Shown here: positions 1-64,000 of the stretch, piece by piece | How the letters are laid out: every line of letters begins with the position of its first letter | How positions within the stretch are numbered: position 1 is the stretch's first letter | The notes under the pieces: generated by a model | The model's database searches: none | Told to the model about the DNA's origin: nothing | Seen by the model: the letters and a program-made list of their open reading frames with translations, nothing else | Translations under genes and position numbers: made by a program | NCBI RefSeq assembly: GCF_003991565.1 | Contig: NZ_CP032819.1 | Coordinates: 3,348,001-3,412,000 of the forward strand | Length of the DNA: 64,000 bases | DNA from: Butyricimonas faecalis | Lineage (GTDB): Bacteria > Bacteroidota > Bacteroidia > Bacteroidales > Marinifilaceae | Reading direction: 5' to 3'

Positions 1-450
1 AGTGCTCAGGCGTGGGAGGCATGGTTGTGTGCACGAATTATTCCTAAGGAAATAAAAGATAAATTGAATCTTGCTTCTCGATATGAAGATGATGAGATAA
101 GTTATTTATGTGTTGAACATGAGATTCAAATTATGGTTCGTTTTGATAAGAGCGGGAAAATCATACAGGTTGATTTCTTTTTTCAAAATCGGAATTTATA
201 CAAATTGGTTACAGAGGATCAGTTGATGGCGATCTACAAGGGAATTATGAAAAATTGTCGATTGATCGATGGAATTTATCGTTTGCCGAGTGAAGGGATT
301 GAAGCGAAAGAGTTTGAGCTAGCAGAAACATACGTGTTGGAGTTTTCTCCCAATGCTTGTTTGCGATGGGCGAAAGAATGCCAAGAGTATCATCCGAAAA
401 CATGGGATGCCGTGGTGAAGTATTTTGATTCACTGGAACAACCTAAATGA
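1..450 (+). CDS. Secreted protein of unknown family, 5' end outside the window
   Basis: The frame is open from base 1, so the true start lies upstream of the window; no ATG precedes a plausible signal peptide here. The first residues (SAQAWEAW) resemble the end of a signal peptide with an SAQA-type cleavage site, suggesting an exported protein (inference). About 150 residues are visible. A segment near residues 44-60 (MVRFDKSGKIIQVDFFF) matches a motif that occurs three times in the next gene: beta strand, D/S-x-x-G-R/K turn, beta strand. The two genes are therefore probably tandem paralogs. The stop overlaps an in-frame ATG of the next gene in an ATGA arrangement. I do not recognise the family and assign no function. 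Confidence 0.6.
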   Translation, partial: SAQAWEAWLCARIIPKEIKDKLNLASRYEDDEISYLCVEHEIQIMVRFDKSGKIIQVDFFFQNRNLYKLVTEDQLMAIYKGIMKNCRLIDGIYRLPSEGIEAKEFELAETYVLEFSPNACLRWAKECQEYHPKTWDAVVKYFDSLEQPK

Positions 451-497
451 ATGAAGAGATCAGTGAAAATGTGGCTTGTGTAAAAATAATTGAAATC

Positions 498-2795
498 ATG
501 AAGACATTAGTACTACTTGTAATTTGCTTGTGTGGTTTGTGTGGCTTGGTGGAGGGGCATGGATTTGCTAAGATTGTTATCGGGAGGGATACGTTAGTCA
601 TGTACTCTTGCCCGATAGGGCAGGATAGCGTGTTGACAAGGTTAGTGCGAGAACGGTTGGTTCGGGATTCGTTTCGGTATGTGGAAGACTATTATAGTTT
701 ATGGCGATTGGAAAAGGGAAAGCTTTGCTTGGAGAAGATAGAAAAAGAAAACCGACAGGTGGATATTAGTGGAATCTTTGATGCCTATCGAGAAAAGGGG
801 CGGATCGTAGCCGGGTGGTTTAGTGGGGAACTTTTTGTCGTGGGAGGTGAAAGTTTTTATCCTTATCGAAATTATTCAGCTTCGATATCATGTGGTCCAA
901 TAACTAGGAAATTTGAAACGGAAATCACGTATACGTTTCGAAATGGGGTGATGACGGGACGGAAAAAGGTGCATAACAGTTTGCGGGAGCAAGGAAATCA
1001 GATGAGTCACTACACGATGGGGATGTTGTTGAATGTAGAGGAGATGAAGCGGGATCGAGGGGCGGATTTTGATGCTTATGTTTATCCTAAGTCCGACGGA
1101 AGGGTGGATCATGTGGAGGTCATGTGTAGGAAAGGGAAATTGGCACCTGATGATCCTGCTACTCGTGAGGTCTATGCGTGTGCCGAATTGATAGGTGATT
1201 GGCGAGTGGTGACCTTGGATGGCGAAATTCAGAGGGTGTTGGTGGAGCCTGTGGAGAGGAAGTACAGATTGGAGATGGACAAATATTTGTCGAGAGCTTA
1301 TCCGGATGTATTGGAAATGGATGGCGTACTTTATCGGATGGATGCTTTCCCTTTGCATTATGATTCAGAGGTGTTTTCTCGTGTCCGTCCCTATTTGAAA
1401 GAGGCTTTTACGACGGAGTGTCCTTGGGGATATCATGCTCGCTGGAAGATTGCAGAGGAGAAGCTGTGGTTGACTGAGGTGCGAAATGCCCGTACCGGAG
1501 AATTGATTCCCCTTTCGGTGATTGTTCCCGGTAATGAAGGAGAGCCGGTAGAAGCATCGTGGTACACGGGTTCTTTTAAGATGGGAGCGAGAGGTTCGTT
1601 AGATTCTTTGTGGTATGATATTGAAGGGCGTGAGGTGGCGTGTGGTGCCCCTACCAGAAGATATATCGATCGTAAAGAAATCGTGTGCGAGGTGGAGCAG
1701 GGATATGTTGTGCATCAGGAGGTTCGAAATAATTTTGCTCATCGAGGAGATACGGTGGCTTATCGTCATTTTGTGGAAATGCTGCGTGCGTACGATTGGG
1801 ATCGTTATCCGGAGTTGAAAGGTCGCAAGTTGTATTGTTCTTTCACTGTTTACCCGCTTATGGATGGTCGTGCAGATCGGATTGGTTGTATTCAGTTGGT
1901 TACAACTTGTGACTTGAATCGGAAACGTGGAGATGAACGGGAAGACGTAGGAATAGCTCGTCCATGGATGGAGTTCATTCGTCATGCGGCAGAATCCGTT
2001 CCTTTTTGGGATGTGCGTTATTTCAGGGGAAAGGTGGAGCCACAAAAGGTTGGGCTTGAAATAAGAAAAAAAACATCTGACTATAGTCAAGAAAGAATGT
2101 ATGTTTATAGGGAGGATCGGGGATTTGAAACGGAAAAGTTTATTGTAGTTGAACAGAATGATAGGAATGTTCAGATTTTTCCTAAAAATTATTATTCGAT
2201 AAGAGATTCGTTAGACAAGAGGATGTTTGGGTGGGTGGATTTGTTGGCAGTGCCCTTTGAGGAAGGTGAAGAGACTATTCGTGAGAATCATCCGTGGAAC
2301 CGATGGGAAAAGGAGATGGAGAAGAGGGTTTTCGGGGGAGGAGTGGATCGTTTTGCGAAAGCAGTAGCGGATTCTTTATTAATGGACATAATGATAGATG
2401 TCTATATCTATTTTGATCGAGAGGGGCGTATTATCGTGTCTTCGATAGAGATGTCGAGGCCCTTGTTTGAAGTCTTGCCGCAAGCTCAATGGGAACGGAT
2501 GTTTTACGAGAGTATGGGTGGGGATTGTGGTCGGAAGATTCTTGAGAAGGTGATGAATTCCATATCCTTGTATGGTTTGAATGATGAATATCGCAAATCG
2601 TTGGAGAATGTGGAAAAGACAGCATTGGAATGCAGGGAAAAAATTGCATCTGGAGATACGATAGCTCAGCGTGTGTTGCAGGAGGCTTTTATGCTTGCAA
2701 GGAAGAGTCGTCCGAAAGCAGATTATGGGCGAGTGTGTATTTCTAAGCGTTATTATGGGGAGAGCAATACGATGAATAGTTGGTATGTGTGGTAA
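498..2795 (+). CDS. Large secreted protein with internal repeats, unknown family
   Basis: A protein of about 765 residues. I chose the ATG at 498 because a normal signal peptide begins there (MKTLVLLVICLCGLCGLVEG); an ATG at 447, overlapping the previous stop, would add 17 polar residues ahead of it. The body is repetitive. A unit near residues 75-205 (LWRLEKGKLCLEKIE ... VAGWFSGELFVVG ... VYPKSDGRVDHVEV) recurs near residues 310-460 (RWKIAEEKLWLTEVR ... EASWYTGSFKMGA ... VYPLMDGRADRIGC), and its last element appears again near residue 640 (VYIYFDREGRIIVSS). The preceding partial gene carries one copy of this last element. Probably periplasmic or surface exposed. I recognise no catalytic motif, and the function is unknown. 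The M16 protease gene follows 43 bp later on the same strand. Confidence 0.7.
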   Translation: MKTLVLLVICLCGLCGLVEGHGFAKIVIGRDTLVMYSCPIGQDSVLTRLVRERLVRDSFRYVEDYYSLWRLEKGKLCLEKIEKENRQVDISGIFDAYREKGRIVAGWFSGELFVVGGESFYPYRNYSASISCGPITRKFETEITYTFRNGVMTGRKKVHNSLREQGNQMSHYTMGMLLNVEEMKRDRGADFDAYVYPKSDGRVDHVEVMCRKGKLAPDDPATREVYACAELIGDWRVVTLDGEIQRVLVEPVERKYRLEMDKYLSRAYPDVLEMDGVLYRMDAFPLHYDSEVFSRVRPYLKEAFTTECPWGYHARWKIAEEKLWLTEVRNARTGELIPLSVIVPGNEGEPVEASWYTGSFKMGARGSLDSLWYDIEGREVACGAPTRRYIDRKEIVCEVEQGYVVHQEVRNNFAHRGDTVAYRHFVEMLRAYDWDRYPELKGRKLYCSFTVYPLMDGRADRIGCIQLVTTCDLNRKRGDEREDVGIARPWMEFIRHAAESVPFWDVRYFRGKVEPQKVGLEIRKKTSDYSQERMYVYREDRGFETEKFIVVEQNDRNVQIFPKNYYSIRDSLDKRMFGWVDLLAVPFEEGEETIRENHPWNRWEKEMEKRVFGGGVDRFAKAVADSLLMDIMIDVYIYFDREGRIIVSSIEMSRPLFEVLPQAQWERMFYESMGGDCGRKILEKVMNSISLYGLNDEYRKSLENVEKTALECREKIASGDTIAQRVLQEAFMLARKSRPKADYGRVCISKRYYGESNTMNSWYVW

Positions 2796-2838
2796 TGTAT
2801 TTGACATGGAAGGATAAAATAAATTTTAAATTCTTATT

Positions 2839-5673
2839 ATGAGAACAATATTAGAACAAATTATCTTGGGGATATTCTTGTTGATAGTGGGAAGTGGTAT
2901 TACTTCTGCCCAACAATTGAATATGGGGGATATACTCCCGCAAGATACGAGCGTGAGGGTTGGAAAACTTGACAATGGGATGAGGTATTATTTGAGGCAT
3001 AATGCCAAGTCGACGGGATTGGCGGATTTCTACATCGTGTATGACGTGGGGTCTGTTCAAGAAGAGGATTCGCAAAATGGGTTGGCGCATTTTTTGGAAC
3101 ACATGATGTTCAACGGGACTAAGCATTTCCCGGGTGATAGCATGATCCGGTGGTTGGAAAGTATCGGGATGCAGTTCGGGACGAACCTGAATGCTGCAAC
3201 GGGGATGGAAATGACGTACTATCAATTGACGCAAGTCCCGCTTAAACGGGAAAGTATCGTGGACTCGATGCTGTTGATCTTGCACGATTGGTCGGGGTAT
3301 TTGGCTTTGGAAGACAAGAAGATCGACAAGGAACGGGGGGTGATTGTAGAGGAGTTGCGGCAACGGAATAATGCTCAGTTCCGGGTAGGTAACAAGGCGG
3401 CTGCCTCCGTTTTTGGTGATACCCGTCATGCACACCGGAATATGCTTGGCACGGAAGAGTTCCTGCGTACGTTTGATCCTCAAGTGCTTCGAGATTTTTA
3501 CAAGTGTTGGTATCGTCCGGATTTACAAGCGATAGTGATTGTCGGTGATTTCGACGTAAACGAGATGGAGGGGAAGTTGAAGAAGGTTATGGCGGATATT
3601 CCCGTTGCACAGCATCCGAAAGCGAAAGAGGTGATACGGATTCCGGATAATGCAACTCCTGTCGTGGCGGTGATCACGGATCCGGAGCAACAGACGTGTA
3701 ATGCAAATTTTTATATCAGGCGAGCTGCCGTTCCCAAGGAGTTGAATAACCGGGTTGGGGCGACTTATATGAACATGATGATTCATGTTGCCACAGCCAT
3801 GATGAATGTTCGTTTTGGGGAGTTGGCTCAACAGGAGGGATGCCCGTTTGCATCTGCCCGTTTGCAGAATGTTCCGCTGACGAATACTTGTGATGCGTTG
3901 GAATTGCAGGTCGTGGCACGCGGGAATGCGATCGCCGAGGCTTTCACTTCGGCGTATGGCGAGTTGGAACGAGTGCGGCGTTTCGGATTTACGGAGGAGG
4001 AATTGGAGCAGGTTCGCACGGGAATCTTGAGAGGTGGAAAGTATGCATACGAAACTGCCGGGGAGCGGGAGAACGGGATGCTCGTGTGGGAGTGTATCAA
4101 TCATTACGTGAAGAATGTGCCCTTGATGTCTCCGCGACACAAGTGGGCGGTTACGCAGTTGATGTTGGCGAAGCAAATGACGTTGCAACAGGTGAATGAG
4201 TTGATGCAACAACTGGTTTCACTTGCTAATAATGTGTTGGTTATTACTGCCCCGGAAAAGGAGAAGGACGCTTTGCCCCAAACGGAGGTCTGGGAGAATT
4301 TCTTCTCCTGGGTTCGGACGGTTGAGATGGAGCCTTACCGGACCGAAAAAATTGATCGGCCTTTGTTGTCGGAAGAAATTACACCCGGTCGTGTTGTGAA
4401 AACCAAAAAAGGGAAGTATGGTTCGACCGTGTGGATGTTGAAGAACGGTATTCGGGTTGTGGTGTTACCAACCGCAGATAGTCCGTATCAGATTGTCATG
4501 AATGGTCAGGCGAGTGGAGGTCTTTCCATGGTTCCCACGGAGGATTATTACTCGGCTTCGATGCTTGCACAGCTAGTGAGTGCATCGGGAGTGGGGGACT
4601 TCACCGCGGAGCAGTTGCGCAAGGTGTTGGGAGGTAAGGCTGTTAACGTGCAACCCGTGATTAATCGTTTCTCGACAGACATAAACGGGAGTGCGGCGAA
4701 AGGGGATGTGGAGACGATGTTGCAATTGACGTACCTGTATTTTACACGTCCTAATTTTGACCGGGGGCGTTTTGACATGATGATTGCGGCGAACCGGATG
4801 AACTTGGAGAATTCGGTAAATTCTCCGGATTTTATGATGACGCAGATGGTGAATAAGGTCACGTATGGTGATCAACCGCGGACGCAGATACCCAATGAGC
4901 AGATCTTGGCAGGTATTGATTTTGATAAAATCGCTTCTTGGTACCGCAATTTGTTTACGGATGCGGCAGGTAATTATACTTTTTATTTTGTCGGGGATAT
5001 TGATATGGAGACTTTCAAACCGTTGGTGGAAAAGTATATCGGGGGACTTCCTAGAGGAAGACAACGGTTGGGATGGAAGGATGACGGGGTGAGAGTGTTA
5101 CCCGGGATGAAGGAGGAAAGAGAAGAAATACGCATGGAAACTGCCAGAAGTATGGTCAGTCTTGCTTACTCGGGCGAGATGGAATACACGCAACAGAATA
5201 TGATGACGCTGAGTATGCTTTCCGCTTGTCTTCAATCGCGTTATAACCAAGTTATCCGGGAGGAAAAAGGTGGAAGTTACGGGGTTTCCGTGAATGGAGT
5301 TCTTTCCAGACAACCGATTGGAATGTATGATCTGAAGGTGACTTTCCAGACGAATCCGGATGTGGTGGAAGAATTGGTTCGAGTGGTAAAAGACGAGCTT
5401 GCCCGGATTGCCGACAATGGGCCTGATCTTGACGATTTGAACAAGCATTTGGAGTATTGGCGGAAGATGGAAGCTCAAGATACGAAGAATGTGCAGACTC
5501 GTTTGATTTTATTACAGACGTATTACACGTGGGGCGAAGACTGGGATGCTGATCGTGATAAATTATTAAACGCGATCACACCGGAGAAAGTACAGGAACT
5601 TGCCAGGAGAATCATGACTGACGGAAATTTGAAGGAGGTGGTGGTGAATCCGATGGCTAAGGCTGTCCAGTGA
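2839..5673 (+). CDS. M16 family zinc metallopeptidase (insulinase/pitrilysin type)
   Basis: A 944-residue secreted peptidase. A signal peptide occupies residues 1-24, ending SAQ. The inverted zinc motif HxxEH is present as H84-F-L-E87-H88 inside the family block GLAHFLEHMMFNGTKHF, and a downstream acidic stretch (KERGVIVEEL) supplies the expected third zinc ligand. Two M16 halves follow each other, as in other two-domain members: an active N-terminal half, and an inactive C-terminal half from about residue 530 that keeps the fold and the late R/Y region (EEKGGSYGVSV). Expected role: peptide degradation in the periplasm or at the outer membrane. The gene follows the unknown secreted protein by 43 bp and may be co-transcribed with it. 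The substrate cannot be read from sequence. Confidence 0.93.
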   Translation: MRTILEQIILGIFLLIVGSGITSAQQLNMGDILPQDTSVRVGKLDNGMRYYLRHNAKSTGLADFYIVYDVGSVQEEDSQNGLAHFLEHMMFNGTKHFPGDSMIRWLESIGMQFGTNLNAATGMEMTYYQLTQVPLKRESIVDSMLLILHDWSGYLALEDKKIDKERGVIVEELRQRNNAQFRVGNKAAASVFGDTRHAHRNMLGTEEFLRTFDPQVLRDFYKCWYRPDLQAIVIVGDFDVNEMEGKLKKVMADIPVAQHPKAKEVIRIPDNATPVVAVITDPEQQTCNANFYIRRAAVPKELNNRVGATYMNMMIHVATAMMNVRFGELAQQEGCPFASARLQNVPLTNTCDALELQVVARGNAIAEAFTSAYGELERVRRFGFTEEELEQVRTGILRGGKYAYETAGERENGMLVWECINHYVKNVPLMSPRHKWAVTQLMLAKQMTLQQVNELMQQLVSLANNVLVITAPEKEKDALPQTEVWENFFSWVRTVEMEPYRTEKIDRPLLSEEITPGRVVKTKKGKYGSTVWMLKNGIRVVVLPTADSPYQIVMNGQASGGLSMVPTEDYYSASMLAQLVSASGVGDFTAEQLRKVLGGKAVNVQPVINRFSTDINGSAAKGDVETMLQLTYLYFTRPNFDRGRFDMMIAANRMNLENSVNSPDFMMTQMVNKVTYGDQPRTQIPNEQILAGIDFDKIASWYRNLFTDAAGNYTFYFVGDIDMETFKPLVEKYIGGLPRGRQRLGWKDDGVRVLPGMKEEREEIRMETARSMVSLAYSGEMEYTQQNMMTLSMLSACLQSRYNQVIREEKGGSYGVSVNGVLSRQPIGMYDLKVTFQTNPDVVEELVRVVKDELARIADNGPDLDDLNKHLEYWRKMEAQDTKNVQTRLILLQTYYTWGEDWDADRDKLLNAITPEKVQELARRIMTDGNLKEVVVNPMAKAVQ

Positions 5674-5921
5674 GTGATCTATGATCGCACTGCATCATGA
5701 AAATAGTTTGAATATAACATCTACACTGCATAAATACTGACATGTGTTTATGTGGTGTTAGGGAAGAGAGTGGTTGAGTGGTTTGCATAGAGAAGTGGTA
5801 GCCTAAGGATGAATCTTATGGAGCCATTGTATATTGAAGATAGATTCAAAAGAGAGTGAGGTATAAGATTTTATTTCCAAGAAAAAATAGGCATGAATAT
5901 ACTGCATATTATATTTTTTTG

Positions 5922-5929
5922 TACATTTG
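5922..5929 (+). promoter_or_regulatory. Bacteroidota -7 promoter box for the yceD-rpmF-fabH cluster
   Basis: TACATTTG matches TAnnTTTG, the -7 box of the Bacteroidota primary sigma factor. It lies 21 bp before the GTG start of the DUF177 gene, giving a leader of about 15 nt. No clear -33 TTTG is visible. The preceding gene-free stretch from 5674 shows nothing else I can name. Confidence 0.55.
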
Positions 5930-5950
5930 CGCCGTTTTACGTGAAGAATT

Positions 5951-6466
5951 GTGGACAGATTGAATGAATATAAGATAGCTCACAGAGGGTTAAGCGAGGG
6001 AACTCACACTTTCGACTTTGTCATGGATGACAATTTTTTTAATTGTTTTGAAGCGACAAAAGGAACGAAAGGGAAGGTAAACGCGAGAGTGAATATCGTG
6101 AAGTCATCCTTGCTGATGGAGGTTCGGATGAAGATTGAGGGGACGGTAGAAGCTATTTGCGATCGCTGTCTGGAGGAGATGGAGTTACCGATTAGCGGGG
6201 AATTGAACCTGTATGCTAAGTACGGGGAGAGGGAGGAAGGAAATGATGATGATTTTATTATCTTGGCTCAAGATGATGATTATCTGGATTTGAGCGAACC
6301 GCTATATGAAGTGTATATGCTGAATTACCCGCTTCGGGTGGTTCACCCGGAGGGAGAGTGTAACGAGGAGATGGAGCATGTACTGGAAGAGTTGGCAATG
6401 GAAGAAGAGAGTGATAAGATTGATCCCCGATGGGATGAATTGAGGAAATTAATTAATAATAACTAA
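5951..6466 (+). CDS. yceD: YceD/DUF177 family protein
   Basis: A 171-residue protein with the DUF177 (YceD) signature: a CDRC-type motif (AICDRCLEEMELPISG, near residue 75) and an acidic C-terminal half ending in a DPRWDELRKL block typical of the family. The start is GTG; no in-frame ATG lies between the promoter box at 5922 and this position. The family is nearly always encoded just before rpmF, as here (17-bp gap), and has been linked to 23S rRNA and ribosome assembly in bacteria and plastids; the exact activity is not known from sequence. Probably transcribed with rpmF and perhaps fabH. Confidence 0.88.
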   Translation: MDRLNEYKIAHRGLSEGTHTFDFVMDDNFFNCFEATKGTKGKVNARVNIVKSSLLMEVRMKIEGTVEAICDRCLEEMELPISGELNLYAKYGEREEGNDDDFIILAQDDDYLDLSEPLYEVYMLNYPLRVVHPEGECNEEMEHVLEELAMEEESDKIDPRWDELRKLINNN

Positions 6467-6482
6467 ATAAAACTAGAGAGAA

Positions 6483-6668
6483 ATGGCACATCCTAAACAC
6501 CGAATCTCTAAACAGAGAAGGAATAAAAGAAGAACTCACGATAAGGCTACGGTTCCTGCAATAGCAAAGTGTTCAAATTGTGGTGCTGCAGTACAGTATC
6601 ATACTGTATGTCCGGAATGTGGATATTACAGGGGTAAATTGGCTATTGAGAAAGCAGTTGTTGCATAA
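6483..6668 (+). CDS. rpmF: 50S ribosomal protein L32
   Basis: A 61-residue basic protein with the L32 start (MAHPKHRISKQRRNKRR) and the zinc-ribbon arrangement C-x2-C ... C-x2-C: CSNCGAAV near residue 37 and CPECGYY near residue 50. This is a complete C4 zinc-binding form rather than the C-minus paralog seen in some genomes. Length and position directly after yceD are typical. Structural component of the large ribosomal subunit. Confidence 0.97.
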   Translation: MAHPKHRISKQRRNKRRTHDKATVPAIAKCSNCGAAVQYHTVCPECGYYRGKLAIEKAVVA

Positions 6669-6704
6669 TATCGATGCAATGATAAAGATTGCCTTAGATA
6701 ATAC

Positions 6705-6725
6705 AGCCCCCTGTACGAGGGGGCT
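6705..6725 (+). terminator. GC-rich hairpin after rpmF
   Basis: AGCCCCC and GGGGGCT form a perfect 7-bp stem with a 7-nt loop between rpmF and fabH. No T-run follows, so it may be a weak terminator or a processing/attenuation hairpin reducing expression of fabH relative to rpmF. Confidence 0.5.
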
Positions 6726-6778
6726 ATGATTGTATATGGGTATCTGATTCTATTATTCAATTTGAAAATTTTTATTTT

Positions 6779-7780
6779 ATGGAAAGGCCAAGAGCGGTAA
6801 TCACAGGGGTAGGAGCGTATTATCCCGACTATGTTTTAACTAACGAGGAGTTGAGCCGGATGGTAGATACCACTGACGAATGGATCATGACTCGAATCGG
6901 TATAAAAGAGAGACGTATTTTGCGGGATGCCGATAAAGGCAGTGCTTACCTCGGGGCCAGAGCGGTGGAGGACTTGTTTCGTAAAACAGGTTTGAAGCCG
7001 GAAGAAGTGGATTTATTGATTTGCTGTACGGTTACTGCCGACATGCATTTCCCTGCTAACGGAAACGTGATTTCCGATATGGTGGGAATAAAGAATGCTT
7101 TTAGTTTTGATCTTAATGCCGGATGTTCCGGTTTTCTATACGGTTTAACCACGGCAACGCAGTACGTGGAGAGCGGACGCTATAAGAAAGTGATTGTTGT
7201 GGGGGCTGAGAAGATGTCGGCGATCACGGATTACACGGATCGGGCAACTTGTCCTATTTTCGGTGATGCGGCTGCCGCCGTGTTGCTGGAACCTACCACG
7301 GAAGACGTGGGGGTAATTGATCATATCTTACGTTCGGATGGCATGGGACGTGTTCACCTGCACATGAAAGCGGGTGGTTCTTTGAAACCGCCTACCATTG
7401 ATACGGTTTTGGCTCGTGAGCATTATATCTATCAGGAAGGACAACCGGTGTTTAAACATGCCGTGTCGAACATGGCTGACGTGTCGGTGGAGGTGATGAA
7501 ACGTAATAATCTGACATCGGAGGACGTGGCTTGGCTGGTTCCTCATCAGGCAAATTTGCGGATCATCAAGGCTACCGGGGAACGGATGGGGTTACCGAAA
7601 GAAAAAGTGATGGTGAATATCCACAAGTACGGTAACACGACTTCTGCAACAATCCCGTTGTGTCTGTACGAATGGGAGGACCAGTTGAAGAAGGGGGATA
7701 ATTTGATCCTTGCTGCTTTCGGTGCCGGTTTCACATGGGGGGCGATTTATTTGAAGTGGGGGTATACTCATAAGGGTTAG
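6779..7780 (+). CDS. fabH: 3-oxoacyl-ACP synthase III (KAS III)
   Basis: A 333-residue protein of normal FabH length. It condenses acetyl-CoA (or another short acyl-CoA) with malonyl-ACP to begin fatty acid synthesis in the cytoplasm. The catalytic triad is visible: Cys near residue 116 in [11 protein letters not shown], His near residue 255 in [10 protein letters not shown], and Asn near residue 286 in [11 protein letters not shown]. The thiolase-fold ending GAGFTWG is also present. It sits downstream of yceD-rpmF as in many bacteria; plsX, often between rpmF and fabH, is absent here. A strong terminator follows. Confidence 0.97.
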
Positions 7781-7804
7781 ATTGTATCGATAACACGATA
7801 TGCG

Positions 7805-7838
7805 AAGCTGTTCGGGAAATAACCGGACAGCTTTTTTT
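7805..7838 (+). terminator. Rho-independent terminator after fabH
   Basis: AAGCTGTTCGG and CCGGACAGCTT pair (11 bp with one G-U) around a 7-nt loop, followed by seven Ts. It separates fabH from the riboswitch operon. Confidence 0.85.
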
Positions 7839-7929
7839 ATATAATAGGTGTAAGGTATTTTTAGCTGATTATTAGAAAAATAATTGTTTTTTCCATGAAG
7901 AGATAAATTATTTTATATATTCGCGTCGA

Positions 7930-8112
7930 TTTTGGTGAGTCCCATGCAGTCTGTATGGGATGTAAGGGAATCCGGTGAGAGTCCGGAACAATACCCGTTG
8001 CTGTAATCTCTTTCCCGTTACGCGGGAAGTGCTTAGTTTCCTCATGCCACTGGTTTATCTGGGAAGGCGACATAAGCGGAGAAAGTCAGAAAACCTGCCT
8101 GAATCAGATGTT
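7930..8112 (+). promoter_or_regulatory. Cobalamin (adenosylcobalamin-class) riboswitch
   Basis: Conserved cobalamin aptamer pieces appear in the right order: GGGAATCCGGTGAGAGTCCGG, then CCCGTTGCTGTAA, then GCCACTGG ... GGGAAGG, and the B12 box AGTCAGAAAACCTGCCT at 8084-8100. The edges are estimated. It lies about 140 nt upstream of the TonB receptor start and is expected to repress the receptor operon when cobalamin is plentiful. A TATATTCG sequence at 7916-7923 may be the -7 box. A small hairpin at the start codon (8227-8251) suggests control at translation. This element, together with the leader around it, accounts for the gene-free stretch 7781-8249. Confidence 0.93.
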
Positions 8113-8226
8113 TTTATTGTTCTCGGGAATAAGGATGATAAAAAAGGAAAAATATAGCTGTTGTTTTTGTTAACAGTAACATTTATGAAACCACGGATGT
8201 GCGTGCTGTCATGTGGCGTTTATATA

Positions 8227-8251
8227 ATGTTTATGAAAAAATAATAAACAT
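8227..8251 (+). promoter_or_regulatory. Hairpin sequestering the start codon of the TonB receptor
   Basis: ATGTTTAT (8227-8234) pairs perfectly with ATAAACAT (8244-8251) around a 9-nt A-rich loop. The first two bases of the start codon at 8250 lie in the 3' arm. This is a natural expression platform for translational control by the upstream riboswitch, though the switching partner has not been identified. Confidence 0.45.
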
Positions 8252-10469
8252 GAAAAGTATCTTGTTGCTAGTATGTGGCGTGTTTGTATTGAATTTTGTG
8301 CCAATGTCGAGGCTTATGGCGATTCAACCGGAAGTGATGGCTGATTCGGTGAAAACGGTAAAGTTGACCGGAAAGGTTGTGGATGTTGAAACGGGGGAAG
8401 CGATACCTTTATCAACGATCTTGGTAAAAGAGCTGGGTTGGGGAAGTGTTTGCGATACGGAAGGGAAGTTTAAGATTGACGTGCCTGTTAATCGTAAAGC
8501 AACTTTGACGGTTCGTTCTGTCGGGTATGAGACTCGTGAAGTTGATGTGGCTCCTGGAACGATCTCCGGGCTTGTTGTTAAGCTGAAAAAGAGCCTGTTG
8601 AATTTGGACGAAGTGGTTATTACAGGTACGAGAACGGAGAAGGTGATTTCCGAGGCTCCCGTGATGACCCGTGTCGTTTCTGCCGAGGAGTTACAACGGA
8701 ATGATTACGAGAGTATGATGGATGTTCTGGAGTACAATATTCCGGGGCTTCGTTTTAACGTGGATCCTCGCGGTAATAATATCCAGATTCAGGGATTGGA
8801 AAATAGTTATATCCTTATTTTGGTAGATGGGGAGAGATTATCCCAGACACCCGGGGGACCCATCGATTTCGAACGGCTGAGTACGTCCAATATTAAACGG
8901 ATTGAGATTTTGAAAGGTGCGGCTTCTGCTCTTTACGGGTCGAGTGCCATGGGTATGGTCGTGAATATCATCACGGATTCTCCGAAACGCTCCTTGGAAG
9001 GCTGGGCAAAAGTCCGTTATTCTAAGTTTAATGACTTGCAGTTGGATGCCGGGATCGGGTTGGCTCACAAGGGATTTTTCTCCCAGACTCTTTTCCGTCG
9101 TAATTCCACGGATGGATATGATCTTACGCCTGAAACACCCCAATCTTACACGATGAATCCTTCGCATGATATGAATATAGAGGAGAAGGTAGGATGGAAT
9201 AATGAACGGACGAAAGTGATGGCTTCGGCTTCTTTTTATTGGAATGAAATAAAGAATCCGCCCAAGGGAGAATCTCCAACGCATTATCGTAGTTTGAACA
9301 AGACGTTCCGAGCATCATTGGAGCATGCTTTCGGGGAAGAGAATAAGTTGTATGCAGTGTATTACGGAGATTTTTATACCCGTAAGACCGTGTATGATTT
9401 GATTGACCTCGCAGATAGTACGAATGCGACTTCTCACGAGCAAACAGTCCGTTTGACGGATATTTATAGTCCCTTGAAGAACGTGGAGATTGTTGGCGGA
9501 GTTGAGTGGAACTGGACTCGAAATTATAATAAGATGCAATACGGCAAGGAACAGACCGTGAGAAAAGTGAATGATGCGAATGTTTTCGTGCAGGTGGATT
9601 GGCAGATATTGCCGGAGCTGGATTTGGTGGGAGGCTTCCGTTACACGCACCATTCTGTTTTTGGTGATGCGTATACCCCGAAAGTAAATTTGATGTATGC
9701 TCCCGGTAGCTTTAAATTCCGTGCCGGGTATAGTCGGGGATTTAAAGCACCCGGTTTGACGGAGTTGTATTCTGATTTTAACATGGGGAGTGTGTCGCAT
9801 AATATTGGAAATCCAGACTTAAAACCAGAGTATTCCAATTATGTTTCGGTTTCCGCAGAATATACTTACAATGGGCGGTTGAGTGCAAGCGTGGAAGGAT
9901 ACCAGAACACGATAAAAGATAAAATTAATTCTTTTATCATTGACGTGGAAGATCCGGCACCGGGACAGCTGGGAGCGGAAATGCATTATGCAAATGTGGA
10001 GGCCGTGCGTATTCGCGGGGTAGAAGGGACATTGACGTATTACCCGATGAAGCAATTGTTACTGAGGGGAACTTATGCTTATACCGATGCGAGAGATCGG
10101 GAGACGGATTTGCAATTGTCCGGAAATGCAAAACATGCTTTGAATTTTACCACGACATTGCGCGGTAAATTGTTGAAACGAGATGGTTCTGTTTCTCTCT
10201 CCGGACGTTGGACTTCTAAGAAGTTGTCACAGAGTAAATCCACGGAAACGGACGATAGCGGTCAAGAAATAGAGGTGATTCGTGAAAGAACAAAACCGGC
10301 TTATAGTCTTTGGAAGTTGGTGGCCCAATATACGCCTTGGCAAAAGAAGTTTATGAGGTTGACGTTAACAGGTGGAATTCAGAATTTATTTGATTATACG
10401 GATACGAAACATTACACGACGTATGATGCTGGACGCCGCTTCTTCGGTTCTGTGATATTCCGTTTCTAA
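8250..10469 (+). CDS. TonB-dependent outer membrane receptor, BtuB-like, riboswitch controlled
   Basis: About 739 residues. I chose the ATG at 8250 because a signal peptide begins there (MKSILLLVCGVFVLNFV); a GTG at 8199 would add 17 residues. Domains in order: a carboxypeptidase-regulatory-like beta sandwich (LTGKVVDVETGEAIPLST), a TonB-box-like DEVVITGTRTEK, a plug (IPGLRFNVDPRGNNIQIQG ... LKGAASALYGSSAMGMVVN), then a 22-strand barrel ending in an aromatic residue (GSVIFRF). The cobalamin riboswitch in the leader argues for a corrinoid or cobalt-related substrate; plug features are shared by BtuB and heme receptors such as HmuR, so sequence alone does not settle it. It heads an operon with a HmuY-type lipoprotein and a CobN/HmuS-like protein. 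Confidence 0.9.
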   Translation: MKSILLLVCGVFVLNFVPMSRLMAIQPEVMADSVKTVKLTGKVVDVETGEAIPLSTILVKELGWGSVCDTEGKFKIDVPVNRKATLTVRSVGYETREVDVAPGTISGLVVKLKKSLLNLDEVVITGTRTEKVISEAPVMTRVVSAEELQRNDYESMMDVLEYNIPGLRFNVDPRGNNIQIQGLENSYILILVDGERLSQTPGGPIDFERLSTSNIKRIEILKGAASALYGSSAMGMVVNIITDSPKRSLEGWAKVRYSKFNDLQLDAGIGLAHKGFFSQTLFRRNSTDGYDLTPETPQSYTMNPSHDMNIEEKVGWNNERTKVMASASFYWNEIKNPPKGESPTHYRSLNKTFRASLEHAFGEENKLYAVYYGDFYTRKTVYDLIDLADSTNATSHEQTVRLTDIYSPLKNVEIVGGVEWNWTRNYNKMQYGKEQTVRKVNDANVFVQVDWQILPELDLVGGFRYTHHSVFGDAYTPKVNLMYAPGSFKFRAGYSRGFKAPGLTELYSDFNMGSVSHNIGNPDLKPEYSNYVSVSAEYTYNGRLSASVEGYQNTIKDKINSFIIDVEDPAPGQLGAEMHYANVEAVRIRGVEGTLTYYPMKQLLLRGTYAYTDARDRETDLQLSGNAKHALNFTTTLRGKLLKRDGSVSLSGRWTSKKLSQSKSTETDDSGQEIEVIRERTKPAYSLWKLVAQYTPWQKKFMRLTLTGGIQNLFDYTDTKHYTTYDAGRRFFGSVIFRF

Positions 10470-10506
10470 TAATATGAAAATCTTTAACTTATAATATTGA
10501 TATAGG

Positions 10507-11691
10507 ATGAAAAAGTTTAATTTAAAATCATGCCTCATGCTATTGGCTTGTTTGGCATTTTCGTTTAATTTTATGGCTTGTACAGATGATGATGGTGACA
10601 GTGATGGCCCGGAGGTAGATGATTCTATCCGTACTCGTACTTTTGAATCGGCAGATTATAATAGCGGTTGGAAATATTTTTCTTTCAAAAAAGGAAATTT
10701 TGTCGAATTGACAGCAGAACAGGCCACGACAAGTTTGGAGTGGGATGTTGCTTTCAATCGTTACTATGTGAAAACCAATAGTGGGACTTCCGGAAAAGGA
10801 AAGGGTGGAGTGCTTGATTCTGGAGAGACAACTTTTGCTGCTGTTACTGGGGATGTGAATGCCGAGTTTGTAGTAGATGATTCTTTGAGGATCATGACTA
10901 CGATGGGAAATTTTACGAAAGATTCTTATAATCCGGGAATACAATGTGAAGGTTCCAATAGTTGGGCTTGGTATAAATATATGGAGTCTACTTGGTATTA
11001 TAATCACAATGTTTTTGTTTTCCGTTCTGCTGATGGAAAGAATTGTGCAAAAGTGATTTTCGATACTTACAAAGATAAACTAGGAAATTCTGGTCACATT
11101 ACATTCCGTTATATGTATGATGGAGAGGCTGATGCCGACATAGAACAGGGAGGAGAGCAACCGGAAGAACCGGAAACACCTGTTACGAACAAAGTGGTTT
11201 ATGTCGCTTCTTCAAATGCAACAGATCCATGGAAGTATTTTTCTTTTGCTAAAGGGGACTTTGTTGACTTGACAGAGGAACAAGCAGCAACTAGCTTAGA
11301 TTGGGATATTGCATTTCAACGTTATTATATTCGTACGAATAGCGGAACCTCCGGTAAAGGTCAAGGTGGTGCTTTGGATATGAATAAGACGAGTTTTGAT
11401 GATGTGCCAAATGTACCGACATCTGGTTATACAATAGATAAGTTGGTTAACATGATGGCCGGGATGGGAAGTTTTGAGGAGAAGAGTGGAAATCCTGCAT
11501 TCCAATGTAAAGGACAACCAACGTGGGCATGGTTTAATGCTCCTGCAGAAATGAAATGGTATTATAATAATAACGTTTTTGCTATTCAAACGGCAGATGG
11601 AAAACATTGGGCAAAGATTATAATGAAGACCTATAAGGGTACGAATGAAAAGGGAAATATAGAATTTGAATATGTCTATCCTGCAAAATGA
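10507..11691 (+). CDS. Lipoprotein with two tandem HmuY-like domains
   Basis: A 394-residue predicted lipoprotein (lipobox FMAC near residue 25, followed by an Asp-rich linker typical of surface export in Bacteroidota). Two HmuY-family domains repeat head to tail: about residues 40-200 and 235-394. Matching blocks are WKYFSFKKGNFVELTAEQA / WKYFSFAKGDFVDLTEEQA, WDVAFNRYYVKTNSGTSGKG / WDIAFQRYYIRTNSGTSGKG, and WYYNHNVFVFRSADGK / WYYNNNVFAIQTADGK. HmuY of Porphyromonas is a heme-binding lipoprotein serving the TonB receptor HmuR. Here the gene is under a cobalamin riboswitch, so a corrinoid ligand is plausible (inference). It starts 37 bp after the receptor gene. The linker (EQGGEQPEEPETPV) is acidic and Pro-rich. 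Confidence 0.85.
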   Translation: MKKFNLKSCLMLLACLAFSFNFMACTDDDGDSDGPEVDDSIRTRTFESADYNSGWKYFSFKKGNFVELTAEQATTSLEWDVAFNRYYVKTNSGTSGKGKGGVLDSGETTFAAVTGDVNAEFVVDDSLRIMTTMGNFTKDSYNPGIQCEGSNSWAWYKYMESTWYYNHNVFVFRSADGKNCAKVIFDTYKDKLGNSGHITFRYMYDGEADADIEQGGEQPEEPETPVTNKVVYVASSNATDPWKYFSFAKGDFVDLTEEQAATSLDWDIAFQRYYIRTNSGTSGKGQGGALDMNKTSFDDVPNVPTSGYTIDKLVNMMAGMGSFEEKSGNPAFQCKGQPTWAWFNAPAEMKWYYNNNVFAIQTADGKHWAKIIMKTYKGTNEKGNIEFEYVYPAK

Positions 11692-11714
11692 CAGGATGTA
11701 AATAATAGTGTTTG

Positions 11715-11743
11715 TTACCCCCGGAGTTTAGGCTCCGGGGTAA
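11715..11743 (+). terminator. Strong hairpin between the HmuY-like gene and the CobN-like gene
   Basis: TTACCCCCGGAG pairs with CTCCGGGGTAA (11 bp with one bulged C) around a 6-nt loop. No T-run follows. It may stabilise the upstream mRNA or lower expression of the downstream giant gene rather than stop all transcription. Confidence 0.5.
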
Positions 11744-11767
11744 TTTGGTTTATTAAAATCTGATGTT

Positions 11768-14700
11768 ATGGGATTGAAATCTTTTGTCCGTACGCGTAGA
11801 AAGATATTGTTAAAGGTGGGATTGGTGGTTATCCTGCTTTGCTGTATCTGGGGGCTTTATTCCCGTTACTTTGCCCCGACTCGGGTTGCATTAATTAATT
11901 TTCCTGCTTATCAGGCATCTAGTATCGCTTTGGCGAATGACAGTCGGATGATACAGGTAGATGCATTGAAACCGGAGGATGCAAGTAAGTTGAAAAATTA
12001 TGATGTTGTTTTATTTTTTGGTCCCGGATTACGTTTAAATGGAGAACAAGCCGCGGCAATTCAGACAGCCGGGGCGAAAGGGACTGCGGTGTACACCTTG
12101 ATATTTTCTTCTGGGGTAATTACGAATCATAATGTGGATAGTCTTCAGCAGGAACGCATTGGAGATTATTACGGAAATGGTAATAAGACGAATTACCGTA
12201 ATCTGCTTTATTTCTGCCGTGCAGAACTCGATAAGCATAAGCTTTTTGCAACAGTTCCGGCTGATCCGCAACATTTGCCTTCTAATTTTTATTGGCATTT
12301 GGGAGATGATAACTATTTTACAGATTTGGACGGGTACAACAGCTATTATCGCAAAAATGGTTTTTATAAGGAGGGGGCTCCTTCCATAGCTATTGTTTCC
12401 GGGATGACTTCTCCTTTAAGCGGGAACCGGGCAAATGTGGATACATTAGTTGTCAGTTTGGAACGTGCTGGTTTTAACGTGTATCCCGTTTACGCGGCAG
12501 GAAAACGTTTACAGATGTTGCAGGAAGTTTCTCCCGATGCCGTGATTTATCTGCCGATGGGGCGTTTGGGAAGTGATAAAAGCGTGGAGTGGTTACGGGA
12601 ACGTAATATTCCGTTGTTTTGTCCGCTAACTCTTTTGCAGGAACGAGATGAATGGGAAAATGATCCGCGAGGATTGGTTGGGGGGTATCTGTCGGCTAGC
12701 GTGGTATTGCCGGAAATTGACGGGGGTACTCGTTCGCAAGTGCTTTCCGTGCAGGATGCTGATAAGAACGGGTATTATCAATTCGTTCCTGTGACGGATC
12801 GGGTAAAGAATTTGGTTGACGGTATTTATAATCAAATACAACTTCAACGTAAAGAGAATAAGGATAAACGGTTGGCAATTGTCTACTTGAAAGGAGCTGG
12901 ACAAAGTGCGTTGACTGCTGCCGGGCTTGAAGTTGCTCCATCACTTTATGCTTTTTTGAAACGGTTGAAAGCGGAAGGTTATACCGTGGAGAATATTCCG
13001 GAAACGGAAAAAGAATTTGAGGCTTTACTCCAACGTGAAGGAAGTGTTTTTGGAAGTTATGCCAAAGGAAAAATGGCGGAATTTATGGCAACAGCCCATC
13101 CGGAATGGATTAATAAAACCGATTATGAGCGATGGGCCCAAGAGGTTCTTACCCCGGAGAAATATGCGGAAGTCGTGAAACAATATGGAGAGGCACCTGG
13201 AGAATACATGAGTGGGGTAAAAAATGGCGAACCGGCTTTGGCATTTTCTTGTTTGCGTTTTGGAAATGTAGTGTTAATGCCACAACCTGTTGCGGCGGCC
13301 GGAGATAATGAATTTCAGATTTTACACGGGGCAGAAGTGGCTCCTCCCCATGCTTATATTGCACCCTATTTGTGGATTCAGAAGGGTTTTCGGGCTGATG
13401 CTTTAATTCATTTTGGTACGCATGGAAGTTTGGAATTTACTCCCGGAAAACAAGTGGCTTTGTCATCAGGGGATTGGCCGGACCGATTAATAGGGACTGT
13501 TCCTCATTTTTATTATTACACGATTGCTAACGTGGGAGAAGGTATCGTCGCTAAACGTCGGACGTATGCATCATTGGTGTCGTACTTGACTCCTCCTTTT
13601 ATGGAGAGTCAGACTCGGGGACAGTATGAAGAGTTGTTCCGGTTGATTGCAGATTATGATCGTACGGGGGAGAAGGAACAGCCGATGTGGGCAAAACGGA
13701 TTAAAAGTAAGGTGTTAAGTCTTGGCCTGCATCATGATTTACAAATGGATAGCGTGGCTACAAAGCCTTGTACGGAGAAAGAAATCCGGAAAATAGAGAG
13801 TTTTGCGGAAGAGATTGCCAATGAAAAAATGACGGGACGGTTGTATACTTTAGGACAGCCTTTTACTGGAGAAGATATTCGCTCTACGGTTATTGCCATG
13901 TGTGCAGAGCCGTTAGCTTATAGTTTTGCCCGTCTTGACAAGCAAAAAGGACGGATTACTTCCGAGCAGTTTTCTGATAATGTGTATGTGAATCGTCATT
14001 ACGTGGCTAACGCTCGGAAACAGGTTGAAGAGTTGTTGCGTTCGGGGAAAGAATTGACCTTGGAGCAATTGGGCGTGAGTCAGGCGGATGTGATGCGTGC
14101 CCGTGCGACAGAAATGGCTCTTAACCCGAAACAATTGTCGATGAGTGAAATGATGGCAATGGCTTCTGATGCGGGTAATAATATATCGGAGGGAGTGAAA
14201 AAAAGTGATGGTGGAATGAAAATGCCTGCCGGGATTCCCAAGATCGGTAAGATGCCCGATTGGGTAAAGAAACGCATCGAGGCCCGTAAGAAAGCGGAGC
14301 GGGAGGGAAAGAAGCCTGTATTGCCGGAAGTGCCGCAAGAAGATAAAGAATTTGCCAAAGCGGTGAGTGAGATACAGCAGGTTGCCGGGCACGTGCAGGC
14401 TTATGCCCAGTGTTTAAGTGAGTCACCCGAACAGGAGATGCAGTCTTTACTGAATGCATTGAATGGCGGTTTTGTGATTCCTTCTCCGGGAGGAGACGCT
14501 GTGCGTAACCCCAATACGTTGCCTACTGGACGCAATTTGTTTGCTATTAATGCAGAGTCAACTCCGGGAGTGAGGGCTTGGGACGAGGGGAAAGCTTTGG
14601 CCCAGGCAACTATTGATCAATATCGTAAAAAGCATGGAACTTATCCTCGTAAGGTAAGTTACACTTTCTGGGCAGGAGAGTTTATAGAAACGGAGGGGGC

Positions 14701-16015
14701 AACTTTAGCGCAGGCAATGTATATGCTAGGGGTCGCTCCCGTACGTGACGGGATGAACCGGGTGACAGACTTGCGGTTAATTCCGTCAGCCGAATTGGGG
14801 CGTCCGAGAATTGATATTGTCGTGCAGACATCCGGACAGTTACGGGATGTTGCCGCATCACGGTTGGAGTTGCTCACGAAAGCGGTAGCGTTGGCGGCGC
14901 AGTCTAAAAATGATACGTGTGGGAACTATGTTGTTTCCGGTACGATGGAGGCAGAGAAGTTATTGGTAGATAAAGGTTTTTCTCCGAAAGAAGCACGGGA
15001 ATTGTCCATGGTGAGGGTGTTTGGTGGTGCTGGGTATGGTACAGGGATTACGGGATTGGTGGAAAAAGGAGATGCTTGGGAACGGGAGTCGGAGATTGCA
15101 GACCGGTATTTGAGTAATATGGGAATGATGTATGGCGATAGCAAGGCGTGGGGGAAATATAGCCGGGATGCTTTTGAGGTCGCTCTCCACGATGCGGATG
15201 TGGTCATTCAACCCCGGCAAAGTAATACATGGGGTGCTTTAAGTCTGGACCATGTATATGAGTTTATGGGAGGATTGAATTTAGCCGTGCGGGAAGTGAC
15301 AGGTAAGGAACCGGAGACTTATCTGAGTGACTATAGGAATCGTAATCATGTGAGAATGCAGGAGTTGAAAGAAGCTATCGGAGTGGAGGGACGTACAACA
15401 ATTTTTAACCCGGCTTTTATTCGGGAAAAAATGAAAGGAGGGGCATCGTCTTCTTCTATTTTTGCTGAAACCATTCGGAATAGTTACGGTTGGAATGTCA
15501 TGAAACCGTCAGTTATAGGAAAGGATTTTTGGGATCGGGTGTATGACGTGTATGTGAAAGATAATTTGAAGTTGGGTATTCATGAATTTTTCAAACAGGA
15601 AAGTCCTGCTGCTTTAGAAGAGATTACGGCGGTGATGCTTGAAACGGCACGTAAAGGCTACTGGCCGGCAACGGAAGAGCAGTTAGCCGGTGTTGCAAAC
15701 TTACATACCCGTTTACTGGAAGAATATCGCCCGGCTTGTACCGGATTTGTTTGTGATAACCAGAAATTACAGGATTTTGTTGCTTCACATGCAGATAAAA
15801 ATCATGTTGAGGCTTATCGTAAAAATATAGATGTTGTTCGGGAGGTACAAGTGGAACATGCCCAGAATGGAGTGGTATTGAAGAAAGAGGAATTAAATCG
15901 GGCTAATCAGATACAGCAAGATTCTGGGGAAAGCCGGAAGACTCTCTTTATTGCATTGTTATTGGTGGGTGTGATATTGATTATAGTAATGGTATTTTTG
16001 AAGCGGAAAAAATAA
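11768..16015 (+). CDS. CobN/HmuS-like chelatase-family protein, membrane anchored at both ends
   Basis: A 1415-residue member of the CobN/BchH/ChlH large-subunit family. The family block GTHGSLEFTPGKQ lies near residue 550; further CobN-type segments include NPNTLPTGRNLFAINAEST, WAGEFIETEGATLAQAMYML, GRPRIDIVVQTSGQLRD and DTCGNYVVSGT. A membrane segment follows a basic N-terminus (residues about 15-32, then SRYFAPT), and a second sits at the C-terminus (LFIALLLVGVILIIVMVFL) before KRKK. By the positive-inside rule the roughly 1350-residue catalytic part would face the periplasm, unlike the soluble cytoplasmic CobN of cobalamin synthesis. HmuS of hmu heme operons is the closest architecture I know. 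In this riboswitch operon a role in corrinoid or tetrapyrrole metal handling is likely (inference). No CobS/CobT or ChlD/ChlI partner genes are nearby. Confidence 0.88.
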   Translation: MGLKSFVRTRRKILLKVGLVVILLCCIWGLYSRYFAPTRVALINFPAYQASSIALANDSRMIQVDALKPEDASKLKNYDVVLFFGPGLRLNGEQAAAIQTAGAKGTAVYTLIFSSGVITNHNVDSLQQERIGDYYGNGNKTNYRNLLYFCRAELDKHKLFATVPADPQHLPSNFYWHLGDDNYFTDLDGYNSYYRKNGFYKEGAPSIAIVSGMTSPLSGNRANVDTLVVSLERAGFNVYPVYAAGKRLQMLQEVSPDAVIYLPMGRLGSDKSVEWLRERNIPLFCPLTLLQERDEWENDPRGLVGGYLSASVVLPEIDGGTRSQVLSVQDADKNGYYQFVPVTDRVKNLVDGIYNQIQLQRKENKDKRLAIVYLKGAGQSALTAAGLEVAPSLYAFLKRLKAEGYTVENIPETEKEFEALLQREGSVFGSYAKGKMAEFMATAHPEWINKTDYERWAQEVLTPEKYAEVVKQYGEAPGEYMSGVKNGEPALAFSCLRFGNVVLMPQPVAAAGDNEFQILHGAEVAPPHAYIAPYLWIQKGFRADALIHFGTHGSLEFTPGKQVALSSGDWPDRLIGTVPHFYYYTIANVGEGIVAKRRTYASLVSYLTPPFMESQTRGQYEELFRLIADYDRTGEKEQPMWAKRIKSKVLSLGLHHDLQMDSVATKPCTEKEIRKIESFAEEIANEKMTGRLYTLGQPFTGEDIRSTVIAMCAEPLAYSFARLDKQKGRITSEQFSDNVYVNRHYVANARKQVEELLRSGKELTLEQLGVSQADVMRARATEMALNPKQLSMSEMMAMASDAGNNISEGVKKSDGGMKMPAGIPKIGKMPDWVKKRIEARKKAEREGKKPVLPEVPQEDKEFAKAVSEIQQVAGHVQAYAQCLSESPEQEMQSLLNALNGGFVIPSPGGDAVRNPNTLPTGRNLFAINAESTPGVRAWDEGKALAQATIDQYRKKHGTYPRKVSYTFWAGEFIETEGATLAQAMYMLGVAPVRDGMNRVTDLRLIPSAELGRPRIDIVVQTSGQLRDVAASRLELLTKAVALAAQSKNDTCGNYVVSGTMEAEKLLVDKGFSPKEARELSMVRVFGGAGYGTGITGLVEKGDAWERESEIADRYLSNMGMMYGDSKAWGKYSRDAFEVALHDADVVIQPRQSNTWGALSLDHVYEFMGGLNLAVREVTGKEPETYLSDYRNRNHVRMQELKEAIGVEGRTTIFNPAFIREKMKGGASSSSIFAETIRNSYGWNVMKPSVIGKDFWDRVYDVYVKDNLKLGIHEFFKQESPAALEEITAVMLETARKGYWPATEEQLAGVANLHTRLLEEYRPACTGFVCDNQKLQDFVASHADKNHVEAYRKNIDVVREVQVEHAQNGVVLKKEELNRANQIQQDSGESRKTLFIALLLVGVILIIVMVFLKRKK

Positions 16016-16046
16016 ATTTGATTATTTGCGTTTATATTTAAAAGAG

Positions 16047-16078
16047 AGGACTGCTCATTTATTTTGGGCAGTCCTTTT
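16047..16078 (+). terminator. Terminator of the riboswitch operon
   Basis: AGGACTGC and GCAGTCCT form an 8-bp stem around a 13-nt loop, followed by TTTTGTTTTT. It closes the TonB receptor-HmuY-CobN operon. Confidence 0.85.
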
Positions 16079-16097
16079 TGTTTTTGCGTCATTAATA

Positions 16098-16130
16098 CTT
16101 GGTCGGGATTTCCAATTTTAAATTACTTGT
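16098..16130 (+). repeat. 33-bp direct repeat, left copy
   Basis: An exact 33-bp match to 18383-18415, starting CTTGGTCGGGATTTCCAATT. Similarity continues more loosely for another 25 bp or so, where the right copy has a good promoter -7 box (TATATTTG) and this copy has TGTGTTTG. The two copies bracket the AT-rich three-gene cassette. The rest of the gene-free stretch 16016-16336 holds the terminator at 16047 and AT-rich sequence with a weak -7-like TATCTTTA at 16291. Confidence 0.9.
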
Positions 16131-16336
16131 GATGTGTTTGATTGATTATTATAGAGACAGAAGGAGACCGTACGAAAATGAAGTAAATAATAATCATGAA
16201 AAAATTTTAAAGTATAATATGTGATTTTGATTGAATGCAAAAATATTGCAAAATAATTTGATTTTGTGTTTTTATCACAATAAATAATTGTATCTTTAAT
16301 ACGATATTGTGAGTTTATTTATTAAAACGTATCGTT

Positions 16337-17110
16337 ATGAAAGGGTGGTTATGTGATTTAACATGGATTAGTTTTGTGGCGTTCACTATGTTATTAGGTG
16401 GATGTAGCGAGAATATTCAAGAAGATTTCTTGAATGAGAATAATATTACTGAGATGTATATAGATTCTGTTTTTTTAGGGTTTGAGGGAGATTTGATTTA
16501 TCCGGAAGTGATTTGGGGAAATGTGGATACTTATCTTCGTGCTTTTGAAAGAATGAAAGCTCATTTGAAACTGAAAGATGGGGCTTTGGTTTGGAACATA
16601 AAAAATGGAGACGAGTTGAATATCTCGGAAAATATTTTTGAGTATGTTACTGGATGGTGGAGTAGGCAGAATGAAAAGTTGAATTCTGGCGATTATAAAC
16701 TCGAAATTCAGGGGAATGACTATTATATTATGCCAATAAAAGTTGAAGAAGGGTTTGGACAATCAAGGGTTGGACAATATTTAATTGGTGGGCAACATCG
16801 ATATAATATAAATATATTAAAGCAACTACATTCATATGCTAGACCAGGAAGATCTTTATATTATTATATAAATAACTTGGATGATTACTCTCTTTTTAGG
16901 CCCAATTTGTTTTACGGGGCTACAAGTTCTTTCGGACGTTGGAGTTACAATTGTGATAATGCTTGTTTCTATTCGTCTCGTATTGATTGTGTGTATAATG
17001 AAATTGCCGGATCTGATACAGAGGTTCGTGCGGACGAGGTGTGGGATAAAGTAAAAGGTCGAAATGGCTTGCCTCTTGTCTCCATTATGAATTACAGGTA
17101 TTATCAATAA
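16337..17110 (+). CDS. Lipoprotein of unknown family, long paralog
   Basis: A 257-residue predicted lipoprotein: signal peptide with lipobox LGGC near residue 23. The first half (YIDSVFLGFEGDLI ... VDTYLRAFERMKAHLKLKDG ... WNIKNGDELNISENIFEYV) matches the next gene's product clearly; the second half, with a C/Y/R-rich stretch (RWSYNCDNACFYSSRIDC), has no counterpart there. Codon use is AT-rich compared with the genes on either side. The gene is the first of a three-gene cassette between 33-bp direct repeats. I do not recognise the family and see no catalytic motif. Confidence 0.7.
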   Translation: MKGWLCDLTWISFVAFTMLLGGCSENIQEDFLNENNITEMYIDSVFLGFEGDLIYPEVIWGNVDTYLRAFERMKAHLKLKDGALVWNIKNGDELNISENIFEYVTGWWSRQNEKLNSGDYKLEIQGNDYYIMPIKVEEGFGQSRVGQYLIGGQHRYNINILKQLHSYARPGRSLYYYINNLDDYSLFRPNLFYGATSSFGRWSYNCDNACFYSSRIDCVYNEIAGSDTEVRADEVWDKVKGRNGLPLVSIMNYRYYQ

Positions 17111-17129
17111 ATTATAAAAACAAGATTTT

Positions 17130-17534
17130 ATGAACCGATGGATTTTAAATATATGTTTATTTATGGTAATATATTCTTGTCAATCAGACAAGATTAAAAC
17201 CTATATGGGCGAGGAAATTTCTTATAAAGATTCTGTTTTTTTAGATATTCAAGGAAATTTGAATCACCATGATACGATGAGAAAGCATGTTGATACGTGG
17301 GTGCGCGCTTTGACTCGAATGGAACGGCATCATACTATTTTGAATAACCAGTTTGTATGGAATATGAAAAATGGAGCACAAGTAAAGGTATCGGACAATC
17401 TTTATGACTTTATTATTCGAGGGTGGGAGCGTGATAATGCAAGATTAAAGACAGGTAATTATGGGTTGTGGTATATAGAGGGTAATAGATATGTTACCGT
17501 TCTTATTAGAGATACTACCAGTGATCATTATTGA
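17130..17534 (+). CDS. Lipoprotein of unknown family, short paralog
   Basis: 134 residues, predicted lipoprotein (lipobox IYSC near residue 17). It aligns along its length with the first half of the preceding protein: KDSVFLDIQGNLN, VDTWVRALTRMERHHTILNN, WNMKNGAQVKVSDNLYDFI. It lacks the C-terminal ~120 residues of that paralog, so it is either a truncated duplicate or the minimal domain. It starts 19 bp after the previous stop, so co-transcription is likely. A hairpin follows. Function unknown. Confidence 0.65.
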   Translation: MNRWILNICLFMVIYSCQSDKIKTYMGEEISYKDSVFLDIQGNLNHHDTMRKHVDTWVRALTRMERHHTILNNQFVWNMKNGAQVKVSDNLYDFIIRGWERDNARLKTGNYGLWYIEGNRYVTVLIRDTTSDHY

Positions 17535-17544
17535 ATCGTGATTT

Positions 17545-17573
17545 GAAGGCTGTCTGTAAAAGATGGCCTTCTA
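17545..17573 (+). terminator. Probable terminator after the short paralog
   Basis: GAAGGC...GCCTTC form the base of an imperfect stem (about 10 bp with two mismatches), followed by T-rich CTATTTTGTTTG. It lies 30 bp before the next start. Confidence 0.5.
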
Positions 17574-17603
17574 TTTTGTTTGTAGGAAGTAATACTGGAA
17601 ATA

Positions 17604-18380
17604 ATGAAAGTAAAATTACTATTGATATGCTTAATTATATTATGTTCGTGTAATAGAGATATAAATTCGTGTAATAATTGTAAAACAATGATAGGAAAGT
17701 TGCTTTTTGAGGTTAATAAGATAGAATGGGGAGAGGTTTGTATAGGAAAAGACTATGAAAATATTGTAAGAGTATATAATCCGACACATAAAGACATTTC
17801 GATGAAAATTTTTACTTGCTTACCGGAATTACGTGTGGTCAAATTCGGGAGTGATTCGCTTAATTGTGCAAGTAAAGAGGTTGTCCTGTCTGCATTGGCA
17901 TGTGATACTCTTCGCTTTACCTTTATGCCACGTGATACATCTTTAATTGGAGATTATTCAAAAGGGATTTTCTTGGAAATAGATGGAGAGGTATACATGA
18001 AACCGATAGAAATGCGGGCTGAGGTACTTGAAAACTTTGATTCTTTAACTTCAAAAGAATTATTGTCAGTACCCACGATAGATGTTGAAAAAGATACATT
18101 TTCTTTTGGAACAATTACTGTAAAAGTAACCATTCCTGTTAAAATTACAAATAAAGGTAAAAGAAATTTGATTATACGAAAAGTCGAGTCCGACTGTACA
18201 TGTACTGCTGCAATAATAGGGAATCGAATTGTAGGGATTAATGATTCCGTTATTTTAAAAATTGTTTTTAGACCAATGGGAAGGTATGGCAGGCAGTATA
18301 AAACGATTAAATTGTACTGTAATGATCCTCATCTGCCTGTGATTAAATTGATAATACATGGAGATGTTACCGTGAATTAA
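17604..18380 (+). CDS. DUF1573-type lipoprotein
   Basis: 258 residues, predicted lipoprotein (lipobox LCSC near residue 15). The C-terminal half (about residues 150-258) is a DUF1573-like beta sandwich: FSFGTITVKVTIPVKITNKG, then LIIRKVESDCTCTAAI, which carries the Cys-x-Cys-Thr typical of the family. The N-terminal half looks like a second, diverged copy of the same fold (IEWGEVCIGKDYENIVRVYN). DUF1573 proteins are ASPM/SPD-2/Hydin-like, usually exported, and of unknown function. AT-rich like the two genes before it. The stop lies 2 bp before the right copy of the 33-bp repeat. Confidence 0.75.
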   Translation: MKVKLLLICLIILCSCNRDINSCNNCKTMIGKLLFEVNKIEWGEVCIGKDYENIVRVYNPTHKDISMKIFTCLPELRVVKFGSDSLNCASKEVVLSALACDTLRFTFMPRDTSLIGDYSKGIFLEIDGEVYMKPIEMRAEVLENFDSLTSKELLSVPTIDVEKDTFSFGTITVKVTIPVKITNKGKRNLIIRKVESDCTCTAAIIGNRIVGINDSVILKIVFRPMGRYGRQYKTIKLYCNDPHLPVIKLIIHGDVTVN

Positions 18381-18382
18381 AC

Positions 18383-18415
18383 CTTGGTCGGGATTTCCAA
18401 TTTTAAATTACTTGT
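18383..18415 (+). repeat. 33-bp direct repeat, right copy
   Basis: Identical over 33 bp to 16098-16130. It lies immediately upstream of the bactofilin genes and overlaps their predicted promoter, so this copy is probably the original promoter region or the functional one. Confidence 0.9.
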
Positions 18416-18425
18416 TGTATATTTG
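18394..18425 (+). promoter_or_regulatory. Promoter of the bactofilin operon
   Basis: TATATTTG at 18418-18425 matches TAnnTTTG, with TTTC at 18394-18397 as a possible -33 element, 20 bp apart. It lies 21 bp before the first bactofilin start and mostly inside the right repeat copy. Confidence 0.55.
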
Positions 18426-18446
18426 GTCGTTTATTATGGATGCTAA

Positions 18447-18794
18447 ATGAGAAAAAGTGTGAGTCCGGACTATGCGGAAGTGAAGCAGACGGTTGTTTTG
18501 GAAGATTCCGAGGTGATGGGAGATATTAATCTACCCGGGGACTTGTGTTTGTTTGGCAAAATTTCAGGTAATATTATCGCCAAAGGAAAGGTGGAAGTGA
18601 AGTCGGGAGCAGTGGTAACGGGGAATATTTCTTGCGGGGAATTAGAGATAGAGGGATTGGTGGAGGGGAACGTGGAGACCTGTTTCTTGATTATAGAAGA
18701 AAATGCCGTTTTGAAAGGGGATGTGCAGACCGGGAAATTACTTGTGAGAGCTGTGAAGTATGATATGAAACGATTACGTTTGGTACGAAAATAA
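18447..18794 (+). CDS. Bactofilin (polymer-forming cytoskeletal protein), first copy
   Basis: 115 residues, small single-domain bactofilin. The protein is a run of short beta-helix turns with regular G-x-I/V steps: VMGDINLPGDLCLFGKISG, then AKGKVEVKSGAVVTGNISC, then GELEIEGLVEGNVE. Bactofilins self-assemble into nucleotide-independent filaments under the membrane and guide envelope or cell-shape functions. It ends with a basic tail (YDMKRLRLVRK) that could contact membrane or partner. A second bactofilin gene starts 16 bp later; the pair may co-polymerise (inference). Confidence 0.88.
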   Translation: MRKSVSPDYAEVKQTVVLEDSEVMGDINLPGDLCLFGKISGNIIAKGKVEVKSGAVVTGNISCGELEIEGLVEGNVETCFLIIEENAVLKGDVQTGKLLVRAVKYDMKRLRLVRK

Positions 18795-18809
18795 AGTAAA
18801 CGATAAATC

Positions 18810-19163
18810 ATGGGAAAAGAAGTACAACAGCAAATAGCGCTAAATCTACTCAGTGAAGGGACACAGATTACCGGAGATCTTCATGCTTCAAATGACATTC
18901 GTATTGATGGGGAACTTAAAGGAAATATTTCCACGAAGGGACGTTTGATTATCGGACAAATGGCTAAAGTGAAAGGAGATGTTAATTCTTCGAGTGTTGA
19001 TATTTTAGGAACCATGGAAGGAGATATCGAGTCGACGGGAACTGTTTCCTTGAGGTCAAAAGCGATTTTCACGGGGACGATCAAGGCTTCTTATATTGCA
19101 ATCGAGGCTGGAGCGATTTTTAATGGCGAGTGTCATATTCAACGAGAAGTTCAACAAAAATAA
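18810..19163 (+). CDS. Bactofilin (polymer-forming cytoskeletal protein), second copy
   Basis: 117 residues with the clearest bactofilin signature: EGTQITGDLHASNDIRIDGE, LKGNISTKGRLIIGQMAKV, VDILGTMEGDIESTG and a terminal IEAGAIFNGECHI. It resembles the preceding gene in fold but is less diverged from family consensus. The downstream M1 peptidase reading frame is open into the last ~70 bp of this gene, so the two may overlap or be translationally coupled. Cytoplasmic, membrane-associated filament protein by family. Confidence 0.92.
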   Translation: MGKEVQQQIALNLLSEGTQITGDLHASNDIRIDGELKGNISTKGRLIIGQMAKVKGDVNSSSVDILGTMEGDIESTGTVSLRSKAIFTGTIKASYIAIEAGAIFNGECHIQREVQQK

Positions 19164-21711
19164 TAAAAACGTGGTGTGTCGTGTATTTGTAGTGATTTCA
19201 TTGCTACTGGGGTTGGTTTCTTGTAAAAAGGAACAGGATAAGGTAGAAGATGGGGTTTCTTTGGAGTTGGCCAAAGAACGTAAAGCGAATATAGGCGGAG
19301 TAACCTATAAATTGTATTTCTCTATCCCAACGGAAAGGAGTGAGGCTATTATGGCTGAATCAACGATCTTTTTTGAATTGTTTGATTTGGTGCCGGTCAT
19401 TTTAGACTTTAAAGAAGCCAAAGAGAATATTCTTTCCGTTACATCTTCGGATGGGAAAAGAATCCCATACGTATTTAAGAATGAACATATTATTATTCAA
19501 CCGGAACACTTGAAAAAGGGACGGAACGAATTGGTCATTCAGTTTAAGGCGGGCGAGTCTTCTTTGAATCGAAGTGATGATATGTTATACACGTTGCTGG
19601 TTCCGGATCGGTGTCGCACGTTGATGCCTTGTTTTGATCAGCCGGATATAAAGGCAAGGTTTAAATTGACGTTGAAAATACCTTCCCGGTGGAGAGCGGT
19701 GGCAAACGGGGAACCGATTCGCACGGAGTATTTTAGTAACTATAAGTTGTATGAATTCGAGGAAACGAAACCATTGAGTACTTACTTGTTTGCTTTTACC
19801 GTGGGGAGGTTCTCGTACTTGGAACGTTACGTGGGAGGACGTTGGATCGGTATTTATCACCGGGAAACGGATACTTCGAAAATTAATGCCAGTATCCCGG
19901 TTATTGCTAAAGAAGTAAGTCATGCATTGGATTGGATGGAAAACTACACGGGGATACGTTACCCGTTTGATGTATATAATGTCGTTGCTATTCCTGATTT
20001 TCAGTATGGAGGGATGGAGCATCCGGGAGCCGTGTATTACCGGGCCTCAACTATGTTTTTGGACCGGAATGCAGACTTGGCGGCATGGATGAAGCGTAGC
20101 GATGTGATCGCTCACGAAACGGCCCATATGTGGTTTGGCGATTATGTCACGATGAGGTGGTTTAATGATGTGTGGTTGAAAGAGGTATTTGCCGGTTTCA
20201 TGTCAGACAAGATTATGACCCAGTTATATCCGGATGTGAATCATCATCTGAATTTCTTTTTGAATCATTACGAGCCGGCATTGAGGACGGATCGGACGAA
20301 AGGGGCTCACCCGATATTGCAGGAGTTGAATAATCTGAAAGATGCGGGAACTTTGTACGGGGATATTATTTATCATAAGGCCCCGATCGTGATGCGTATG
20401 TTGGAACGGGAGATTTCCGAACGCCGTTTACAGATCGGATTGCAAAGGTATTTGCGTCGATGGTCTTATTCTAACGCGGATTGGGATGAGTTGATCAAGT
20501 TGTTGGAAAGTACAACAGGACAGGATTTACAGGCTTGGAACGAGATCTGGATAAAAGAGAGCGGTGCTCCCGTGATCGAATTTCAAAAGGATGGAATCGT
20601 GATGACGGATGAGAGTGGGAAGAGTCGGGTTTGGCCTCAAGCTATATCAGTTGTCTGGGATTACATGGGATTGAAGAGAACGTTAATTCCGTTGCGTGAT
20701 TCGCTGACGCCTTTCAGGTATGGGGCTTCTGTTGTGTTACCGGATGGGGATGTCATGGGGTACGGTTGTTTCTTGCCCACGGATTTTTCTATTCGTTTTT
20801 TGGATGATGGACTGGAAAATCTGAACGATCCGCTTTACAGAGCGGTTGCTTGGCAAGCTCTTTATGAAGGGGTTTTGCATAAAAAAGTGAAAGGGGAGTT
20901 TTTTCTAAAGTTATGTATCAAACATTTACCGCAAGAGAAGAATAACCTGGTTGTGAACCGGACATTGAGTTTTCTAAGAATCGTTTATTCAACTTACCTA
21001 GATGAGGGAAGCCGACAGTTAATACAGGACGATTTGGAACGTTTTTGCATTAATATGGTGAATAATAAGGCTGAGGGAAAGAATAAGAAATCATATTTTA
21101 ACACGTTATTGTCGATTTGTTCTTCACCGAAGAGTTGCTCTTATTTGTTGAGCGTGTTGAAAGAAGAACAAAATTTGCCGGAAGACGTGACGATCAATGA
21201 ACAAGATAAGATTAGTATTGCGTTTAATCTGGTGTTGCGGGATACGAGTATTTATGAAGACACGAAGGCATACATCATGAGAACGGTTAAGAATAAGGAT
21301 TTATTGGATCGTTTTGAATATGTGTATCCATCTTTGTCGGGTGATAAGCAGGTGCGTGATAGTGTGTTTAATGCTTTACTTGTAAAAGAAAACCGTGTGA
21401 ATGAGGTGTGGGTGGAAGAGTGTTTGCGGTGGTTGAATCATCCGCGGAGAAGGATGGAGGCAGAGGAGTATGTACCGAAAATGCTTGGAGCGTTGCAAGA
21501 GATTCAACAAACGGGGGATATTTTCTTCCCGGGTTCTTGGCTAAGTGCCGGGTTGGCCGGACATACGAGTAAGAATGTATACACGATGGTGAATTCTTTC
21601 TTGGAGAAGCATTCGAATTACCCGCAAAATTTGAAATTGAAGATACTGGCTAATTCAGATCATTTACGGCGTTTACATTCAGAAGAAGAGAATAAAGACA
21701 GATTGAAATAA
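19123..21711 (+). CDS. M1 family aminopeptidase, lipoprotein
   Basis: About 862 residues from the ATG at 19123. That start overlaps the bactofilin by 41 bp; a GTG at 19171, just after the bactofilin stop, would give a more usual short lipoprotein signal (VVCRVFVVISLLLGLVSC) and is a real alternative. The lipobox is LVSC, so the enzyme is probably anchored in the envelope. M1 motifs: GGMEHP in place of the common GGMEN, and zinc site HETAH near residue 331, with the third ligand in the block NDVWLKEVFAGFM. It removes N-terminal residues from peptides. A long helical C-terminal region follows. kdsB begins 1 bp after its stop. Confidence 0.92.
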   Translation: MASVIFNEKFNKNNKNVVCRVFVVISLLLGLVSCKKEQDKVEDGVSLELAKERKANIGGVTYKLYFSIPTERSEAIMAESTIFFELFDLVPVILDFKEAKENILSVTSSDGKRIPYVFKNEHIIIQPEHLKKGRNELVIQFKAGESSLNRSDDMLYTLLVPDRCRTLMPCFDQPDIKARFKLTLKIPSRWRAVANGEPIRTEYFSNYKLYEFEETKPLSTYLFAFTVGRFSYLERYVGGRWIGIYHRETDTSKINASIPVIAKEVSHALDWMENYTGIRYPFDVYNVVAIPDFQYGGMEHPGAVYYRASTMFLDRNADLAAWMKRSDVIAHETAHMWFGDYVTMRWFNDVWLKEVFAGFMSDKIMTQLYPDVNHHLNFFLNHYEPALRTDRTKGAHPILQELNNLKDAGTLYGDIIYHKAPIVMRMLEREISERRLQIGLQRYLRRWSYSNADWDELIKLLESTTGQDLQAWNEIWIKESGAPVIEFQKDGIVMTDESGKSRVWPQAISVVWDYMGLKRTLIPLRDSLTPFRYGASVVLPDGDVMGYGCFLPTDFSIRFLDDGLENLNDPLYRAVAWQALYEGVLHKKVKGEFFLKLCIKHLPQEKNNLVVNRTLSFLRIVYSTYLDEGSRQLIQDDLERFCINMVNNKAEGKNKKSYFNTLLSICSSPKSCSYLLSVLKEEQNLPEDVTINEQDKISIAFNLVLRDTSIYEDTKAYIMRTVKNKDLLDRFEYVYPSLSGDKQVRDSVFNALLVKENRVNEVWVEECLRWLNHPRRRMEAEEYVPKMLGALQEIQQTGDIFFPGSWLSAGLAGHTSKNVYTMVNSFLEKHSNYPQNLKLKILANSDHLRRLHSEEENKDRLK

Positions 21712-21712
21712 C

Positions 21713-22471
21713 ATGGCGATAGAAGAGAATTCATTGATATTGATTCCGGCCCGTTACGCTTCCACTCGTTTCCCGGGGAAACCGTTGGTGGATATTGCCG
21801 GAAAACCTATGGTTCAACACGTGTACGAGAAGGCTGCAGCAGTTTCTGCCCACGTGTACGTGGCGACAGATGATGAGCGTATATATGATACCGTGCTTGC
21901 TTTTGGCGGACGTGCGGTAATGACATCCGAGTCGCATCGGAGTGGTACGGACCGGTGTTACGAGGCATACACGAAAGTAAAGGAGATGTTGCATCGTGAC
22001 TTTGACGTAGTGGTGAACGTGCAAGGGGATGAACCTTTTATTATCCCGGAACAGATTGAATCTTTGATTGTGCGCTTTGAGGAGCCGGCCGTGCAGATTG
22101 CCACGTTGGCCAAACCTTTTGAGAAAAATGATGAAATATTTGATCCGAATAAAGTAAAGGTCGTGTTTTCTACTAATCATACGGCCCTTTATTTTAGCCG
22201 GAATCCGATTCCTTATTGCAGGGGGGTGGAGCGTGAAAATTGGTTGGCTAAAACTCCGTTTTATAAACACGTGGGCATGTATGCTTATCGTCCGGAAATT
22301 TTGAAAGCGGTGACTTCTATTCCTCAAGGTATTTTGGAACAGGCAGAGTCTTTGGAACAATTACGGTGGTTGGAGAACGGTTACACGATTGCTATTAGCA
22401 TCACGAATCATGAATCGATAGGGATTGACACCCCGGAAGACTTGAAAAAGATAAAAAAAATCCCGGTTTAA
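21713..22471 (+). CDS. kdsB: 3-deoxy-manno-octulosonate cytidylyltransferase (CMP-KDO synthetase)
   Basis: 252 residues, usual length. It activates KDO with CTP for lipid A-core assembly in the cytoplasm. The nucleotide-binding start ILIPARYASTRFPGKPL, the SHRSGTDRCYEA block and the VNVQGDEPFI metal/substrate motif are all present, as is the late TPEDLKKI segment. It follows the M1 peptidase with a 1-bp gap, so the two are co-transcribed. Its stop codon (22469-22471) falls in the loop/stem of the shared terminator with frr. Confidence 0.97.
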   Translation: MAIEENSLILIPARYASTRFPGKPLVDIAGKPMVQHVYEKAAAVSAHVYVATDDERIYDTVLAFGGRAVMTSESHRSGTDRCYEAYTKVKEMLHRDFDVVVNVQGDEPFIIPEQIESLIVRFEEPAVQIATLAKPFEKNDEIFDPNKVKVVFSTNHTALYFSRNPIPYCRGVERENWLAKTPFYKHVGMYAYRPEILKAVTSIPQGILEQAESLEQLRWLENGYTIAISITNHESIGIDTPEDLKKIKKIPV

Positions 22472-22484
22472 CCGGGATTTTTTT
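22454..22484. terminator. Bidirectional terminator shared by kdsB and frr
   Basis: A-run, ATCCCGGTT, AACCGGGAT, T-run: a near-perfect symmetrical hairpin that works on both strands. It contains the kdsB stop codon and touches the frr stop codon, so the two convergent genes end within 11 bp of each other. Confidence 0.88.
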
Positions 22485-23046
22485 AGATTGTCATGATGTC
22501 TTTTTCTTTCTTGGCAAAGTATTCATCCGCTTTTTTGCCGTATTCGTCGGTCATTTTTTGAGCGATAGCTTCCGCATCCTTAGACATATCTTCCGGAAGT
22601 CCGTCTTTTACCATTTTCTTCACTTGTTCAATGACATCCCGGCGGGCATTACGAATACTTACTTTTGCTGTTTCCATCTCGCCTTTGCTTTGTTTTACAA
22701 GATCTCGTCTACGCTCTTCTGTCAGAGGCGGGATATTTATACGAATAATTTCTCCATTGTTATCCGGGTTCAAGCCGAGATTGGCGTTCATGATCGCTCT
22801 TTCGATGGGAGAGATCATACTCTTTTCCCAAGGTTGAACAGCGATTGTTCTCGGATCTGGGGTCGAAATATTAGCTACTTGTGATAACGGGGTAGGACTA
22901 CCATAATAGTCAACCAGCACGTCTTGTAAGATTTTGGGGTTGGCTCTTCCCGCTCTGATTTTACCAAGTTCTGATTCTAAATGATTCAGAGCAGCTTCCA
23001 TTCTCTCTTTTGCTTCATCGAGATAAAATTGTACTTCCTCGTTCAT
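22483..23046 (-). CDS. frr: Ribosome recycling factor
   Basis: 187 residues from the ATG at 23046, the normal RRF length; an upstream in-frame ATG at 23088 lies inside the promoter box and is rejected. It splits post-termination ribosomes together with EF-G. Family blocks: LGKIRAGRANPKIL, VDYYGSPTPLSQVAN, IAVQPWEKSMI, NLGLNPDNNGEIIRINIPPL and LTEERRRDLVKQ. Transcribed leftward and convergent with kdsB. Confidence 0.97.
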   Translation of the reverse strand: MNEEVQFYLDEAKERMEAALNHLESELGKIRAGRANPKILQDVLVDYYGSPTPLSQVANISTPDPRTIAVQPWEKSMISPIERAIMNANLGLNPDNNGEIIRINIPPLTEERRRDLVKQSKGEMETAKVSIRNARRDVIEQVKKMVKDGLPEDMSKDAEAIAQKMTDEYGKKADEYFAKKEKDIMTI

Positions 23047-23085
23047 ATAATTTTTATTTGATTTAATATCGCATAATGAATCAAA

Positions 23086-23093
23086 CAAAGGTA
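23086..23093 (-). promoter_or_regulatory. -7 promoter box for frr
   Basis: On the minus strand this reads TACCTTTG (TAnnTTTG). It lies 40 bp upstream of the chosen frr start and overlaps the alternative start at 23088, which supports the shorter protein. Confidence 0.55.
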
Positions 23094-23110
23094 TAAAAAA
23101 AACTTTATTT

Positions 23111-24370
23111 TTACTCTATCCTGCGCCACGTTTCCTTGATTTGGACGTTTTTGTGGGTCCCATCGGCTAATTTAAATTTTACTTCGCCCGAGAGGACAAG
23201 AATCCGGTTATTTACGTCGTATTGGTAATGAGCGGAAGATTCCACGATGTCTTTTATTTTCACAGAAGGAGCGTATTCCGATAAAAATTGTCCATGGGCG
23301 ATTTTATAGGTTCCATTGACCCCGTTAGAACAACTGAACGTGTAATCGTCGAAATATTCTTTTTGTAAGAGTTGTTTGGTTTCAACTCCGTTTTCCGTTA
23401 CTTTTTCCCATTTTCCGACAAACGGGTTGGCAATAATGGTCCGAATGAGTTTACCGGGATTGAAAATACAATCTTCAACGTATCTTTTGAATTTCTTTTC
23501 TCCCAGATAGTTCCGAATTTTGATTTCTCGTAGGGTCGTGTTTGCCCTAAAACGAGGGGTGATCCGTACATACTCCGAAGTGAAATCTTCTGTTGGTAGG
23601 CTATCTATAAGCCGGATTTGTTCGTCCCATTCTTCTTTATAAAATTGTAGTATTTTATTTTTGTCGGCGACGGGAAGGGCCATGGTGGGCATGACGATGC
23701 TTAACATGATTTCTGAGGATTGTTGCTGTTCCCGGGCGGAAGTGACGATTCCTTTATAAACGGCTTTGTCGGATCCGTAACGTTTTTTCAGATAGAGACG
23801 ATACATGTCGAAAGAGGCTTGAGGAACTGTGTCAAGTCCGTGTTTTAGCTTTTCTTCTTCTGCTTTTAATACTTTTAAGTACTTGTCAAAAGTTCTTCTT
23901 TCAATGCTGGGAGAGGTGCTTCTTAGAGCGAAATAAACGGGTACCGTGTATGAAACACGTACGGGAGAACCGTTTTGTTTTCCCGGTTCCCATTTAGGCA
24001 TGGAGGCAATAACTGTTTTTGCCTCGTTGTCCAATTCGGGTGAAACTCCTCGAATAATTTTGACATTGCTGATGCTTCCATCTTTTTCAATAATAAACCG
24101 GACATATACTTTCCCTTCGAGTTTTTTCTCCTTGGCAGCTTCCGGATAACGTATGTTGTTGTATATCCATGTATTTAAATTACCGGGGAATACGGGCATC
24201 TCTTGGACAAGAAAATGGACTTGGTTGTCTCCCGTGGAATCTTGAACGTTTTGTTTATCTTGAATTTGGCTAATTGCCGTGTGTGTGCTAAAAATAAGGA
24301 AAAGGCTCACCAACCCGGTTTGTAATTTGGCGAGAGATTTTAATTTAGGATAGAATGCTTTTAATGTCAT
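23111..24370 (-). CDS. Secreted protein with a TonB C-terminal-type domain
   Basis: 419 residues from the ATG at 24370 (MTLKAFYPKLKSL); a longer frame to 24442 is rejected because a promoter box lies at 24407-24414. A hydrophobic segment (GLVSLFLIFSTHTAISQ) at residues about 19-36 is a signal peptide. Residues about 70-150 form a TonB_C-like domain: FPGNLNTWIYNNIRYP, GKVYVRFIIEKDGSI, NVKIIRGVSPELD and WEPGKQNGSPVRVSYTVPV. The remaining ~250 residues show no domain I recognise. There is no Pro-rich spanning arm, so it is not a classical TonB; such proteins are common in Bacteroidota and their roles vary. The frr promoter region follows it. Confidence 0.82.
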   Translation of the reverse strand: MTLKAFYPKLKSLAKLQTGLVSLFLIFSTHTAISQIQDKQNVQDSTGDNQVHFLVQEMPVFPGNLNTWIYNNIRYPEAAKEKKLEGKVYVRFIIEKDGSISNVKIIRGVSPELDNEAKTVIASMPKWEPGKQNGSPVRVSYTVPVYFALRSTSPSIERRTFDKYLKVLKAEEEKLKHGLDTVPQASFDMYRLYLKKRYGSDKAVYKGIVTSAREQQQSSEIMLSIVMPTMALPVADKNKILQFYKEEWDEQIRLIDSLPTEDFTSEYVRITPRFRANTTLREIKIRNYLGEKKFKRYVEDCIFNPGKLIRTIIANPFVGKWEKVTENGVETKQLLQKEYFDDYTFSCSNGVNGTYKIAHGQFLSEYAPSVKIKDIVESSAHYQYDVNNRILVLSGEVKFKLADGTHKNVQIKETWRRIE

Positions 24371-24406
24371 GGTGTGTTTCTTAGTGTGATAAATAGTTCT
24401 TTTTAT

Positions 24407-24414
24407 CAAAGCTA
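24407..24414 (-). promoter_or_regulatory. -7 promoter box for the TonB-C-domain gene
   Basis: Reads TAGCTTTG on the minus strand, matching TAnnTTTG, 37 bp upstream of the chosen start. Confidence 0.5.
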
Positions 24415-24521
24415 ATATAGAGGGATTTTTTTGTTTTTGCAATGAAAATAAAGATTTAATGAAAGTTTAACGTGTAATGTTAAGAGTGGCTTTTAAATTT
24501 TTAATTTTCAATTAAGGGAGT

Positions 24522-24529
24522 TACTTTTG
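24522..24529 (+). promoter_or_regulatory. -7 promoter box for the U32 gene
   Basis: TACTTTTG matches TAnnTTTG and lies 18 bp before the ATG of the U32 family gene. Confidence 0.55.
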
Positions 24530-24547
24530 TCTGCTTAAAGAAACGAT

Positions 24548-25803
24548 ATGAAAAGGAAAGATTTTGAAGTGATGGCTCCCGTGGGTTCTTATGAATCTCT
24601 GGAGGCGGCTTTGCAGGCAGGAGCGAATTCTGTTTATTTTGGCGTGGAAGGATTGAATATGCGTTCCCGTTCATCGGCTAATTTTACATTGGATGATTTG
24701 AGGAATATCGTGGAACGTTGTAATGCCCGAGGGGTGAAGACTTATCTCACGGTGAATACGATTATATATAATAACGAGCTGGAGAAGATGCACCAGGTGA
24801 TCGAGTGTGCCAAGGATGCCGGGGTGTCGGCAATTATAGCTTCGGATATTGCTGCTATTTTGTATGCCCGGTCGATAGGGGTGGAAGTGCACATCAGCAC
24901 GCAATGTAATATTACCAATTATGAGGCGGTGAAGTTCTATGCCCAATTTGCGGATGTAGTGGTACTGGCACGGGAATTGGATATGGATCAGGTGATGACG
25001 ATTCATCGACAAATTGTTGAAAATGATTTGCGTGGTCCCAAGGGTGAATTGATTCAGATCGAGATGTTTTCTCACGGGGCGTTGTGTATGGCGGTTTCGG
25101 GTAAATGTTATTTGAGTCTTCATGAGATGAATGCGTCGGCAAATCGGGGGCTTGCTACCAGATATGTCGGCGTTCCTATACGGTGAAGGATACCGAGAGT
25201 GATATAGAATTGGAGGTTGACGGAAAATATATCATGTCACCTAAAGATTTGTGTACGATCGGGTTTATTAATAAAATGATTGATGCCGGAGTGCGGGTTT
25301 TCAAGATTGAAGGACGTGCTCGTCCGGCAGAGTATGTGAAGACGGTTTGCGAGTGTTATGACGAGGCGTTGAATGCTTATCTGGACGGGAGCTACGGGGC
25401 CGAGAAGATTGCGAAGTGGAAAGAACGGCTGTCAACCGTGTTTAACCGGGGGTTCTGGAATGGCTACTATTTAGGACAACGTTTGGGTGAGTGGAGTGAG
25501 GTGTACGGATCTAAGGCCACGAAGAAGAAGATATGCATCGGTAAAGTGACGAACTATTTTGGAAAGTTACAAGTCGGGGAATTTAAGTTGGAATCCTATG
25601 ATTTGAAAGTAGGAGAGGAAGTACTGATTGTCGGGCCGAATACGGGTGTTGTACAAATGATTGTCCCTGAGTTGAGATTAGAATTGGAACCTGTTGAAAA
25701 AGTGGATAAAGGTGCTATTTTTTCCATGCCGTGCGAGACGAAATTACGTAGGTCTGATAAATTGTACAAGTTGGTGGATGTGACGGAAGAGTTGATGCAA
25801 TAA
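24548..25803 (+). pseudogene. U32 family peptidase / tRNA hydroxylation protein (TrhP-like), frameshifted
   Basis: Two adjacent frames together make one U32 protein of about 418 residues. The first (24548-25186) ends early; the second continues from about 25150 in the -1 frame. The first half has VMAPVGSYESLEAALQAGAN, LTVNTIIYN and the signature EMFSHGALCMAVSGKCYLS. At the run of five Gs (25146-25150) the frame breaks: with one more G the translation would read NRGACYQICRRSYTVKD, restoring the last two conserved cysteines of the family's iron-sulfur site. U32 members of the TrhP/YegQ type are linked to prephenate-dependent tRNA hydroxylation at U34; which subfamily this is cannot be settled here. 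Either a recent inactivation or a one-base sequencing error. Confidence 0.85.
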
Positions 25804-25888
25804 TTTTAAGTAGTTAATACGATTTTGTTGTGAGCTGTTAACTCCTGCATGCAAGAAGGTATATTTACCATTCGTGATCAAATGGATA

Positions 25889-26002
25889 AGGGATTAACTT
25901 CTAAGACAAGCGCCAATTAATTTCGCCACGGAGGCGTATCAGAGACGTTCGTGAACGTCTTTGTAACGTCTTTGATTCGTCTTTGATACGTCTTTAATCC
26001 CT
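25889..26002. repeat. Structured intergenic element with four 11-bp tandem units
   Basis: Within the gene-free stretch 25804-26153. Four 11-bp units run at 25954-25997 (AACGTCTTTGT, AACGTCTTTGA, TTCGTCTTTGA, TACGTCTTTAA). They are preceded by an inverted unit that makes the palindrome AGACGTTC-GT-GAACGTCT (25943-25960). Outer arms also pair: GGCGTATCAGAGAC (25933-25946) with 25979-25992 at 12 of 14 bases, and AGGGATTAA (25889-25897) with TTAATCCCT (25994-26002). The element could fold into a long hairpin. No gene lies inside it. A sister array of different sequence lies at 55021-55078. Confidence 0.75.
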
Positions 26003-26117
26003 GAGAACATCGAATATGCTGCGAAAGATAAACGTGTATTATCTGGGAAAAGTTTACTTTATATTTCGTTGTGAAGTGGTATATAATTACCTAATTTTGC
26101 TGGAAATAATTTGAGAT

Positions 26118-26150
26118 AAAAAAACGATCAAAGCTAATTGATCGTTTTTT
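26118..26150. terminator. Bidirectional terminator downstream of the PorT-like gene
   Basis: A-run plus ACGATCAA, loop, TTGATCGT plus T-run; symmetric, so usable on both strands. It lies just after the stop of the leftward barrel gene. Confidence 0.8.
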
Positions 26151-26153
26151 ATT

Positions 26154-26975
26154 TTATCTGAAAGGGTTCAGTTTGGGAGGTTTGATGTCAAATAGGTTAT
26201 AACTTAAAACCAAACTGCCTCTCATGTGTAACATTTTATAGTCAAAATACTGATTACTAGGTTTGAATATATCTTTGAATCCGCAACTAAATCGTAGGCC
26301 TAACTCGATGCGTGGGAATAGTTGACGTTCGTATCCAGCAATAAAGCCCATATCCCAACTGTCTAATAGATTACTGAAGTTGATGTAGAGAGGGTTACCC
26401 GGATCGATAGAACCATTGTATACTTTATCATCCGTCATCATATAACCTTTAGTTACAGTATTGCGAAATTTAGCATTGATAATCCATGCCCCGTAAAGAC
26501 CTGCTAGAATACGGTCTTTTTGATTTTTGAATGTGTACTTGAAATAAAGAGGAATTTCCAACATCGTAAAATCCATCGACATTTCGGCAGATCCGCAGAA
26601 ACGAGATACAATATTGTTTTTATCGTCATGGAAGCGTTGATTATCGATACGTGCATCGGCATCAATGGCGACCTTCTTGTATGTGACTTCAGCCCCAAGT
26701 GTCCATTTTTTTGTCACGGGAAAAGTTAGCTTTGCCCCTATTGAGGGTGAAAGTTTGGGATAAGGATTAAATACATCTGGCACATTGCTGAATGGGAAAG
26801 GAATGGCTCCACCAATGTCTGTTCCCAATTGAACCCCGAGAGCAAATCGATATTCTACCCGGTCATCAGAGATACTATCCGTTTGAGTCATGATTGGTTG
26901 GGATTGATTCCTCTCTTTCGCGACAATGTTTAAAGTACAAAATAACAGTACAAGTAAAAGGTATATTAGTTTCAT
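26154..26975 (-). CDS. PorT-like outer membrane beta-barrel protein
   Basis: 273 residues. A signal peptide occupies residues 1-19 (KLIYLLLVLLFCTLNIVA). The mature part alternates short amphipathic strands typical of the OMP_b-brl_2/PorT family: RFALGVQLGTDIGGAI, GAKLTFPVTKKWTLGAEVTY, IPLYFKYTFKN, RILAGLYGAWIINAKF, DMGFIAGYERQLFP and a terminal LVLSYNLF. It probably forms a small outer membrane barrel. It directly follows a PCMD-domain lipoprotein gene (12-bp gap), a pairing common in gut Bacteroidales. The role of the pair is not established from sequence. Confidence 0.82.
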   Translation of the reverse strand: MKLIYLLLVLLFCTLNIVAKERNQSQPIMTQTDSISDDRVEYRFALGVQLGTDIGGAIPFPFSNVPDVFNPYPKLSPSIGAKLTFPVTKKWTLGAEVTYKKVAIDADARIDNQRFHDDKNNIVSRFCGSAEMSMDFTMLEIPLYFKYTFKNQKDRILAGLYGAWIINAKFRNTVTKGYMMTDDKVYNGSIDPGNPLYINFSNLLDSWDMGFIAGYERQLFPRIELGLRFSCGFKDIFKPSNQYFDYKMLHMRGSLVLSYNLFDIKPPKLNPFR

Positions 26976-26987
26976 TTTCTTCTCGGG

Positions 26988-28361
26988 TTAATAGTTTACA
27001 ACAACGTTATCGACGGTTAAAGTACTTCCTTTAGCTCCAATGAACAGGTCTCCTTGCCTACTGGATGTCATTACGATAGATATATGTGTCGGTTCCAAAT
27101 CTTTATACCTGTTGTCGTAGTTAATAGGAATTGTATGGTTTTTCCAGTTTTGGAGTGCAGTGTTGGCCCCGTCAAAGATCATTTCTCCCTTACCCAAGAC
27201 TTTAAGGCCTTCTACCGGCTCGGCATGATCTCCATGATACTCTAGTTCCCCATCGCCTTCCCAACGGAGTAATTCAACCCAAACACGCCCTTGGTCAACT
27301 CCCGGAATATCTTTTATTATGTAAGGAGATTTTTCATCCTTTCTTTCTGATTGTTGGAATTTTGCTCCAGCCACATATTTCGCATCGAATGAGATGGATT
27401 GAGGACGTGTAATGAATGGAATCCCGAAATAGGTCATTAACGGGGGATTGCTTAAAGCAGAGATTTTTATTTGGAAATATCCCGTGAAAATTGTTCCGGC
27501 TGTTATCAATTCACCAATTCCCAAACCGGTTAAGTTCTGAATTCCTGTTTGGATTTGAGCGGCATACCCTTTTTGATAAGGTACCGGAGTTGTTCCTTGG
27601 ACAAAAGTGTTATTCGCTGTAGCCCACCCGAGGCCTTTACCTGGAGTCGGATCTATGTTTACTTTAGAAGTTCCAATATTGACCCATGATTCAAAGTTAG
27701 AATTTTCTATTGTCGGAACAACCTGTATATTCCAAACCCGTTCGTCTTGATTGTCATCTGCAATTAACGTGATTTGTTTTATGTCTTTTGGTCCCGAGAA
27801 AGTAAAGGGAGATTCTGCAGATCCGGCTTTTATTTTCCCGTTATTACGTATGTCGGCTTCAATAGTTACGGGCCAACTGAAATCTTGTTTGAAGTTGATG
27901 CGGATGTTATTATTGCGAATGGTAACACTAACTTCTTCTTCAGTGTGATTCGTGACATTGAAATTGGTGATTTCCGCATTTGCTTTATCTTTCAACATGA
28001 TTTTTCCTAATGAAGGGACTCTACTTTCTGAGATGAGATAAAATGTTTGTGGCGTATACACGTCTTTGAATGTGATCTCTTTTAAATTTAAGGGTTCTTC
28101 ATTTACGCTAATGGCATCATCGGTGGTTGACGAGAATTTAATATCCGCTTTTATGGTAAGGGGAAATAGTTTTCGTCCATAGTCTAAGGGGATTGTAACT
28201 ACATTGTTAGTGATAGTGATGTCATCTTTGTTTAATATAATCCCTTCGGTTTGATCCAATATCGTGAAGGATACAATTTCCGCTGTATCACTTAATTTAC
28301 TGACTTTTGTGCAAGAAGATAATCCCACAGCAAATAGAAGAATCCAATAATATTTTCTCAT
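26988..28361 (-). CDS. PCMD domain-containing lipoprotein
   Basis: 457 residues, lipoprotein (lipobox LSSC near residue 17). Residues about 20-200 look like two immunoglobulin-like modules (FTILDQTEGIILNKDDITI ... PLDYGRKLFPLTIKADIKF, then a second copy with WPVTIEADIRNNG). The C-terminal ~250 residues fit the putative carbohydrate metabolism domain (PCMD): NSNFESWVNIG, YAAQIQTGI, AGTIFTGYFQI, RPQSISFDAKYVAGAKF, and an ending THISIVMTSSRQGDLFIGAKG. Surface exposure and glycan binding are likely by family but unproven. It is transcribed with the downstream PorT-like barrel gene. Confidence 0.82.
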   Translation of the reverse strand: MRKYYWILLFAVGLSSCTKVSKLSDTAEIVSFTILDQTEGIILNKDDITITNNVVTIPLDYGRKLFPLTIKADIKFSSTTDDAISVNEEPLNLKEITFKDVYTPQTFYLISESRVPSLGKIMLKDKANAEITNFNVTNHTEEEVSVTIRNNNIRINFKQDFSWPVTIEADIRNNGKIKAGSAESPFTFSGPKDIKQITLIADDNQDERVWNIQVVPTIENSNFESWVNIGTSKVNIDPTPGKGLGWATANNTFVQGTTPVPYQKGYAAQIQTGIQNLTGLGIGELITAGTIFTGYFQIKISALSNPPLMTYFGIPFITRPQSISFDAKYVAGAKFQQSERKDEKSPYIIKDIPGVDQGRVWVELLRWEGDGELEYHGDHAEPVEGLKVLGKGEMIFDGANTALQNWKNHTIPINYDNRYKDLEPTHISIVMTSSRQGDLFIGAKGSTLTVDNVVVNY

Positions 28362-28414
28362 AAAAATTTATTTTTTCGTAATAATCAGCAATTTTCATGC
28401 CATCTATAGATACG

Positions 28415-28452
28415 AAAATAACGGCAAACGGGTTATCCGTTTGTCGTTATTT
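28415..28452 (-). terminator. Long terminator hairpin after yfhO
   Basis: A 17-bp stem (AAAATAACGGCAAACGG with CCGTTTGTCGTTATTTT, one G-U) around GTTAT, with A/T runs on both sides. It lies 10 bp past the yfhO stop. Confidence 0.85.
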
Positions 28453-28461
28453 TATTAGTAG

Positions 28462-30933
28462 TTAATCTTTTTTCTTATAATTACGAATCATATAATATGC
28501 AATACATCCTAATAATGCAAGTAATAATATGCCAGAACTTATTGCTGATATTTTGGCTCCCATGAAATAGGATTGTGGTTTATACTCGAATGTGATCACG
28601 TGTTCACCAGCAGGGACAATCATGGCCCGCAAAATGTAATCAGCCCGGAATAATTCACCCGGTTTACCATCCACGTATACATTCCATCCTTTCGGGTAGT
28701 ACACTTCACTGAAAACGGCTAGTTGTTCATCGGCAGCGGAGGTTTTATACTCCAATTTGTTCGGTGCGTAAGATGTCAGTTGAATCGAGGCGTTTTCATC
28801 GAAATTGAAACCTTTGTCCTGAATAATAGATTGGAATTCTTTGTTGATAACAGCAGATTCTTTCGGGTCTATTTGTTTCAATGTAATAATTTCATCATCT
28901 GGAGTGTCAACTAATTCATAATCTTTGACGAACCATGCGTTCCCATACGCGAAACGGTTATTGATCGGCGCAGAGTTCGGATCAATGATGATGTATTTTG
29001 CATTCAACATGTTGAGTGCTTTTTGCTGAGAAAGGCTTCCCTCGATAGTTGAAAGTGTCGGTGATTGCTTCAAAGCGTTTCCCAGGTTTTGTATTTCGGG
29101 GATGATGAAGTAATCGATCATGTCTTGGTAGCGTTGTAGTTTTGCGGCACTATAACCTCCGATGGTTTTGTGGAAGTAACTGGTGTGAGAATCGTTAAAT
29201 ACGTCTACGGATAAATCCAATACCCGATAGTTAGGATCTTTATCGGTTAAAATAGCATTATCTGCCGGGCGTAGTTTATACTGGCTATTGAATTCTCGTT
29301 GTGTGACGAAATGGTCATTGTTCAAGTAACGTTTGTCCACGGTCCACATATCTGCAAGAATCAGTAATCCCATGATCATGGCAACTTGGGTAACTTTTAA
29401 TTTCTGGATTATCCACGCCCAAATAACGGCTCCTGCCAATAATATAAATGCTAATGAGCGGAAGGCATCGGTACGGAGTAAAGATTCCCGATCCGCGGGT
29501 AGATATTGTTGTAACCACTCGGCTTGCGCATCAATGGGGGCTGAGAAATTTCCGGCGAGTCCGGGGATCAAAGCAAATAAAGCACAGATTCCGGCTGTGA
29601 TGCCAAGGGATATCTTTAACGCCTTAACAAGGACTTGGCGTTCAAAACAACCGTTGAGAATTTTGTTTAGCGTGTATATGCCTAATAACGGGATAGTTAC
29701 CTGTAGTACAACCAACATCATCGAAGGAACTCTGAATTTGTTGTACAAAGGAACGTAGTCATAGAAAAAGCTGGATAATGCCATGAAATTGCGTCCCCAA
29801 CCCAAGAGCAGGGCCAACAAGGATATTCCCACGATCCACCATTTCATGGGGCCTTTGATTAAGACTAGTCCTAATACGAATAAGAAGATAGCGATAGCAC
29901 CCATGTACATCGGTCCGGCGGTGAATGCCTGAGGTCCCCAATATAAAGGCATTTGCTTGATCATTTGATCTGCGTTTGGGGCTCCAGCACTCTTTAAGAA
30001 TTTGTAGGTTTCCGAATTTTTGCTTAGTGCCCCGGCAGAGGCTCCTCCTTTGAAGTTCGGGATCAACAGATTTAGGGATTCGTCAATTCCGTAACTCCAT
30101 GCTGTTGCATATTCTTTATCCAAGCCTCCCTTGGTTTGATTCTTTTGATTTAAAGTTAATTCCGAACCGCCTCGCATGGTATATTTCCCGTATTCCCACG
30201 TCGGCCACAAATGGTTCACGTTGGTTGCCCCGGCAAGTCCAGCAGCGACAATTAATAGAGCAATGGTTTTTAAGAAATTGGGTAGGGCTTTTTCTTTTAT
30301 AGCGGAGTATAATTGAGCGACACCGTAGAATATGGTAATGAATGCCAAGTAGAAAGTGATTTGTGGATGGTTGGCCATAATCTCGAAGGAAAGCGTAATA
30401 CCAAACAGCACGGCACCCAACCATCGGTTCTTTCGAAAAGAGTAGACAAGTGAAGCGAGTACCGCGGGCATAAATGCAATGGCTACCATTTTGGCGTTGT
30501 GCCCGACTTGTATAATTTGAAAATTGTAAGAACAAAAACCGAACGCCAATGCACCGATTGCTGCCAACCAATAATTTACTCCAAAGGCAAGTAATAAAAA
30601 ATAAAAGCTAACCATAGCGATAACAATGAAGTTAGCCGGAGCCTTACCTATGAAAAGTTGTTTATAAATATTCTCTAGATAGTTACCTGAATAAAGAGTA
30701 GAAATCATTGTTGTAGGCATCCCGCTGAACATGGCGTTGGTCCACAATGGTTCTTCTCCGTTTTTTTCTCTGTAATCAATAATTTCATTTGCTGCGCCTC
30801 TCCAAGATGAAATGTCGGATTGGTGGACGATTTTTCCTTCTAAAGTAGGTAAGAAATATAAATAAGCAATAATGATAAAAGTAATAATTGCGATAAGGTG
30901 AGGGTATAATGCCTTTAAATTTATTTTTTTCAT
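28462..30933 (-). CDS. YfhO family integral membrane protein
   Basis: 823 residues with a dozen or more hydrophobic segments. It opens with a basic N-terminus and TM1 (LIAIITFIIIAYLYFLPTL), followed by the family's large first extracytoplasmic loop with SWRGAANEIIDYREKNGEEP and FSGMPTTMISTLY. A long soluble part lies near residues 540-790 (PNYRVLDLSVDVFNDSHTSY, GYSAAKLQRYQDMIDYFI, VYYPKGWNVYVDGKPG), then a last TM and a KKKD tail. YfhO proteins are GT-C-like and in Gram-positives have been linked to sugar decoration of envelope polymers; here the neighbouring polysaccharide locus fits a similar role (inference). Own promoter, terminator behind. Confidence 0.88.
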   Translation of the reverse strand: MKKINLKALYPHLIAIITFIIIAYLYFLPTLEGKIVHQSDISSWRGAANEIIDYREKNGEEPLWTNAMFSGMPTTMISTLYSGNYLENIYKQLFIGKAPANFIVIAMVSFYFLLLAFGVNYWLAAIGALAFGFCSYNFQIIQVGHNAKMVAIAFMPAVLASLVYSFRKNRWLGAVLFGITLSFEIMANHPQITFYLAFITIFYGVAQLYSAIKEKALPNFLKTIALLIVAAGLAGATNVNHLWPTWEYGKYTMRGGSELTLNQKNQTKGGLDKEYATAWSYGIDESLNLLIPNFKGGASAGALSKNSETYKFLKSAGAPNADQMIKQMPLYWGPQAFTAGPMYMGAIAIFLFVLGLVLIKGPMKWWIVGISLLALLLGWGRNFMALSSFFYDYVPLYNKFRVPSMMLVVLQVTIPLLGIYTLNKILNGCFERQVLVKALKISLGITAGICALFALIPGLAGNFSAPIDAQAEWLQQYLPADRESLLRTDAFRSLAFILLAGAVIWAWIIQKLKVTQVAMIMGLLILADMWTVDKRYLNNDHFVTQREFNSQYKLRPADNAILTDKDPNYRVLDLSVDVFNDSHTSYFHKTIGGYSAAKLQRYQDMIDYFIIPEIQNLGNALKQSPTLSTIEGSLSQQKALNMLNAKYIIIDPNSAPINNRFAYGNAWFVKDYELVDTPDDEIITLKQIDPKESAVINKEFQSIIQDKGFNFDENASIQLTSYAPNKLEYKTSAADEQLAVFSEVYYPKGWNVYVDGKPGELFRADYILRAMIVPAGEHVITFEYKPQSYFMGAKISAISSGILLLALLGCIAYYMIRNYKKKD

Positions 30934-30966
30934 GCAAGTATAATTTTACACGTGATCAAATCTTTG

Positions 30967-30974
30967 CAAAAATA
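30967..30974 (-). promoter_or_regulatory. -7 promoter box for yfhO
   Basis: Minus strand TATTTTTG, matching TAnnTTTG, 34 bp upstream of the yfhO start. Confidence 0.5.
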
Positions 30975-31016
30975 AAAAATATAATAATGAAACCGGTGTA
31001 ATCCATAAATAATTCC

Positions 31017-31024
31017 TACTTTTG
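31017..31024 (+). promoter_or_regulatory. -7 promoter box for the flippase-glycosyltransferase operon
   Basis: TACTTTTG matches TAnnTTTG and lies 32 bp before the flippase start; it is divergent from the yfhO promoter. Confidence 0.55.
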
Positions 31025-31056
31025 TTTACAGATAAAATCTATTAAGGGGCGAATTT

Positions 31057-32541
31057 ATGGGAATTATTGCTCGACAGAGCCTGAAAGGAACGATTGTCAA
31101 TTATATCGGAGCTTTTATTGGGTTTATATCCACCATGTTTATTGTGACCCGGTTTCTTTCATCTGAAGAAATTGGTTTAACCCGTGTTCTGTTTGAAGCT
31201 GCTACTTTTATTGGAACTTTTGCCCAATTAGGAATAACTTCTTCTGCTATCCGTTTTTTCCCTTCTTTTAAAAGTAAAGATGGAAATAATCATGGATTCT
31301 TTTTCTACATGATGATGGTTCCTCTCGTAGGCTGTTTGATATTTTTGCCTTTTTTTGGTTTATTGCAAGATGTGATTTGTGATTATTTCAAAGAAAATTC
31401 ATCTTTATTTGTTGATTATTATGACTGGTTGCTTCCCTTGATGTTTTTTGTCGTGTATCTAGGGGTATTTGAAACGTATGCGAATTTGTTAATGCGGATA
31501 GTGATTCCTAAAGTGATACGAGAAATCGTTATTCGATTGCTTTTGATTGTTGTTTATTTGTTATATGCTTTTCACGTTATAAATTTGACTGGTTTTGTGA
31601 CGGGGTATGTTGCTGTTTACGGAGTAGCCATGCTTTGTAATTTCTTTTATGTTTCGAAGATCGGTTCCGTTACGTTAAAACATGATTCTTCGTTTATAAA
31701 TAAAGATTTGCGAAAAGATATTTTGAAATATACCTTATTCCTCATGATTGGAGTAATCGGAGGAAGTATCACTAGTCGTTTGGATATTTTTATGGTTAGT
31801 GCAGAGTTAGGATTGAACTATGCTGGTATCTATTCGATTGCTTTTTATATGGTTGCTATTATAGACATCCCCTCTCGCTCTATTACTGCAATATCTTCGC
31901 CTGTGGCGGCTGATGCTTTAAGAGCGGGTGAATTTGAGAGGGCAAATGATCTTTATAAAAAGGTTGCTTTGCATCAACTTTTAATCGGAGGATTCATTTT
32001 TTTAATTTTATGGATTAATATTGATAATATATTTGCGATCATTCCGCAAGGAGATATTTATAAGGAAGGGAAATGGGTCGTTTTTTATATCGGTTTATCC
32101 CGATTGATTATTATGTTTTTAGGATTTGGTTACACGTTGATTAGTTTTTCCAAATATTATTATTGGGGATTGTATTTTACATTTTTCATTACGCTTATAA
32201 CCATTTTGACAAATCAATGGTTAATTCCGATTTTGGGGATAAGTGGTGCAGCCATAGCGACATTATTAACGTGTGTCATTAGCCATGCCGTACAACAATG
32301 GTTGGTGTTTGTTAAGGTAAAAGGGAATCCTTACACGAAAAATACATTCAAGTTAATTTTGCTTTTAATATTATTGTACGGGGTAAATTGTTTATTACCC
32401 CAAGTGGATAATCCTTGGTTTGATGGAATATATAGAACGTTAATTATTTGTTTGATGGGTGGGATTGCCGTTTATTTTAGTCGGTTATCCGAAGAAATAA
32501 CAAATCTAGTAAATCAAGTATTAAAAATAAAAGTGAAATGA
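31057..32541 (+). CDS. Polysaccharide flippase (Wzx/MATE-like, MOP superfamily)
   Basis: 494 residues with about 12-14 membrane segments, normal for Wzx-type flippases that move lipid-linked oligosaccharides across the inner membrane. Family features: the N-terminal GIIARQSLKGTIVNYIGAFI block, LTRVLFEAATFIGTFAQLG, and GLNYAGIYSIAFYMVAIIDI followed by RSITAISSPV. Codon use is AT-rich. The stop overlaps the next gene's start by 4 bp (ATGA), so this is a tight operon with the two following glycosyltransferases. No obvious Wzy polymerase is in the window. Confidence 0.9.
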   Translation: MGIIARQSLKGTIVNYIGAFIGFISTMFIVTRFLSSEEIGLTRVLFEAATFIGTFAQLGITSSAIRFFPSFKSKDGNNHGFFFYMMMVPLVGCLIFLPFFGLLQDVICDYFKENSSLFVDYYDWLLPLMFFVVYLGVFETYANLLMRIVIPKVIREIVIRLLLIVVYLLYAFHVINLTGFVTGYVAVYGVAMLCNFFYVSKIGSVTLKHDSSFINKDLRKDILKYTLFLMIGVIGGSITSRLDIFMVSAELGLNYAGIYSIAFYMVAIIDIPSRSITAISSPVAADALRAGEFERANDLYKKVALHQLLIGGFIFLILWINIDNIFAIIPQGDIYKEGKWVVFYIGLSRLIIMFLGFGYTLISFSKYYYWGLYFTFFITLITILTNQWLIPILGISGAAIATLLTCVISHAVQQWLVFVKVKGNPYTKNTFKLILLLILLYGVNCLLPQVDNPWFDGIYRTLIICLMGGIAVYFSRLSEEITNLVNQVLKIKVK

Positions 32542-33542
32542 GTTTGGTTTCTGTAATTATACCTGTATATAATGTAGAGCGTTATATTAAAAGATGTTTG
32601 GATGCGGCTCTCGGACAAACATTTGAAGATATAGAATATATATTGATAGACGATTGCAGTACAGATCGGTCGGTGGAAACTATTCGAGAGTATATCTCAA
32701 AACACCCTCGTGGGAAAAGTGTGAAACTTATTTTGCATGACACGAATCGAGGAATTGGTTTTGTGCGGGGAGAAGGAATACAGTGTGCAACTGGAGAATA
32801 TCTTTTTTTCTTGGATAGTGATGATACGATAGAGTTGAATTGTATAGAGAAGCTTTATCAGGTGATGAAGGAAACGGAAGTTGATTTTGTGGTCGGTTCC
32901 TATGATAAAACGGATTTCGAAACGGGTGGGTTCTTGGGCAATGCGATTTTGCAGAGTAGAAAGATTGTTGGCCGGGATGCTATTATAAAGGCTTTTTACG
33001 AGGACGCATTTCCTTTGATGGTATGGAATAAGTTAATTCAAACTTCTTTTCTAAAAAGACATCATATTAGTTGTTCTTTACCTCGTTATGAAGACGATGT
33101 TTTTAACTTTCAGATAATTTGTAATGCAACATCTTGTGTGATATTGTCCGAAGTTACTTATCATTATTGTATAAGAGAAAAATCAATTACATTTAGACGG
33201 GAATTCGATGATGCTTATTTTAAGATTCAACTGGAAATGACCAACCTTACACGGGAGTATGCTAAAGAATTTCAAAATCAAGCTATATATCCTTACTTGT
33301 CTTGTAAATTGTTCTGGCAACGGGTGTTTGTAGCAGAGTCGCTGTTATATGATTCGAAGGCTAAGATAAAAGATAAGAATTCTCTTTTATCTTCTTTTTT
33401 GCGGAGTGACATTTCTTTAAAAGAGGTATGTGGTTTTCGTAGTAACAAGATGGTCAATTATTTGATGATTGTTTTATCCGAGATGCCATGTTGGGTGAAA
33501 AAATCATTTCTTTGGATACATAAAAATATGATGAAAAATTGA
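32538..33542 (+). CDS. Family 2 glycosyltransferase
   Basis: 334 residues with a GT-A fold N-terminus: VSVIIPVYNVERYIKRCLDA, IEYILIDDCSTDRSVE and the metal/nucleotide motif FFLDSDDTIE near residue 95 (DSD). The middle has the frequent MVWNKLIQTSFLKRH block and an acidic YEDDVFNFQI, which may carry the catalytic base. Cytoplasmic or peripheral; adds one sugar to a growing lipid-linked glycan. The donor and acceptor cannot be read from sequence. It overlaps the flippase gene by 4 bp and is followed by a GT4 gene 5 bp later. Confidence 0.92.
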   Translation: MSLVSVIIPVYNVERYIKRCLDAALGQTFEDIEYILIDDCSTDRSVETIREYISKHPRGKSVKLILHDTNRGIGFVRGEGIQCATGEYLFFLDSDDTIELNCIEKLYQVMKETEVDFVVGSYDKTDFETGGFLGNAILQSRKIVGRDAIIKAFYEDAFPLMVWNKLIQTSFLKRHHISCSLPRYEDDVFNFQIICNATSCVILSEVTYHYCIREKSITFRREFDDAYFKIQLEMTNLTREYAKEFQNQAIYPYLSCKLFWQRVFVAESLLYDSKAKIKDKNSLLSSFLRSDISLKEVCGFRSNKMVNYLMIVLSEMPCWVKKSFLWIHKNMMKN

Positions 33543-33547
33543 ACGAG

Positions 33548-34651
33548 ATGAAAGTAGCTTATTTCTTGGGAACTTTAAATCGAGGTGGAATGGAAACTTT
33601 ATTGTTAGATGTTTTTAGACAATCTAGAGAGGTTTCTTATCAAATGATTTGTGTTTACAGGGAAGATGGTCAATTGTCGGAGAATTATGCATCTCTTGGA
33701 ATTTCCATGTATAAATTGACGCCTCGAAAAGGATTTGATTTTGCTTATTTGAGGAGTTTACGAAAATATTTTCTTTCACAGCATGTTGATATTGTCCATG
33801 CCCAACATCCTCTTGAAGCTTGCTATGCTTGGCTTGCTTGTTTGGGGACAAAGATAAAGATTGTCCAAAGTTTTCATGGTTATGATTTTCATCAAACGAG
33901 AAAAGGTCATTTGATTTTAGAATGGATGATTCATCGGGTAGATTTGAACATATTTGTAAGTGAAACTCAAAAGAGGTATTATGTTCGTAAATATGGTCTT
34001 TCCTCTTCTGAAAAGCAGGCAGTCGTGTACAATGGTGTGGATTTTAACCGGTTGTATGTGGAGAAAAAAGACGAAATATTTCGAGAAACGGGGAAATTAA
34101 TTCTTGGGAGCGTGGGTAACTTTGTACAAGGTCGTGATCAATTGACAATTTGTCGTTTCCTGGCTTGTTTAAAACAAAAGGGAATTGCATTTCGCTTTTT
34201 GTTTATAGGTAAAAAAGATAATCATCAGCCACAACTATATGATTGTTGTGTTCGTTTTTGTCAAGAACATAATTTAGAAGATGACGTTTTGTTTTTAGGG
34301 GGACGTGAAGATGTGGCTTCCATTTTGTCTCAGCTTGATGCTTTTATATATGCGACAGATCATGACACTTTTGGGATTGCCGTGGTAGAGGCCATTGCTA
34401 TGGGAATACCTGTTTTTGTGAATGATTGGGAAGTGATGCGAGAAATTACAAATGAAGGAGAATTGGCAACGCTTTACAGAACGAAAGAAGAGGCCCATCT
34501 TTTGACACGCTTTATGGACTTTGTTGAGAATCCAGAGTTTTATAAGCAAAAAGCCCGCCAATCAGCGGTGACAATAAAGACAAAATATAGCATTGCTCGG
34601 CATGTGAAAATGCTGGAACAACATTACCGGGCTTTGTTATCGAATATTTAG
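33548..34651 (+). CDS. Family 4 glycosyltransferase (GT-B)
   Basis: 367 residues from the ATG at 33548; a TTG three codons earlier overlaps the preceding stop and is less likely. The GT-B signs are an N-terminal LNRGGMETLLLDVFR acceptor-side loop, HAQHPLEACYAWL, VYNGVDFNRLY at the domain junction, LGSVGNFVQGRDQLT, and the C-terminal FIYATDHDTFGIAVVEAIA, which has the E-x7-E nucleotide-sugar site (D..TFGIAVVEAIAMGIPV). Last gene of the rightward polysaccharide operon; its stop overlaps the stop of the convergent GT4 gene. Confidence 0.93.
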   Translation: MKVAYFLGTLNRGGMETLLLDVFRQSREVSYQMICVYREDGQLSENYASLGISMYKLTPRKGFDFAYLRSLRKYFLSQHVDIVHAQHPLEACYAWLACLGTKIKIVQSFHGYDFHQTRKGHLILEWMIHRVDLNIFVSETQKRYYVRKYGLSSSEKQAVVYNGVDFNRLYVEKKDEIFRETGKLILGSVGNFVQGRDQLTICRFLACLKQKGIAFRFLFIGKKDNHQPQLYDCCVRFCQEHNLEDDVLFLGGREDVASILSQLDAFIYATDHDTFGIAVVEAIAMGIPVFVNDWEVMREITNEGELATLYRTKEEAHLLTRFMDFVENPEFYKQKARQSAVTIKTKYSIARHVKMLEQHYRALLSNI

Positions 34652-35835
34652 CCAAGTAGAATATTTTTAATGAACGCGGGGTAATTCTTTGCGGCTGAAA
34701 AATGAGTTTGCCAAAATTGCCGGGGATGAAAATTTTTGCGTTGCTTGTATAATTCGATGATTTTAGTAGCAAGTATCTCTGGCGTGACATCTGCATCGAT
34801 TAGCATCCCACTTTCTTGGGTTACGATTTCGCTCGTTCCTCCTACATTCGTGGCTAAAACAGGAATATCAAAGGAAATGGCTTCCATGATAGATACTGGC
34901 AAACCTTCGCTTGAACTCACGTTGATAAAAATATCAATGGGTTCAGTCTGATAATATCTAATAACATCTGAATTGCTCATTGCTCCAACCCAATTGATCT
35001 GTAAATTTTGAGGAACTTGTTGTGTTCGTTTTTTTAAATCCGGCCATTCTTTTCCGGCTCCGATATGCGTCCAAATAATATGATCGTTTTTAATTAAAAG
35101 TAGTGCTTCTAGTATTAGATGGATTCGTTTAACCGGAATTACATTAGAGCAGCTAAGTATATGTATATACCCATCCTGCGGAACAATGGTTCTAGGACCA
35201 AAATCCCTAGTGCCCAAATAACTATAACACGAATTGAATAAATATTGACCATATTTCTTTTTGGCATAATTCCACCCGTTTTGTGAAATGTAAACAGCAT
35301 TTGTCAAGTGTGTGTATACTTCTTTCCTGAATGGGATATACTGATCTTTGCGTCGTTCTAGGTAAAGGTCCGCCCCATGGAAACGTACAATCTTTCGTGT
35401 ATTATTTTTTATAAAAGGAAGTATATAGGCTGTACCGATTCCCCAGTAAAAATATATCGTATCATTTTGAAACTCTTTGTTCACTTGTTTAAAATTTTTA
35501 TTTGCCAATATAGCTCGGCAAAAGATGGAAACAGACACGTATTTTTTTAAACGGCTAAAGCTACGAAAAGCTCGTTCTGAGAAAAAGTGACGGATATAAT
35601 AAAATACAGGAGCGAAACAGAAAATACCAGAGATAATTGTGTCTCGGTCGTTTTTTAACATGGGAGGCAATATCTTGCAATTGGCTGGGGTTTGTCGTGT
35701 CGCATTGCCTGTTCCTATCCAAGGTAAGATAACAATCTCGTCAAAAGCTTTGGATAAATATTCTATTTCACTTTCAATAAAGGTTTCCCCTTGTGAGAAT
35801 GGATAGTTTTGAGTAAAAAATAATAAACGTCTCAT
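34648..35835 (-). CDS. Family 4 glycosyltransferase (GT-B)
   Basis: 395 residues. It opens with LLFFTQNYPFSQGETFIESE, a start common in Bacteroidota GT4 enzymes of capsule and exopolysaccharide loci. Mid-protein it has KIVRFHGADLYLERR, and in the donor domain IHILSCSNVIPVKRIHLILE, then FINVSSSEGLPVSIMEAISF, the E-x7-E motif. It transfers a sugar from a nucleotide donor with retention, by family. It ends with its stop overlapping that of the rightward GT4 gene (34648-34651). It starts 16 bp after the GT2 gene and belongs to the asnB transcript. Confidence 0.92.
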   Translation of the reverse strand: MRRLLFFTQNYPFSQGETFIESEIEYLSKAFDEIVILPWIGTGNATRQTPANCKILPPMLKNDRDTIISGIFCFAPVFYYIRHFFSERAFRSFSRLKKYVSVSIFCRAILANKNFKQVNKEFQNDTIYFYWGIGTAYILPFIKNNTRKIVRFHGADLYLERRKDQYIPFRKEVYTHLTNAVYISQNGWNYAKKKYGQYLFNSCYSYLGTRDFGPRTIVPQDGYIHILSCSNVIPVKRIHLILEALLLIKNDHIIWTHIGAGKEWPDLKKRTQQVPQNLQINWVGAMSNSDVIRYYQTEPIDIFINVSSSEGLPVSIMEAISFDIPVLATNVGGTSEIVTQESGMLIDADVTPEILATKIIELYKQRKNFHPRQFWQTHFSAAKNYPAFIKNILLG

Positions 35836-35851
35836 TATGAAGATATGTGAT

Positions 35852-36889
35852 TTATAATTTTTTCCCGTAATAATTTTTTGAAAAACCCTTCACTTCCTTT
35901 CCGCGTAGGGCATTCCAGCCTCCCCAGAGTAATCCGAATCCGTAAGCGAAGACTTGGATGAGCAAAGTGATGATGGAGAGAAAGGCAACAATGATGTTCC
36001 GATATCTGAAAAGAGATTGAAAGAAAGCAAACAGGCAAACGAATATTAACCCGTAAGCAATAATATTCCATAAAAAATGTACGGGAGGATAGTGTTGGCC
36101 AGTGAAGATAGTACATATTCCTAGCGTGACTAATCCTATGATTAATAGAGCCGGAAGCAAGTGAATCGGTTTTAACGTATGTGGATGGCGTCGAGATAAA
36201 TTGATGCGTGCAACCCCCCAATTAAATATTTGACGGAAAAATTTGGGAATACTTGTGCGGCGTTTGTGGTAGACGTAAGCATCTGCGATCAGACCCACTT
36301 TGAAACCTGCATTGTATATTCGCATGGAATAATCCATGTCTTGCCCATGGCGTAGTCCTCCCATACCTCCAATTGTGTTGTATACTTCTCTGGATATTCC
36401 CATGTTGAAACTTCTAGGATAAAAACGCCCCACATGCTTTTTATTTCCCCTCGTTCCTCCTGTCCCGATAAATGAAGTCATCGAGTAATTAATGGCTTTC
36501 AACAAAGGAGAGAAAGAGGGGTGACAAGTGTCCGGACCTCCGAATGCATCATAATGATGTTCATTTTGTGCCTTCTCGATTTCTGTCAACCATTGCGGAG
36601 GAAACATACAATCGGAATCTACAAAAATGAAATACTCGCCTTGTGCTTTACTCATGCCTTGATTTCTGGCAGCTCCGGGGCCTTGATTTTTTTGGTATAT
36701 GGCTCGTATTTGAAGTCCGCTGGTAGAATGATATTGTTCGATAAATTCTTTGAACCCATCTTTTGAACCGTCATCTACGAACAATAGTTCAAAAAGACTT
36801 CGATCTCCGTCGAGCTTTTCCGCGCTCTCAAGAAGTTCTTTCACTTCTTCCAGGCGATTATATACGGCAATAATGATGGAGTATTTCAT
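35852..36889 (-). CDS. Membrane-anchored family 2 glycosyltransferase
   Basis: 345 residues. GT-A domain first: YSIIIAVYNRLEEVKELLES, LFELLFVDDGSKDGFKEFIE, NQGPGAARNQGMSKAQGEYF, then the DxD-type IFVDSDCMFPPQW near residue 97. A later GGMGGLRHGQDMDYSMRI supplies the ED-like acceptor motif (GQDMD). Three C-terminal hydrophobic helices (LLPALLIIGLVTLGICTIF, HFLWNIIAYGLIFVCLFAFF, FLSIITLLIQVFAYGFGLLW) hold it in the inner membrane. It lies 12 bp after asnB in the same transcript. Confidence 0.92.
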   Translation of the reverse strand: MKYSIIIAVYNRLEEVKELLESAEKLDGDRSLFELLFVDDGSKDGFKEFIEQYHSTSGLQIRAIYQKNQGPGAARNQGMSKAQGEYFIFVDSDCMFPPQWLTEIEKAQNEHHYDAFGGPDTCHPSFSPLLKAINYSMTSFIGTGGTRGNKKHVGRFYPRSFNMGISREVYNTIGGMGGLRHGQDMDYSMRIYNAGFKVGLIADAYVYHKRRTSIPKFFRQIFNWGVARINLSRRHPHTLKPIHLLPALLIIGLVTLGICTIFTGQHYPPVHFLWNIIAYGLIFVCLFAFFQSLFRYRNIIVAFLSIITLLIQVFAYGFGLLWGGWNALRGKEVKGFSKNYYGKKL

Positions 36890-36900
36890 GGATAGTTGTT

Positions 36901-38829
36901 TTAATAGTAAGCTTCGATATTATCTTCTACTCGTTTGTGTATGAACTCCTGTTCCCAGATAGCCAGTCCTAGGATGATCCAGATAAAATTATAATGCCAC
37001 CGGAGTTTCGGGTGTGCCGGGTAATCCAAAATATAGCGGATATAGGCATAATTGAATATTCCCTGTTTCTCGATATACTCTTTTGTCAGGATTTTCTCGG
37101 CCGTATCTTTTAAATCTTTTTTGAATTGTAAATACGGGTTTACCGTGAATCCCCATTTCTTCTTCGTGATAATCTTTGGAGGAAGATAGGGTTTCATCGC
37201 TTCTCGGAAAAGATTTTTAGTCTGGTTATTCTTGATCTTCATCTCCACGGGGAGAGTAAAACCAAAGTCTACCAGATCTCGGTCAAGGAAAGGTACTCGT
37301 TCTTCTACCGAATGGGCCATGGACATCCGATCATCCGTAAGCAAATAATCATTTACCATTTTGGATTGGAACTCAGCATATAGTACTTGATCCAATCCAT
37401 TCTGATGCTGTACGGATTCAAAAATCTTATCGAATTCCTTATGTACCTTGAATTGCTCCATTTCTTGTCGCTTCAGAAACGATTCCGAATAAATATTCTT
37501 GTAGAACGGGTTATCGAAATCCCACGTGTTCCGCAAGATGAGGTAAAAACGCTCCACGTTCCCGATAGATAGTAGCATTTGTACACCTCGGCGATACTCG
37601 TCGTAACGTAATGACTTCGAATGATTTTGAATGCGGAAAATAAAATCCGATTTCCAACGTAACATGCGTTGTAGCCATGGTGGTGTATGGTGGTGCCAGT
37701 TCTTGAACGGGTAGATGAATTTATGAATATCATACCCCGCAAACAGCTCGTCTCCACCCAACCCTCCAAGAATCACTTTTACGGTCGGGTGAACGAAGGC
37801 TGACATATTGAATCCTTGCAGCAAGTTGATTTTGGGTTCCTCGGCGTGCCAGATCACTTTGGGCATTTGTTGCATCGGGTTCATCGAAAGACTCAACGTG
37901 TGATGATGTGTATGAAAATGATCGGCAATCTGTTGAGCGTCGGGGAACTCGTCCGTAGGTTCATTGAATCCTAGGGTAAACGTGTTGATTTCGGGGACAC
38001 CCAGTTCATGCATTTTCTGTACAATCGTTGAGGAGTCCAGTCCGCCCGATAGATATACGCCTACCGGAACATCACTGACCAACTGGCGTTTCACGGCCTG
38101 TTTGATCAATTCGTTCATCTTCTCTTTGGCCTCGTCTTCCGTAATCGACCGATCAATATTTACAGCCAGTTGCCAGTAGCGTTTTACCGTAAATAACCCG
38201 TTTTCAAACACGGCGAAGTGGGCCGGGGGAATACGTTTGATCCCTTCAAAGAGGGTTTCATTTCCTTGCGTGTAACGCAAGTTCAAGTGTATATGTAAAG
38301 CTTTTAGATTTAATTTCCGTTCATATTTCGGGTGTAGGATGATGGATTTTTGTTCGGAACCGAAAACCAATACTCCGTCTTTCAAGAAATAATGTAACGG
38401 TTTGACCCCGAAATGATCTCGTGCAAGAACCAATCGGTTATTCTTTTGATCCAATAGCGCAAAAGCAAAAATACCGTTTAACTTGTTGAAGAATCCGGTT
38501 CCGTACTCCTCGTAAAGATGAACCAGTACCTCCGTGTCGGTGGCGGTATAGAACACGTGTCCCTTGGATTTGAGCTCTTCCCGGATTTCTTCGTAATTAT
38601 ATATCTCCCCGTTGAAAATTACACAGATACTTTTATCTTCGTTAAAAATGGGTTGATTGCCGCACGCCGAGATGTCGATAATGGACAAACGCCGATGTCC
38701 GAGAGTGAAATCCCGGTAAGTGTATATGGATTGATCATCCGGTCCCCGATGTTCAATCGTGGCCAGCATCTCCGACATGAGTTGAGTGTTATCTGTATCC
38801 CGTTCGAATATTCCGGCTATTCCACACAT
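36901..38829 (-). CDS. asnB: Asparagine synthase-type glutamine amidotransferase (AsnB family)
   Basis: 642 residues with both AsnB domains. The class II glutaminase domain starts with catalytic Cys2 (MCGIAGIFERD), followed by EHRGPDDQSIY, GHRRLSIIDIS and CVIFNGEIYNYEEI. The synthetase domain has the PP-loop VGVYLSGGLDSSTIVQKM near residue 260, and GGLGGDELFAGYD. In polysaccharide loci such enzymes are thought to amidate uronic acid carboxyls rather than make free asparagine; a glucuronyl epimerase-like gene just upstream fits that reading (inference). Own promoter at 38850; two glycosyltransferase genes follow in the same direction. Confidence 0.93.
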   Translation of the reverse strand: MCGIAGIFERDTDNTQLMSEMLATIEHRGPDDQSIYTYRDFTLGHRRLSIIDISACGNQPIFNEDKSICVIFNGEIYNYEEIREELKSKGHVFYTATDTEVLVHLYEEYGTGFFNKLNGIFAFALLDQKNNRLVLARDHFGVKPLHYFLKDGVLVFGSEQKSIILHPKYERKLNLKALHIHLNLRYTQGNETLFEGIKRIPPAHFAVFENGLFTVKRYWQLAVNIDRSITEDEAKEKMNELIKQAVKRQLVSDVPVGVYLSGGLDSSTIVQKMHELGVPEINTFTLGFNEPTDEFPDAQQIADHFHTHHHTLSLSMNPMQQMPKVIWHAEEPKINLLQGFNMSAFVHPTVKVILGGLGGDELFAGYDIHKFIYPFKNWHHHTPPWLQRMLRWKSDFIFRIQNHSKSLRYDEYRRGVQMLLSIGNVERFYLILRNTWDFDNPFYKNIYSESFLKRQEMEQFKVHKEFDKIFESVQHQNGLDQVLYAEFQSKMVNDYLLTDDRMSMAHSVEERVPFLDRDLVDFGFTLPVEMKIKNNQTKNLFREAMKPYLPPKIITKKKWGFTVNPYLQFKKDLKDTAEKILTKEYIEKQGIFNYAYIRYILDYPAHPKLRWHYNFIWIILGLAIWEQEFIHKRVEDNIEAYY

Positions 38830-38849
38830 ATTGTAAGAGTTTGTTTATA

Positions 38850-38857
38850 CAAAAGTA
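38850..38857 (-). promoter_or_regulatory. -7 promoter box for asnB
   Basis: Minus strand TACTTTTG, matching TAnnTTTG, 21 bp before the asnB start, inside the 47-bp gap after the epimerase-like gene. Confidence 0.5.
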
Positions 38858-38876
38858 TTATTTTTTCCCGTTTTTA

Positions 38877-39881
38877 TTATAAACGATTCAGTTTCTTTAA
38901 TGCTGTGAACTTGTGGCGATACATTTTTAAAATATGGGAGATGCGATCATAATGAGGGAATTTCTCGCTAAAAAGACGTAACTCCTCTTTTCCGGTAATT
39001 CGATAAAGAATTAGGAATTGCTGGCAAACAAGTCTGAGATAACCGATCGTGCAAGGATCATCTTGTGGATAGTCGGGAAGATCGCAGCGATTGAAACGAG
39101 TCCAGAACCCCATGTCAAACAGAGGGAGTTGACGGATAAGTCCCTCCACCCCTTCATTAAACAACCGAAGTGCGAGTGCATGCCCGTTGGGTTCCTTACT
39201 TTGGGGAACGGCCCGAATGTAATCATATAAACCGAAAAGGCAAAAGCCATGACCATCCAGTACTCGTGTCGGACGCTCGGCCACGTATTCTTCGTAAAAA
39301 GTTTCCCCCTTCTCCCGGTCAACGGAAACTCCTCCGGCTGTTATATCCTTTGTGAAAGGCTGCAATGCTTGAGTTGCAACCTTCAAGTAGGCATCGTCCC
39401 CTGTAACTTGCCAGGCTCTCAATAGTATGGATATTCCCCTGCTTTGTGCGAAAGCGGATTTCCAAGGTTGGTGAACATGGTATTCGGGCTTAGGAACCTC
39501 GGTTAGCCAATAACAACCGAGTTCTGAATGATCTGTCCGGTTGTTCATAAACCAGTCTGCAATGCGAAGGAAATGAACCTTTTTCTCTTCTGAATGCGTC
39601 TTTAACCACGAGTGGAATATAGCTAACCCGTACTGTCCGATGGAAATAGGATAGTAGTGCAGCTTTGTATCTTCCACGTCAATATACGTCGTGTTCAATG
39701 GAACTCCATTGTTGTCGAAAGAGTGAATCAGACGATTGAGCTTAGCGATATCCTCGTCAAATTTGATGTAATAATAGCCTAGCGTTTCGGATTGATTATC
39801 CATGTTAATTTCGATCTTGCGGTTCGTGTTGAAATCTCTCAGAAGTTTGCGTAACATGAAAATGACCTTTTTAATCTTCAT
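38877..39881 (-). CDS. D-glucuronyl C5-epimerase C-terminal domain protein
   Basis: 334 residues resembling the (alpha/alpha) C-terminal domain of heparosan glucuronyl C5-epimerase. Visible blocks: LHYYPISIGQYGLAIFHSW, PWKSAFAQSRGISILLRAW, GGVSVDREKGETFYEEYVAE and VLDGHGFCLFGLYDYIRAV. The family turns D-glucuronic acid units to L-iduronic acid within a polymer; in bacterial polysaccharide loci the substrate may differ. No signal peptide, so probably cytoplasmic. The start at 39881 overlaps the upstream GT4 stop by 11 bp; a later Met (39857) is possible. Last gene of the leftward transcript from 42890. Confidence 0.83.
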   Translation of the reverse strand: MKIKKVIFMLRKLLRDFNTNRKIEINMDNQSETLGYYYIKFDEDIAKLNRLIHSFDNNGVPLNTTYIDVEDTKLHYYPISIGQYGLAIFHSWLKTHSEEKKVHFLRIADWFMNNRTDHSELGCYWLTEVPKPEYHVHQPWKSAFAQSRGISILLRAWQVTGDDAYLKVATQALQPFTKDITAGGVSVDREKGETFYEEYVAERPTRVLDGHGFCLFGLYDYIRAVPQSKEPNGHALALRLFNEGVEGLIRQLPLFDMGFWTRFNRCDLPDYPQDDPCTIGYLRLVCQQFLILYRITGKEELRLFSEKFPHYDRISHILKMYRHKFTALKKLNRL

Positions 39882-41187
39882 GGCGGGCTAAGATTTGGGT
39901 TAAAGACTGGGTTAAGGATTTTCTCGAATAACGATGGACTGCATCATTTTCTTTTACAGGAGATTGTGGGTCGAAATTATCCAGTAGGGAGGTTAGGAAA
40001 TGAAATATTCCTTCTTCATCGTCATACTCGAATGTTTTTCCGGCTTTGCAAACTTGAATGATGGCTGCGGCATCTCCATCGGTGGGGCCGAGGCAGAGAA
40101 TGGGAGTTCTCGAACCGATATACTCGAAGAGCTTACCTGTGAGATTACCTTTATTCCCCTCGATGTTCGGGATAATGAGCAATAGAACGGATGAACTCTT
40201 CATGTATTTGATGGCTTCTGCGTGAGCTACGAACGAATGGATTTCGACGAAATCCTCCAGTTCTTCCAAGAGCTTTTGAGCGATGCCTTGATCCACTTTG
40301 CCGACAAAACGTAGTTTGAATTTTCTCGAGATGGAAAGTCTTTTAACCGAATGGATAAAGGAATCAATCGTGTAGTCAGCGGCCAGAGTCCCCGTGTAAG
40401 TAATCGTGAAAACATCCTCCTTTGGAATAGTGATATCGAAATCCTCGGCATCGAACCCATTAGCAATAACGTTTATTTTAGAGGCTTGAATTGTCGAAGA
40501 TTTTGCCGCCAGTTGCTTTTTGATGTAATCGCTTACCGTGATCACCTGATCTGCATTCAGAAGAACATTTCGTTCGTATTTTCGGTCAATCGCTTTTGCA
40601 ATAAGCGTTGGGTACATCTTATTGTAGTAATAGATGTCGGTCCACGGGTCTCGAAAATCGGCAATCCAATGCAAATGGAATCGTTTTTTTAGTTTTTGCC
40701 CGACCAGATGGGTTGACATAGGCGGACCTGTTGTGATGACGGCATCTATTTTTTCTTTCTGGATGATTTGGACGGCTTGGCGATAAGCATGTTTATTCCA
40801 GCCTCGCCGGGCATCGGGGAGGAAAAAATTACCCCGGATAAAACGGGCAATCTTTTGCTTTAGACTAGGAACCCCTTCATTGACGAATCCGCTATATGGG
40901 GCACTTTGAGTTTTGGTTAGTTTTTTATAATATTCATATAAGCCGGAACAATTTGTACGATACACGTTTTGTCCGACTCGAACATCTTGTTCCAGTGTAT
41001 GGTCTTTTATGGGATATTCAGCCTTTTCTGGATCTACCGTGATAATAATCGGGTCATAACTAAATTCCGGAAGGTATTTCGAGAACTTCAGCCAACGTTG
41101 AACTCCCGGTCCCCCGGCAGGTGGCCAATAATAGGTTATGATCAAAATCTTTTTCACAGCGGTATCTCTATCGGTTAAAGAATGCAT
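39871..41187 (-). CDS. Family 4-like glycosyltransferase
   Basis: 438 residues. It begins ILIITYYWPPAGGPGVQRWL, the signature of a Bacteroidota GT4-like group with a longer N-terminal domain. Further blocks: FIRGNFFLPDARRGWNKHAY, DAVITTGPPMSTHLVGQKLK, WIADFRDPWTDIYYYNKMYP, and in the second domain FTITYTGTLAADYTIDSF and LTGKLFEYIGSRTPILCLGP. The ATG at 41187 overlaps the aminotransferase gene by 20 bp; a GTG at 41157 is an alternative. Probably adds a sugar during assembly of the same surface glycan. Confidence 0.9.
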   Translation of the reverse strand: MHSLTDRDTAVKKILIITYYWPPAGGPGVQRWLKFSKYLPEFSYDPIIITVDPEKAEYPIKDHTLEQDVRVGQNVYRTNCSGLYEYYKKLTKTQSAPYSGFVNEGVPSLKQKIARFIRGNFFLPDARRGWNKHAYRQAVQIIQKEKIDAVITTGPPMSTHLVGQKLKKRFHLHWIADFRDPWTDIYYYNKMYPTLIAKAIDRKYERNVLLNADQVITVSDYIKKQLAAKSSTIQASKINVIANGFDAEDFDITIPKEDVFTITYTGTLAADYTIDSFIHSVKRLSISRKFKLRFVGKVDQGIAQKLLEELEDFVEIHSFVAHAEAIKYMKSSSVLLLIIPNIEGNKGNLTGKLFEYIGSRTPILCLGPTDGDAAAIIQVCKAGKTFEYDDEEGIFHFLTSLLDNFDPQSPVKENDAVHRYSRKSLTQSLTQILARHED

Positions 41188-42295
41188 GAATTTGTTTGAT
41201 GATATATTCTTGTTCTTCCATTTTCATTTCCGTGTGTATCGGGAGAGACAATACTTCTTCACTCAATTGTTCGGCAATGGGGAAAGTCCCTTTACCTTGT
41301 CCCTCTTTAGCATAAGCCTCTTGCAAATGTAACGGTATCGGGTAATAGATCATGCTGGGAATATCATGTTCCGCCAAAAAAGATTTCAGTTCGTCTCGTA
41401 AGTGATTCCCAACCTGAATGGTGTATTGGTGGAATACGTGTGTGCTGTTATCAGCCCGTTGTGGAAGGATAATCCCTTTTACTGCAGCTAATCCTTTATC
41501 ATAACGGGCGGCAACTTCATTGCGGGTAGCCGAATATTCATCAAGATATTTTAACTTCACATCCAAGATGGCGGCTTGTAATGTATCCAAACGGGAATTA
41601 CACCCTACGACACGATGATGATATTTGATCTTTTGCCCGTGGTTGGCAATCATGCGGGCCCGTTCTGCCAATTCATAATCCCGGATAAATAAGGCTCCTC
41701 CATCCCCGTAACACCCCAGGTTTTTGGAAGGGAAGAAAGAGGTGGTTCCAATATCCCCGATGCATCCGGCTTTTTGTGCGACACCATTACTGAATGTATA
41801 AGTAGCTCCAATAGCTTGTGCCGTGTCCTCCACCACGTAAAGCTTGTGCCGGCGGGCAATATCCATGAGCGGTTCCATGTCTGCGCATTGACCGTACAGG
41901 TGAACAGGAACGATCGCTTTCGTGCGGGAAGTGATTTTTTCTTCTATTTTCGTAACATCAATCGTGAAACGATCGGCAACACAATCCACGAAGATAGGTT
42001 CCAACCGCAAAAGAGCAATCACCTCGGCTGTGGCCACGTAAGTATGGACCGGGACTATCACCTCGTCTCCGGGTTGCAGGCCGAGAGCCATTAAAGCGAT
42101 TTGTAAAGCATCCGTGCCGTTAGCACAAGGAATAACATGCTCTACTTGATTATACTCAGCGAGATGTTGTGCGAAAGTTTTAACTTGAGGTCCATTAATA
42201 AAAGCTGTGCTATCAAGTACTTCCTGTATGGCGTTATTTATTTCCTCCCGAATGCGTTCATATTGTCCGTGAAGATCTACCATCGCGATTTTCAT
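41168..42295 (-). CDS. DegT/DnrJ/EryC1/StrS sugar aminotransferase (WbpE-like)
   Basis: 375 residues, full length for the family. It transfers an amino group to a nucleotide-linked keto sugar using PLP. Visible: IPCANGTDALQIALMAL, GDEVIVPVHTYVATAEVI, VVEDTAQAIGATY and the PLP-lysine motif TTSFFPSKNLGCYGDGGALF near residue 190. The partner acetyltransferase gene lies 16 bp upstream, the WbpD-WbpE arrangement used to make 2-acetamido-3-amino(acetamido) uronic sugars. The oxidising (WbpA/WbpB-type) enzymes are not in the window, so the exact sugar is an inference. Cytoplasmic. Confidence 0.92.
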   Translation of the reverse strand: MKIAMVDLHGQYERIREEINNAIQEVLDSTAFINGPQVKTFAQHLAEYNQVEHVIPCANGTDALQIALMALGLQPGDEVIVPVHTYVATAEVIALLRLEPIFVDCVADRFTIDVTKIEEKITSRTKAIVPVHLYGQCADMEPLMDIARRHKLYVVEDTAQAIGATYTFSNGVAQKAGCIGDIGTTSFFPSKNLGCYGDGGALFIRDYELAERARMIANHGQKIKYHHRVVGCNSRLDTLQAAILDVKLKYLDEYSATRNEVAARYDKGLAAVKGIILPQRADNSTHVFHQYTIQVGNHLRDELKSFLAEHDIPSMIYYPIPLHLQEAYAKEGQGKGTFPIAEQLSEEVLSLPIHTEMKMEEQEYIIKQIHAFFNR

Positions 42296-42311
42296 GGTGA
42301 TATAATTTAAT

Positions 42312-42890
42312 TTATTCTTTTATTTTTTGAACTAGCCCGTTTTGTAAACGATAGCGTTGTTTGCTTTCTGGGCATTCGGCTACTCCCTTTTCATCAAAAT
42401 AAAGGCGATGCCCGTATTCGCTCATCCAGCCGATTTGTTTGGCCGGATTACCAACGAGCAAGGCGTATGCAGGAACCGTTTTTGTCACGACAGCACCGGC
42501 CCCGATAAAAGCGTAAGCCCCGATGTCATGTCCGCATACTATCGTGGCATTTGCCCCGATGGTAGCTCCTTTACCCACGTGCGTTTTTGCATATTGATTT
42601 TTCCGGTTCACGGCACTGCGAGGATTGGTCACGTTCGTGAACACGCATGACGGTCCTAGAAAAACATCATCGTCACAAGTTACTCCCGTGTACACGGATA
42701 CATTATTTTGTACTTTGACTTGATTCCCAAGGATCACTTCCGGGGAGATGACCACGTTTTGTCCGATGTTACAATTCTCCCCGATCTGACAATTACTCAT
42801 GATGTGAGAGAAATGCCATATTTTAGTTCCTTTTCCGATAGTGGCACCTTCATCTATGATGGCAGTCTCGTGTACGAAATAATCTTTCAT
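42312..42890 (-). CDS. Hexapeptide-repeat N-acetyltransferase (WbpD-like)
   Basis: 192 residues. A left-handed beta-helix of hexapeptide repeats fills the protein (IDEGATIGKGTKIWHFSHIM, IGENCNIGQNVVISPEVILG, KVQNNVSVYTGVTCDDDVFL, HVGKGATIGANATIVCGHDI), ending AYALLVGNPAKQIGWMSEYG. This is the pattern of WbpD/WlbB acetyl-CoA-dependent sugar 3-N-acetyltransferases, active as trimers. The downstream aminotransferase would make its substrate. First gene of a four-gene leftward transcript (promoter box at 42910). Confidence 0.9.
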   Translation of the reverse strand: MKDYFVHETAIIDEGATIGKGTKIWHFSHIMSNCQIGENCNIGQNVVISPEVILGNQVKVQNNVSVYTGVTCDDDVFLGPSCVFTNVTNPRSAVNRKNQYAKTHVGKGATIGANATIVCGHDIGAYAFIGAGAVVTKTVPAYALLVGNPAKQIGWMSEYGHRLYFDEKGVAECPESKQRYRLQNGLVQKIKE

Positions 42891-42909
42891 ATTTGAATCA
42901 TTTTACTGG

Positions 42910-42917
42910 CAAAGATA
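42910..42917 (-). promoter_or_regulatory. -7 promoter box for the acetyltransferase-aminotransferase transcript
   Basis: Minus strand TATCTTTG, matching TAnnTTTG, 20 bp before the acetyltransferase start. Confidence 0.55.
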
Positions 42918-42974
42918 GTTTTTCTATTAGAGTATTAAAAGAAAACGGGAATGATGTTTTTCTTTTAAGGGAAT

Positions 42975-43004
42975 AAAAAAAGCCACCTTGATGGTGGCTT
43001 TTTT
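42975..43004. terminator. Terminator between the PpiD-like gene and the polysaccharide transcript
   Basis: A-run, AGCCACC, TTGAT, GGTGGCT, T-run: a 7-bp perfect stem usable on both strands, 20 bp past the stop of the foldase gene. Confidence 0.85.
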
Positions 43005-43023
43005 CGGTTTGAGGTTTAGGTTA

Positions 43024-45147
43024 CTAATAGAATTTATATCTTGTATCAACCACTCCGGCATTCTTCACTAACGCGGGAAGAATCAGACGAAACTTGGTGT
43101 ATAGATTCGTTTGTTCGATGCTTCTCTTGGCAGCTTCAATTTGTTCGGGTGTAACTGTTTCAACAGTTTTAGAGTTTACAACTACCACGTAAACACCCTG
43201 GTTACCGATGATCGGTTTAGAGATTTCATTTTCTTTCATGGTAACGACTTCGGCCGTCAACACGGGCTCGATACCAACTCCGGGAACTTGGAATGAACTG
43301 AAGCTAACATCCGTGGCATCCATTACCTCTGCATTCGCTTTTTGCGCAACAGAGAGTAAACTTTCACTTCCGGAAATAGCATTCGTTAATTCTTTAGCGA
43401 TAATTTCGCCTTTCTTCTTACGGATCAGTTCCGCACGGATGGCTGCAGAAACAGAATTCAGAGGGGCAATGCCTTCTTCTTGAATTCCGGTCAAAACCAC
43501 AACAGAGAATTTATCTCCTGCTTCAAAAATCGGGGATTTTTCTTTGGTTGTCAAAATGTATCCCGGTTTTTCAGTCATATAAGCCTCGCGGATAATTTCT
43601 CTTGCATTATCAATTCCGGCAATCTGATAATCGTTTTTGCCTAAATTAGCAATACGTTTGGTTTGATTGTTGGCTGTTAAAGCTGCTTCAAAATCCTCTA
43701 CCGTATTGATATTGTTTGCAAAAGTACGTGCGTCGTTATAAATCTTGTTGATTGTTTGTTGAGACGGGGTAATTTCTTTTGCAATGATTCCGATTTGTAC
43801 CTTTTCAACAGGTTTTGATCTGTCGGTTACTTGCAGAACGTGGAATCCGTAATTTGATCTTACCACTTTCACCTCGTTCTTGTTAGAGAAGAAAGCAGAG
43901 TCCGCGATCGGTTGAAGCATTTGATCCTGCGTGAACCATCCGAAATCTCCACCATTTACAGAAGTATTCTGATCGGCAGAATATTGTCTGGCTAATGCAT
44001 CGAAATCTCCACCTTTACGGATCAAACCGGCTAAACTATCGGCTAATTTCTCTGATTGAGTCATATTGTTTGATGCGATCAAAATATGACGAGCTCTTAC
44101 GGAGTCTGGTAATACGCGACGATGGGCAACACGAACGATATTGTAAGCGTTATCTTTCAAGTATGGTCCGAATACCGCATTGCTCTTTTCCGTGAACAAG
44201 AATTCATCCAGCTCCTCGTTATCCAATTCGCCCTTTTTATAATATTTAGGTTGGAATCTTTTTTCCGATGAAAGGTTGGCAAATTCAAGCACGTTCTTTG
44301 CTTCTGCGAACTCGGGTTTCAAGTCATTTACCCAATCTTCCGTTTCTTTGATGTCTTCCGCTGAAGCAGTGATATCAAAGTTCACGTAAGCGATTTGTCT
44401 GGCTTCTTCTTGTTCGAATAAATATTTGTGTGAATTGTAATAATCTTTAATTTCATTAGCAGTTACTTTTACGGCAGAATCGCTAACCGTGTTGTAGCTT
44501 TTCATGATAAAACTAATGTCTGCTGTTGTTGCTGCACTTTCAGCGAGTTCTTTTGCTTGAGCATCTGTTACGAACAAACTTTTGGCTAACAGCGTATTGT
44601 ATTTCTCTTGTTTACGAGCCGTGTTTACTTGCTCTTCCATGTTCAACCAATATTCCTTTTGAGGAGTTCCGGCAGGAGCTTCGATCAATTGTTTGATAAT
44701 CAAACGAGCTCTTTCTTTATCCACCTGTCCTGTGTTGGGATCTGCAAATAATTGGCTGACAGCTGGATTCATGTTACTTCCTAATAAGAAATCGTATAAT
44801 TCATCCCCACTGACATTCAAGCCTAATTTCTCGTATTCCTTGTTCAGAATGATTTCAGAAACAATTTGATTCCAAGTATTTTCCCGGATCATTCTTTGTT
44901 GTTCATCTGTCAAGGCTGACAATCCGTTCATGCTTTTGATGAAATCCTCATTCTTCATTATTTTTTGTTGATATTCCTGAATGCCGATAGATTCACCTCC
45001 AACTTCTCCCACTTCGTTCCTGGAACGATTAATAAGACTGGCGCCTGAGCTAAGAGCATCACCAACAATAAATGCCACGAGGGCTAATCCAATCACGATA
45101 CTAACAAGTACTCCGCCGCGATTTCTAATTTTTTGTAACGTTGCCAT
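43024..45147 (-). CDS. PpiD/SurA-type peptidyl-prolyl isomerase (periplasmic foldase)
   Basis: 707 residues, normal for Bacteroidota PpiD-like proteins. A single N-terminal anchor (GGVLVSIVIGLALVAFIVGD, residues about 12-31) leaves the rest in the periplasm. A SurA-N-like chaperone part follows, then a parvulin (rotamase) domain near residues 345-440: VRARHILIASNNMTQSEKLA, FDALARQYSADQNTSVNGGD, FGWFTQDQMLQP and SNYGFHVLQVTDR. The C-terminal half is a second, more diverged PPIase-like region. Expected role: helping outer membrane and secreted proteins fold. A minus-strand TATATTCG at 45202-45209 may be its -7 box. Confidence 0.92.
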   Translation of the reverse strand: MATLQKIRNRGGVLVSIVIGLALVAFIVGDALSSGASLINRSRNEVGEVGGESIGIQEYQQKIMKNEDFIKSMNGLSALTDEQQRMIRENTWNQIVSEIILNKEYEKLGLNVSGDELYDFLLGSNMNPAVSQLFADPNTGQVDKERARLIIKQLIEAPAGTPQKEYWLNMEEQVNTARKQEKYNTLLAKSLFVTDAQAKELAESAATTADISFIMKSYNTVSDSAVKVTANEIKDYYNSHKYLFEQEEARQIAYVNFDITASAEDIKETEDWVNDLKPEFAEAKNVLEFANLSSEKRFQPKYYKKGELDNEELDEFLFTEKSNAVFGPYLKDNAYNIVRVAHRRVLPDSVRARHILIASNNMTQSEKLADSLAGLIRKGGDFDALARQYSADQNTSVNGGDFGWFTQDQMLQPIADSAFFSNKNEVKVVRSNYGFHVLQVTDRSKPVEKVQIGIIAKEITPSQQTINKIYNDARTFANNINTVEDFEAALTANNQTKRIANLGKNDYQIAGIDNAREIIREAYMTEKPGYILTTKEKSPIFEAGDKFSVVVLTGIQEEGIAPLNSVSAAIRAELIRKKKGEIIAKELTNAISGSESLLSVAQKANAEVMDATDVSFSSFQVPGVGIEPVLTAEVVTMKENEISKPIIGNQGVYVVVVNSKTVETVTPEQIEAAKRSIEQTNLYTKFRLILPALVKNAGVVDTRYKFY

Positions 45148-45261
45148 TTATATTAAAATTTTATGTTTCTTCACACGAATTTATTCTATTTTTCGAGGGT
45201 ACGAATATATAAAATGGATTGGTTTTATGCAAATAAATTTTAATCCCTTTCATGTATTGCC

Positions 45262-47669
45262 CTATTCCTTCTTTTTCGTTTCCTTCTTTGTCTCTTTTTT
45301 CGTTGTCTTCGAGGTCGTTTTTGAAGTTGTCTTCGATGTTGTCTTTGAAGTCGTTTTCAAGGTTGTTTTTTTCGTTGTTTTTTTCTTGCTGTCCCCACCC
45401 TTGGCAATGATCTCCATCGTTTCTTCAAAAGTCAATTTATTAGCTTCTTTCCCTTTGGGGATCTTATAGTTTACTTTATTGAAAGTAATATAAGGTCCAA
45501 AACGACCGTTGAGAATCTGTACACCGTTCTCAAATTCTTGAATTTTCCTGTTTTTCTCGATCTCCCGTTTCTCGTTGATTCGTTCGATGGCGGTTTCAAG
45601 AGTTATCGTTCCCGGATCGTCAACCCCTTTTTTCAAGGAAACAAAGAGTTGGTTGTGTTTGATATAAGGTCCAAAACGGCCGATACCGACACTGACGGGT
45701 TTCCCTTCAAATTCTCCGAGTTGACGGGGGAATTTGAACAGGTCTAAAGCCTCTTCCAAGGTAATGGTCTCCATCAATTGTCCTTTGAGCAATCCCGCGT
45801 AACGTACGTGTTCTCCTTCACCGATCTGTGCCATCGGTCCGAAACGGCCGATTCGTACGACAACGGTTTCCCCCGTTTGCGGATCTTTACCGAGTTCCCG
45901 GGCGCCAGTGTTCCGCTCGGATTCTTTCAACGTTTTCTCCACGTTAGCGTGGAAAGGTTGATAGAACGTTCCGATCATAGATTGCCATTCGACCTCTCCT
46001 TCGGCGATATGGTCAAGGGCATCCTCGGCATTTGCCGTGAAGTTGTAATCCATGATATTCGTGAAATAATTGGAAAGGAAATCCGTCACGACCATCCCGA
46101 TATCCGAGGGGAACAGTTTTTTCTTTTCTGCACCGAATATTCGGTTGATCTTTTGACTTTTATCTCTTCTCCTTTCAGGTCTATCTGGTCTAGTTGACGT
46201 TCTGTACCCTCCCGGCTCTCTCGTAAAATGTATCCCCGGTTCTGAATCGTGGTAATCGTGGGTGCGTATGTGGAAGGACGCCCGATTCCCAAAGCTTCCA
46301 TTTTTTTCACGAGACTGGCCTCCGTGTAACGGGGAGGATGCGTCGTGTATTGTTCTAAAGCTTGGATTAAGGAACGTTTTAATTGGTCTCCCTTGTGTAT
46401 TGCAGGTAACAAGGCCGTTTCGTCATCTTCTTTCTCGTCATCGAAAGATTCCATGTACACCTTAAGAAAACCATCGAAAATGATCACTTCACCCACGGCT
46501 TCGAACGTGTATTTTTCTCCGGAAATAGTGATCGTTATGGTCGTTTTTTCCAGTTCCGCCTCTGCCATTTGTGAAGCGAGAGTCCGTTTCCTGATTAACG
46601 AGTAAAGTTGTTGTTCATTCTTGTCTCCACTAACGGTTTCCTTATCCATGTAGGTCGGACGGATAGCCTCATGGGCTTCTTGTGCTCCTTTCGTCTTTGT
46701 GGCGAAATTTCTAGGTTTGGAATATTTTTCTCCAAGCGTGTTACAAATAACAGCTTTTGCCGCACCAATAGCCAGTTGGGACAGGTTCACGGAGTCCGTT
46801 CTCATATAGGTGATATGTCCCTGCTCGTATAGCTTTTGAGCTACAGCCATTGTCTGTGAAACAGAGAATCCCAATTTCCGGGAGGCTTCCTGTTGTAACG
46901 TGGATGTGGTAAACGGTGGCGCCGGCTTACGACTGCTTGGCTTGGTTTCTACATCGCTTACCGTGAATGTCGCTTTTTTGCAATGTTCCAAAAAGTTGAC
47001 GGTATCCTCCTGGGTGGAAAATCGTTCGGACAACTCGGCCTTTAAAGGAACAGAATTACCGTTCGCATCTTTGGTTTCGAATGTTCCGGTAACCTTATAG
47101 TATTTTTGTTCAACGAAATGATTAATCTCCCGTTCCCGTTCAACAATGAGTTTTACGGCAACGGATTGAACCCGTCCGGCAGATAAGGAAGGTTTCACTT
47201 TTTTCCACAAAACCGGCGATACTTCGAATCCGACCAAGCGATCAAGAACCCGTCGGGCTTGCTGGGCATCCACGAGGTTTTTGTCAATATCCCGTGGATT
47301 ATTGATGGCGTGTAAAATAGCATCTTTCGTGATCTCGTGAAAAACGATCCGTTTCGTATTCTCTTTTTTCAATCCTAAAACTTCGAACAAGTGCCAAGCG
47401 ATGGCTTCTCCCTCGCGGTCCTCATCGGATGCTAACCACACGGTCTTGGCTTCCTTGGCTAGTTGTTTTAGTTCTTTTACAATCGCTTTCTTGTCGGGGG
47501 ATATTTCATATTTTGGTTGGAAATTATGTTCTATATCAATCCCCAAGTCTTTTTTTTCAAGATCCCGGATATGCCCGAAGCTAGATTTTACGACATAATT
47601 CTCTCCTAAAAAACGTTCAATAGTCTTGGCTTTAGCCGGAGACTCGACAATTACTAAATTCTCAATCAT
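45262..47669 (-). pseudogene. topA: DNA topoisomerase I, interrupted by a -1 frameshift
   Basis: Two frames together encode one TopA of about 800 residues. The first (46086-47669) has the Toprim start IVESPAKAKTIERFLGENY and the catalytic-Tyr block GHITYMRTDSVNLS near residue 288. The second frame supplies FPSDIGMVVTDFLSNYF, three GRFGPY-type C-terminal repeats and a Lys/Thr/Ser tail. Near residue 512 the first frame leaves homology at forward-strand CC 46133-46134: one extra G in the coding strand would give EYSGAEKKKLFPSDIG, matching the family. Downstream, the zero frame carries the slippery heptamer A-AAA-AAC (46116-46122), where -1 slippage would also rejoin the frames. TopA is normally essential, so a sequencing error or frameshift rescue is more likely than true loss. 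Confidence 0.88.
45265..45375 (-). repeat. Low-complexity tail of topA encoding Lys-Thr-Thr-Ser units
   Basis: The DNA repeats in 12-bp steps that encode KTTS several times, flanked by KKTT and KKET units. Such basic tails are common at the C-terminus of TopA and bind DNA or RNA non-specifically. The number of units probably varies by replication slippage between strains. Confidence 0.75.
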
Positions 47670-47751
47670 ATACGATTTCCTTTTACATTTCCGTTTCCTT
47701 CCGAAACGGATTTGTCGCTTTTCTTAAGCTGTTCGTCCTAAAATTAGGGTG

Positions 47752-47759
47752 CAAACTTA
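47752..47759 (-). promoter_or_regulatory. -7 promoter box for topA
   Basis: Minus strand TAAGTTTG, matching TAnnTTTG, 83 bp upstream of the topA start. Confidence 0.45.
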
Positions 47760-47859
47760 CGTAAAACAATTGAAAATGAAAAACTCTACCCGTTTTTTAG
47801 TAAAAACTCTCTCCAAAATAGAGCATGTGACAAAATTCGTTCTTTGCATAAAACTCCTC

Positions 47860-47972
47860 TGGCAGCGAAGCTGACAGAGGAGGAATTGGTATTTCTCACC
47901 AAAGACAGTGAGTATTTCAACTCTCCCTCTGTTTATAGAGGGAGTACCCCGAAGGGGGAGGGAGTTTGAATT
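47860..47972. repeat. Intergenic hairpin-rich repeat remnant
   Basis: It lies in the gene-free stretch 47670-48014. CTCCCTCT (47923-47930) pairs with AGAGGGAG (47937-47944), then ACCCCGAAGGGGG makes a second small hairpin. TACCCCGAAGGGG...GGGAGTT.GA (47945-47969) matches the minus strand of 59107-59135 closely. It resembles interspersed GC-rich intergenic repeats; no gene is visible. The topA promoter box lies at the right end's upstream side (47752). Confidence 0.55.
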
Positions 47973-48014
47973 TAGAATTTTGACCCTCGTATAAGATTAT
48001 AAATTTGGGAAAAC

Positions 48015-50051
48015 CTATTTCTTCGTGTTTGCTTGCATTATTTTTTCCCAGCGGGCTTTTTGCGTGTCATTTGCTTTTGCCAATGCACCGGATAAATAGT
48101 AAGCAATCATTTGAGAATTTTGTCCCAATTTCGGAAGTTCTTTCTCGCAACTTGTCAAGATCTTATCAATATTTTCGGTTTTCACGGCTTTTGCAATGGC
48201 TAAAGATGCTAATAAAGTCTTCTCGTTTGATAGCTTCAGGGCTTTCACTTCCCGTCCGATAGCGTCCAGGCGTTTTGCATCGGTATTTTGACCGCGTCCG
48301 GCGATAACCATTAATATTTCACGGAAAAGACCTTCACTTAAACGATTGTCAACTTTCTCTTTTCCAATAACGTCATTGAATTTGCTCCGGTTGGCAGTCA
48401 GGAATTTTGCCGCTTCTGAATCTTTGGGGCTTAATTCACTGTTGCCGAAAATGAACCAGTAATCTTCTGATAACTTTTCTTCATCAGTAGAAATTTTCAA
48501 CAATTCATCCACGATAGCTTTTGCATTCGGATCATAATTCGCTACCATCGCTTTTGCGTATTGTGATAAAAACGCTTTATCTCTATTGCCACTATTGTAT
48601 TTTGCATCTAAAGCTCCTAAAGCCTTGTTGTCATCGAAAGACTCTTTTACTCTTTCGATAAATTGTTCGCCTTCACCTCCACCGACAAGTTTATGACGGA
48701 TCGTTCCATCGGGATTTACAATTACGAAAGTAGGGTAGGCACGAACACCGAATTTTTTTGCTAACTCGGGACCTTCTCCTTTTTCCATATCATATTTCAA
48801 GCAAATGAAGTTTTGATTTAGGAAATCACCCACGTTTTCTTGTTTGAATACAGTTTCTGACATATACTTGCAAGGGCCGCACCAGGTCGTGTAGCAATCA
48901 ATGAAAAGTTTACGTCTTTGTTGTTTAGCCATTTTTAAGGCATCTTCATAGCTTAATTCATAGAAATATACACCAACATGTGCTGCTACTTTGAATTTTT
49001 CAAAGAAGTTTGTCATGTAAGCTTTCCCATTTTCCGGGCAATTGGCAATGAATTTGTCACCTAATGCAACGATACGACCGGCTTCCGCTTTGTTCACCTT
49101 GGAACTAATCGATCCTAAGGCGTTTACGATAGACCATGGGTCTTCGCCCTTGGCATCTGTTGCCTGTTCTGCGAGAGAAATAATTTTATCCACGTTCTGG
49201 TCAATCGTGGCTTGAGCCAATTCGATATTGCTCATCAATTGATCTTTATTTTCCAACTCGATATTGGCTAATTCTTGGCTAATTTGCTCCAGTGTTTGGG
49301 CGGGGGATTTTGCGTTACGGCGCGTGGTATTATCAATAGCTCGTTTATAATTATTATAGAGGTAAGCATTTACTTTTTCTTTGCCGATATTTTTATTGAA
49401 TGCAGCTATATTGTTGATGACAAGTTTGAAATTATCAGAACCGTAAGGGCTTTCTTCGAGAATAGGCCAGAATTCTTTTTTCATTTTGTCCTTATCTTTC
49501 AATATCTTATTCAGCTCTTCACCTACTTTTTCGCTTTTTGCTTGTTCATAAGCATCGTTCAAGGCGATCTGGTAAGCCACGAGCTGTTTCTTGTTCATTT
49601 TTCCTTTCTCGTACAATTTGTTCAAATAATCGAGAGAAGTTTTTTCGTTCAGTCCTTTTTCAACTCTCGCGATGAAGCCTTCCAGATCTCCACCTCCAAC
49701 TACTTTGTGTTGTACCGATCCATCTGGGCGTAGAATTAAGAATGTCGGATAAGCTCTGACGCCAAATCTTTTTGCCAATTCGGGGCCTTCTCCTTTTTCC
49801 ATGTCAAATTTCACGCAAACAAATTTGGGATTGAAAAATTCTCCGGCTTTTTCTTGCGGGAAAATAGTTTCTGTCATATACTTGCAGGGACCACACCATG
49901 TGGTATAACAATCCATAAAAATGAGTTTGTTCTCTGCTTTGGCTTTGGCCAATGCTTCATCAAACGTGATATGCTCAAAATTCACACCTCCTTGACAGAA
50001 TGCTGTGAAACTAAGCATCAAAAATGCAACAATTGAAATAAAACTTTTCAT
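48015..50051 (-). CDS. Secreted protein with two thioredoxin domains in tandem
   Basis: 678 residues. Signal peptide at residues 1-19 (ending AFCQ). The protein is a full internal duplication: a thioredoxin domain (about residues 22-135, active site W52-C-G-P-C56-KYM) plus a helical linker, then again a thioredoxin domain (active site WCGPCKYM near residue 390) plus a helical region. The copies share CYTTWCGPCKYM, DMEKGEGPELAK and FGVRAYPTF. Both keep CxxC and the cis-Pro (AYPTF), so both may be redox active; a DsbD-type or periplasmic reductant role is possible. Transcribed alone, with no terminator that I can point to. Confidence 0.9.
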   Translation of the reverse strand: MKSFISIVAFLMLSFTAFCQGGVNFEHITFDEALAKAKAENKLIFMDCYTTWCGPCKYMTETIFPQEKAGEFFNPKFVCVKFDMEKGEGPELAKRFGVRAYPTFLILRPDGSVQHKVVGGGDLEGFIARVEKGLNEKTSLDYLNKLYEKGKMNKKQLVAYQIALNDAYEQAKSEKVGEELNKILKDKDKMKKEFWPILEESPYGSDNFKLVINNIAAFNKNIGKEKVNAYLYNNYKRAIDNTTRRNAKSPAQTLEQISQELANIELENKDQLMSNIELAQATIDQNVDKIISLAEQATDAKGEDPWSIVNALGSISSKVNKAEAGRIVALGDKFIANCPENGKAYMTNFFEKFKVAAHVGVYFYELSYEDALKMAKQQRRKLFIDCYTTWCGPCKYMSETVFKQENVGDFLNQNFICLKYDMEKGEGPELAKKFGVRAYPTFVIVNPDGTIRHKLVGGGEGEQFIERVKESFDDNKALGALDAKYNSGNRDKAFLSQYAKAMVANYDPNAKAIVDELLKISTDEEKLSEDYWFIFGNSELSPKDSEAAKFLTANRSKFNDVIGKEKVDNRLSEGLFREILMVIAGRGQNTDAKRLDAIGREVKALKLSNEKTLLASLAIAKAVKTENIDKILTSCEKELPKLGQNSQMIAYYLSGALAKANDTQKARWEKIMQANTKK

Positions 50052-50148
50052 AAATTCAACAATTAATTATAGATAAATAATGTTGCAAGGTAGGAAAGAA
50101 TGTCGGACTCTATTATTTGCTTGTTGATATTAACTTATTTTTAAAACA

Positions 50149-50172
50149 AAAGAGGTTTGAAAGCCTCTTTTT
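50149..50172 (-). terminator. Terminator downstream of lspA
   Basis: AAAGAGG and CCTCTTT form a 7-bp stem around an 8-nt loop, T-rich on both strands. It lies 35 bp past the lspA stop. Confidence 0.65.
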
Positions 50173-50206
50173 GGTAGTTATTGTAACATTTTTTATAATT
50201 ATCAGA

Positions 50207-50818
50207 TCATTTCTTCGATGCAAAAAATTTCCGGTGGAAAAGCAATAGAATAAACACACCTATGGTAATATAGGAGTCAGCCAGGTTAAATACCGGTCGG
50301 AAGAACACGAAGAAATCACCTCCCCAGATGGGAATCCATTGAGGCAGAAAACCTTCGTAAAGCGGGAAGTAGAGCATATCAACCACCTTCCCGTGCAGGA
50401 ACGAGGAATATCCTCCCCCGTGAGGGAACAGGGTTGCCACCTGTGAATAACTGTCGCTGAAAATCATCCCGTAGAAAGCGCTGTCGATGATGTTGCCCAC
50501 GGCCCCGCAGAAGATTAACCCGAAAGAGAGGATTACTCCCATGGGAGCTTTTTCTTTAATGAGGCGTCCCAAGTACCAAGCGATACCCACCACGGCAACC
50601 AAGCGGAATACACTTAAAACGGTTTTTCCCCACTTGCCACCCCCGAGTTCCATCCCGAAGGCCATCCCGTTGTTTTCAATAAAATGAATTTTGAACCAGT
50701 TCCCGAAGACACTGAATTCATCCCCGATCATCATGTGGGTCTTGATCCAGATTTTAACGACTTGATCAATGACTAATAGGGCGATAATAAAAATAATAAG
50801 TTTTTTCCGCGTACTCAT
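50207..50818 (-). CDS. lspA: Signal peptidase II (lipoprotein signal peptidase)
   Basis: 203 residues, slightly longer than the E. coli enzyme, as usual in Bacteroidota because of a longer periplasmic loop. It cleaves the signal peptide of prolipoproteins in the inner membrane after diacylglyceryl transfer. Four TM segments are visible. The two catalytic aspartates lie in AVGNIIDSAFYGM and FNLADSYITIGVF, and the conserved IENNGMAFGMEL block lies near residue 50. It follows the DksA-like gene with a strong hairpin between them, and fits the many lipoproteins encoded nearby. Confidence 0.96.
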   Translation of the reverse strand: MSTRKKLIIFIIALLVIDQVVKIWIKTHMMIGDEFSVFGNWFKIHFIENNGMAFGMELGGGKWGKTVLSVFRLVAVVGIAWYLGRLIKEKAPMGVILSFGLIFCGAVGNIIDSAFYGMIFSDSYSQVATLFPHGGGYSSFLHGKVVDMLYFPLYEGFLPQWIPIWGGDFFVFFRPVFNLADSYITIGVFILLLFHRKFFASKK

Positions 50819-50840
50819 TTGTATAATAAAATTTTAAAGC

Positions 50841-50870
50841 GACTCTTAATCGCTTTTACGATTAAGAGTC
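50841..50870 (-). terminator. Perfect 12-bp hairpin overlapping the stop of the DksA-like gene
   Basis: GACTCTTAATCG and CGATTAAGAGTC pair completely around a 6-nt loop. The last codons and stop of the DksA-like gene (50862-50864) are inside the stem. Downstream on the minus strand the sequence is only moderately T-rich, so it may attenuate rather than stop transcription into lspA. Confidence 0.7.
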
Positions 50871-51242
50871 TTGTCCCATTTTAGCGTCCATACTCAATGT
50901 TGCATGAGGTACGGCACGTAATCTTTCTTTCGAGATCAGTTTTCCCGTAACCCGGCAGATCCCGTAGGTCTTATTTTCAATTCGTACTAGTGCAGCTTCC
51001 AGGTGGGCAATAAACTTTGCCTGCCTTTGGGCTAATCGACCGGCTTCCTCTTTGGAAAGAACAGAGGCTCCCTCCTCCAATACTTTAAACGTGGGCGACG
51101 TGTCGGCGATATCATTTCCATCGCTACCGGAGATCGAAGCTTTCAGCACCTCGTAATCCCTTTTCGCCTTTTCGAGCTTTTCAAGAATCAATTCTTTGAA
51201 TTCTTGCAACTCTTCATCCGAATATCTAGTCTTCTCGGCCAT
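50862..51242 (-). CDS. TraR/DksA family protein without the full zinc finger
   Basis: 126 residues from the ATG at 51242 (MAEKTRYSDEEL), which fits the family length. An upstream extension would overlap ileS. An N-terminal coiled coil (EELQEFKELILEKLEKAKRD) is followed by SGSDGNDIADTSPTFKVLEE, which holds the acidic loop, then the C-terminal zinc-finger region YGICRVTGKLISKERLRAVP. That region keeps one Cys and replaces the others (C-x2-T ... P-H-A-T), so the classic C4 zinc site is absent; this variant is frequent in Bacteroidota. By family it binds RNA polymerase through the secondary channel. It lies 94 bp after ileS and before lspA. Confidence 0.88.
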   Translation of the reverse strand: MAEKTRYSDEELQEFKELILEKLEKAKRDYEVLKASISGSDGNDIADTSPTFKVLEEGASVLSKEEAGRLAQRQAKFIAHLEAALVRIENKTYGICRVTGKLISKERLRAVPHATLSMDAKMGQDS

Positions 51243-51336
51243 AGTTGTAAAGTTTTTGTCTAAGTTAATAAAAAATCCGTCACGTAATCTTTCCCGTGGA
51301 AAAATATCCACTTTTACTCGCGGTAAGAGGGATAGG

Positions 51337-54300
51337 TTACATTTTCTGGATTTTAATAAACGTTTGTATGTCGTCGATTTCGATGGGTTGAGCACCGTCC
51401 TCGGCTTTATCGATCAACGTAACGTTCTCTGCCAGAACTTGGCTGGCGATGTACGCCTTGAAATTCTCGACCGCTTCGTTAATCTCTTTATGTTTCCCGA
51501 TGTAAAGATCGATTTTGTCCGTCACGTTGAAATCACTCTCTTTCCTCAAATTTTGGATTCGGTTAATCAACTCCCGGGCAATACCTTCTTCACGTAACTC
51601 TTTCGTGATGTTGATGTCCAAGGCAACCGTGAGACGTCCCTCGTTGGCCACTAACCAGCCCGGGATATCCTCCGACAGGATTTCCACGTCTTCCAGCGTC
51701 AATTCCAGCGTCTCTGTTCCCACTTCCAGGGAATAAGTTCCTTGTTTCTCGAAATTGTAAATATCATTTTGGTTCATTTCTGCCACGAGAGCGGAAATCT
51801 GTTTCATGTACTTACCGTATTTCGGTCCCAGCGTCTTGAAGTTCGGCTTGATTTTCTTCACAAGGATACCTGCCGTGTCGGTGATATACTCGATCTCCTT
51901 CACGTTGACTTCCGACAGGATGATATTCTTCACGGCATCCAATTGCGTCGTCATCTCGTCATTCAGGATCGGGATCAACAACTTGCTCAGCGGTTGTCTT
52001 ACCCGGATCTGAACTTTACGTCTCAATCCAAGTACCATGGAAGATATTTGTTGAGCCATGTTCATCCGTTCCTCCAGTTGCTTATCGATCATGGAATCGT
52101 CAGCCACCGGGAAATCTACTAGGTGAACGTCCGTCGTGTATCGTCCCGTCACCTTGTTCAAGTCCGTGAACAGGCGATCCATGTAGAACGGTGCGATGGG
52201 TGAGGACAAGATAGCCACGGTCTCCAAACAAGTGTATAACGTTTGGTAAGCCGACAATTTATCGGTGGTTTGCTCGCCACCCCAGTAACGTTTACGGGAG
52301 AGACGCACGTACCAGTTCGACAGGTTTTCGATCACGAAATCCTGTATAGCCCGTCCGGCCCGCGTCGGTTCGTATTTCTCGTAAGCCTCGGTTACCTCCT
52401 TGATCAAACTATTCAATAGAGAAAGTATCCAACGATCGATTTCCGGTCTCTCGTTAAACGGAACTTCTGCCTCTGCATACGTGAACTTATCGATATTAGC
52501 GTACAAGGCAAAGAAACTGTACGTGTTATACAATGTCCCGAAGAACTTGCGTTTTACTTCTTCCACCCCGGCAATGTCGAATTTCAAGTTATCCCACGGC
52601 TGGGAGTTCGTGATCATGTACCAACGCAAAGGATCGGATCCCTGTTTCTCGATCGTGTCGAAAGGATCAACGGCATTACCTAGGCGTTTGGACATCTTGT
52701 TTCCCTTGGCATCCAGTACCAGTCCGTTGGAGATGATATTCTTGAATGCCACGGAATCGAACACCATGGTCGCGATAGCGTGTAGCGTGAAGAACCAACC
52801 GCGTGTCTGGTCCACCCCTTCGGCGATAAAGTCAGCCGGGAAATGTATCCGGTTATCGATCAGCTCTTTATTCTCGAACGGGTAATGTACCTGCGCGTAA
52901 GGCATGGCTCCCGAATCGAACCACACGTCGATCAAATCTTTCTCCCGGTACATCGGTTGTCCGGTGGGAGAAACCAGTATAATGTCGTCCACGTACGGGC
53001 GGTGCAGGTCGATTTTCTCGTAATTCTCTTTCGAGTAGTCTCCCACTTTGAAATCCTTGAAGGGATTCTCCTTCATGATTCCGGCTTGTATCGCTTTTTC
53101 TATTTCCTCAACTAATTCTTTGACCGAACCGATGCATTTTTTCTCTGTCCCGTCTTCGCTAACCCATATCGGTAGGGGGGTACCCCAATAGCGGGAACGC
53201 GACAGGTTCCAATCCACCAGGTTCTCCAACCATTTCCCGAAACGGCCTTCGCCCGTGCTGGCGGGTTTCCAGTTGATGGTCTTGTTCAACTCGATCATGC
53301 GATCCCGAACGGCTGTCGTTTTGATGAACCAAGAATCTAACGGGTAATAAAGTACCGGTTTGTCGGTTCTCCAGCAATGCGGGTAATTATGCTCGTGTTT
53401 CTCGACCTTGAACGCTTTGTTCTCCCGTTTCAGCAGGATACTCAAATCGATGTCAAGGGTCGTGTCGTTTTCAGTTAAATTCGGGTCATAAGCATTCTTC
53501 ACGAATCGTCCGGCGAACTCGCTGTACAAATCCGTGTTGACATGGTTTTTCAAGTATTCCGGGTCAATGTCTTCGATCCGGAACAAGCGTCCCCGTTTGT
53601 CCACCATGGGTTGTTTGCTCCCTTCCTTGTCAATTAATTGCAAGGGGGCTATGCCGGCCATTTTGGCCACCCGGTCGTCATCGGCTCCGAAAGTCGGGGC
53701 GATATGCACGATGCCGGTACCGTCTTCCGTGGTCACGTAATCGCCGAGGATCACGCGGAACGCGTCACCCATGGGTTGCATCCACGGTAGAAGTTGTTCG
53801 TAGCGCATGCCTTCCAGTTCCGGTCCCTTGTATTCGGCCACGATCTGGTAAGGGATCAGTTTATCCCCTTCCTTGTAATCTTCCAAGGCAATACCTTCCG
53901 CTTTTTTGTTGAAATACGCGCTGAAGCGATCCTTCGCCATGATAATGGTTACCGGACGGAACGTATAAGGGTTATAAGTTTTCACCTCCAGGTACGTGAT
54001 GTTCGGTCCCACGGCCAATGCCGTGTTGGAAGGTAACGTCCAGGGGGTGGTTGTCCACGCGGTGAAATATACTTCGTCGCTGAAAGCGAATAATTTTTCC
54101 GATTTTTCGTCCCGGATCACTTTGAATAGAGCCACGCATGTCGTGTCCTTCACATCCCGGTAGCATCCCGGTTGGTTCAACTCGTGCGTGCTTAATCCTG
54201 TTCCGGCAGCCGGGGAATAGGGTTGTATCGTGTAGCCCTTGTACAGGAATCCTTTCTCGTACAATTGTTTCAACAGATACCACAAAGTTTCGATGTAACG

Positions 54301-54765
54301 GTTGTCGTAGGTGATGTACGGGTTGCTCATGTCTACCCAATACCCCATCTTGTTCGTCAAATCTTCCCACTCGCGGGTGAACTTCATGACGTCGGAACGG
54401 CATTCTTTGTTGTAGTCGGCCACGGAAATCGTTTTCCCTATGTTTTCTTTCGTGATGCCGAGTTTCTTTTCTACACCCAATTCAACGGGTAACCCGTGTG
54501 TATCCCAACCTGCTTTTCGCTCAACGAGAAATCCTTGTAACGTTTTGTATCTGCAAATAATATCTTTAATCGTTCTGGCCATTACGTGGTGAATACCTGG
54601 CATCCCGTTTGCCGAAGGGGGACCTTCGAAAAAGACAAACGAGGGGTGCCCCTCTCTATTCTTCAAGCTCTGCTCGAAGGTATTGTTTGATTCCCACTCT
54701 TTCAAGACATCCTTGTTTACCTGAGAGAGATCCAAACCTTTGTACTCTTGGAATTTTTTGTCCAT
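51337..54765 (-). CDS. ileS: Isoleucyl-tRNA synthetase
   Basis: 1142 residues from the ATG at 54765 (MDKKFQEYKG); a longer frame to 54831 begins inside the promoter box and is rejected. The enzyme charges tRNA-Ile. HIGH-type motif in GPPSANGMPGIHHVMARTIK near residue 50 and KMSKR in KGNKMSKRLGNAVDPFDTIE near residue 690. The CP1 editing domain lies between them (WTTTPWTLPSNTALAVGPN). This is the long type of IleRS with a C-terminal extension. It heads a leftward operon with the DksA-like gene and lspA. Confidence 0.97.
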   Translation of the reverse strand: MDKKFQEYKGLDLSQVNKDVLKEWESNNTFEQSLKNREGHPSFVFFEGPPSANGMPGIHHVMARTIKDIICRYKTLQGFLVERKAGWDTHGLPVELGVEKKLGITKENIGKTISVADYNKECRSDVMKFTREWEDLTNKMGYWVDMSNPYITYDNRYIETLWYLLKQLYEKGFLYKGYTIQPYSPAAGTGLSTHELNQPGCYRDVKDTTCVALFKVIRDEKSEKLFAFSDEVYFTAWTTTPWTLPSNTALAVGPNITYLEVKTYNPYTFRPVTIIMAKDRFSAYFNKKAEGIALEDYKEGDKLIPYQIVAEYKGPELEGMRYEQLLPWMQPMGDAFRVILGDYVTTEDGTGIVHIAPTFGADDDRVAKMAGIAPLQLIDKEGSKQPMVDKRGRLFRIEDIDPEYLKNHVNTDLYSEFAGRFVKNAYDPNLTENDTTLDIDLSILLKRENKAFKVEKHEHNYPHCWRTDKPVLYYPLDSWFIKTTAVRDRMIELNKTINWKPASTGEGRFGKWLENLVDWNLSRSRYWGTPLPIWVSEDGTEKKCIGSVKELVEEIEKAIQAGIMKENPFKDFKVGDYSKENYEKIDLHRPYVDDIILVSPTGQPMYREKDLIDVWFDSGAMPYAQVHYPFENKELIDNRIHFPADFIAEGVDQTRGWFFTLHAIATMVFDSVAFKNIISNGLVLDAKGNKMSKRLGNAVDPFDTIEKQGSDPLRWYMITNSQPWDNLKFDIAGVEEVKRKFFGTLYNTYSFFALYANIDKFTYAEAEVPFNERPEIDRWILSLLNSLIKEVTEAYEKYEPTRAGRAIQDFVIENLSNWYVRLSRKRYWGGEQTTDKLSAYQTLYTCLETVAILSSPIAPFYMDRLFTDLNKVTGRYTTDVHLVDFPVADDSMIDKQLEERMNMAQQISSMVLGLRRKVQIRVRQPLSKLLIPILNDEMTTQLDAVKNIILSEVNVKEIEYITDTAGILVKKIKPNFKTLGPKYGKYMKQISALVAEMNQNDIYNFEKQGTYSLEVGTETLELTLEDVEILSEDIPGWLVANEGRLTVALDINITKELREEGIARELINRIQNLRKESDFNVTDKIDLYIGKHKEINEAVENFKAYIASQVLAENVTLIDKAEDGAQPIEIDDIQTFIKIQKM

Positions 54766-54819
54766 CGTGATTCCTGATTTTAAGATATTACTTATTTGCA
54801 CATTTAAAAAATCAAGTTG

Positions 54820-54827
54820 CAAATATA
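54820..54827 (-). promoter_or_regulatory. -7 promoter box for ileS
   Basis: Minus strand TATATTTG, matching TAnnTTTG, 55 bp upstream of the chosen ileS start. It rules out the longer ileS frame. Confidence 0.6.
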
Positions 54828-55020
54828 CCATTTATTTGTGAAACTGGAAATCCTCTCCTTTTTTTCATACATTCATTCTTTGGGAGGATCATATATGGCG
54901 TTTATAAGAGGTCGTTTAGAGTTCATTCTCTTTTCTTTAATCGCTTCAAAATTACTAGTATTGCAATACAGGAGCAATTGCGGATAGAAAATAATTAGTG
55001 TCCTATTAAATCCCTAATAG

Positions 55021-55078
55021 AACGCTATTCCGTATAGCGTTTTAATAGCGTTCTAATAGCGTTCTAATAGCGCTTTAC
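55021..55078. repeat. Intergenic array of four 11-bp units with an inverted leader unit
   Basis: Four direct 11-bp units at 55035-55078: TAGCGTTTTAA, TAGCGTTCTAA, TAGCGTTCTAA, TAGCGCTTTAC. They follow an inverted unit AACGCTA (55021-55027) that pairs with the first one over a 7-nt loop. The architecture is the same as at 25943-25997 although the sequence differs. It lies in the gene-free stretch 54766-55300, which otherwise holds the ileS promoter box and repeat copy A at 55171. Confidence 0.75.
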
Positions 55079-55170
55079 ATGGTAGCGGTCCGCTATTGGT
55101 CATGTTGTAATAATGAATCGCGGTATTTAATTTTTAGGACGTGGGATGTAAAACCGCCTAATAACCAGAG

Positions 55171-55283
55171 GGGCTGTTTAACAAGTCTTATTCCTATCAA
55201 CAAGCTACCCCTCCAACTCCCCTTGCACAGGGGGAGGGTTGATTACCAAGCGGTTCCCCCTCCTGTGCAAGGAGGGGGTAATT
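55171..55283 (+). repeat. Interspersed intergenic repeat, copy A
   Basis: About 113 bp, matching the reverse complement of 59249-59370 with few differences: shared stretches include CAAGTCTTATTCCTATCAAC, GGGGGAGGGTTGATT and CCTCCTGTGCAAGGAGGG. Internally palindromic (CTTGCACAGG against CCTGTGCAAG), so it can form a long hairpin. It follows the stop of the GT39-like gene and is followed on the plus strand by a T-run. Confidence 0.8.
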
Positions 55284-55300
55284 GTTTTTTTTGAACGGAA

Positions 55301-57010
55301 CTATGGAATTTGTGGCTGGCCTTCCGGTAAAACTTGGAAAATGAGTGTAGGTAGCTGTTGTTTTGTGTTCTGTCCGATCTGGATGAGCGGTTTGAAATAA
55401 TCCGGGTATTTTTTGACCATGGGGTACACGGTGACATACCCGTGACGGAACCAACGGTCGATGATCACGTGCGAAATTTTTTGCTTTTGGAATCGGTTGA
55501 ACAGGTCCTCCGGTTCGGCATACTGGGGAAAGGAGGTCGATTTTCTACCGCCCGAGAAGAGGTAAAAAAGTTCCGGTTTCCGACAGGCGATGCGCGCTTC
55601 TTCGGGAAGATTCTTTTTACACCAGTTGATGGCATAAATGTACTCCACGAAAGCGGCGTCGGCGATTTTTTCATTCCATTGCTTGTAGGTTGCAAAATTT
55701 TGTTGCGGTTGCAAGGCTTTTGAATAGTGTGGGAACATGAAAAATAGGAGGAACACGATCAGTCCACCCGCGGGAATTGCATGTCGGTATTTGGTAAGAG
55801 AAAGTTTTTTGGTGATGATGTTCATTATTTCGAGACAGCCGTTTAGGAACAGGAATATGAAAAGGGGTATGATCCCGATAAAGTAGCGGTGTCCGGCGTA
55901 TTGTTCCGGCCAAATCATGAGTACGGCCATCGTGATGCCGATGTACATGAACAGGAGTAATTGCATTCTTTTTAACGCGATCAACCCGAGCAGGACGATG
56001 ATTAGGATGCCAATGCCTTCGATAAGTTCGGAGGTGGTTACTTTTTTGTCGAACCCGGGATCATCGGAGATAATCGCCGTGGGTATCCATTTGCCCACGT
56101 AGCTGATCAGGTTGTTCTCGATACGTTCGGTCCAGTCCGAGAAGGTGGTCATGGTTTCGCCTTTGGGTTTCTTTTTGAAGTCGTGGAGATAATCACTACT
56201 CGTGACCCCAATGCTTTTGTTCCGCATGTCCCAGGCTGTTTTTGCCCCGACAAAGGAGGCGATGATCACGCATAGGATTATGAGGTGGCTGAACAGGGCT
56301 CGTTTGTTGTCTGTTTGTATGGTGAGCTCGTCGTTTTTACGTTTGCTTTTGAGGTACGCGAGGCCTTTCCGGATACAAAGGATTCCGATGTATATCATGA
56401 TTGCCAGAATGATGGATGCTCCCATGGTCCGGACGAAGTAGATGTAATTCAGCGCGATGATCATCAGGATGAAATAGATGATTTGGGAACGGGGGCGCTT
56501 TTTACAGAACAAGTGGTCCATGTCAATCCGTGAAATCAGGTACAGGACTCCCAGCGTGAGGAAGGTGAATAGCATTTCGCTCATGACGATCGTGGAGAAA
56601 CGTAGTAAGGCTTGCTGCATGCAGCATAACAAGCAGGTTGACAGGGCGACTAATAGATTTCCCGAAATCCTTTTCAGGAGGAAGAAAAGGAGTAGGATGG
56701 ATAGCCCGAACAGGATGCCGTTTGCTATTTTTAGTGCCGTGTAGGAATGGGTGAAAAGTAGGATGCCGGCGTTAAACAGGGGATAGCCCGGGGGAAAGTG
56801 GGAATGAGGGGTTTCTTCCAGGAACATGATGTTCGTGTAGCCTTTCCCGGCGGCGATGGCTCTTCCCAGGGCGTAATAGTAAACGTTGTCTCCGTTCAGG
56901 TCCGGTTTGAAGTCAAATATTTTCAAGTAGTTCACGATGAATACACACGCGATGATCGCGAGGCAGAGATATATCCACGTGGTTGGTTTTATTTTATTGA
57001 AGATTCCCAT
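55301..57010 (-). CDS. GT-C type integral membrane glycosyltransferase (ArnT/PMT-like)
   Basis: 569 residues from the ATG at 57010 (MGIFNKIKPTTW); a longer frame adds 16 residues. About ten or eleven membrane segments. After TM1 there is an acidic first loop (FKPDLNGDNVYYYALGRAIA) where GT39/GT83-like enzymes carry their catalytic Asp, and HSHFPPGYPLFNAGILLFTH follows. A soluble C-terminal part of about 110 residues contains YAINWCKKNLPEEARIACRK. Such proteins move sugars from polyprenyl-phosphate carriers on the periplasmic side. The neighbouring dolichol-phosphate-sugar synthase-like GT2 could supply the donor (inference). Confidence 0.82.
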   Translation of the reverse strand: MGIFNKIKPTTWIYLCLAIIACVFIVNYLKIFDFKPDLNGDNVYYYALGRAIAAGKGYTNIMFLEETPHSHFPPGYPLFNAGILLFTHSYTALKIANGILFGLSILLLFFLLKRISGNLLVALSTCLLCCMQQALLRFSTIVMSEMLFTFLTLGVLYLISRIDMDHLFCKKRPRSQIIYFILMIIALNYIYFVRTMGASIILAIMIYIGILCIRKGLAYLKSKRKNDELTIQTDNKRALFSHLIILCVIIASFVGAKTAWDMRNKSIGVTSSDYLHDFKKKPKGETMTTFSDWTERIENNLISYVGKWIPTAIISDDPGFDKKVTTSELIEGIGILIIVLLGLIALKRMQLLLFMYIGITMAVLMIWPEQYAGHRYFIGIIPLFIFLFLNGCLEIMNIITKKLSLTKYRHAIPAGGLIVFLLFFMFPHYSKALQPQQNFATYKQWNEKIADAAFVEYIYAINWCKKNLPEEARIACRKPELFYLFSGGRKSTSFPQYAEPEDLFNRFQKQKISHVIIDRWFRHGYVTVYPMVKKYPDYFKPLIQIGQNTKQQLPTLIFQVLPEGQPQIP

Positions 57011-57030
57011 ATGAAGATGATTCTTTAAAA

Positions 57031-57738
57031 TTAGAAACGATATTTTATGAGGGTCCATATACCGATGACCCCGTCTTTCCAGTTTATTTTTTTACCTTCG
57101 TCGATGCTCCGGGGATAATAGTGGATCGGTAATTCTTTTATTTTGTATCCCTTGCGACACACTTTGGCTGTTACTTCCGGGCAGAATTCGAATCCGGTGC
57201 ATGTTAACGGGATGGATTTTAGGAGTGCCGTGTCGAACATTTTGTAGCAAGTCGGTTCATCCGTCAGGTGTTGCCCGTACAGGATGTTCGTGATGATGGA
57301 CAATAGCCTGCCACCGAAGTAGAATCGCTGGTAGGAGTGTTTGTTTGCTTTGTTGAGGAAGCGGGATCCGTAGATGACTTTTCCGTCGTGTTCGATCATC
57401 CATGCCAATAGCGGGTTGAAGTCTTCCGGTTCGTATTCGAGGTCCGCGTCCTGTATGACGGTCCACTCCCCGCTGGCTTTCTGTATCCCGACTCGTAGGG
57501 CTGCTCCTTTGCCTTGGTTGTAAGGTTGGTTGTGGTATTGTATCGGGCAATCGGGATACGTCGCGATGAAACGCTGAATTTCGGCTTCCGTTTCGTCTTT
57601 CGAACAGTCGTTTATGACGATAATTTCTTTTTGGATGTTTTCAATCAGCCGTGTGCGATAAACTTTTTCCAATAACGCGAAAAGGGTTCGGGCTTCGTTG
57701 TAAGCGGGGATGATGATGGACAGTGTTTTGTGTTTCAT
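57031..57738 (-). CDS. Family 2 glycosyltransferase, polyprenyl-phosphate sugar synthase-like
   Basis: 235 residues from the ATG at 57738 (MKHKTLSIIIPAYNEART); a further ATG at 57762 would overlap lysC. DPM1/GtrB-like GT-A domain: IIVINDCSKDETEAEIQRFI, YNQGKGAALRVGIQKASGEW and the DxD motif in VIQDADLEYEPEDFNPLLAW near residue 97. There is a late YKIKELPIHYYPRSIDEGKK but no C-terminal membrane helices, so it is a soluble DPM1 type. It starts 10 bp after lysC and lies 20 bp before the GT-C gene, matching a donor-maker/donor-user pair. Confidence 0.9.
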   Translation of the reverse strand: MKHKTLSIIIPAYNEARTLFALLEKVYRTRLIENIQKEIIVINDCSKDETEAEIQRFIATYPDCPIQYHNQPYNQGKGAALRVGIQKASGEWTVIQDADLEYEPEDFNPLLAWMIEHDGKVIYGSRFLNKANKHSYQRFYFGGRLLSIITNILYGQHLTDEPTCYKMFDTALLKSIPLTCTGFEFCPEVTAKVCRKGYKIKELPIHYYPRSIDEGKKINWKDGVIGIWTLIKYRF

Positions 57739-57748
57739 GTCGCTGAAG

Positions 57749-59014
57749 TTATTGTGATGCATGATTTCTTAGCACGAACTGGGCGGTTGTCCGGCTGCGT
57801 TGCTCGACTAGCGAGGGGGTGTCTCCGATGATTTCCCGGATGATGTCTTCGTTGTAATGGCGGATCGTGATGAGTTTGACGTTTTGGTTGTAGCGTACTT
57901 CGAATTCTTCCCGGAGTTGATCCAAGAATTCGTTGAACACGGCGCTGTTGCCATCCACGCAGAAGGAGAAGCTGATGGCGGAGTTTTGCATCAGGTTCAA
58001 TTTCAATTTGTATTTGGCCAGCACGGCGAAGATATGACTTAATTTTTCTTCCGCGATAAAGGAGAAGTCTCTCGGGGTAAGGGTCAACAAGCATTGGTTT
58101 TCTTTGTTGATATAGATTGGGGGTAACGTTAGGTGTTCGTCAATTTCTTGTATCACGGTTCCCTTGTATTCCGGATGCAGGAATGATTTCACGTAGAGGG
58201 GAATTTGTTTGTTCTGGATCGGCTTTATGGTTTTCGGATGAATGACTTTTGCCCCGAAATGGGATAGTTCGATGGCTTCTTTGTATGACATTCTGCTGAT
58301 TACTTGTGCGTTCTCGTATTCTTTCGGATCGGCGTTCATCACTCCCGGGACGTCTTTCCAAATGGTCACGTCTTCGGCGTTTAACAGGTTGGCTAAGAGG
58401 GCAGCCGTGTAATCCGATCCTTCTCGTCCCAGCGTGGTGGTTTGGTTGGTGCGGGTTCCGGCGATGAAGCCTTGGGTGACGAATAGGGATGATGTGTTGA
58501 AATCAAATGCATCTTTACAGAGTTGTTCGGAAAGTTCCAGGTCGATGTTCGCGTTGCGATAGTTTTGATCAGTTTTGAGGAATTTCCGGATGTCAATGAA
58601 TTGATTTTCGATGCCTTCCATGTTTAAGTAATCGGAGATGATGGTCGTGGAGATCAGTTCCCCGAAAGAGATGATCCGATCGTATTCGTAGTCATAGCAT
58701 AGTGACGATTCGCTTGACAGAATGTTTTCCAAGCTTGTAAATAATTCTTCCAAGTGTTTGTAGACGCTGTCATTTAAGGGGAACAGGGTGTTCACGATGT
58801 CCAGGTGAAAGTTTTTCAGTTCTTTCATGATAGCGGTCGCTTGGGGGTCTTGGTGGAAGTAGGCGTTGCATAATGTTTCCAGCAAGTTTGTCGTTTTTCC
58901 CATGGCAGAAACGACCACGATAAGTTGTCCTTGTTGTTGATGGACAATTGAAGAGAGGTTTTTTACCCCTGTTGCATCTTTCACGGATGCTCCTCCGAAT
59001 TTAAAAACTTTCAT
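57749..59014 (-). CDS. lysC: Aspartate kinase (monofunctional)
   Basis: 421 residues. It phosphorylates aspartate, the first step toward lysine, threonine and methionine. Amino-acid kinase domain: start KVFKFGGASVKDATGVKNL, then VVVSAMGKTTNLLETLCNAY, ITTLGREGSDYTAALLANLL (written TTTLGREGSDYTAALLAN in the sequence) and EAIELSHFGAKVIHPKTIKP. A C-terminal ACT-like region (about residues 300-421) should bind an amino-acid effector. Upstream box TACTTTTG at 59044. Transcribed with the two glycosyltransferase genes that follow, an unusual metabolic neighbour for them. Confidence 0.94.
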   Translation of the reverse strand: MKVFKFGGASVKDATGVKNLSSIVHQQQGQLIVVVSAMGKTTNLLETLCNAYFHQDPQATAIMKELKNFHLDIVNTLFPLNDSVYKHLEELFTSLENILSSESSLCYDYEYDRIISFGELISTTIISDYLNMEGIENQFIDIRKFLKTDQNYRNANIDLELSEQLCKDAFDFNTSSLFVTQGFIAGTRTNQTTTLGREGSDYTAALLANLLNAEDVTIWKDVPGVMNADPKEYENAQVISRMSYKEAIELSHFGAKVIHPKTIKPIQNKQIPLYVKSFLHPEYKGTVIQEIDEHLTLPPIYINKENQCLLTLTPRDFSFIAEEKLSHIFAVLAKYKLKLNLMQNSAISFSFCVDGNSAVFNEFLDQLREEFEVRYNQNVKLITIRHYNEDIIREIIGDTPSLVEQRSRTTAQFVLRNHASQ

Positions 59015-59043
59015 TATAGGTATCGATTATAAGTAACACAAAA

Positions 59044-59051
59044 CAAAAGTA
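59044..59051 (-). promoter_or_regulatory. -7 promoter box for the lysC operon
   Basis: Minus strand TACTTTTG, matching TAnnTTTG, 30 bp before the lysC start. Confidence 0.55.
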
Positions 59052-59106
59052 AATTTTATATTGTAAAATACAAAATAAGGGAAGTTATATAGGAGTTCAC
59101 GACCAA

Positions 59107-59135
59107 TCAACTCCCTCTCCCCTTCGGGGTATTGA
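59107..59135 (-). repeat. Short GC-rich intergenic motif shared with 47945-47969
   Basis: On the minus strand it reads as a small ACCCCGAAGGGG hairpin followed by GAGAGGGAGTTGA, nearly the same as the plus strand at 47945-47969. It lies in the gene-free stretch 59015-59499 together with repeat copy B and two promoter boxes. Confidence 0.5.
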
Positions 59136-59248
59136 GCCCGAAACGGTCTCGAACCACCTTTCGTTCGACAGATTCCGAGCAAGCTTTTCGTCTGTCCTCG
59201 CTTACCCGGTGGTTGAGGGTGTGTCAAACAAGTCAGTCTTTTAATGAC

Positions 59249-59370
59249 TACCTCCCCTAATCCCTCCTTGCACAGGAGGGAAAACCGCTTGGCAATCAAC
59301 CCTCCCCCTATGCAAGGGGGAGTTGGAGGAGGTAGCTTGTTGATAGGAATAAGACTTGCTAGACAGTCCC
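59249..59370 (-). repeat. Interspersed intergenic repeat, copy B (inverted relative to copy A)
   Basis: About 122 bp, reverse complement of 55171-55283 with few differences and short indels. Together the two copies bracket lysC and the two glycosyltransferase genes as inverted repeats 4.0 kb apart. Internally palindromic. Confidence 0.8.
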
Positions 59371-59450
59371 GAGCTAAGTTACATTTATTGTAAAACGGTG
59401 TGTGATGATTGCATTTATGTTGTAAAAATTGCAATGTAGCATTATTTTGA

Positions 59451-59458
59451 TACCTTTG
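59451..59458 (+). promoter_or_regulatory. -7 promoter box for the fimbrillin-like gene
   Basis: TACCTTTG matches TAnnTTTG; a TTG at 59429-59431 lies 19 bp upstream as a possible -33 element. It is 41 bp before the gene start. Confidence 0.55.
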
Positions 59459-59499
59459 TCCGAGATTTTGGTGTTTGATGAATGAATTATTAATTGTAA

Positions 59500-61218
59500 A
59501 TGAATGTGATTATGGGAAAAGTTTGGTTGTATGGTATCGTGTGTCTATGTATGTGTTTGAGTTGTGCTCGAGTTGCATCGGACGAGTCGGGAGAACGGGA
59601 AATTTGTTTTAGAGGAAATGTATTGGAGTTACAACAAGTTCATTTGTTGGGGTCAAGAGCGGGGTTGGGTAGCGGCGATAAGGTGCAGTTGTATATCGTG
59701 GAGCAAGAGGAGGAGGAATTAAAATTGCCTGCAAGTGAGGATTTTTACCAGATGAGGAGTGATGCCAATGGGAATATAGATTTTGAAGATGGGGAAAAGC
59801 ACGTGTACCCGAATAACCCGATAAATATATATGGTTTTTGTTGCAGGGGAATGGAAGGGAATCCCGCGGATCTTTTGAATGTGCCGGTGAGGGTGGAGGG
59901 TGAACAGGTGTCGGAGGAGGCTTTGTTGAGGTCTGATTTTTTATACGTGAAATCGGAAGAGCGCTATCGGGCAACGGATAACGTGATTTCGTTGAATTTC
60001 AGCCATCAGTTTGTAAAGTTGCTATTCCATTTTAGAACAGATACCCCGGAGACCGTTGATTTTGGGCAGATAACGGCTCTTGAGGTTTTAAACGTTGTTC
60101 GGGAGGGAAGTTTTGACGTGGCCACGGGCGAGTTGACGTTGGGAGATGCTGTTGACGATATACAGGCGCAACCGGCCAGTGAATCGATGGTGATTGTTTT
60201 GCCTCAGAAGGTGAAAGGTGGGGATGTTTTGTTTCGTTTTGTCCAAGATGGAAAAGAAAGGTCGTATTCGGTTCCGGCGGATGGCATGTCACTGGAAAAA
60301 GGGAAATTATATACATGTGATGTTTTGATAAATCAGTATCCGGGAGCAGGCGATAAAGATGTGGTGATCAGTACCCGGGTTGAAGATTGGGACGAGTCGG
60401 AACCGCCGATTTATGTCGTGTTTGAAGAGGGGCAGAATGTGGTGGCAACGTTAACGGATGTTTCGAGCGGGGTGGTCGTGAAGCGGGCGGATTTGTATTT
60501 GTCTTCTGAGAATAGAAACTACGAGAAGTTGAATGTTCCCGTGATAAGGAATAAGATGGAATTTATGTTCCCGAGGGAGAAAGAGGGGGGAACTTTGCAG
60601 TTGAATAAGGCTCGTTTTTACACGGAGGCGGGAGATGAGTTTGATTATTACTTTCAGGATAAGGAGTTGCTGGGGGATAATTTGGATGAGTTGTCTTTGG
60701 TGTCACCCAAGGTCGGGGATGCTTGGGGAGATGGGGTGATTTTTGCGGTGGGGGAAGTGACGGGATATGATGAAGCCAGTAACTCGTTTGTTACAAATGT
60801 AGATGGAATAAATGCTTATCGAGGTAGGATTGTGGCGAATGCTTCGTTAGGAAGCGAATTGTGGAGTGAGACAAAATCAAAAGGGAAGGCATCTCTCATT
60901 GGAGCAAGTAATAGATATGATGGATTGGAGAATCTGAAAACCGTGGAGGCTTTTGCGCGTGATAACGGGGAAACCCTTGATTTGTATCCTGCTTTTAAAG
61001 TTTGTAAGGATTTGGGAGAAAATTGGTATTTCCCAGCATTGAATGAAATTAGATGGATTGTTTTGCATAAAGAAGGATTGGGTTTGGAAATGGGTACCTT
61101 GAGTTATGGTAGTTCAACAGAGATTTCAGTTAAAGATTGTGGGGGAGTAACAAAATCTGGATCTGATAGTCTTTTTGATAAAGCAATAATGAACATTTGG
61201 CCCGTTCGTGCCTATTGA
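59500..61218 (+). CDS. Fimbrillin-like lipoprotein with a C-terminal DUF1566-like domain
   Basis: 572 residues. An ATG at 59512 (MGKVWLYGIVCLCMCLSC) starts a cleaner lipoprotein signal and may be the true start; the lipobox is LSC. The N-terminal region (about residues 40-280) resembles Mfa_like/fimbrillin-A-type lipoproteins: a YPNNPINIYGFC block, VISLNFSHQFVKLLFHFRTD and GMSLEKGKLYTCDVLINQYP. A second beta-rich module follows, and the last ~150 residues match the DUF1566/FISUMP type (SLIGASNRYDGLENLKTVEA ... DLGENWYFPALNEIRWIVLH ... NIWPVRAY). Probably a surface fimbria subunit or tip adhesin; no fimbrial cluster is in the window, so that is inferred from the family only. Confidence 0.75.
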   Translation: MNVIMGKVWLYGIVCLCMCLSCARVASDESGEREICFRGNVLELQQVHLLGSRAGLGSGDKVQLYIVEQEEEELKLPASEDFYQMRSDANGNIDFEDGEKHVYPNNPINIYGFCCRGMEGNPADLLNVPVRVEGEQVSEEALLRSDFLYVKSEERYRATDNVISLNFSHQFVKLLFHFRTDTPETVDFGQITALEVLNVVREGSFDVATGELTLGDAVDDIQAQPASESMVIVLPQKVKGGDVLFRFVQDGKERSYSVPADGMSLEKGKLYTCDVLINQYPGAGDKDVVISTRVEDWDESEPPIYVVFEEGQNVVATLTDVSSGVVVKRADLYLSSENRNYEKLNVPVIRNKMEFMFPREKEGGTLQLNKARFYTEAGDEFDYYFQDKELLGDNLDELSLVSPKVGDAWGDGVIFAVGEVTGYDEASNSFVTNVDGINAYRGRIVANASLGSELWSETKSKGKASLIGASNRYDGLENLKTVEAFARDNGETLDLYPAFKVCKDLGENWYFPALNEIRWIVLHKEGLGLEMGTLSYGSSTEISVKDCGGVTKSGSDSLFDKAIMNIWPVRAY

Positions 61219-61365
61219 TGAAACTTCTTGTGTCGGGTTAATGTTAATGGTTAAGATGAATTTGGTTGGCAATAGGGATGCATGGTTTTGGGTTGTACGT
61301 GCAAGGATTTGAACGGAAGAGGCGGAATAAAACCCGCAAACCTTTTAAATTAAAGATTATAACTC

Positions 61366-61373
61366 TATATTTG
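61366..61373 (+). promoter_or_regulatory. -7 promoter box for fbp
   Basis: TATATTTG matches TAnnTTTG, 23 bp before the fbp start. The rest of the 61219-61396 gap shows nothing that I recognise. Confidence 0.6.
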
Positions 61374-61396
61374 CAAAAAAATTAAAACACATAACC

Positions 61397-62416
61397 ATGA
61401 TAATGCATAAAGTTACAACTTTAAATCAATTTATTATTGAACGGCAGGCCGAGATTCCCGGGGCTACCGGAGAATTCTCACGACTTTTGCACCACATAGG
61501 TATCGCTGCCAAGAAAGTTCATCGGGAGGTAAATAAGGCTGGTTTGGTAGATATACTTGGAAAGGTGGGTTCTATTAACGTGCAAGGAGAGGACCAACAG
61601 AAGTTGGATGTCTATGCCGACAAGACTTTTATGGATGAGTTGAGGGCGAGTGGCGAGTGTTGTGGGGTAGCTACCGAAGAGAATCAAGACATTGTGGTTT
61701 TCGAGGAGGGATTGAGCAAGGATGGAAAGTACATTATATGTATGGATCCGCTGGACGGATCGTCAAATATTGACGTGAATGTTTCCGTGGGTACGATCTT
61801 TTCTATTTATAAACGTATTTCTCCTATCGGGGAACCGCTCGTGATGGAAGATTTCTTCCAACCCGGCACGGAGCAGGTGGCTGCCGGTTATGTGATTTAC
61901 GGATCGTCAACCATGTTGGTGTACACTTCCGGTAACGGGGTGAATGGTTTCACGCTGGATACTTCTATCGGGGAGTTCTGTTTGTCGCACCCGAATATGC
62001 AGACGCCGGAAAGTGGAAAGATATATTCTATCAACGAGGGAAATTACGTGAATTTCCCCGTGGGTGTGAAAAAATATATCAAGTATTGTCAAGAGAAAGA
62101 CGAGTCAACGAACCGTCCGTACACGTCTCGTTATATCGGCTCTTTGGTTGCCGATTTCCACCGGAATATGTTGAAAGGCGGGGTGTTCCTTTACCCGCAA
62201 ACCAGTTCTCACCCGACAGGAAAATTGAGATTGTTGTACGAGTGTAACCCGATGGCGTTTATTGCCGAACAGTCCGGAGGGTTGGCTACAGACGGGGAGC
62301 AGCGAATTCTGGAGATAAAGCCGGAGGCTCTCCATCAGCGGGTGCCGTTGTACACGGGCTCGAAGAAGATGGTACAGAAGGTACAGGAGTTTCTGACATT
62401 CTTCAATAATATCTAG
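61397..62416 (+). CDS. fbp: Class I fructose-1,6-bisphosphatase
   Basis: 339 residues, normal for class I. It removes the 1-phosphate from fructose 1,6-bisphosphate in gluconeogenesis, in the cytoplasm. Metal site [14 protein letters not shown] and the signature [20 protein letters not shown] near residue 115; later [39 protein letters not shown] and [18 protein letters not shown] second Met (residue 3) is an equally good start. A hairpin and then the ADP-forming acyl-CoA synthetase gene follow. Confidence 0.96.
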
Positions 62417-62430
62417 AAATAAAGAACTTC

Positions 62431-62462
62431 AAATGGATGATTGTAACAGCGATCATCCATTT
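62431..62462 (+). terminator. Hairpin between fbp and the acyl-CoA synthetase gene
   Basis: AAATGGATGAT and ATCATCCATTT pair perfectly (11 bp) around a 10-nt loop. No T-run follows, so it may be a weak terminator or an mRNA-stability hairpin. Confidence 0.55.
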
Positions 62463-62497
62463 GAAATTAAAGAGGAGGTTAAAAATAAATCGAATAT

Positions 62498-64000
62498 ATG
62501 ATAGCAAAACAATTAATTGAGCCAAAGAGCATTGTGGTTGTGGGTGGTTCTGATGACGTACACAAACCCGGAGGTGCCGTGTTACGGAATTTGCAAGACG
62601 GAAACTTTAAAGGTTCACTTTACGTGGTGAATCCGAAGATGGACGAAGTGCAAGGAATTAAAGCATGTCGCGACGTGAAGGATCTTCCGGAGGTGGATTG
62701 TGCCATTTTAGCCATTGCTGCTAAATTCTGCCCGTCAACCGTGGAAGTGCTTGCTAAACAGAAGAACACGAAAGCATTTATTATTCTCTCTGCCGGATTC
62801 CATGAAGAGAACGAGGAGGGTGCCAAGTTGGAGCGTCAGATCGTGGAGACGGTGAATTCGGTAGGAGGATCATTGATCGGACCGAACTGTATCGGTGTTT
62901 TGACAAATCATTACAGCGGGGTATTCACGAGCCCGATCCCGGAATTGAACCCGCAAGGGGTGGATTTGATTTCCGGTTCCGGTGCAACGGCCTTGTTTAT
63001 TATGGACTCGGGAATGCAAAAAGGGATCAAGTTTAATAGCATGTATTCCGTGGGTAATTCCGCTCAGTTAGGGGTGGAGGAGATTTTGGAATACATGGAC
63101 GAATCGTTTGATCCGAAGACGAGTTCTCGTGTGAAATTATTATACGTGGAGAGTATCGAGAAGCCGGAGAAGTTGTTGAAACACGCGTCTTCTTTGATTC
63201 GTAAGGGATGCCGGATCGCTGCTGTTAAGTCCGGAGGTTCTGCAGCCGGAAGTCGTGCGGCATCTTCTCACACGGGAGCTTTAGCCAGCTCGGATGTTGC
63301 CGTGGAAGCGTTGTTCCGCAAGGCAGGCATCGTGCGTTGTAACGGACGTGACGAGTTGATGACGGTTGCCGGAATTTTCATGCACCCGGAGATGAAAGGT
63401 CGTAATATGGCTGTCGTGACCCACGCTGGAGGGCCTGCCGTTATGTTGACGGACGCTCTTTCTAACGGAGGGATGGATGTTCCGCATATTGAAGGAGAGA
63501 AGGCACAAGAGTTGCTGGCGAAGTTGTTTGCCGGGTCATCTGTGGGTAACCCGATAGACTTTTTGGCAACAGGTACGGCTGAACAGTTAGGATATATCTT
63601 GGATGCTTGTGATCGGGATTTTGATAATATTGACGGGATGGCAGTTATTTTCGGTAGTCCCGGTTTGTTTCCCGTGTTTGATGTGTACAATGTTCTCGAC
63701 GAGAAGATGAAGACCAGCAAGAAACCGATTTTCCCGATTTTCCCTTCTTCCAAGATCGTGAAGGATGAGATTGCGGAGTTCGTGTCTAAAGGTCGTGTTT
63801 ATTTCCCGGACGAGGTGTTGTTTGGAAATGCCTTGTGTAAGATATACAAGACTCCTGCCCCGCAACCGGAGCATTTTGAAATGCCGGATATGGACGTGAA
63901 GAAAATCCGCGAGGTGGTGGATAACGCGCAAAACGGTTATCTGTCTCCAGACGAGATTCACGCGTTGTTGGATGCAGCCGGGGTAGCGAGAGCTAAAGAG
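62498..64000 (+). CDS. ADP-forming acetate/acyl-CoA ligase, 3' end outside the window
   Basis: An open frame of 501 codons from the ATG at 62498 to the last base, so the gene continues beyond the window. Its Acd-type organisation is visible: a CoA-binding Rossmann domain (LIEPKSIVVVGGSDDVHKPG), the succinyl-CoA-ligase-like flavodoxin domain (LISGSGATALFIMDSG, GPNCIGVLTNHYS), and the phosphorylated-His loop AASSHTGALASSDVAVEAL near residue 257. The ATP-grasp part would begin at the window end. The enzyme makes ATP from ADP and phosphate while releasing acetate or another acid from its CoA ester. AGGAGG-like sequence (62472-62478) precedes the start by about 20 bp. Alternatively it could be a protein acetyltransferase of the Pat type; the ending needed to decide is missing. 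Confidence 0.9.
   Translation, partial: MIAKQLIEPKSIVVVGGSDDVHKPGGAVLRNLQDGNFKGSLYVVNPKMDEVQGIKACRDVKDLPEVDCAILAIAAKFCPSTVEVLAKQKNTKAFIILSAGFHEENEEGAKLERQIVETVNSVGGSLIGPNCIGVLTNHYSGVFTSPIPELNPQGVDLISGSGATALFIMDSGMQKGIKFNSMYSVGNSAQLGVEEILEYMDESFDPKTSSRVKLLYVESIEKPEKLLKHASSLIRKGCRIAAVKSGGSAAGSRAASSHTGALASSDVAVEALFRKAGIVRCNGRDELMTVAGIFMHPEMKGRNMAVVTHAGGPAVMLTDALSNGGMDVPHIEGEKAQELLAKLFAGSSVGNPIDFLATGTAEQLGYILDACDRDFDNIDGMAVIFGSPGLFPVFDVYNVLDEKMKTSKKPIFPIFPSSKIVKDEIAEFVSKGRVYFPDEVLFGNALCKIYKTPAPQPEHFEMPDMDVKKIREVVDNAQNGYLSPDEIHALLDAAGVARAKE

Follow-up and report, generated by a model that had tools for sequence, protein, structure and literature searches.

A cobalamin-riboswitch-led HmuR-HmuY-HmuS paralogue in Butyricimonas faecalis, and its possible role in supplying a tetrapyrrole ring for corrin synthesis

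Within the window, the whole stretch of 64,000 nucleotides of Butyricimonas faecalis DNA analysed here, a cobalamin riboswitch (RF00174; 7916..8117, + strand) forms the leader of a three-gene operon. In the Rfam scan of the window, cmscan covered the complete model at 76.6 bits (gathering threshold 31.5, E 4.1e-17), the whole-genome search matched the same element, and it is the sole Rfam match at or above the gathering threshold within the window. Behind it follow a TonB-dependent receptor of HmuR type (8250..10469, +), a two-domain HmuY lipoprotein of 394 aa (10507..11691, +) and a HmuS/BtuS-type class I chelatase of 1415 aa (11768..16015, +), all on one strand and separated by gaps of 37 and 76 nt. 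The receptor ORF spans 8199-10469, with the ATG at 8250, 132 nt 3′ of the riboswitch match, as its probable start, and Pfam finds in it a carboxypeptidase-regulatory domain, a plug and a barrel. The original prediction of a cobalamin riboswitch heading a TonB receptor, a double HmuY lipoprotein and a CobN/HmuS-like protein is thus borne out by RF00174, the Pfam domains and the gene order. This order is R-Y-S only, not that of the complete six-gene hmu operon, and tblastn with the same genome's HmuT, HmuU and HmuV as queries found no hmuT/U/V-like genes in the window. The accompanying claim that hmuTUV is lacking holds for the window but not for the genome, which has a complete hmuYRSTUV operon (locus L020) about 172 kb away, whose HmuS has both site-1 heme ligands intact and in whose surrounding 20 kb no riboswitch was found. 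Since the same genome has this complete, riboswitch-free operon elsewhere, we regard the riboswitch-led set as a paralogue, and rejected the idea that it is the organism's plain heme operon.

PF02514 covers residues 133-1306 of the chelatase with 1000.7 bits, and B. thetaiotaomicron HmuS (PDB 9d26) is its best solved relative. The protein combines this class I domain with HmuS-type ends, a hydrophobic segment at each, and this apparently membrane-anchored HmuS build, read from the sequence, agrees with the predicted CobN-like membrane protein. Identity as the CobN of B12 synthesis was rejected by the scores, which stay below the cut-offs of the curated CobN models (best 642.8 vs 1248), by the active-site residues and by a separate CbiK in the genome. 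The residues compared here were taken from the publication on the HmuS structure (PMC12583661). His538, Glu577, Trp1202, Asp1208, His1209 and Glu1212 (B. thetaiotaomicron HmuS numbering) are kept in all 15 members, including the window protein, of the riboswitch-led clade described below, whereas Asp and Gln occupy the places of His1209 and Glu1212 in the CobN-type row L033. Judged by its residues, the active site is still HmuS-like, with His1209 kept unlike in the CobN-type row.

The places of the heme contacts, located by alignments with each position checked, are altered. Pro86 (codon 12023..12025, +) aligns with the HmuS site-1 heme ligand Met79, Met264 (codon 12557..12559, +) with the second site-1 ligand, His254, and Ala969 (codon 14672..14674, +) with Ser1014, a predicted propionate contact. 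The His254 residue is lost in 15/15 clade rows and kept in 53/53 HmuS-type rows outside; that of Met79 is likewise lost in every clade row, while outside the place holds Met (49/53) or His (4/53); and the Ser1014 place is Ala in all 15 and in the single CobN-type row L033, but Ser in 51 of the 53 rows outside. Conservation in 51 or more of the 53 HmuS-type rows applies to 233 columns; the clade has lost just three of these in every one of its 15 rows, His254 and Ser1014 being two of the three. The methionine-rich insertion is shorter in the window chelatase (76 aa, 7 Met) than in the same genome's HmuS (105 aa, 19 Met). The suggestion of an HmuS system rewired under a cobalamin riboswitch is supported, and the altered heme-contact residues, shared by one clade, strengthen it. 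These results bear on whether the operon could still be a heme or protoporphyrin system merely placed under cobalamin control, which we consider doubtful: its protein families and gene order are those of hmu operons and the catalytic residues are kept, but the site-1 ligands that the clade has lost throughout include one that is present in each of the 53 HmuS-type rows outside, a separate HmuS operon is present in the genome, and over half of the clade members have CbiK nearby, as detailed below.

In a tree of 69 proteins, which came with a warning about long branches meeting, a single clade with 15 members and an SH-aLRT support of 100 unites the riboswitch-led HmuS-like proteins, and support was again 100 under a mixture model with 48 rows, 12 of the clade rows included. 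A cobalamin riboswitch stands ahead of 12 of the 15 members and was found ahead of none of the 53 HmuS-type rows outside. A riboswitch general to hmu operons was accordingly rejected (0/14 rows by Rfam, 0/39 others by a pattern script only), although a few misses are possible among the 39, as the script found 12/14 of the genome's own riboswitches and missed those of L149 and L152. The "led" label, given by the script for nine rows and by hand from Rfam positions for L149, L152, L153 and L156, requires 4 changes on the 69-protein tree vs a shuffled mean of 12.1 (0/500 as low), a count that near-copies help. The rows derive from 71 chelatase ORFs with a minimum length of 1150 aa, from which the contig-end L083 and L155 were left out of the tree and residue table, and the shorter contig-end pieces L087, L091 and L164 are not in the set. 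The samples comprised 56 family genomes (23 with a chelatase match), 393 order genomes (33 with a match) and 38 and 80 genomes of the genera of G444 and G445 (5 and 21 with a match), and the matches were taken up in part (G019, G037, G044, G046 and G047, for example, were left out).

Members of the clade include an operon of Parabacteroides gordonii and proteins of a short type similar to the BtuS1 already described in print. The short type is without the methionine-rich insertion and without a HmuY gene in its gene row, whereas HmuY and a portion of the insertion are present in the window type. The search for the riboswitch-receptor-HmuY-chelatase order in relatives, which had been suggested as a check, found it in G009, G048, G486 and P. 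gordonii; therefore, the arrangement is more than chance. In P. gordonii and G486 the order extends to R-Y-S-T-U-V behind a cobalamin riboswitch, and in P. gordonii the clade chelatase is the only HmuS-like match in the genome. A "complete hmu operon" may thus not always mean heme.

The gene neighbourhood connects the clade with corrin synthesis. Of the clade members, 8/15 have a cbiK gene within 12 kb, as opposed to 0/12 HmuS-type genes in genomes that carry CbiK. One riboswitch-led gene row contains both the chelatase and CbiK in L037, L149, L151, L152, L153, L154 and L156, and L037 and L154 additionally show a CbiH-CbiC gene downstream. In the window genome, CbiK lies about 0.88 Mb from the chelatase, outside the operon, so that the short-type arrangement with CbiK in the operon is not seen there; the genome encodes CbiK, CbiL, CbiH-C, CbiE-T, CbiG-F and CbiJ-D. 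Presence in the genome alone is a weak indicator, as CbiK also occurs in 7 of the 11 chosen genomes without a clade member. The corrin route does not depend on the clade chelatase, as four congeneric genomes (G006, G007, G008 and G010) have CbiK with an HmuS-type protein as their sole chelatase match. Of the earlier steps, the search covered HemC and uroporphyrinogen-III methyltransferase in 26 hand-picked genomes, 15 with and 11 without a clade member. HemC was found in none of the 26, the window genome included, and no uroporphyrinogen-III methyltransferase scored over the cut-off in any of them, while 11/14 controls were positive in each case. P. gingivalis, according to PMC6461909, is without the steps to precorrin-2. 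Uptake of cobalt-containing porphyrins by the operon, with release of their cobalt for CbiK, seems improbable, since this would leave the ring supply unexplained in a genome with no HemC match and no methyltransferase over the cut-off; the cobalamin riboswitch, the CbiK neighbourhood in relatives and the binding of cobalt protoporphyrin by P. gingivalis HmuY, as worded in the title of a cited reference, are nevertheless in keeping with it.

In the receptor tree, a five-row clade unites the window receptor with its counterparts from the other riboswitch-led R-Y-S operons. This clade lies within the HmuR-type receptors and apart from 4/5 receptors of the genome's other riboswitch loci; the fifth, encoded in the row with CbiK, occupies an adjacent branch. 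Seven of the genome's own ORFs entered this tree by length alone, of which L022:2846-5239 and L022:5262-7313 are non-receptors by Pfam and were not counted. Met and His are retained near the NPDL motif of the receptor, and His/Met positions do not decide between ligands. The lipoprotein has a lipoprotein-type N-terminus with Cys25, and Pfam finds only HmuY domains in it (PF14064 in two stretches, 188.5 bits), domain 1 at about residues 54-202 and domain 2 at about residues 240-389. Its AlphaFold model (mean pLDDT 86.9, pTM 0.57) matches best 8b6a, HmuY Bf-2 of B. fragilis, and next P. gingivalis HmuY, and the protein thus has both the fold and the Pfam domain of a HmuY hemophore. At the places of the two heme-ligand histidines of P. 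gingivalis HmuY, which we take to be positions 134 and 166, it has a shortened loop or a non-histidine residue; methionines remain near both and could coordinate a heme-like metal. The pair does not look like the BtuB-BtuG type, the receptor being nested among HmuR-type receptors and the lipoprotein a HmuY.

These results weigh on the original proposal that the lipoprotein and the receptor take up corrinoids and that the chelatase removes, inserts or exchanges their cobalt in the periplasm, which as stated finds no support in an HmuY-type lipoprotein, an HmuR-type receptor and chelatase relatives paired with CbiK and corrin-ring genes, and which we hold to be rather unlikely. The cobalamin riboswitch at the operon head, the Ser1014 to Ala change shared with the CobN-type row L033, the two other cobalamin riboswitches that adjoin the P. 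gordonii operon and the proposal of cobalamin metabolism for such operons (PMC10100974) would all suit corrinoid handling, but the receptor's distance from most of the genome's other riboswitch-locus receptors, the purely HmuY lipoprotein and the HmuS catalytic residues, including the His1209 that the CobN-type row lacks, argue against it; moreover, pulling cobalt out of a finished corrinoid would presumably bring little gain when cobalamin is short. The pairing with CbiK and corrin-ring genes fits the supply of a ring precursor better than the processing of finished corrinoids.

Based on these findings, we propose, with a probability of somewhat under one half (about 0.45), that the operon imports a non-heme metallated tetrapyrrole, most likely siroheme or a related metal-sirohydrochlorin, which is demetallated in the periplasm and receives cobalt from CbiK for corrin synthesis. 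More specifically, and more tentatively, the system may be a periplasmic siroheme-to-B12 metal exchange, in which a cobalamin-repressed HmuR-HmuY-HmuS paralogue imports siroheme or a metal-sirohydrochlorin, removes its iron and passes the ring to an exported CbiK. First, the riboswitch would open at low cobalamin, upon which the HmuY lipoprotein could capture the ring and the TonB receptor import it. The chelatase, with its HmuS catalytic residues, could then free the metal in the periplasm, and the free sirohydrochlorin-like ring would get cobalt from the probably exported CbiK and proceed, cobalt-loaded, to CbiL and the later corrin enzymes. Cobalamin repression, substrate identity, reaction direction and transfer of the ring to CbiK are all inferred, and the putative export of the chelatase and of CbiK is read from their N-termini. 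Since relatives without the clade chelatase also have CbiK, the proposed route would be accessory.

On the other side stand the off-operon CbiK of the own genome, the methionines of HmuY, the Met and His of the receptor near NPDL and the HmuS-like active site. A further point against siroheme import comes from B. fragilis, whose BtuS1 gene (BF638R_2504 or 2505) lies near cbiK (BF638R_2502; PMC6460266), as in seven short-type rows of the present set; by this neighbourhood BtuS1, the protein itself being outside the tree, probably belongs to the same clade as the window chelatase. The family name BtuS goes back to Rodionov 2003, as cited in PMC6460266. With heme as iron source, a btuS1 btuS2 double mutant grew more poorly than either its parent or the single mutants; it still released protoporphyrin IX from heme, and the authors ascribe little or no dechelatase activity to BtuS1 and BtuS2 (PMC6460266). 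Given this growth defect, which favours the heme or protoporphyrin alternative, proteins of the BtuS1 type may have some part in heme use.

HmuS was shown to be a heme dechelatase in 2025 (PMC12583661). The B. thetaiotaomicron hmuYRSTUV system described there resembles the window operon in its three protein families, the hydrophobic chelatase ends and the kept His538/His1209 with their neighbours, whereas the window operon has a cobalamin riboswitch, R-Y-S without T-U-V, two fused HmuY domains, and a chelatase in which Met79/His254 and Ser1014 are replaced. The link between riboswitch and hmu operons is already in print: PMC10100974 likewise describes divergent hmu-like sets behind a cobalamin riboswitch and holds the general idea that they are likely not for heme, although its named example, B. 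fragilis NCTC 9343, is given there with two receptors and no HmuY, unlike the window locus, and its available text offers no analysis of a clade, of residues or of CbiK. In the open-licence literature searched, we found neither the clade, the residue changes, the cbiK link nor the precursor-salvage reading. The BtuB-BtuG/BtuH/BtuJ loci of B. thetaiotaomicron (PMC8941943, PMC12751083) likewise combine a cobalamin riboswitch, a TonB receptor and a surface lipoprotein, but the lipoproteins are of families other than HmuY, and the words "CobN" and "chelatase" are absent from the main text of PMC8941943.

Retention of the catalytic residues without the heme-binding ones in a cobalamin-controlled branch would show that metal removal has been turned to another ring. 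If the siroheme-to-B12 reading is true, it would provide a ring source for bacteria with corrin-ring genes in which no uroporphyrinogen-III synthesis is seen. An old question also becomes testable, as P. gingivalis lacks the precorrin-2 steps (PMC6461909) and the own genome has later corrin enzymes and no HemC match.

As for the HmuY part, the closest solved folds include, with P. gingivalis HmuY, the B. fragilis proteins HmuY Bf-2 (BfrB, 8b6a) and HmuY Bf-3 (BfrC, 8b61), which are single-domain proteins with 29-30 percent (Bf-2) and 22 percent (Bf-3) identity over the aligned part, unlike the two-domain window protein. As described in the available part of PMC12106395, Bf-2 is without iron-coordinating residues and prefers protoporphyrin IX, and Bf-3 binds neither heme nor protoporphyrin IX; the preference of Bf-2, the best fold match, again favours a heme or protoporphyrin ligand. 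A scan of named genomes with a single HmuY protein as query confirmed no relative. The double HmuY is not unique, as 24 proteins (P0001-P0024), 319-405 aa long and 53-93 percent identical, are among the best 120 of 261 listed matches.

The cobalamin riboswitch of the window is full-length (RF00174, 7916-8117, plus strand, 76.6 bits) and is followed on the same strand by a TonB-dependent receptor gene (start probably 8250), a lipoprotein gene whose 394-aa product has two HmuY domains, and a gene for a 1415-aa PF02514 protein, the HmuS-like chelatase, with a hydrophobic segment at either end; 37 and 76 nt separate the three genes. The set of riboswitch, TonB receptor, double HmuY and CobN/HmuS-like protein claimed in the original prediction is thus borne out by RF00174 and by PF02514 and HmuY matches on one strand. 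The next gene starts at 16337, 321 nt beyond the chelatase gene, and has no Pfam match; two small adjacent lipoprotein-like ORFs, similar by eye and without a Pfam match, occupy 16337-17534. A whole-genome search returned 14 cobalamin riboswitches in B. faecalis, which has two PF02514 genes and three HmuY domains spread over two genes. Since the second PF02514 gene (51 percent identity to the window chelatase) belongs to a complete hmuYRSTUV heme operon (locus L020, C1:3174-3184 kb), with no Rfam riboswitch found across 20 kb of that locus, the window locus is a paralogue of the heme operon. TAnnTTTG/TTCG-like boxes open several of the B. faecalis riboswitch matches, including that of the window (7916-7923), and resemble the Bacteroides -7 box; at two other riboswitch loci, L022:2846-10259 and L025:7310-8464, DUF5074 and Receptor L domains occur in the encoded lipoprotein-like proteins.

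When relatives were checked, the riboswitch-receptor-HmuY-chelatase order was present in genomes G009, G048 and G486 and in Parabacteroides gordonii. Chelatase matches occur in 23 of 56 genomes of the family, the nearest to the window protein being those of G009 (97 percent) and G048 (75 percent), both of which retain riboswitch, receptor, double HmuY and chelatase (loci L028 and L029); in G048, an additional receptor with HmuT-, HmuU- and HmuV-like genes lies directly upstream, behind a second riboswitch. In P. gordonii MS-1 (L098), the riboswitch is followed by receptor, single HmuY, chelatase, HmuT, HmuU and HmuV (identities of 55, 58 and 60 percent for receptor, HmuY and chelatase), two further cobalamin riboswitches lie close to the operon, and no other chelatase match was found in the genome; this arrangement recurs in G486, which also carries hmuYRSTUV as a separate set. 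In heme-type operons, the HmuY proteins encoded at L020:6176-7207 and L032:8581-9993 are 343 and 470 aa long and carry large insertions.

The fetched loci yielded 71 chelatase ORFs with a length of 1150 aa or more, and 69 of them were used in a tree, in which 13 rows were labelled as riboswitch-led, nine by script and four by hand from Rfam positions. One of these is the CobN-type outgroup L033, and the other twelve all fall into one clade of 15 (SH-aLRT 100), whose members without a leading riboswitch are L147, L157 and L158; support was again 100 in a second, mixture-model tree of 48 rows, from which several long-branch rows were omitted. Outside the clade, none of the 53 HmuS-type rows showed a leading riboswitch, 14 being scanned with Rfam and 39 only by a pattern script that recovered 12 of the 14 known B. 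faecalis sites; in the Rfam-scanned HmuS-type locus L161, a riboswitch is present but precedes a different gene. The clade comprises a window type (window, L028, L029), a Parabacteroides type (L098, L145, L147) and a short type of nine rows and about 1300 aa.

In the B. thetaiotaomicron HmuS structure, as described in the available text of PMC12583661, Met79 and His254 are ligands of the heme bound at site 1, His538, Glu577, Asp1208, His1209 and Glu1212 form the catalytic site, and Ser1014, Ser1067, Gln1198, Ser1199 and Trp1202 are likely propionate contacts. This numbering was transferred via the HmuS of L020, whose offset to the published chain is 19 where the C-terminal part begins and again at the Gln-Ser-x-x-Trp motif. 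All 15 clade rows retain the catalytic residues together with Ser1067, Gln1198, Ser1199 and Trp1202. The Met79 place holds Pro in six clade rows and Arg in nine (among the 53 HmuS-type rows, 49 have Met and 4 have His), the His254 place Met in 13 and Val in 2 (His in 53 of 53), and the Ser1014 place Ala in all 15 and in the single CobN-type row (Ser in 51 of 53). An unbiased scan gave 233 columns with conservation in 51 or more of the 53 HmuS-type rows, three of which were lost throughout the clade, namely His254, Ser1014 and lysine 148 of L020; the local alignments around the Met79, His254 and Ser1014 places are clear. The methionine-rich insertion spans 76 aa with 7 Met in the window protein, versus 105 aa with 19 Met in the HmuS of L020, and is missing from the short type and from L147. 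A plain heme system is in our judgement an unlikely reading of the locus; the kept catalytic residues speak for it and the changed heme-holding places against it.

In a 62-row receptor tree with several long branches, the window receptor falls into a five-row clade with the receptors of other riboswitch-led receptor-HmuY-chelatase operons, nested among HmuR-type receptors. Five Pfam-confirmed receptors from other B. faecalis riboswitch loci were included, four of which lie outside the HmuR part of the tree; the fifth, L023:7090-9330, which belongs to the CbiK gene row, shares an adjacent branch with the extra receptor of L029 and short-type operon receptors. Corrinoid or cobalt handling, as the original prediction had it, would suit the riboswitch, and with a receptor nested among HmuR types we consider it unlikely. 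The predicted model of the window HmuY (mean pLDDT 86.9, pTM 0.57) matched only HmuY-family structures at E <0.001, 8b6a first and then P. gingivalis HmuY. At the two histidine places of the latter, His134 and His166, the window protein has a shortened loop (His134) and lacks His166; because methionines are still near both places, it may, judged from sequence, still coordinate a heme-type ligand. Its Trp153, Trp155 and Trp163 are invariant in 21 aligned sequences. According to the available text of PMC12106395, the 8b6a protein lacks residues for iron coordination and has a preference for protoporphyrin IX; no binding of either heme or protoporphyrin IX is reported for the 8b61 protein. At HmuY's place, L151:12753-14057 and L037:4993-6279 encode lipoprotein-like products (434 and 428 aa) that have no Pfam match and may be replacement capture proteins.

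The B. faecalis CbiK is encoded behind a riboswitch-led receptor, its N-terminus reading like a signal peptide, and is followed by a PepSY protein, CbiH-CbiC, CbiE-CbiT, CbiG-CbiF and CbiJ-CbiD (L023:6828-18177, C1:2473-2484 kb), with CbiL slightly further on. This CbiK passes the Pfam cut-off and falls below the stricter NCBIfam one, and the CbiG and CbiJ halves are below curated cut-offs. In none of 26 genomes examined was HemC found (controls positive 11 of 14), nor a uroporphyrinogen-III methyltransferase above the curated cut-off (controls above it 11 of 14), the best B. faecalis match to the latter being the CbiF part of CbiG-CbiF. Because corrin-ring enzymes are present and a visible ring-making route is absent, an outside ring precursor would be needed. 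CbiK was found in 22 of the 26 genomes, namely all 15 that have a clade member and 7 of the 11 that have none. For 8 of the 15 clade members it lies at most 12 kb from the chelatase gene; among 12 HmuS-type genes in genomes with CbiK, none is that near, and eight of these 12 share a contig with CbiK. CbiK sits inside the riboswitch-led gene row in L037, L149, L151, L152, L153, L154 and L156, and about 0.88 Mb from the window chelatase in B. faecalis. In B. fragilis 638R, cbiK is BF638R_2502 and btuS1 is either 2504 or 2505 according to the available part of PMC6460266, a closeness that fits the short type, the BtuS1 protein being outside the tree rows.

In our view, the window chelatase is best explained as stripping metal from a metallated precursor, since the HmuS catalytic site, the cobalamin riboswitch, CbiK near about half of the relatives and the changed HmuS heme-holding places would all be accommodated; capture parts of the HmuY/HmuR kind are consistent with such a substrate. 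CbiK acts on sirohydrochlorin (available text of PMC7689651). Siroheme would be the obvious candidate, because metal-free siroheme is the CbiK substrate: the chelatase would remove the metal from imported siroheme, and the metal-free ring would pass to CbiK. Against a precursor it counts that four same-genus genomes carry CbiK without a clade member, and that the B. fragilis btuS1 btuS2 double mutant, in the available text of PMC6460266, grows more poorly on heme and still releases protoporphyrin IX.

Operons resembling hmu with divergent HmuY/HmuR and a cobalamin riboswitch, likely not for heme, are already described in the available text of PMC10100974, as are the BtuS family and BtuS1 in that of PMC6460266. 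The clade, its residue changes and siroheme or precursor salvage by this riboswitch-led system were not found in the open-licence literature searched, and the function of this branch is a testable and interesting question. A third PF02514 lineage is seen at L033:5001-11511 of G048, where a riboswitch and a TonB receptor accompany a CobN-type protein of 1272 aa with a signal-peptide-like N-terminus, though export of a CobN would be odd.
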